A DNA stretch of 23,318 nt from a virus: positions 1 through 23,318 of IMG/VR virus record IMGVR_UViG_3300037452_000339. The stretch is one strand, 5' to 3'. The notes below the pieces were generated by a model. The model did not search any database. It was not told where the DNA came from and saw nothing but the letters and a program-made list of their open reading frames with translations. Of this stretch, positions 1 to 23,318 are shown in pieces. How positions within the stretch are numbered: position 1 is the stretch's first letter; each line of letters begins with the position of its first letter. The position numbers were made by a program, and so were the translations under genes.

Positions 1-4
1 TTGG

Positions 5-38
5 GATTACACTGATTTTTTGTTGATTACACCGATTT
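5..38. repeat. Two copies of the GATTACACCGATTT short repeat
   Basis: Two near-identical 14-15-nt units, GATTACACTGATTT at about 5-18 and GATTACACCGATTT at 25-38, lie downstream of the leftmost gene. The same word, as GATTNCACCGATTT, recurs at 8033-8067 and several times in 11775-12000. It is therefore a dispersed short repeat rather than chance. No function can be assigned. Confidence 0.6.
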
Positions 39-82
39 CGATTGGTAAATCTGCATGCTATTGGGACGCTGATTGACGAGAG

Positions 83-406
83 TTACCGGGCGATTGGCTT
101 GTTTGTCGAAGTCAGTAGCGAGGAGTATGTCGACCTTGCCCGTTTGCCATTAGCTGGATAAGGTTTGGCGAATTTGATCTCGTCCATTTCCCTTTGAAGA
201 ACAAACATTTCGTCCTCCAAAACTTTGATGCGCATATTGTTAATGCGTTCTTCGGTCTTTTGCGATATGCTTATATCCTCGATTTCGCTGCGGAGGCCGA
301 AGTATGTTGACATCACCGATGCAACAATGCTTGCGGTACCCATAATGGTTACCACCAGGTTTCTGATGGTTATACCTTTTAGCTCCCGATGTTCGATGGC
401 AGTCAT
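83..406 (-). CDS. Small membrane protein with coiled coil, lysis-cassette associated (possible spanin-like protein)
   Basis: The 107-residue product has a short polar N-terminus, one strongly hydrophobic segment at about residues 15-37 and then a charged, heptad-like stretch (about 40-78) rich in Glu, Lys and Leu/Ile that probably forms a coiled coil. The tail is basic and Ser/Thr-rich. The start codon lies one base after the lysozyme stop (TAAAATG on the minus strand), so the two genes are probably translationally coupled. N-terminal membrane anchor plus coiled coil, next to holin and lysozyme, matches the architecture of inner-membrane spanins (Rz type). No family signature was recognised, so the spanin role is an inference; an accessory holin is the main alternative. 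Confidence 0.6.
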   Translation of the reverse strand: MTAIEHRELKGITIRNLVVTIMGTASIVASVMSTYFGLRSEIEDISISQKTEERINNMRIKVLEDEMFVLQREMDEIKFAKPYPANGKRARSTYSSLLTSTNKPIAR

Positions 407-407
407 T

Positions 408-923
408 TTATTTTGTGGTTGTGGCAGGTTTGTCCGGCGTAAGAAACAGGCGACTTTCTTCTCTCCGGCGCTGTAAAAGGGTTTCGCTGACTATTTTTTG
501 ACCGGTTTTTGGGTCGGTTATCTTGTCCCAGGCTAAAAAATGGGCAGCTGCTTCGGCGTAGTTCTTTTCGTTCAGCTTTGCCAGCAGGGTTGATTCCTCA
601 AGCCCGCCGGTTCCTACGTTGTAGGTGAACGACACGAGTGCGTCAAACTGATTTTGCGTGAGCGGCACTTTAACCCGGCTATTTACCGCGTCTTCGTACT
701 GCCCCATGGTGTTGCGGAACAATGCATCGGCCTGGAGTTCATTCGCGAGTTTATCACCGGGCTTTACTTGTTTGCCATCGTGATAGCGGGTGGACCCGTA
801 GCCGATCGTCCATATGCCCGCTTCATCTCGATAGGCTGAAAGGCTAAGCCCTTCAAAGTTTTTAATGATGTTTAGTCCGTTTGTGGAGATGGTGTTCATT
901 GGTTCATTAGTTGATTGGTTCAT
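408..923 (-). CDS. Phage endolysin, GH24 (T4-type) lysozyme
   Basis: This is a 171-residue muramidase that would cleave the MurNAc-GlcNAc bond of peptidoglycan at the end of the lytic cycle. The GH24 catalytic triad with its standard spacing is visible: Glu24 in KNFEG, Asp33 in AYRDEAG and Thr39 in WTIGYGST (E-x8-D-x5-T, as in T4 lysozyme). The conserved ALVSFTYNVG block follows near the middle and the length is normal. There is no signal peptide or SAR segment, so export must depend on a holin; the gene just upstream fits that. Two starts are possible, ATG at 923 and an in-frame ATG at 899. The extra eight residues come from a repetitive TTCATTNGTTGATTGG-like sequence, so 899 may be the true start. 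Confidence 0.93.
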   Translation of the reverse strand: MNQSTNEPMNTISTNGLNIIKNFEGLSLSAYRDEAGIWTIGYGSTRYHDGKQVKPGDKLANELQADALFRNTMGQYEDAVNSRVKVPLTQNQFDALVSFTYNVGTGGLEESTLLAKLNEKNYAEAAAHFLAWDKITDPKTGQKIVSETLLQRRREESRLFLTPDKPATTTK

Positions 924-975
924 TGGTGGGAAAGCGATAAGGTTTAGGTGAACGCCTGTTTGGCGACCCGCGGTG

Positions 976-1197
976 TTATTCAGCCGGCGTAACCAGTTTT
1001 GCCGGGGTAAAGAAGTTTTTGCCGAGGTAGGACAAACCTGCTGCCAGGGCTACACTGCCGATGGCTTTCCAGTCGAATGAAATAGAACCGGCTTGCAGCA
1101 CATTTTCTATTGCGGCGATTGCCGCACCGCCTACGGCTACGAGCAGGCCTTTGCCGAGGTCGGTTAGATTGAGGGAGAAGAGGGGTGATGTTTTCAT
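976..1197 (-). CDS. Holin-like small membrane protein
   Basis: The 73-residue protein has two hydrophobic stretches. The first (about residues 15-35) is Gly/Ala/Val-rich and the second (about 45-60) ends in LSYLGKNFF; the C-terminus is short and charged. Size, two-segment topology and position directly upstream of the GH24 lysozyme on the same strand are typical of small phage holins, which open the inner membrane for the endolysin. No family motif was recognised, so the call rests on topology and context. It is divergent from the acyltransferase gene, with only 49 bp between the two starts. Confidence 0.7.
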   Translation of the reverse strand: MKTSPLFSLNLTDLGKGLLVAVGGAAIAAIENVLQAGSISFDWKAIGSVALAAGLSYLGKNFFTPAKLVTPAE

Positions 1198-1246
1198 TAT
1201 TTTGATTTTTGATAGGTTTTAATTAAGAGTTTATATCTTCATACCC

Positions 1247-2233
1247 ATGAAAAAAGAGGGTAAGATATTATCTATTCAATATTTGCGGGGATTGGCTGCT
1301 TTGGGTGTTGTTTTTTGCCATTATGGCTCAAGCTTGATTTCATATCCAAAACTTTCGTCAATTTTCAACTTCGGCCAAACAGGCGTTTATGTTTTCTTCC
1401 TGGTAAGCGGCTTTATCATAGTCTATTCGTTGATTAAATCCGGTTACAGACCTGATCAATTTTTTAGATTTTTGTTGAAGCGATCAATCAGGATTGACCC
1501 TCCGTACATTGCTACTATTTTGTTAACTATCATTTTTTTTGGTGCGCTGTCCGCTTCAAAAGGAGAGCATATTGTTTTCAATCCGGGTCAATTTCTTGCC
1601 CATATATTTTATTTAGTGCCATTTACAAACTATCCGTTTTACAACCATATATTTTGGACGCTTTGTGTTGAATTTCAATTCTATTTGATCGTCGGACTCC
1701 TATATTTCCTGTCTGCTCACTACATTTATAAATCCGCTTTTTTGATCGCCTTTAGCTTAACCTGCTTGATCCCGTTCTCAAATTCCTATTATTTGGTTCT
1801 CAATTATGCTCCGATTTTCGCTCTAGGAATTTCGCTGGTCCGTTTTTATCAAGATCGACGTTGGAAAAACCTTCTTTTGCCAATACTTATGGCACTTTTT
1901 GTTGGATATAAATTTGGCCTCCCGATAATCGCCTTACTGACAGCCAGCTGTTTGATAATTATATTTTTTAAGCATTCTATCCGGCTAATGATCATTCTTG
2001 GCGACATCTCTTATTCCCTTTATCTCATTCATGGCCTTGTCCTTATAATGTTCGTCGGCATCGGAAAAAGGCTTCATTTCGATTTTGGACATTATCAATT
2101 GTTTTGGCTTGTAATCGAAATTTCTATCGCTATTTCCTTGGCATACCTATTCTATCTGGTCATTGAAAAACCTTCGGTAAATTTCTCCAAGCGAGTTTTT
2201 TATAAAAAAAAATCGTCTCTAGGGATTAGTTAG
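1247..2233 (+). CDS. OafA/YrhL-type membrane acyltransferase (acyltransferase 3 family)
   Basis: This 328-residue, very hydrophobic protein probably has about ten membrane helices. It carries the family hallmarks in order: QYLRGLAALGVVFCHYG at residues 11-27 with the conserved His25, GVYVFFLVSGF at about 46-56, the basic motif KRSIRIDPPY at 78-87, FWTLCVEFQFY at about 136-146, and a late YSLYLIHG. The family transfers acetyl or other acyl groups to sugars of exported polysaccharides. Prophage members are known to modify O-antigen and so alter the phage receptor. It is on the opposite strand to the structural genes, its 3' end overlaps the spike gene by 15 bp, and it is visibly AT-richer than the head genes, suggesting acquired cargo. 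The acylated substrate is unknown. Confidence 0.88.
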   Translation: MKKEGKILSIQYLRGLAALGVVFCHYGSSLISYPKLSSIFNFGQTGVYVFFLVSGFIIVYSLIKSGYRPDQFFRFLLKRSIRIDPPYIATILLTIIFFGALSASKGEHIVFNPGQFLAHIFYLVPFTNYPFYNHIFWTLCVEFQFYLIVGLLYFLSAHYIYKSAFLIAFSLTCLIPFSNSYYLVLNYAPIFALGISLVRFYQDRRWKNLLLPILMALFVGYKFGLPIIALLTASCLIIIFFKHSIRLMIILGDISYSLYLIHGLVLIMFVGIGKRLHFDFGHYQLFWLVIEISIAISLAYLFYLVIEKPSVNFSKRVFYKKKSSLGIS

Positions 2234-4072
2234 TGCGTATCCATTTGAATTTAACGTTGCAGGCGATGTCAACGTGTAAATGTTTTTTACTGAAACGTTT
2301 CCCAGTAGTGTTTTACTGCCTGATCCAGATAATGTGAGATTGTAATAGCCCGGCGATGTCGAATCGGATGGCACTTGTACATTTTGATTGCCCGACAATT
2401 GATAATTAAAAGTATTCGCAGCCTGATTACAATATAACTTACCTGTAACCATGGGCGCCGTAATATTAGAATAACCAAAGACACTTTTGTTGACGAAAAT
2501 ACTTGTACTGTCAGTTCCGTTAATGGTTCCGATCATGTTAATGCCGCCAGTGGCATTGCTGAGGCCAATATTGGTAAAAGTCACTCCCGATCCAATCACT
2601 ATATTACCCCCCATATTAACGGCGGTGTTACCGCTAATCCACGTAGAAAAGCTTAAACTGGCACTTATGTTGACAGTTCCGCTACCAAAATTTAAGCCCG
2701 CTCTGACGTCTCCGGTAAGATTTCCTGAAAAATTAACGGTGGGATTTCCGGCACTGAAATCAATTTTTCCCGTCGAGTTTTGTCCATTGGTAGTATATAA
2801 ACTAACAATACCGCTTCCATTCTTGGTGAAGTTGCCGCTGTAGTTTAGCGTGCCGCTGCACGTAAAATTAAAAGTTGAACATTCCAGCGATCCGTTAATG
2901 TTACATGCCTGACTTACCGTTGTGTTTGCTGAAAGTGTTGCTGTACCGTTTATTGTTAATGCATAATAGGACGAGTAAGGCAAATTCATCGTTACGCCAC
3001 TTTGCACCTGAATGTTTGAGTAACCACTGTAATTGTAGTTGAAGGTGCCCATCGACATTGCTGCGTTGGCGGATCCATAAGCGTATGTACCGATCACATT
3101 TAGAATCGCTGTGCCGTCTGCACCAGTTATGCTTCCGCTGTTTATCCAACCACCCTGGTTATTAGTTGTGCTGCCGAACAAACCATTAATAGTCAAAGTT
3201 TTGCCCGAAGCAATAACAACGGAATTGGTACCAGTGTTAATCGCCACGTTACCCCCTCCATTAAGTTGAAAGTAAAGGTTCGCCAAGATATTCCAGGTAT
3301 TGGAGCCAAAATTGCAGCCTGCCCGGCAGTCTCCTGAGAAATTACCATACATGTTTATTACCGGGTTCCCGGTAAATGCGATTATACCGGTTGAATTTGC
3401 CATAGTAAGAGTGCTGTAGAAATTGACGACTCCGGCACTTGAGTTTTTACTTAGCACCCCGGCCACAGTGACTGCTCCGTTTAAATAAGCATTATAACCA
3501 CTTAATTCGAATGTGCTTGAGTTAACAATTAATTGCCCGTTTATAGTAAGATCGGCAACAACGGTTTTAATTGAATTATCGGTACTTAGCGTATAATAAT
3601 TGACGTTAAGAATATTTTGAGGTTGAGTGCTCGAATAGTATATCGTAGACTGAGTGCCTGCAGTGAAATTTGCGATAAAATTACTATAACCTTGCAACTC
3701 GATCGTTATAGGGCTGGTAGTACTACTAAAATCAATCGCGCCAGCACATTGCAGATTTCCGGTAATTTGCAGTGAGTTTTGACTTAGGCTAGCAGTAGTA
3801 CTTGTTAATTTTCCATTTGGTCCTATGTAAAGATTTTTAATAGTTCGATTAAATAGATAGGTACCTATTAAATTGTTAGAATAATTTACGATATGATTGA
3901 TATAAACGTCATCCCCGATCTGCGGATATTGAATTAGTCCTCGGTCTACAGAATTTGAAATCCATGTTTGAGGATTGTTCCATTCGCCGTTGGCCATTGA
4001 ATACCAAATGTTCTTTTTTCTTGAGAGAAACAAACGGTAAGGAGACGTATTAACTGATGCTATCTCGTACAT
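2219..4072 (-). CDS. Large beta-repeat, spike- or fibre-like surface protein
   Basis: The 617-residue protein is dominated by short beta-strand-like runs rich in Asn, Thr, Ser and Gly (patterns such as LTINGT, NLTGDVRAG, SGNTAVNM), as expected for a right-handed beta-helix. The N-terminal part (about residues 20-65) has a W..G.W....TW motif followed by PQIGDDVYI, resembling the opening of G8-like surface domains. There is an internal duplication with a period near 210 residues: NPVINMYGNFSGDCRAGCNF at 237 matches NPTVNFSGNLTGDVRAGLNF at 443. It begins two bases after the stop of the upstream small gene, so it belongs to the tail-fibre group. Receptor binding is inferred from position and fold; no catalytic motif is visible. 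Confidence 0.75.
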   Translation of the reverse strand: MYEIASVNTSPYRLFLSRKKNIWYSMANGEWNNPQTWISNSVDRGLIQYPQIGDDVYINHIVNYSNNLIGTYLFNRTIKNLYIGPNGKLTSTTASLSQNSLQITGNLQCAGAIDFSSTTSPITIELQGYSNFIANFTAGTQSTIYYSSTQPQNILNVNYYTLSTDNSIKTVVADLTINGQLIVNSSTFELSGYNAYLNGAVTVAGVLSKNSSAGVVNFYSTLTMANSTGIIAFTGNPVINMYGNFSGDCRAGCNFGSNTWNILANLYFQLNGGGNVAINTGTNSVVIASGKTLTINGLFGSTTNNQGGWINSGSITGADGTAILNVIGTYAYGSANAAMSMGTFNYNYSGYSNIQVQSGVTMNLPYSSYYALTINGTATLSANTTVSQACNINGSLECSTFNFTCSGTLNYSGNFTKNGSGIVSLYTTNGQNSTGKIDFSAGNPTVNFSGNLTGDVRAGLNFGSGTVNISASLSFSTWISGNTAVNMGGNIVIGSGVTFTNIGLSNATGGINMIGTINGTDSTSIFVNKSVFGYSNITAPMVTGKLYCNQAANTFNYQLSGNQNVQVPSDSTSPGYYNLTLSGSGSKTLLGNVSVKNIYTLTSPATLNSNGYALTNP

Positions 4073-4074
4073 GA

Positions 4075-4497
4075 TCAGAAATTTCTTTGTTTAGCCATAA
4101 CATAAACTGCGGCGGAGGTAAGTGCGATGTTTGCCACCGACAGGGCCACGCCGCTTTCGAGGGTCATTACCCGGTTGCCTGCCAGGTCAATGTCGAATAA
4201 CTGTGGCGCAAGGGCAGCTAGGGTGGCCAGGGCCGTTGTGCCATTATTGCCCGCGCTGGCAGGAACCTGAACCTGGGCGATCTTGTTTTGGGCGGTTGAT
4301 GTAGAGCCCACGTATATGTCAAAGTTAACCGACGAGGCGCCCAGGTTGCGGAAAAGCACGTCGGTAATCACGCTGGCATTGGTGCTGCCGGTGGTAACCG
4401 GGGTAACAGTATTGGCCGCCGTTCCGGATGCAATGTTTACCGCCGGGTAACTTTGGGTGAGGGTGGCAAATGAGGTGGTATTGGATGAGCTGTTCAT
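4075..4497 (-). CDS. Small phage structural protein of unknown function
   Basis: The product is about 140 residues, rich in Ala, Thr, Asn and Val with beta-strand-like periodicity (VLFRNLGASSVNFDIYVGST, VMTLESGVALSVANIAL) and no membrane segment or signal peptide. I chose the ATG at 4497, which gives MNSSSNTTSF. The longer reading frame to 4542 would translate the CCATGG palindromic repeat (MDHGPW...), which looks intergenic. It lies between the collagen-like fibre and the spike gene, with a two-base gap to the latter, so it is probably co-translated with it. A fibre-tip or accessory decoration protein is plausible. No family is recognised. Confidence 0.7.
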   Translation of the reverse strand: MNSSSNTTSFATLTQSYPAVNIASGTAANTVTPVTTGSTNASVITDVLFRNLGASSVNFDIYVGSTSTAQNKIAQVQVPASAGNNGTTALATLAALAPQLFDIDLAGNRVMTLESGVALSVANIALTSAAVYVMAKQRNF

Positions 4498-4521
4498 AGT
4501 TGAATTATTAAATTTGTTATT

Positions 4522-4600
4522 AGTCCATGGACCATGGTCCATAGTCCATAGCCGTTTACGTTTGTTTTTACCATGGACTATTGTCTATCGACTATGGACT
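4522..4600. repeat. CCATGG-family inverted repeat (hairpin), copy 1
   Basis: A left arm at 4522-4551, built of 7-8-nt words such as AGTCCATGG and GACCATGG, is complementary to a right arm at 4571-4600. About 23 of 30 positions match, and several mismatches would be G-U in RNA. It fills the gap between the collagen-like fibre gene and the small structural gene. The same sequence family recurs at 8263-8342. In a transcript it would form a long hairpin, so it could be an attenuator or processing site. The function is unknown. Confidence 0.75.
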
Positions 4601-4603
4601 TTT

Positions 4604-5938
4604 TCATAATGTTGTTTGGTAAAAGTTATAGGATATGGCCGAAGACCCGGATGGTGGATTGATCCAGCCGGCATCATAGCTGGTATTGGAGTTTTTGGCC
4701 AGTACCTGCCCGGTTGTTCCGCCGGTCGGGAGCACTTTGCCGGTTAGCGAGTTGATTTGTGCCTGCAACTTGCCGAAGGCGGATAAAATGCTGTCGGTTG
4801 CTGTAATAGCCGACACCGTCCCGAAGCTGATGCCACTTAGCACTACCGCCAAAACGCGGGCGGCGGTAAAATACAGGTTGGTGGTCCCTTCGGGTACGGC
4901 GTCGGTGCTGCCGGGTGAGGCAACGAGCTGTATATAGGCGGAGCCGCTCCAGCGATATTCGTAATTGGTATCCTGGGCAATGTATATGATGTTTGTCGCA
5001 CCGGTGGTTGGGAAGGCGGCGTAGTTGGCAAACTCCTGTACCTCGTCAACATAAGCCGGAAGCTGGGCCGAGGGCACCCTGCCACTGCTGTCGAGGCTGG
5101 GGTAACCGTTTGGCTGACCTTTGTTTGCGGAATTTTCAGGTGTAAAGCCCAGCGAATTTTGCTTTGCGCTTAAAGCGGTTGCCAGGTTGGTATTATCCGT
5201 CGGCGCGCCGGACAGGTTTGCAAAGGAGTTATCCTGCCAGATGGTGTTAAAGCTGGTATTATCAGCCTTTGCCAAAACCTGCCCGGTTGTGCCCGCGCCA
5301 GGCACCCCTGCCCCCATCAGGGATACGCCTGTGCCCCATACACCGGAGGTCTTGGGACCGAAGAACACGTAGGTTAAGGTATTGATGTAAAAGTTACCGT
5401 CGACCCCGGTGGAGGTGTTGGAAGGATTGGTTGTGCCGAACAGGATAGTATTGCCATTGGTACCGTTTGTGCCGTTGGTACCCGCTGTGCCCTGCGGCCC
5501 CTGGGGCCCGGTCGCCATTGAAAACACCTGCGACCAGGCCCCTGCAGTTTTTTGATAAAATATGCCGGTAAGCGTATCGATATAGCTGTCGGAATTTTTG
5601 CCTATCGAAGTTCCCGGGACGCCGCCGCCATACAACATCGTACCGTCGGCGCCGTTAGCGGCCGAGACGGTGTAAACGATCGTCCAGGTGCCGGCAACCT
5701 TCTGCGCGAATGAGCCGCCAGAAGTGTTTACAAAAACATCGCCGTTATTGCCGCTTGTGTTTTGCGGAAGCGTTGTCCCAAAAGAGACATTGGCGCCGGT
5801 GATCAGGTTCGCCTCCAAAAACTGCAACAGCAGCGTAAAGGTGTATTGGTAGTCGGTACCGCTGTCAACGAGTACGGAAATATCCGATGCGCTGATGGAA
5901 GTAGCCACCGGGAGTTCGCTTATTTTTTTGTCGGCCAT
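4604..5938 (-). CDS. Collagen-like phage tail fibre protein
   Basis: The 444-residue protein opens with MADKKISELPVATSIS, a start common in phage fibre proteins of this type. Three related segments of about 45 residues follow (about 51-95, 101-144 and 164-210), each of the form G...P....G..GDxYINT...xxKxxGxW. Between the second and third is a short collagen-like Gly-X-Y run (about 144-162, GPQGPQGTAG then GTN triplets). The C-terminal half is fibre-like and contains a repeated GTTGQVLAK motif at about 216 and 407. Collagen-like triplets in phage fibres usually form trimeric stalks. Position between connector and spike genes fits a host-recognition fibre. Confidence 0.85.
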   Translation of the reverse strand: MADKKISELPVATSISASDISVLVDSGTDYQYTFTLLLQFLEANLITGANVSFGTTLPQNTSGNNGDVFVNTSGGSFAQKVAGTWTIVYTVSAANGADGTMLYGGGVPGTSIGKNSDSYIDTLTGIFYQKTAGAWSQVFSMATGPQGPQGTAGTNGTNGTNGNTILFGTTNPSNTSTGVDGNFYINTLTYVFFGPKTSGVWGTGVSLMGAGVPGAGTTGQVLAKADNTSFNTIWQDNSFANLSGAPTDNTNLATALSAKQNSLGFTPENSANKGQPNGYPSLDSSGRVPSAQLPAYVDEVQEFANYAAFPTTGATNIIYIAQDTNYEYRWSGSAYIQLVASPGSTDAVPEGTTNLYFTAARVLAVVLSGISFGTVSAITATDSILSAFGKLQAQINSLTGKVLPTGGTTGQVLAKNSNTSYDAGWINPPSGSSAISYNFYQTTL

Positions 5939-6000
5939 GGGACTATGATTTTTATGATTAGATGGATTTTAGGATTAATAGACGGCGGCGAAATTTCTTA

Positions 6001-6633
6001 TTAATTCATAAATTCAGTAATGGGCAGGTAGCTGTCGGCGCCGGTTGGATCGTAACCAGATGGGAAGTTGAAGCTGGTACGATCGACACTGCGGATGCGG
6101 GGGCCGGATTGACGGGCGCTTTTGTTTTTGCCGTTGTAGTTCCACAATGGAAAGTTGACCTTATTGTCCCACAAAAACTTCTCCACCTCGTTGGCGTGGG
6201 CATTGGCTACGCTACGCTGTTGTTGTACCAGCTTTACAATGTCCTTTGGCGCAACGGCATCGGCATTGTCGTGATGTTTTAATACGGGGCCGGTCGCAGT
6301 GTAATGCACGGCATCCGCCTCGATAAACCTGGCGAACGTAAAATAAACCAGCGTGGGGATCAACCCCTCGTACAAAACAATGTGCCCGTATTTGTCCAGG
6401 TATTCGCTGCCGTTTAAAAGGTCCTTGTAGGGTTGCGGTGCGGTGTCCTGTATGGTGCCGTCGGAATTGAAGTTTTGGATGAAATCATAGTACAGCGCGT
6501 GACCTAAAAAGGGCTTCAGATCAAGGTCCTGGGCTTTTTTTATAAAGACGTTCAGGCGCTCGGGCTTCATGTTTACGGAGATGTCTTCGTAATTCTGAAA
6601 TGTGGACTGGCTGATGAGATATATGGTGTTCAT
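6001..6633 (-). CDS. Putative head-tail connector-type protein
   Basis: The 210-residue soluble protein has a helix-rich N-terminal two thirds (ERLNVFIKKAQDLDLKPFLG, then GHIVLYEGLIPTLVYFTFARF) and a Gly/Ser/Pro-rich C-terminus. Size, all-helical character and position directly downstream of the portal gene match small connector or adaptor proteins. It resembles an uncharacterised protein common in Bacteroidota prophages (I believe the DUF6712 type, from memory, not verified). The gap to the portal gene holds a strong inverted repeat. The role is inferred mainly from context; a head-completion protein is an alternative. Confidence 0.65.
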   Translation of the reverse strand: MNTIYLISQSTFQNYEDISVNMKPERLNVFIKKAQDLDLKPFLGHALYYDFIQNFNSDGTIQDTAPQPYKDLLNGSEYLDKYGHIVLYEGLIPTLVYFTFARFIEADAVHYTATGPVLKHHDNADAVAPKDIVKLVQQQRSVANAHANEVEKFLWDNKVNFPLWNYNGKNKSARQSGPRIRSVDRTSFNFPSGYDPTGADSYLPITEFMN

Positions 6634-6640
6634 TGAGGGA

Positions 6641-6726
6641 GTTGATTAAGTTGGATTGGGTTGATTAGGTTGATTAGGTTGTTTTGGATAAGCTGAACTC
6701 AATCAACTTAATCCAACTTAATCAAC
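6641..6726. repeat. Long inverted repeat built of TTGATTA units
   Basis: GTTGATTAAGTTGGATT at 6641-6657 is perfectly complementary to AATCCAACTTAATCAAC at 6710-6726. The complementarity continues imperfectly inward (GGGTTGATTAGGTT against AAGTTGATTGAGTT on the reverse complement), giving arms of about 31 nt. The sequence is made of repeated 7-9-nt TTGATTR words. It occupies the gap between the portal and the connector-type gene and could act as a hairpin in the polycistronic transcript. Its role is unknown. Confidence 0.85.
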
Positions 6727-6729
6727 CAA

Positions 6730-8019
6730 TCAACTTGCAAAACACATCGCTTCTGCCTCGGCTTGCTTAAAGCCGTAGGCGTAAACTAAGGTGGCCACTT
6801 TGTTTTCGAGCGGAATATCAGCCAGCAGTAGTTGGTTGATGCTCGCGCCGGCTTTTATACCTGCAATATCGTCGGCAATGGTGGCGGGGACTTGTAAGAT
6901 ATTCCAGTTGCCGGCCGGGTTGATATCGGTGTAAAAATGGCTGAATAGTTCGGCGAAGGTTTCAGATAGTTCAAGCCGGTCGGAAGCCGTGTTGTCGTTA
7001 AACTCGCGGATGGCTTCCTTTTTTTCGCCGCCGTTGCTCAGGCCTGAAGCGTTTTCCGGGTTGATCAGGTCCTTCGGAACCGAGAAGCCTTTAATGATCC
7101 GTGCCTCCACCGATTTTTCCGTCGTTTCAAATAACTTATCGTTGTTCTGAATAGAATAGGGCTTAAATTCCGGCTTTGACGTTTCGTCCTCATACTCGAT
7201 CACAATGATCTTTTGCGCACTTTTTGCGCCCTGGAAGGAGCCGAGGTCTTTTTCAAGCTGCGAGGGCACATTGCTGTAAGGCAGGTCGCTATCGTCAGGC
7301 CGGCTATTATCGGCTTCTTCGCGCCGCGATTGCATGAACAGCATCGTTGAAGGCAGGAAACCCGTGGTTACTTCGCGGTTGTTGAATATCTTGATGCCTG
7401 CTTCGGTTTCAAAATCTTCCCAAACGCTGTCGGCCTCTATCAGTGGGTAATCATCCACTTCGGGATTAAAGTAAAACAGCTGGCCCTTGAATTTTTCCCA
7501 GCCGCCTGCAGCAAGCACCTGCTTTTTGATTGTTTGAGGATTGGGGTCGTAGGTATCCAGGAAGGTGATCTTGCTGCGCATGATGTTTTTCCAGGTCTTG
7601 CGGCCCCAATCGGAATATAAGGCGAATTTACCGGCGGTGGTCGGGTCGTCGGTGTCGCCCATCCTGATGTCCTCAAACTTTACATAATTTACCGAAGCGA
7701 TTTTGTAATTGGCGTTATAGTTTACCTGTATGCCAAAGCCGGTGAATAAGGCTTTATCGGTAGCAACTGCTTTCAAAAGTTTCGCCAGCGTCAGCCCTTT
7801 GGTGTTTACCAACTGCTTACCCAGTTCGGGCTGCTCAAAGCCATTGCCGCCTATGAATTTCGACCGCTTGTTCCAGCAATCTTTGGCGGTTGGCGAGCCG
7901 GCAACCAGTTCGAGCATGCGCTGCGGGTAGGCATTGTCGAGGTCGTAGTTGAGTATGCCGAAGGTTTGGTTCGGCCTTACAAATATCCTCCGCTCAATTT
8001 GTGGTAAATAGGTCTTCAT
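6730..8019 (-). CDS. Phage portal protein (putative)
   Basis: The product is about 429 residues from the ATG at 8019; a GTG at 8040 is in frame but would start inside a repeat. Portal-like features include the early GSPTAKDCWNKRSKFIGGNGF segment, a central mixed alpha/beta region, and a C-terminal SGLSNGGEKKEAIREFND segment followed by a helical ETFAELFSHFY stretch, as in the stem/wing end of portals. Twelve copies would form the DNA entry vertex and bind terminase and connector. The stop of the upstream 84-aa gene lies inside this gene, giving a 26-bp overlap. The family is divergent, so this is probable rather than certain. Confidence 0.72.
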   Translation of the reverse strand: MKTYLPQIERRIFVRPNQTFGILNYDLDNAYPQRMLELVAGSPTAKDCWNKRSKFIGGNGFEQPELGKQLVNTKGLTLAKLLKAVATDKALFTGFGIQVNYNANYKIASVNYVKFEDIRMGDTDDPTTAGKFALYSDWGRKTWKNIMRSKITFLDTYDPNPQTIKKQVLAAGGWEKFKGQLFYFNPEVDDYPLIEADSVWEDFETEAGIKIFNNREVTTGFLPSTMLFMQSRREEADNSRPDDSDLPYSNVPSQLEKDLGSFQGAKSAQKIIVIEYEDETSKPEFKPYSIQNNDKLFETTEKSVEARIIKGFSVPKDLINPENASGLSNGGEKKEAIREFNDNTASDRLELSETFAELFSHFYTDINPAGNWNILQVPATIADDIAGIKAGASINQLLLADIPLENKVATLVYAYGFKQAEAEAMCFAS

Positions 8020-8248
8020 TATTATTGTTTTGGATTGCACCGATTTTTAGTGATTGCACCGATTTTTCATCGGATTCAGCCGGGTGAATTTCCTCTGTTG
8101 GGATGGCTTCAAAGAGGCTGGCGATATGCGGGTACTTCTGCAGGTACCATTCCGCGTCTTCGTCGGCCAGGTTATCATTGGTATGAATTGCGGGCGAGCG
8201 TGGCGCGAATTGGTGGCGGCCGGGTTTTAATATGTATTTCTTGCTCAT
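7994..8248 (-). CDS. Small phage protein of unknown function, overlapping the portal gene
   Basis: The 84-residue protein has a compact core (KKYILKPGRHQFAPRSP, then DEDAEWYLQKYPHIASLFE) followed by an acidic, Asn-rich tail. The core looks like a short conserved phage protein, with a basic start and a helix ending in HIASLFE. The last part of the gene, from about residue 60, is encoded by two copies of the ATCGGTGCAATC short repeat read in two frames, so the C-terminus may be a repeat-driven extension. It overlaps the portal start by 26 bp, implying translational coupling. A neck or head accessory role is possible; no family is recognised. Confidence 0.68.
   Translation of the reverse strand: MSKKYILKPGRHQFAPRSPAIHTNDNLADEDAEWYLQKYPHIASLFEAIPTEEIHPAESDEKSVQSLKIGAIQNNNNEDLFTTN
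8033..8067. repeat. Tandem GATTGCACCGATTTTT repeat inside coding sequence
   Basis: Two copies of a 16-nt unit occur at 8033-8048 and 8052-8067, with a 3-nt spacer. They belong to the GATTNCACCGATTT family also present at 5-38 and within 11775-12000. They lie inside the 3' part of the 84-aa gene and just upstream of the portal start. Confidence 0.7.
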
Positions 8249-8262
8249 AGCATTTGAGTTTT

Positions 8263-8342
8263 AGTCCATGGACCGTGGTCCATAGTCCATGGCACTTGAC
8301 GTTAGTTTACTACTATGGACTATGGTCTATCGACTATGGTCT
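8263..8342. repeat. CCATGG-family inverted repeat (hairpin), copy 2
   Basis: The left arm at 8263-8292 (AGTCCATGGACCGTGGTCC and onward) is related to the copy at 4522 base for base over most of its length. The right arm at about 8312-8342 (ACTATGGACTATGGTCTATC and onward) is its imperfect complement and runs to the stop codon of the tail-tube-like gene. It fills the gap before the 84-aa gene. Confidence 0.75.
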
Positions 8343-8929
8343 TACGAAGCCAATAGCGCTTCAATCGCAGCGATGGTGCTGGCGTAGGTAGCAGCGCCAG
8401 TGGTGGGCGGGATGGATACGGCGCGCGGCGGGTAAGGCTCCCTCAGTTTGTCGGGATTGGTGAGTTTTAGTTTGTAGCCACCGTCGACTGTTTCGTCAGC
8501 TGCGCTCCGTTCGGCATCGGTTAAAATCAGGCCGTTGACTGCACCAAACAATTCGATGGCGGTATCGCTGGAGTTGAAATTGTTTACCGCGATAGCGCAT
8601 ACGCGGCCGTAGCCCATGGCCATCAGCTGCGCTTTGATGTCGACAGAGAAACCGGCGATGTTAAAGTCGATTTCTTCGGTATAACGCGGCCCGACTGATG
8701 TTTTGGCCAGTTTGGATGAGGTGTTGAAACTGTTGTTTGTCCCCTCGAATTTGTAAATGTTGGTGCCGGTTGCGGCAGTAAGGCCGGTAACGATAAGCGG
8801 GTTGGTGGTATCGTAGGTGAGCGTGACGTCGCCCTGGTTAAAGATGTAGATCACATCCTCGATGCCGGCGGTTACAGGCGCATCAGTACCTAAACTGAAG
8901 CCTGCGTTTATTTTATTGTAAATTGACAT
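8342..8929 (-). CDS. Tail-tube-like structural protein (putative)
   Basis: The 195-residue protein has beta-rich segments typical of tail tube proteins: an N-terminal VIYIFNQGDVTLTYD, then TGTNIYKFEGTNNSF, then GPRYTEEIDFNIAGFSV, and a helix KAQLMAMGYGRVCAIAV. A long acidic-then-basic C-terminal part follows (ADETVDGGYKLKLT, then REPYPPRAVS). Tube subunits stack as hexamers under the sheath or alone in siphophages. The gene sits between capsid and the 84-aa/portal pair, which is also compatible with a head-decoration or neck role. The fold assignment is by eye, so confidence is moderate. Confidence 0.6.
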   Translation of the reverse strand: MSIYNKINAGFSLGTDAPVTAGIEDVIYIFNQGDVTLTYDTTNPLIVTGLTAATGTNIYKFEGTNNSFNTSSKLAKTSVGPRYTEEIDFNIAGFSVDIKAQLMAMGYGRVCAIAVNNFNSSDTAIELFGAVNGLILTDAERSAADETVDGGYKLKLTNPDKLREPYPPRAVSIPPTTGAATYASTIAAIEALLAS

Positions 8930-8938
8930 GGGAATAAA

Positions 8939-9060
8939 TTAGTGAATTGTTGAATTAGTGAATTAGTGATTGGTTGTGGTTAGTGATTACATGAGTTACT
9001 GAACAGGTATGCGAACATTTAAAATTCACTAATTCAATAACTCACTAATTCACTAATTGC
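8939..9060. repeat. Inverted repeat built of AATTAGTG units
   Basis: TTGAATTAGTGAATT at 8950-8964 is perfectly complementary to AATTCACTAATTCAA at 9023-9037. The flanks carry further AATTAGTGA / TCACTAATT words on both sides, so the pairing extends imperfectly. It fills the whole gap between the capsid and tail-tube-like genes. Confidence 0.8.
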
Positions 9061-9061
9061 T

Positions 9062-10270
9062 TCAGGCTGACAAGTAGAACAGCTCGTTGGCAAACTTGAA
9101 GTTCACGGCGGCTTTCATCCTGGCCTTCATGCGTACCACGTTATCGTTGGTGTATGGCTTCATGTAAACGGTTGAAAGTTCGGAAGCATCGCCTAAAAGG
9201 TCAACACCTAAAAACAGGTTTGAGGAACGGGCGCCGAGGATGGTGTTAGCCTGCCAGTGGTTCATGATCTGCAGGGGCAAACCCAGGTAATCCATCTTTT
9301 TTACATCGGTAAAGGCGTTGATAACGTTCAGCGCCTTGTTTGCCTGTGCCTGGGCATAAGCGTAACCAATATGCAGAGGTATCTGCAGGTTAAAATCTTC
9401 CTGGATACGGTCGGCGGGATCAAGCTGGGCGTAAACACTTCCCAAAACGGATAACACATTGGTTACGTTGATATAGCTAATGGTAGCTGCAGTGGATGTG
9501 CCGCTAAAGCTTGCGGCCAAACGGCTGTTGATCTCGTTATAGTTCCTTACCAGCTTAAACGACGTGGCATTTAAAATCTGGATAAAGTACGATTGGCCCT
9601 GGATTGCAACGCCCGGCGTGCCATTGGTGATATCCGTGCTGCTACCGGTTACCGAGGTTATGGTCACCACGTCGCCGTCGGCTAAGGTCGATGTACTGCT
9701 GACTGTGACCGTTCCGGTGTCATCAATGCCTGTAGCAGCCATTGAAGTTGCCGGTTTATCCAGGCTAACTTTGAAAACCCCTGAAGCTGATGCGATGCTG
9801 GGCAATAAGCCAGTGAATGCTGCGGTGAACGTTGCTTCCTTTGTGGAACCCTTGCCCAGCCAGTACAAACGCTCATTAGCGATCTGGATCTTGGTGAGGT
9901 AGCGCTGAACCATAAAGTCGGACAAGTCGACCACGCCTTCATAATCCAAGAACGCGCCAGGTTTAAGGCTTTGCGCTTCCCAGGACTGGATGAGCTTGTC
10001 CCATTGTTCCTGCTTCATAAATTCGTAAACCACGGGGTCAAGGTAGCTTTCGTTTTGGAGTGCGGTTGTGCCCTGGTCATTGAACATCCCCGAGGGGTCC
10101 TGCAAAACCACGTCGTCATCAACATCGAGGATGATCTTGCGCGATTTTACGTCACTAATAACGGTCAGTAATCCACGCTTAACGGAATCGGCTTCCAAAA
10201 GCGTGCTGGCCATAAACCCGGCCAGCGCTTCGCCGGCATAGGTATTGTTGGTAAAGGTGAATTGAGCCAT
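9062..10270 (-). CDS. Major capsid protein with an inserted Ig-like domain
   Basis: The 402-residue protein has an N-terminal part (GEALAGFMASTLLEADSVKRG, about residues 12-32) and a capsid-like middle with DLSDFMVQRYLTKIQIANERLYWLG. Near residues 165-265 there is a Ser/Thr/Gly-rich insertion containing ADGDVVTITSVTG and SYFIQILNATSFKL, the pattern of the small Ig-like domains found in many phage head and tail proteins. After it, the capsid fold resumes (IPLHIGYAYAQAQANKALN and a C-terminal KFANELFYLSA). It directly follows the ClpP-type protease in transcription order, the standard pairing for capsid maturation. Recognition is from architecture and context; a divergent HK97-type shell protein is the best reading. 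Confidence 0.78.
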   Translation of the reverse strand: MAQFTFTNNTYAGEALAGFMASTLLEADSVKRGLLTVISDVKSRKIILDVDDDVVLQDPSGMFNDQGTTALQNESYLDPVVYEFMKQEQWDKLIQSWEAQSLKPGAFLDYEGVVDLSDFMVQRYLTKIQIANERLYWLGKGSTKEATFTAAFTGLLPSIASASGVFKVSLDKPATSMAATGIDDTGTVTVSSTSTLADGDVVTITSVTGSSTDITNGTPGVAIQGQSYFIQILNATSFKLVRNYNEINSRLAASFSGTSTAATISYINVTNVLSVLGSVYAQLDPADRIQEDFNLQIPLHIGYAYAQAQANKALNVINAFTDVKKMDYLGLPLQIMNHWQANTILGARSSNLFLGVDLLGDASELSTVYMKPYTNDNVVRMKARMKAAVNFKFANELFYLSA

Positions 10271-10317
10271 TTTTAGTTTTTTGTTTTATTATTTTGATTG
10301 GTTTAGTGGCAGCGGCG

Positions 10318-10368
10318 AGTAGCAGTAGCAGTTGAGATTAGTAAGGCATAAATACTGCCACTGCTACT
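10318..10368. repeat. AGTAGC-unit inverted repeat between protease and capsid genes
   Basis: AGTAGCAGTAGCAGT at 10318-10332 matches, at 14 of 15 positions, the reverse complement of ACTGCCACTGCTACT at 10354-10368; the one mismatch would be a G-U pair in one strand's RNA. The right arm touches the protease stop codon, so an attenuator hairpin between protease and capsid genes is plausible. Confidence 0.65.
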
Positions 10369-11579
10369 TATTTCGCGACTGCTCTCCGAACCGCGTTTTG
10401 TGCAAGCTGTGTTTGCGGAGCGAAGAAAGGAACAGGTTCGGATTTTGCTTTTGCGCTGCGTTTCGAGCCTTCTGGGGTAAAGTCAGATTTGATCTCGTTT
10501 TTTACTTCTTCCCGGGTCTTTTTAAGACGAAGGCTCGCTACCTCCAGGGCTTCACGCGCCTCGGCTAACAGTGCATTTTGTGCGTGCAGTTTAGCTTTGA
10601 TGTGCTGGAGCCGGTTTTGGATGTCCTTCGGTTTTTTTGACGATCTCAATTTGTCCGAAGGCATAGTGTCGTCGTCATCATAAGCATCCTGGTCGGTGCC
10701 TGGTTCGGCGTCCGGGTCGGCGGGGGTAACTTTTTGTACTTTACCGCCCTGTACCGCAATTTCGTCGCCAGTGGCAGTTGTGTAGCAATCGCTGGCCGCC
10801 GGGCTGCTCATGTCTTCGTCGTTGTAAACTTCGGTGCCTTCGTCCAGTTCGCCTGCATGGTGCAGGACGCCTTTGTCGGTAATTGTTTGTTTGTTCACGA
10901 CTTTCTTAAAGAAGTTCATGATCTTATCCAAAACCGACGTGGTTCTTTCGATAAGTTCTTTGTTTTCAGTGTTCATGTTACTTTTATTGGTTAAGATCTT
11001 GTTGATATACCGTTTGTAAAATACCGGTGCGCTGTCCACATAATTCCGGATGAGGGTTTTATTGGTTATTTCTGCGCTGTAATCTTCCACCTGGTCGATA
11101 AAGCCCAGATCGAGCGCCTGATCAGCGGATAACCAGGTGACGGAGTCGATCAAACTGTTAACCCTAACCCCGTCCAACCCGGTTTTGTCCATGTAAATTT
11201 GTGCCAGGCGTGCCTGTACAGTGTTCAGCATTTGCACGTCTTTTAGCAACTCGTCGGCATTGCCGCCGGTGCCTACCATCGGTTTGTGGATCATCAGTAG
11301 GGCGTATTTGCTCATCACCACGCTTTTGCCACCCATTGCCACTATTGACGCGGCCGAGGCAGCCAAAGCATCAATGTACGTAGTGACGTTGCCGGGATAT
11401 TTTTTAAGCAGATCGTAAATGGCAATGGCATCAAAGGCGCTGCCGCCAACGGAGCTGATATGTACTTCCACATCCTGGCCCGCGGCGGCTTCCAGCTGTA
11501 ATTGAATGTAAGACGATGACAGGCTGCCCGAGCCTATGCAATCGGTATCGGTGTCGTATAAATATATTTTATAGCTCAT
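10368..11579 (-). CDS. ClpP-type phage head maturation protease with C-terminal scaffold-like region
   Basis: Residues 1-200 form a ClpP/S14 serine protease domain. HISSVGGSAFDAIAIYDLL (about 40-58) holds the oxyanion Gly-Gly-Ser, DALAASAASIVAMGG (70-84) the nucleophile region (Ser75 by alignment with ClpP; Ser78 is the other candidate), and LLMIHKP (94-100) the catalytic His98. Phage members cleave scaffold and capsid during head assembly. The remaining 200 residues start with acidic low-complexity sequence and end in a charged coiled coil (KDIQNRLQHIKAKLHAQNAL and onward). This resembles protease-scaffold fusions. An in-frame Met202 (ATG at 10976) after an A-rich leader could make the C-terminal part alone, as in lambda C/Nu3. 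The capsid gene follows. Confidence 0.87.
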   Translation of the reverse strand: MSYKIYLYDTDTDCIGSGSLSSSYIQLQLEAAAGQDVEVHISSVGGSAFDAIAIYDLLKKYPGNVTTYIDALAASAASIVAMGGKSVVMSKYALLMIHKPMVGTGGNADELLKDVQMLNTVQARLAQIYMDKTGLDGVRVNSLIDSVTWLSADQALDLGFIDQVEDYSAEITNKTLIRNYVDSAPVFYKRYINKILTNKSNMNTENKELIERTTSVLDKIMNFFKKVVNKQTITDKGVLHHAGELDEGTEVYNDEDMSSPAASDCYTTATGDEIAVQGGKVQKVTPADPDAEPGTDQDAYDDDDTMPSDKLRSSKKPKDIQNRLQHIKAKLHAQNALLAEAREALEVASLRLKKTREEVKNEIKSDFTPEGSKRSAKAKSEPVPFFAPQTQLAQNAVRRAVAK

Positions 11580-11591
11580 AGTTTTGGTTGG

Positions 11592-11623
11592 TCCGGAAGT
11601 CCGAAAAGTCGGAAAGTCTGGAA
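11592..11623. repeat. AGTCCGGAA-like short direct repeat
   Basis: Four successive 8-9-nt words, GTCCGGAA, GTCCGAAA, GTCGGAAA and GTCTGGAA, lie just upstream of the protease start. It is another low-complexity intergenic repeat of the same style as those at the other structural-gene junctions, but here direct rather than inverted. Confidence 0.5.
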
Positions 11624-11686
11624 GATGAATGTATGGTTTGGTAGTGGGTTTGATCTTTTTAAACCCTTTTTGATACTCGGATAGGT

Positions 11687-12060
11687 GATCAATACAAATA
11701 TCCGGAGAAGTTTTTAATGTGATGGTGACAGTGTTTTGTCAGTAATGCTTTTTATGCTGATTGGCATAGTTGTTTTTGTGATTTTACCGGTTTTTAAATG
11801 ATCGTCTGATCAATACAAATGTCGGGAGAAGTTTTTAATGTAATGGTGACAGTGTTTTGTCAGTATTAATTTTTTGTGATTTCACCGATTTTCCTGTGAT
11901 TTCACCGACTAGTACAAATATACAAGCAATATTTCGGAGTGATGGTGACAGTGTTTTGTCAGCATTATTTTGTGATTGCACCAATTTCAAATCAATCCGA
12001 CCGGTTATAACAAAGATCGGAAGAAGTTTTTAAAGCAATGGTGACACTGTTTTGTCAGTA
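11687..12060. repeat. Four-copy array of a roughly 55-nt repeat with a TGACA-N6-TGTCA palindrome
   Basis: Four related units occur at 11687-11744, 11808-11865, 11911-11964 and 12005-12060. Each ends in a nearly invariant block GGTGACAGTGTTTTGTCAG; copy 4 reads GTGACACTG. The core is the dyad TGACA-N6-TGTCA, at 11726-11741, 11847-11862, 11946-11961 and 12042-12057. Units 1, 2 and 4 also share GGAGAAGTTTTTAA-like sequence upstream of the dyad. Dyad spacings are 121, 99 and 96 bp. Spacers carry GTGATTNCACCGATTT words. This is the only gene-free stretch over 300 bp in the window. It runs from upstream of the protease gene to 2 bp from the lepB stop. It resembles a protein-binding or hairpin array; the factor is unknown. 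Confidence 0.85.
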
Positions 12061-12062
12061 CC

Positions 12063-13160
12063 TCAATTGATCGGCCTGAATACCCTGTCCCAACGTACTT
12101 TGTGGAAAATATCTTTTGTTGAATCAGTGCTGAAAAAGTTCATCACCGCTTTGCCTATGATATGATCTTCCGGCACATACCCCCAAAACCGGCAATCCAG
12201 CGAATCGTGGCGGTTATCGCCCATCATCCAGTAATAATCCATTTTAAACGTGTAGGTATCTGCTTTTTGTCCGTTGATCAGGATGCCATTGGCGGTGGTT
12301 TCTACTTTATTATGTTCGTAAACTTCGATTGCGCGGCGGTAAAGGGCGAGCGTGGAATCATTAAGTTTTACCGTCCAGCCTTTTTTTGGCATTTGGATGG
12401 GGCCGAAATTGTCGATATTCCATTTAAAGTGCGGATCGTGCGGAAACACTGCTGTGTCCAAAACTCCGGCCGGTTGTATATAAGGTGTAACACTTTTTAC
12501 GTTTGAAAACGATTTTAACGTTGCAACGCTTTGTGCCGGCATTACTACTTCCATAGTATTAGCACCGAGCGGCTGCCGTATCTCCATGTGCAAATCTTCA
12601 AGCGCCTGTGGATTTATATCGGTCCCATCGGTAACTACCGCATAGGATGTTTGGGCTTTGGGTGCGTTCCATGACGCTTTACCGTTAATATATACATGGC
12701 TATTTACAATTGTTAATACGTCCCCGGGAGTTGCCTGGCAGCGTTTGATCAGCGTGGTACGCTGGTCTACTGGCACATCGAAATCGGCATCAGCCGGTTT
12801 GTTAAATACCACAACGTCGTATTTTTTAATGCTGGTAAACGCAGGCAAGCGGAAATAAGGCAGTTGAATAGCATCCGAGTAAGTGTTTATACCAAACATT
12901 TTGGGTTCGGTAAATGGTATGGAGAGCAGGGTTATGGGCATCCGTGCGCCATAGCTGCATTTACTTACAAAAAGGTAATCGCCGGTGAGTTCGCTTCCTT
13001 CCATTGAACCGGAGGGAATAGCATAAGCCGAAAAGAGTAAACCACGGACAATGGTGGCGGCAATCACTGCGAAAATCACAGCGTCGACCCATTCACGGAG
13101 CTTGGTTTTTTTAATTTTTGGCTTGTCTGATTTTTTCTTGAAAGGCAATTTCCAGTTCAT
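12063..13160 (-). CDS. lepB: Signal peptidase I
   Basis: The 365-residue enzyme would cleave signal peptides from secreted proteins at the outer face of the inner membrane. A basic N-terminus precedes one membrane helix (about residues 25-45). The family boxes follow: IPSGSME with nucleophile Ser52, TLIKRCQATPGD with general base Lys139, and MGDNRHDSLDCRFWGYVPEDHIIGKA (boxed region about 313-338). A long insertion between the Lys and MGDNR boxes is usual for Bacteroidota enzymes. All catalytic parts look intact. It is flanked by phage-type genes rather than by its usual housekeeping neighbours, and may be a second lepB copy carried as cargo or a host gene displaced by rearrangement. A perfect palindrome abuts the start codon. 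Confidence 0.95.
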   Translation of the reverse strand: MNWKLPFKKKSDKPKIKKTKLREWVDAVIFAVIAATIVRGLLFSAYAIPSGSMEGSELTGDYLFVSKCSYGARMPITLLSIPFTEPKMFGINTYSDAIQLPYFRLPAFTSIKKYDVVVFNKPADADFDVPVDQRTTLIKRCQATPGDVLTIVNSHVYINGKASWNAPKAQTSYAVVTDGTDINPQALEDLHMEIRQPLGANTMEVVMPAQSVATLKSFSNVKSVTPYIQPAGVLDTAVFPHDPHFKWNIDNFGPIQMPKKGWTVKLNDSTLALYRRAIEVYEHNKVETTANGILINGQKADTYTFKMDYYWMMGDNRHDSLDCRFWGYVPEDHIIGKAVMNFFSTDSTKDIFHKVRWDRVFRPIN

Positions 13161-13178
13161 GATAAACGGAGTTTATCA
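13160..13178. promoter_or_regulatory. Perfect 8-bp palindrome abutting the lepB start codon
   Basis: TGATAAAC-GGA-GTTTATCA is a perfect inverted repeat with a 3-nt centre. Its first base is the A of the lepB ATG (minus strand). In mRNA it would place a stable small hairpin immediately before the start codon; as DNA it is a typical operator length. Either could limit lepB expression. There is no direct evidence for a factor. Confidence 0.6.
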
Positions 13179-13200
13179 TTTAGATGGCGTGTGGATCTTA

Positions 13201-13220
13201 TTGTTACAGATTGTTACAGA
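13201..13220. repeat. Tandem TTGTTACAGA repeat upstream of lepB
   Basis: Two perfect, adjacent copies of the 10-nt word TTGTTACAGA lie 40-60 bp upstream of the lepB start. One helical turn separates them, which suits side-by-side binding of a regulator, but a chance repeat cannot be excluded. Confidence 0.45.
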
Positions 13221-13246
13221 AATTTGGGATTACAATGTAAAATAAA

Positions 13247-13929
13247 TCATTCCCATATGACGAGCACACCATTTACCATCTCACTGCTTCTTACTGAAGT
13301 TCTTCTGTTATAAATTATACTATGCCGGTCCATCCCTAAAAGCCTACGCAAATAATTTTTCTTTTGTTCAGTTTCGGCGTTGGCTAAGAGGCCATTAATT
13401 ATGAAGGCCGCTTTTTCCGATTGGTTTGACAGTACCAAAGCAATTGTCCGTTGAATTTGCATCGATTCATAATGTTTATTTTTAACGCCGATTGAATCGA
13501 CGATAAAGCTAATGACGGACAATGCATCACTATAATATTTATTAGTAGATATTGTGTCACCTTTTAATTCATAGTATTCTCCGACTAAAATGGTACAATA
13601 GGTGTCTTCCGGCCATTTCTGTACAATTTTCCTCATCGTAATAAATAGACTATCTTGAAGTTTTAGTTCGCCAAAAATGTCCAGTTTGTCCAAGTAGCCA
13701 AAAAAGTAATTGCTATCGAGCGCTATTTGTTTGTTTTGAAGATTTAAAGCAATTCTCAATGCCTTTTCTCTTTCAATTGGGGACTGATAACCACTAATCA
13801 AGTCGCCGGCCTGTTTATTTAACTGTACAACTTTCGGATTGATCTTGTCCGGATAAATTTTGCCTGGGCAAATGCTTGCCGAAAACAGAAAACCAAGGCG
13901 AGAAGAAGAATATTCGAAATTTTATTCAT
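13247..13929 (-). pseudogene. Frameshifted secreted helical (TPR-like) protein
   Basis: An ATG at 13929 starts a clear Sec signal peptide (MNKISNILLLALVFC, then AFAQ), but this frame stops at 13819 after 36 codons. The rest of the protein continues in another frame, open from about 13921 to 13247. Its sequence picks up right after the signal peptide as KIYPDKINPKVVQLNKQAGD, then a helical body of about 185 residues with TPR-like helix pairs (EREKALRIALNLQNKQIALD and others). One inserted base near 13860-13866 would restore a single protein of about 225 residues. A -7 promoter element 20 bp upstream supports the 13929 start. No family is recognised. It is a pseudogene unless the frameshift is a sequencing error. 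Confidence 0.78.
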
Positions 13930-13949
13930 GCAATGAAGGTCTATTTGTA

Positions 13950-13957
13950 CAAAATTA
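13950..13957 (-). promoter_or_regulatory. Bacteroidota-type -7 promoter element
   Basis: TAATTTTG on the minus strand matches the Bacteroidota -7 consensus TAnnTTTG and lies 20 bp upstream of the ATG at 13929, within an AT-rich leader. The -33 region is weak (TTTTTA about 18 nt upstream). It supports the signal-peptide start of the frameshifted gene. Confidence 0.5.
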
Positions 13958-14028
13958 AAATAAAATTGCTTACTGTAAAAACGGTTTTTTTTATTTTGGA
14001 CTTCATTGTGTGCCCCCCATTTGATTTA

Positions 14029-15081
14029 TTAAAAATAGGTATTCACCGCAAATTCAAACTGATCTAAAAATATCTTTTTAAAAGCGCTGATATTGTTTTG
14101 TTCATAAAATAGAAGCATGGCTTTTTTGTATTCTATTGAATCAACTGTTCTGAAAGAAATAGGGCAGTAGTGATAGGCAATTAATACTGCATTGCTTACA
14201 ATTCGTGCGGTCCTTTTGTTGCCGTCGCCAAAGGCTTGTATGTAGGAAAGCAATACTAATGCAAGCAGCGCTTTTTCGAGAACGTCTTTTTTACTGTTTA
14301 CCAGGATGCACATGTCATTTAGGGCATCGCGTATTTGGTGCTCGTTATCCAAAGGTGTGTAGTTGGTGCCCGATATACCTACGCGGCGTTGCCTGATATT
14401 CCTGTCGACCCCCAGATCTTTTATCAATATACTGTGGATGTCTTCAATCCCACGAATGTTGAGAGGCACTTCGTAATCCGGGTGTTCGACAATAAAATTT
14501 ATAGCCTCTTTGTGGTTTAGGAGCATAATGGCATCGTCTTTGGGTTTACCGGCAGCCGTTTCTTTTTCTCTTAACAAACGTTCGGTTTCCAAAAGCGAAT
14601 AAGTATTTCCTTCTATTTGCGATGATTTCCAGCTCAGATCGATCGCCAAACGCTCCAACTCCTTGCTGTAGGCGGAAGTTGACAGGTGTAATATGTTATC
14701 TGTAAACTTTTTATGCAGCGCGTCAGTCCGTTGTTTTTCTTCGTCAGTGAATAGATTAATATTACTTAAAACGTCCGTGATGAGTGTGAAATTGAAATTG
14801 TTTTTGATCTGTCTTTCATCCTGTTCCCTTTCAAAATATTGATTTAGGTCGATTGGTGACAATAACTCATAGGAGGGACTCAACTTATATCTTGTTGCCC
14901 TGCCTTTCCCGTCTGTGCTTATTAGGTTTTCTGAGCTAAGTGTATTCAGGATCCGTTTGACGGTCGCATAACCGATCGATCCCTTCAGTCCATCGTGTAT
15001 TTCTTTGGATGATTGCAGGGGATGATCTTTTAATTGATCTAATATTTGCGCGGTTAAGTCGTTTCTCATTTTGCGGCTCAT
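14029..15081 (-). CDS. Winged-helix Fic (Fido) domain protein with altered active site
   Basis: The 350-residue protein starts with a DNA-binding winged helix (about 8-67: SSKEIHDGLKGSIGYATVKRILNTL is the helix-turn-helix part). It continues with a Fic core (about 140-335). An inhibitory-helix motif S-x3-E-G is present at Ser153-Glu157-Gly158 (SSQIEGN), the known ATP-blocking element of class II/III Fic enzymes. The core motif, usually HPFxDGNGRxxR, here reads QAFGDGNKRTAR (282-293), so the catalytic His is Gln282 and the second Gly is Lys. Canonical members AMPylate proteins; this variant may be inactive or do different chemistry. The upstream region is packed with AGCTCA half-sites, pointing to autoregulation by the winged helix. 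Confidence 0.9.
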   Translation of the reverse strand: MSRKMRNDLTAQILDQLKDHPLQSSKEIHDGLKGSIGYATVKRILNTLSSENLISTDGKGRATRYKLSPSYELLSPIDLNQYFEREQDERQIKNNFNFTLITDVLSNINLFTDEEKQRTDALHKKFTDNILHLSTSAYSKELERLAIDLSWKSSQIEGNTYSLLETERLLREKETAAGKPKDDAIMLLNHKEAINFIVEHPDYEVPLNIRGIEDIHSILIKDLGVDRNIRQRRVGISGTNYTPLDNEHQIRDALNDMCILVNSKKDVLEKALLALVLLSYIQAFGDGNKRTARIVSNAVLIAYHYCPISFRTVDSIEYKKAMLLFYEQNNISAFKKIFLDQFEFAVNTYF

Positions 15082-15096
15082 TTGATAATCAAATAT

Positions 15097-15230
15097 AGCT
15101 CAAAATAATTCGATAATGAGCCTAAAATTACGAATTATTGAGCTTCATGTGTATTTAAGCTCAAGTTAAGTACATTTAAAGCTCAAAATCAGCCACTTTT
15201 GAGCTTTATGATTGTATTATATGAGCTTGA
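15097..15230. promoter_or_regulatory. Cluster of AGCTCA/TGAGCT operator-like half-sites upstream of the Fic gene
   Basis: AGCTCA or its complement occurs at 15097, 15139, 15158, 15179, 15200 and 15222 (the last as TGAGCT), plus TGAGC at 15117, all within 135 bp before the Fic start. The best dyad is AAAGCTCAAAA-N8-TTTTGAGCTTT at 15178-15207, perfect over 11 bp. A second, longer dyad pairs 15097-15112 (AGCTCAAAATAATTCG) with 15131-15144 (CGAATTATTGAGCT), with a 2-nt bulge. The natural candidate binder is the winged helix of the Fic protein encoded just downstream. Confidence 0.78.
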
Positions 15231-15255
15231 AATAATGTAAACTCTTGTGGTATAT

Positions 15256-15492
15256 TTAATCGCCATCTTCAAAGCTATTCAGCGCCCGCCAAATAGTCCG
15301 CTCATCTTTCCCAAACCTTATTTCGGCTTCCAGCACTGCCTGGTTTTTGCTGATTCCGCGGGTTTTCATTTGAGCCTGCACCCAAAGATAGATTTCGCGA
15401 TAGGTAAAAATTTTGGCGGTAATAAAGCCGGCCCTGAACATTGCGGAGAATACGCCTTCGTCAAATAAAGTGTTTGCGAGTTGGATGGTCAT
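15256..15492 (-). CDS. Small helix-turn-helix-like phage protein
   Basis: The 78-residue protein is mostly helical. Its C-terminal half (ISKNQAVLEAEIRFGKDERTIWRALNSFE) has the spacing of a helix-turn-helix: a helix, a G-K-D turn, and a recognition-like helix ERTIWRALNSF. The N-terminal half has an aromatic-rich helix (TYREIYLWVQAQMKTRG). It follows the tape measure gene by 98 bp and precedes the Fic gene on the same strand, just upstream of the AGCTCA cluster. It could be a small regulator or a phage tail accessory protein; no family was recognised. Confidence 0.6.
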   Translation of the reverse strand: MTIQLANTLFDEGVFSAMFRAGFITAKIFTYREIYLWVQAQMKTRGISKNQAVLEAEIRFGKDERTIWRALNSFEDGD

Positions 15493-15496
15493 TGTT

Positions 15497-15536
15497 TAGT
15501 TGTAAAAGTTGTAATGGGTTATAAAAAGTTGTAAAG
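15497..15536. repeat. AGTTGTAAAAGTTGTAA direct repeats
   Basis: The word GTTGTAA occurs three times (about 15508, 15518 and 15527-15534 within AAAAGTTGTAAAGG) in the gap between the tape measure and the 78-aa gene. It is another short-unit intergenic repeat, distinct from those at other junctions. Confidence 0.5.
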
Positions 15537-15590
15537 GTTAGGTTATCTGAATTTAAACGGAAAAGCCAATACCACGCCAGAGGCAAAAGC

Positions 15591-18293
15591 TTAAAGATTT
15601 ACCCGGTTAATGGTTTGTGCCAAAATATTTTGCTGGTTATTAATGTCCTTCACGTCAACATATACCGGAGGGAAATTATTGATCATCTGGTAGGCGATGG
15701 AGTTGGCCAGGTTTTTTTGGTCGTGCATCGGTTGGTTGTAGTAACGGTTGGCATCGCCGCCATCGGTAAAAATACCGCCAACTGCATAACCGCGACCCGG
15801 GTTTGCTATGGAGAAATCCCGCCCGCCAAAGCCAACGTTTATAGCACTCACCAGGTTCCGCGCCCAGGGGACCCGCATGGCTTCGGAGACAATGATCCCC
15901 TCGCCGGAACGTAGCCACGCGTTAGTATTATCGGTTTTGCTGTAGCCGGCCAAAACACCGCCACGACCATCTGATGAATAATGTACGCCGCCTGAAGCAT
16001 AAGCAGGGGGTTTTTGGGCCGCAATCTTGGCAATCTCCACAGCGGTTTCGGCGATGATTGTTGGAATGTATAACGCGGACAGCACCCCTGTCTGCGCGGT
16101 GCCTTTTGTAATAGCCAGCGCGCCGTTGATAACCGCCTGTGCTATTGAGGCCTCTTGCTCTTGTTTGAAGGCTTTGATCTTTACCTGTGCCTCCTGTTGC
16201 TTAAACTTTTGCTCGATAGCCAGCTTTTGGGCGGATGTGAGGCTGCTGTTGTTTAGCTCGGCTTCTTTGTCGCGTTCCAAACCTGCTATTTTGGCGTCAG
16301 CTTCCTGTTTTATACTTTGATTAATGATAGAAAATGCTTCTTCTGAAAGCTTCTTTTCTTGCTGCAATTCAAACTTTTTTAGTTCTTCCGCCGCCTTTTT
16401 CGCCTTATCGTTTTTTTCTTTGGTAAACTTATCCGACAGCTCATTTATTTGTTTGTCTTTTTGTTCTTCGATCTTCTTCAGGATTTCCTCATTGCCTTGT
16501 GCCTGTTGTACCTCGAATTGATATTTGTCCAAAATAAGCTTTTTCTCAGCCTCCAGTTTCGCTTCCGGCGTTTGGGCGTTGTTCACGCCTTTTTGATCAG
16601 TTTCCTCTTTTTTACCCTCTACTTCCCGGTTTTTTATTTTTGAAATGGCATCGGCTGTTTGCTGTTCAAGCGTCTCCTTCTTTTTGCTGTTGATCACCAT
16701 CAACTGGTATTCGGCATCCAGTTGTTTTGCAAGTTCCGCGGTGTCAGCTTTTGGGTCTTTGTTATGTGCATCACTTATCTCAGCAGCCAGCTTATTTATC
16801 CTCTCCAGGCTTTCCGAGTCCAGTTTATCAAACTGCTGATTTTTTTCTTTCTGTTCCTGTTGTAATTCCGCTATTTGCTTCGCAGCGCCTTCATGCATAC
16901 CCTTTATTTGCAGTTCGGCCAGCTCGTTTTGTGCCTGTTGTACCCGGTTCTTATCCTGCTCATCATATTTATTCATAACGCCGGCCAGGTTTGAATGATA
17001 TTCAGTTTCCAGCAGTTTGCTTGCCTCGTCATATTGCTTTCGGCTTATCAGTTTATCGCTTAAATATCCGTTTAGTTTGGTTAGCTCATCCTGGAAATGC
17101 GAATTCATCTGGGCGGTTTCGCTGCCATAACTTTCGTAGGTGGCCTGCACTTGCCGCGAAAGTGAATCTTTAATCATTTTCTCAGTATCGTTAGCGGCTT
17201 CGATTCTTTTTTGCGTCAATTCTCTGAATCTTTCATCCCTTTGATCATAATCATTTGCGCCGCCTTCCTTAGGCACAATATCTCCGCTCAAAAAATCATA
17301 GCCGGCTGTTTTTGCAATATCAGCCGCTTTTTTTGTTGATTCGGCTGCAATAGCCAGTTGGGCGTCTGATTGAGCTCTGAAGTCCGCGACATTTTCCGCG
17401 CGTCGCTCCATTGCCTTTTTGTGCCTTTCAGCTTTAATCTCATCTTGTTCTTTTTTTGCTTGCTCCCAGGTTAAAGAGAATGATAAGCTGTGCTTCATTC
17501 CAATGACCGTTTTATCCCAAAAAGAAAGTGCATCGTCATCAGACTGTTGACGGGCTTGTTCGGCTTGATATGCTTTTTTCGCCGCATCTTCCAACGCCAA
17601 CTGAGCAATCGCTTTCTGCAAAGTCATTTTGATATAAGCGCCGCCGTCCTTGGTCATTTTCGCTTCAACTTCATTCAGGTTGGAAGCTTTGCCCATCGTT
17701 TTGCCGAGGGTGTCGTTATATTGCTGCAGTACCTCTTTTTTATCCAGGAAACCTTTTTTTGCGAGCCCAACATTAATCTTCATCTGGTTCATTTGCTGGA
17801 TGGCGTTTGAATAATCGGAGCTTTGAAGTGCCTCGTTCATGTCGCCAATGCTCATTTTGGTTTTGTCGATAGCGTCCTTTCCCTTGAACAATGAACCAGC
17901 CCATTTTAGGATTTCAGGGCCCAGGGTGACAAGTATAGCCAAGCCACCCGAAAGGGCCTGCTCAAGCGATATTGCGCCGGTTTTTACTACTTCAATAACA
18001 TCTTTGAAAACTTTAAATGTGCTGCCGAGGTCATTTACCGAGTCTTTTACTTTACTTCCTGATCCTGACAACGCTTTGTTTTGATTATCAAGTTTTTCGA
18101 TAGAACCGGCAAGCCTGGAGATGTCCTTATCAAGGGAGGCAACACTGCCTGATATTGCCGTCAAGGGACTTGACAATCCATTAATTGAATTACGCAGGCT
18201 GTCAAAAGCCGCTTTGTACTGGTTTATTTGCTCCTGGCCATCTGAACCAACTTCTATGTCAATTAGGATTTTTTTGTTAAAATCGTCTGCCAT
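15591..18293 (-). CDS. Phage tail tape measure protein
   Basis: At 900 residues this is the longest gene here. It sets tail length and is threaded through the tube. The N-terminus has paired helices with GSDGQEQINQYKAAFDSL and repeated SLDKDISRLAGSIEKLD heptads. A hydrophobic stretch near 105-135 (ISLEQALSGGLAILVTLGPE) follows. The centre (about 290-690) is a very long charged coiled coil rich in Glu, Lys and Gln. Near 700-745 is an Ala/Ile-rich hydrophobic segment (AQAVINGALAITKGTAQ), then a Gly-rich C-terminal domain (YASGGVHYSSDGRGGVLAGY, GRGYAVGGIFTDGGDANRY), typical of tape measures. The upstream two genes encode baseplate-like proteins, which is the reverse of the usual order. Confidence 0.9.
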   Translation of the reverse strand: MADDFNKKILIDIEVGSDGQEQINQYKAAFDSLRNSINGLSSPLTAISGSVASLDKDISRLAGSIEKLDNQNKALSGSGSKVKDSVNDLGSTFKVFKDVIEVVKTGAISLEQALSGGLAILVTLGPEILKWAGSLFKGKDAIDKTKMSIGDMNEALQSSDYSNAIQQMNQMKINVGLAKKGFLDKKEVLQQYNDTLGKTMGKASNLNEVEAKMTKDGGAYIKMTLQKAIAQLALEDAAKKAYQAEQARQQSDDDALSFWDKTVIGMKHSLSFSLTWEQAKKEQDEIKAERHKKAMERRAENVADFRAQSDAQLAIAAESTKKAADIAKTAGYDFLSGDIVPKEGGANDYDQRDERFRELTQKRIEAANDTEKMIKDSLSRQVQATYESYGSETAQMNSHFQDELTKLNGYLSDKLISRKQYDEASKLLETEYHSNLAGVMNKYDEQDKNRVQQAQNELAELQIKGMHEGAAKQIAELQQEQKEKNQQFDKLDSESLERINKLAAEISDAHNKDPKADTAELAKQLDAEYQLMVINSKKKETLEQQTADAISKIKNREVEGKKEETDQKGVNNAQTPEAKLEAEKKLILDKYQFEVQQAQGNEEILKKIEEQKDKQINELSDKFTKEKNDKAKKAAEELKKFELQQEKKLSEEAFSIINQSIKQEADAKIAGLERDKEAELNNSSLTSAQKLAIEQKFKQQEAQVKIKAFKQEQEASIAQAVINGALAITKGTAQTGVLSALYIPTIIAETAVEIAKIAAQKPPAYASGGVHYSSDGRGGVLAGYSKTDNTNAWLRSGEGIIVSEAMRVPWARNLVSAINVGFGGRDFSIANPGRGYAVGGIFTDGGDANRYYNQPMHDQKNLANSIAYQMINNFPPVYVDVKDINNQQNILAQTINRVNL

Positions 18294-18343
18294 TTTATGT
18301 TATATTAAATTGTAAGTTTAGTTTTTCATTCAAATTAATCACT

Positions 18344-18496
18344 ATGAATATTTTAAGGGTAGAGGCATTTAACAGGCAGTCCTATAAAGAATTGGCGGAT
18401 TTTGTAAATAGAAACCAAATTAAAAGAGAGAATATCCTCAGCATTGTTGGCCCCATGGACGGGGTGGTGCTTTTATATTATTATACCGATAAGTAG
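18344..18496 (+). CDS. Small protein, paralogue A of a tandem pair
   Basis: The 50-residue product starts MNILRVEAFNRQSYKELADF and ends in a hydrophobic VVLLYYYTDK. The pattern F-x-RQS-xx-ELADFVNRN-x-IKRENILSI is shared closely with the gene at 18732, so the two are duplicates. The layout (short beta, one helix, two strands, aromatic end) recalls the small Cse60-like proteins of prophages, but this is only a resemblance. The gene is on the strand opposite to the tape measure, with divergent starts about 50 bp apart. The TAAGTTTA at 18313-18320 is a weak -7 candidate. Confidence 0.65.
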   Translation: MNILRVEAFNRQSYKELADFVNRNQIKRENILSIVGPMDGVVLLYYYTDK

Positions 18497-18702
18497 CCTG
18501 TTTTTACCGTGTTGTTGCTGCGGGGAATTTGAAGGGTTTAAGCCAATCAACGTATTTCCCGGCTCAATGCGCCTGTCTTTTCAGCCGGGTTATCAATGGT
18601 TTGATCTTCATATTAGTGCTAAATGTCACAATAAAGGTCTTTTACCATCTATCGTTCTGGGGGCTTATTTTTGGTAAAGACGCTTACTTTAACCAGGATA
18701 AT

Positions 18703-18710
18703 TATTTTTG
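18703..18710 (+). promoter_or_regulatory. -7 promoter element for the second small gene
   Basis: TATTTTTG matches the Bacteroidota -7 consensus TAnnTTTG and ends 21 bp before the ATG at 18732. No good -33 TTTG is visible at the expected distance, so confidence is limited. Confidence 0.4.
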
Positions 18711-18731
18711 CAGCAATTAATTTTTATCACC

Positions 18732-18920
18732 ATGGTTATTCTAAAATCTCAGGAATTCGAGGATTCAAAAGACGTTGCCAAATTTATTAATCTTAATAAT
18801 ATTAGGAGGGAAAATATCCTAAGCATCGTGAGTACGTCTCATGCAACTAATCATCTCGCTATTTTCTTTTATGGCGATGTAGAGACAAAGGAAATTACCC
18901 GCGGCTTTTTTGGCTGGTAA
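18732..18920 (+). CDS. Small protein, paralogue B of a tandem pair
   Basis: The 62-residue product begins at the ATG at 18732; an upstream in-frame start at 18708 would add residues that overlap the promoter element. FEDSKDVAKFINLNNIRRENILSIVS aligns with the FNRQSYKELADFVNRNQIKRENILSIVG of the gene at 18344, sharing the N-x-I-[KR]-REN-ILSIV core and the aromatic strand LAIFFYGD, but with a longer C-terminus (VETKEITRGFFGW). The DNA also matches around the shared core. A tandem duplication with divergence is clear; the function is unknown. Confidence 0.65.
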   Translation: MVILKSQEFEDSKDVAKFINLNNIRRENILSIVSTSHATNHLAIFFYGDVETKEITRGFFGW

Positions 18921-19095
18921 TCCCTGACACGCGTAGCCCGTTTATGTAGCCTATTACCGCATACAAATATATGAATTAAATTCCAATTGGCATAATTAAT
19001 CTATCCGTTAGTGAATAATTGCTAAAAATTTTGGTATTATAAATTTATTTCACATTTTTAACAAGTGATAATTTTTAACAAACCATAACCTTAAA

Positions 19096-19749
19096 ATGAA
19101 GAAGATTATTTTTCTCCTCACCCTTGTTGCTTTAGCAGGATGCAAGCAACCGGTAAAACAAAATTCAGGCGCCATCGCAAACAGCGATGCCGGGAAACCC
19201 ATGGATACTCTGCAATCGATCATCGATGCGAACATTGACAAACAGCCGGTTATTGACACCGTTTTTGTTGGGTTTGCGTTTAATATGACTAAAAAGCAGG
19301 TGATGGACCATTATCACCAATTGATAAAAGATAAACGCCTTGTGAAGGACACCGACGGAAAATTGTTTGAGTACCCGCTCAGTTTTAGTATGGTGCAGGC
19401 AAAGGCAAAGATGGGGCCGGAGTTTCATGGTGATAAAATGTATAAATTCAACCTAATGATAACACCGGCCGACGATGCGGCCACGCCAGAGACCGTGTTT
19501 TTCCAGGCTGCAACTGCATACATGAAAAAATATGATGGCAACGGATTTACGTTATATCAGGATACAGATCCTGTAGATCCATCTATAAAGCGCTTTCACT
19601 GGATAAAGAACAATCTTCATATTTTCTTATACAAAGAGGACGGTGCTACATTCGTAAGCTATATCAACATGCCAGTAGCTAAGCAGGCTGATAAAGGCAA
19701 GCAAAATGCGTCAGACAGTTCAAAAGTCCAAACAAATAAGGACATCTAA
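19096..19749 (+). CDS. Lipoprotein of unknown function
   Basis: The 217-residue product has a lipoprotein signal peptide: MKK, a hydrophobic run and the lipobox LAGC with Cys16. The mature part is a globular domain of mixed alpha/beta character (DTVFVGFAFNMTKKQVMDHY, KFNLMITPADDAATP, RFHWIKNNLHIFLYK) followed by a polar, Lys/Ser/Asn-rich tail. It would be lipid-anchored in the envelope. It lies on the + strand between the small paralogues and the baseplate genes; its stop is one base from the stop of the convergent tail gene. It could be lysogenic-conversion or superinfection-exclusion cargo, but nothing in the sequence proves it. Confidence 0.85.
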   Translation: MKKIIFLLTLVALAGCKQPVKQNSGAIANSDAGKPMDTLQSIIDANIDKQPVIDTVFVGFAFNMTKKQVMDHYHQLIKDKRLVKDTDGKLFEYPLSFSMVQAKAKMGPEFHGDKMYKFNLMITPADDAATPETVFFQAATAYMKKYDGNGFTLYQDTDPVDPSIKRFHWIKNNLHIFLYKEDGATFVSYINMPVAKQADKGKQNASDSSKVQTNKDI

Positions 19750-19750
19750 G

Positions 19751-21865
19751 CTATCCCAATTTTACCAATTCAACTTTCGTAGGCTGGCCTTTACGCCATG
19801 AATCAATTTTATTGATATAGTAGTAAGCATTATCCTGCTGCAGATATACCGGTATCAATAGGTCAAGCTCCAGGATGTCTTGCGGCGTTAGCATGATATA
19901 ACGGATAATTTTTTTGGTTTGTGTAAGTATTTTCTCCAGCTCGGCATAATATTTTAACCGAAGATTGTCAAACATTAAGTTACCCTGCCCATAGCTTTGT
20001 TCCAGGATCGGTGCATCCGGCTTATAAAAATAAGGGGTGCTGATCACATCATTGATTACGCGGTTATTGCCGTTGCCGTCGGTGAAAGTCACCGTTTTGT
20101 TTATCAATGTTAGTTTTTGATCAATCAGTATCCTGGGGTTTACGCTTAAGCTAAAATCGTTGTTGCCGCTGGTAACGTCGATCATATTTATCTGCGCGAT
20201 GGTTCCGGCAAAATACGGCCTGTTTAGAGTCGGGCCGAAGGGACTGGTAAAAAGTGTGGCATTTGCAGGCAAGGTTTGGTCGTTGACCCTTATTTGCGAC
20301 CATCCATATTTAAGAGGAAGGATATTTTGGTCTGTTTGGTATTGCATGTAGTTCACCTGGGCGTAATTGCCCAATTGAAAACTTACTTGTTTGCCCTGGT
20401 TAAGGCATTTACCGCTCCAATCCTTCGCAACGGGGATATTATTTACGATATCCCTGAATGAATTAAAATAAATGGTTTTACTTGCATTGTCGGTTTGACA
20501 AACGATACCAAAACGCTGCAGCGTGTCTTTCAATAAATCTTTTTGACTGATGTCGGGGAATATGCGCTCACATTGTACCGTTTGGCCATATTGAACCGTT
20601 TGATTCTGGCTTTTTATGATAAATGCGGCGCCGGCATAGATGCGTGCGAAGCTCGGATTGTAACCATGCCATGTATAGCCGATATAAACGCCGCCGCCTT
20701 TGGGCAGCGTGGTTTGAAAAGAAATGACAGTTGTATAAAGGTCGATGCTTCCGAGTATATTGGAGCCGTCAGTCCCGGGGACCCGTGTCCAGCCGTCGGG
20801 ATCCGAGCCCGGCGGATTACCAGGTTTTTTTTCGCCGTGACCACCAAAGGAAAAGTCGTAATAGTTTAAAACGCTATCTCCATTTGTTGGATAGCCCGGA
20901 TCGCGATAGAAGATGGTTGCTGTGAGGTAAGTTGGATTGTTATCGGAGGAAATTTTGCCATACAAATAAACGTGCGGAAACGTGACGGTGATGATTACGT
21001 CGTTAATATCATTAGCCGTAAACAGAACTCCATCTGGAAACTGGTGCGAAGGATCGGAAATAATAGTATCCCAGGTAATTACGCCGCCTGGATTGTGTGC
21101 ATTGGGGTGATTTAATACAAGTTGGGTCTGCATGGAGGCGTTTAAGCCCTTATTGTCGATTTGGTTTTGATAATCGGCGCCATGCTCGAAGCTCCCGTTG
21201 GAGAATTGAGCGAGCATCAGCGGATAAAGCGGATCGCCAAGCAGGGAGCCGGTTGCCTGGTAGCCTGACGACTGCAGCAGCAGTTCGATGGCCGTTTTGA
21301 TGAAGAAGCCGGGACGCAGATTATGCACGTCGATTGGATCGGAGAAGTTGTCGCTGAAGTTGCCGTAGTCGACTACCGGGTATATCCAGCCATCAGTTTT
21401 GGTTTGTGAATCGGCAGCATTATCCAGGTTCCATAAATGATCGTACGGTTTCCAGACAAGGTTTTGCCCGTAATTGCTCCAAACACTGGTGCTGTCGCCC
21501 ATGTCATATAATTTCCCATCGATAGCATCAAAAAAATCAACATTTCCCGAAAGTATCGTGATGCCCGCAGTATCCTGGTCAATGTTGTTCAGCTCGCCGA
21601 CGCCATAGGGGATAATTTCAAGGCCGTCCTGGATAATCTTTGCCTGGTATTTCTGGTAAGGGAGATTAGTTGCAAAGGCAACGTCATCAGGAAACCCAAG
21701 GATCTGCCGGTTGCGCTGGGTTAACGGCAGTTTAAACTGATTACTGGTATTGCCCTGCTGGTTTTGAACCTCGGCCAGGTTATTGATCTGGAAGGTTAAG
21801 GCAATGGGGCTGTCATTACTCAGATCGACAAGTTGATCGTTAAGGTATAGTTGGAGTTGGTCCAT
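19751..21865 (-). CDS. Large tail/baseplate protein
   Basis: The 704-residue protein begins MDQLQLYLNDQLVDLSND, followed by a beta-rich region (ALTFQINNLAEVQNQQGNTS and FKLPLTQRNRQILGFPDD). The central part is Gly/Asp/Tyr/Trp-rich and the last third (KYYAELEKILTQTKKIIRYI, TPQDILELDLLIPVYLQQDN) is mixed. There is no membrane segment. This size and style are typical of distal tail or baseplate hub proteins in Bacteroidota prophages, encoded next to the tape measure. It ends one base from the lipoprotein stop. The exact role (hub, Dit-like or fibre-holder) cannot be decided. Confidence 0.72.
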   Translation of the reverse strand: MDQLQLYLNDQLVDLSNDSPIALTFQINNLAEVQNQQGNTSNQFKLPLTQRNRQILGFPDDVAFATNLPYQKYQAKIIQDGLEIIPYGVGELNNIDQDTAGITILSGNVDFFDAIDGKLYDMGDSTSVWSNYGQNLVWKPYDHLWNLDNAADSQTKTDGWIYPVVDYGNFSDNFSDPIDVHNLRPGFFIKTAIELLLQSSGYQATGSLLGDPLYPLMLAQFSNGSFEHGADYQNQIDNKGLNASMQTQLVLNHPNAHNPGGVITWDTIISDPSHQFPDGVLFTANDINDVIITVTFPHVYLYGKISSDNNPTYLTATIFYRDPGYPTNGDSVLNYYDFSFGGHGEKKPGNPPGSDPDGWTRVPGTDGSNILGSIDLYTTVISFQTTLPKGGGVYIGYTWHGYNPSFARIYAGAAFIIKSQNQTVQYGQTVQCERIFPDISQKDLLKDTLQRFGIVCQTDNASKTIYFNSFRDIVNNIPVAKDWSGKCLNQGKQVSFQLGNYAQVNYMQYQTDQNILPLKYGWSQIRVNDQTLPANATLFTSPFGPTLNRPYFAGTIAQINMIDVTSGNNDFSLSVNPRILIDQKLTLINKTVTFTDGNGNNRVINDVISTPYFYKPDAPILEQSYGQGNLMFDNLRLKYYAELEKILTQTKKIIRYIMLTPQDILELDLLIPVYLQQDNAYYYINKIDSWRKGQPTKVELVKLG

Positions 21866-21924
21866 TTTTACGAGATAGGATAAATTAAAAAGCGGCCGAA
21901 ACCAAAGATTTCCGGGCCTGGTCG

Positions 21925-23318
21925 CTATTGTGTTTGAATATTTATGGAAGGCATATTAAACATGACGCTGAATGGCGCCTGGCCGTTAAGTGTTTCATAC
22001 TCCGTAAACGTTGCCGTGTTTAATACCACAGTTTGCCATTTAACCGGGTTTTTGTTCATGAGCATTTGTACTTTGGGAGAGTACTTGATAGATTGCAGCC
22101 CTTTTATATCAGCGACGGAGAGATCTTCGGCCATTACTTTCATCTTTTGACCGGCGCTTTTGGCGACAACCTCCTCAATGCCGTCCTGGTTTGCCCAGTC
22201 GAAAACGAAATTTTTGATGATGACTGCATTCTGCACGTCGAGTGAAATTTCCTGATTGTAAACAAAGCGATAGTAATTCCAACTGCCGGTCAAACCGACC
22301 CAGCGCAGATAAACGGACTGCTCATCAACAGCATCATCAATTCTAACCGTTTGAGTTTGGCTTAGCTGGTGGGGGTTGCCGCTGCTATCGTTATGCGTCA
22401 ATGCCAACGTGAAATAATAAACATCGCTGTCGAAGTTTTGATCAATCAGTAAGCGATTCAGGCCCAGTTGCGCCGGGATAGGTGTGCTAAACGACGACTG
22501 ACTTGCGATAATAAACTTGCTTCCATCCTGGTTAAGCAGCCAGGATCCATCCTCGTTCAATAAGTAGCTGTTTTGCGGGCCACCGGGCAGCGGATTACGG
22601 TTTATATCCAATAATGTAAGCTGGCAATAAAGTTGCAGGCCAATTAGATCTTCACTATAAATAAAACCAATGTCAAAAGGATAACCATTTGAGTAGGCAG
22701 GCTCGGTGAAGTCAGTTACCCACTTTGCCAGTTGACTGCTATCCGTAACCGTCTGAAAAGGCACATAGGCTGCCAGATTACCTCCATACACATCGCCAAG
22801 CTGCTTTGCAGCGTATAGCACATAATAAGGATCGGTTATGGTTGTATAGGATAAAATTTGCGTGCCGGTTAACTTCCCGTCCCAATATTCAGCATATGCA
22901 ATTTGATAGCTTGCACTGAGATTGCTGTCGCGATAATTTATTAGAGTGAAATTGCTGGCGTCCTGTGCCCGTAACAAACTTTGCAAAAAATTGCTGATGT
23001 CTGCCTTTACCAGGCCAGTGCTATCGGGACGGTTTGTCGAGACGATCGTGTTTTGCTGTCCGCTGATGGGGTCCTGGTAAGTGATTTGCGTGCGCACCTG
23101 GTAATAAGGCCTCAACAAATTGATATTGATGAACCCGGTAGCATTGGCAGTGTAAGGCGTGTTGATAACCAGGGTTCCGCCGGTTTGAACAGAATTAACC
23201 ATATAGACACCTGAATAGCTTTCGGCATTGATATACACATTTACCGGTATGATATTGGTTAGAACCACATTTAATGCCGCGGCATTGTTTATCGCCGTGG
23301 TGTTTGCCGCAATAGCGT
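21925..23318 (-). CDS. Tail-associated protein, 5' end beyond the window
   Basis: At least 447 residues are read from the GTG at 23268, but the frame stays open upstream to the window edge (AIAANTTAINNAAALNVV), so the gene probably starts beyond the window. The protein is beta-rich with Asn, Gln, Tyr and Thr (TGFININLLRPYYQVRT, YYVLYAAKQLGDVYGGN) and repeated short NEDGSWLL/NQDGSKFI hairpin-like motifs near residues 238-252. It lies 60 bp upstream of the 704-aa tail gene on the same strand and is likely another baseplate or tail-tip component. Confidence 0.68.
   Translation of the reverse strand, partial: AIAANTTAINNAAALNVVLTNIIPVNVYINAESYSGVYMVNSVQTGGTLVINTPYTANATGFININLLRPYYQVRTQITYQDPISGQQNTIVSTNRPDSTGLVKADISNFLQSLLRAQDASNFTLINYRDSNLSASYQIAYAEYWDGKLTGTQILSYTTITDPYYVLYAAKQLGDVYGGNLAAYVPFQTVTDSSQLAKWVTDFTEPAYSNGYPFDIGFIYSEDLIGLQLYCQLTLLDINRNPLPGGPQNSYLLNEDGSWLLNQDGSKFIIASQSSFSTPIPAQLGLNRLLIDQNFDSDVYYFTLALTHNDSSGNPHQLSQTQTVRIDDAVDEQSVYLRWVGLTGSWNYYRFVYNQEISLDVQNAVIIKNFVFDWANQDGIEEVVAKSAGQKMKVMAEDLSVADIKGLQSIKYSPKVQMLMNKNPVKWQTVVLNTATFTEYETLNGQAPFSVMFNMPSINIQTQ

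Follow-up and report, generated by a model that had tools for sequence, protein, structure and literature searches.

A conserved fourfold palindrome as the likely autoregulatory operator of a winged-helix Fic gene in a Bacteroidota phage, with gene-less copies in phage tRNA arrays

The window analysed here is the whole 23,318-bp stretch of a virus record and carries on its minus strand genes for the head and tail of a phage (portal, head maturation protease and tape measure), together with a gene for a Fic protein and a repetitive promoter region whose features are the following:

14029..15081, minus strand: fic gene, coding for an N-terminal winged helix (about residues 10-66) and a class II Fic domain
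15075..15144, minus strand: gene-proximal operator, with half-sites GGCTCA at 15075, AGCTCA at 15097, TGAGCC at 15117 and TGAGCT at 15139, spaced 22/20/22 and conserved in homologues
15090..15097, minus strand: putative -7 promoter element TATATTTG (TAnnTTTG), assigned from its sequence, between the two gene-nearest half-sites and within the gene-proximal operator
15158..15227, minus strand: gene-distal operator, with half-sites AGCTCA at 15158, AGCTCA at 15180, TGAGCT at 15200 and TGAGCT at 15222, spaced 22/20/22
15256..15492, minus strand: F4-family gene (78 aa), kept in the phage group of the window and bounding the fic promoter region upstream

From homologue starts and alignments, the fic start is probably the ATG at 15067-15069, which is conserved there; the first ATG of the ORF (15079-15081) falls within half-site 1 of the operator. 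Control of a divergent gene by the operator was ruled out, as the upstream gene lies on the same strand. We identified no partner or neighbour gene family common to fic loci outside the phage group, and a toxin-antitoxin module, which would call for a conserved partner gene beside fic, is not supported. The head and tail gene block also includes a full signal peptidase I (Peptidase_S26) gene (12063-13160) that is kept in relatives. Between it and fic lies a gene for a secreted protein (13247-13929) whose frame is possibly disrupted, with a main ORF at 13247-13801 and a signal-peptide-like ORF at 13819-13929. An Acyl_transf_3 acyltransferase gene (1247-2233) lies on the plus strand, unlike the phage genes, and is possibly an O-antigen-modifying cargo.

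Six of the half-sites are exact copies of AGCTCA/TGAGCT (15097, 15139, 15158, 15180, 15200 and 15222), the one at 15117 carries a single substitution, and an eighth (GGCTCA) occupies 15075-15080. The first-pass annotation of this region had reported seven half-sites in excess of chance, having overlooked the eighth, which extends into the beginning of the ORF; the cluster itself is real. None of 20,000 dinucleotide shuffles produced six exact half-sites in 134 bp (maximum 4), and any 6-mer with at least two G/C reached at most 5 copies in 5,000 shuffles. Chance clustering is ruled out by these shuffles, and a low-complexity explanation was also rejected.

The half-sites start at 15075, 15097, 15117, 15139, 15158, 15180, 15200 and 15222, with spacings of 22, 20, 22, 19, 22, 20 and 22 and orientations ++--++--. 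The array is a 70-bp fourfold palindrome, RGCTCA-N16-RGCTCA-N14-TGAGCY-N16-TGAGCY, repeated twice in tandem, and this single operator in two copies replaces the earlier description of loose half-sites with two dyads. What had been read as a longer bulged dyad (15097-15144) covers three half-sites out of the four that make up the gene-proximal operator, and the dyad placed at 15178-15207, the inner pair of the gene-distal operator, is indeed a perfect inverted repeat, but of 12 bp (15177-15188/15197-15208) rather than 11 bp. Consecutive half-sites are two helical turns apart, and the array spans both the -7 box and the fic start codon. We take this box to be a Bacteroidetes-type -7 element, of consensus TAnnTTTG, which is found within or next to 17 of the 27 operators linked to fic. 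Because it sits between the two gene-nearest half-sites, protein bound at the operator would obstruct the fic promoter.

Concerning the protein, a match to the Fic profile (PF02661: 51.3 bits, E 2.1e-13, cut-off 24) places it in the Fic/Fido family. The N-terminal winged helix noticed in the first-pass annotation is borne out by a match to Penicillinase_R (PF03965: 25.3 bits, cut-off 22.6) and by an AF2 model (pLDDT 91.3) that shows a winged helix at the N-terminus followed by a Fic domain, and whose best PDB matches are Fic/FICD folds, with FICD, BT_2513 and SoFic closest. The inhibitory motif SSQIEGN is present, with S149, E153 and G154 invariant in the alignment. In the Fic motif, QAFGDGNKRTAR, the catalytic His is replaced by Gln (Q278), and this Gln is found at the same place in 30 of 30 aligned homologues and in all validation homologues whose motif was read. 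The other residues of the motif (D282, G283, N284, K285, R286 and R289) are invariant, as are the anion/nucleotide-binding residues of the Fic domain. In Fic enzymes, loss of the catalytic His should abolish AMPylation. The protein lacks the His of HxFx(D/E)GN(G/K)RxxR that marks a catalytically competent Fic AMPylase, and AMPylation is not expected because of its replacement by Gln. The Fic domain is more likely to act as a ligand (nucleotide) sensor, or to perform an altered chemistry, than to be a normal AMPylase. The earlier proposal that the array ties Fic activity to its own transcription is made doubtful by the presence of Gln at this position in every homologue checked. Finally, the protein is not a member of SoFic as defined by the NCBIfam equivalog (18.2 bits against a cut-off of 550), and its matches to the PADLOC profiles SoFic (E 1.4e-20) and PDC-S04 (E 1.9e-16) indicate relatedness only.

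The array is conserved near homologues, a point on which the first-pass annotation had made its proposal of autoregulation depend: the geometry is kept, and the sequence mostly so, down to about 50% protein identity. In three viral homologues (72-87% identity) the half-sites are invariant and the spacers have diverged. Among 43 genome homologues, the ++-- array with 22/20/22 spacing is present at most loci with enough upstream DNA. Most homologues have one operator, whereas two copies separated by 17-30 bp are common in phage and Sphingobacteriales homologues. The same arrangement precedes homologues throughout Bacteroidota and in MAGs of other phyla; the loci include MAGs placed in Cloacimonadota, Verrucomicrobiota and Bacillota, individual members of which may be mis-binned. 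Homologues without AGCTCA often have a fourfold palindrome of the same geometry built on another word, such as AGCCCA (L008), CGCTCA (L031/L032), CTGACA (L033) or ATCAATCA (L037), and these words go with other changes in the recognition helix. At one locus (L030) the spacing is 32/22/32, with one extra helical turn in each arm, and the phase is therefore kept.

Two further searches, in which 10 of 147 and 15 of 151 genomes were positive, provided validation homologues that were not used to define the pattern. The operator was recovered with at most 4 of 24 mismatches in 13 of 17 members of this set, and with at most three mismatches in 11 of 17, a level reached by none (0) of the 238 control windows drawn from those loci. 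The four homologues without it (L224, L226, L227 and L241) coincide exactly with those in which the recognition helix has xxTxNR and not xxTxKR, with Asn in place of Lys. Three of these four, together with L039, which has the same helix type, carry CCT-type words (TTTCCTA and close variants) in the same geometry, and no clear half-site word was found at L241. This joint change of the KR/NR helix and the half-site word is the strongest evidence that the product of fic recognizes its own operator. A second, weaker trend links Tyr at helix position 2 to AGCTCA and other residues to CGGCTCA/CGCTCA, with exceptions such as L223; on a poorly resolved tree, it amounts to one independent pair of changes on supported branches.

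With up to three mismatches allowed, a search of 12 whole genomes located the full operator at the fic promoter alone, and found none in genomes with a different word. A global regulator with many targets was rejected on this ground, as far as full operators in these genomes are concerned. Among 395 sampled Bacteroidota-type genomes, six have operators: four with an adjoining fic, one with a decayed fic remnant (L085) and one with no fic nearby (L090). In the Bacteroidota-type genome with the remnant (L085:1091-1442), fic is decayed and the operator is nearly intact, with one mismatch. This Fic group is present in about 7-10% of sampled Chitinophagaceae- and Sphingobacteriaceae-type genomes.

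The operator is conserved, overlaps its own promoter and has a specificity that tracks the DNA-binding domain, as expected of an autorepressor. We consider it very probable that the array is the autoregulatory operator of a single-gene, self-repressing winged-helix Fic regulator in a Bacteroidota phage. The autoregulation proposed in the first-pass annotation gains support, at the level of sequence, from the conservation of the array, from a half-site word that follows the recognition helix and from the restriction of the operator to the fic promoter in the 12 genomes. One winged helix would contact each half-site, with an extended consensus wwTnnRGCTCA, and the four half-sites, which lie two turns apart on the same side of the helix, would probably be occupied by a Fic tetramer or by two cooperating dimers. 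Once bound, the protein would mask both the -7 box and the beginning of fic, and would thereby repress fic. Binding may be cooperative at one or two fourfold operators, with two in tandem in the phage copy and one in most chromosomal homologues. Alternatively, Fic may activate rather than repress.

The array might instead be bound by another, non-Fic regulator of host or phage origin and not by the winged helix of the adjoining gene. Phages that retain the site and have no Fic would fit such a regulator, which we nevertheless regard as improbable, given that the half-site words shift with the Fic recognition helix while the geometry is kept, that no other conserved gene accompanies the array, and that each genome has one operator location. 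It is more improbable still that the repeats are a DNA or RNA structure (an attenuator, or a replication or packaging element) and not protein sites. The inner pairs do form perfect hairpins, for example at 15177-15208, but hairpins leave unexplained the rigid 22/20/22 spacing and the occurrence of direct as well as inverted repeats, as they do the whole extra turn at L030 and the helix-dependent words; a hairpin or RNA element was rejected on spacing and helix covariation.

The closest known case to the autorepression proposed here is CccR of Yersinia pseudotuberculosis, a Fic protein with a C-terminal HTH that is a demonstrated autorepressor (PMC9755527). As here, a Fic domain is combined with a DNA-binding domain, and the CccR promoter is repressed via inverted repeats near the -35/-10 boxes (PMC9755527). 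However, the HTH of CccR is C-terminal rather than an N-terminal winged helix; it has an active catalytic His192 and AMPylates FtsZ, where our protein has Gln; it recognizes one inverted repeat, AGATAATCAT-N26-ATGATAATCT, and not a fourfold palindrome; and it is secreted by a T6SS. SoFic/EcSofic (PMC12249575) and CbFic2 (PMC10628234) are also class II Fic proteins with an N-terminal inhibitory helix and a similar fold. A wHTH is present in both CbFic2 and SoFic, and CbFic2 activity is altered when the protein binds DNA (PMC10628234, PMC12249575), but in SoFic/EcSofic and CbFic2 the wHTH is C-terminal and the Fic motif intact. The Bacteroides thetaiotaomicron Fic protein BT_2513 (PDB 3cuc) resembles the model with a TM-score of about 0.57-0.58 over the query, yet shares only 20% identity with it, and we found no operator study on it in the searched literature. 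Our data define a widespread group of single-gene Fic proteins, apparently self-repressing DNA-binding proteins without the catalytic His, for which an exact operator in hand makes binding, ligand and oligomer testable.

Copies of the operator also occur in phages away from any fic gene. A scan of IMG/VR for the exact operator returned 33 contigs, three of which have fic in the fetched locus; in the other 30 records, many of them possibly incomplete genomes, a whole-record profile search whose positive controls worked detected Fic in none. A scrambled half-site control gave no matches, and lengthening the inner spacing by one (N15) gave one contig against 36 for the correct N14. In 13 orphan representatives, grouped by eye from their flanks, a T at position -3 of the half-site, absent from the search pattern but also characteristic of the fic operators, is present in 49 of 52 cases (background 0.365, p 2e-18). 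The TAnnTTTG box accompanies only 2 of 23 orphans, a significant difference from the fic operators (p 1e-4). A relaxed pattern that includes the -3 T returned 59 stretches, some with CGCTCA or GATCA words as in divergent fic operators, and the loci fetched for them contained no further Fic.

The tRNA arrays of large phages contain such gene-less fic operators (L048-L078 and L093-L200; for example L048:1978-2047), usually between tRNA-Ile and tRNA-Lys, where the operator fills all but 5-7 bp of the gap, and other orphans lie far from tRNAs. We also collected 78 loci independently of the motif, via an HNH protein beside the tRNA array. Of these, 28 have the operator at 0-2 mismatches, mostly in the tRNA-Ile/tRNA-Lys gap, and 50 have nothing within five. 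Among 16 distinct copies from this set, pairwise difference is 0.073 in half-site columns against 0.279 in spacers (permutation p 5e-5); the half-sites are conserved relative to the spacers, and the orphan sites are therefore maintained. One orphan operator lies within an SbcC-like nuclease gene (L078:5407-5476), with a related form in L175, L179 and L198. No operator was found in the named phages immuto, phi17:2, phi4:1 and Lak-A1, nor in LR745206 and LR756502, which are huge uncultured phages, and tblastn of orphan-phage proteins against named phages revealed mostly no close relative. In the phage group of the window, 12 relatives found via the F4 gene have neither fic nor the operator; an apparent half of a decayed operator remains in L206. 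A phage found separately from the F4 set (L057) keeps one operator and has no fic.

Phages carry RNA and protein mimics of host components that neutralise toxin-antitoxin defence. The orphan operators would be alike in mimicking a host component, with the difference that the candidate is a non-coding dsDNA operator. They are copies without gene or promoter and under constraint, as a decoy element should be. We tentatively propose, as an extension of the autorepression reading, that unrelated large Bacteroidota-type phages repeatedly acquired and keep the promoterless 70-bp operator as a dsDNA decoy capturing the winged-helix Fic; it is conceivable, at somewhat less than even chances, that these phage operators sequester Fic made by the host or a resident prophage and thereby serve in counter-defence. 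This is the most attractive reading because the copies lack promoter and fic, recur across lineages and are constrained, and because related Fic proteins are anti-phage. It is also favoured by the absence of Fic from 30 of the 33 exact-operator contigs, by the specificity of the search in both controls, by the unsearched -3 T shared by orphans, by the scarcity of promoter boxes, by constraint in the motif-independent HNH set and by the tight fit into the tRNA-Ile/tRNA-Lys gap. Fic relatives such as SoFic are anti-phage toxins, SoFic acting by abortive infection (PMC12249575), and a DNA-bound Fic could be disarmed. However, titrating an autorepressor should raise fic expression, and a benefit to the phage therefore needs an inactive DNA-bound form. 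Moreover, the six named phages have no site, and loss of fic in the phage group of the window usually goes with loss of the operator as well.

The main alternative to a decoy is regulation of phage tRNA genes, the orphan being an ordinary site at which Fic from the host or a prophage, or some regulator that shares its specificity, would act on how the tRNA array is transcribed or processed. Many copies do lie directly between tRNA genes on one strand, but 21 of 23 have no TAnnTTTG box, some are distant from tRNAs, including the one inside the SbcC-like gene, and the flanking genes vary between lineages; we consider this alternative unlikely. The recurrence of the gene-less operator in phages predicts that this Fic is relevant to them, and makes counter-defence by a DNA decoy directly testable. 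If the decoy reading is true, the operator would be a non-coding anti-defence element in phage tRNA arrays. In the literature searched, which leaves out most subscription journals, we found no paper on this operator or on DNA decoys that phages direct at Fic proteins.

Relatives of the window's phage (L206-L216) have other sequence at the fic locus, immediately downstream of their F4 gene, and several of them carry repeats such as CACTGACAAACTACTGTCACCA followed by GATATTTG, perhaps a different operator-promoter unit.
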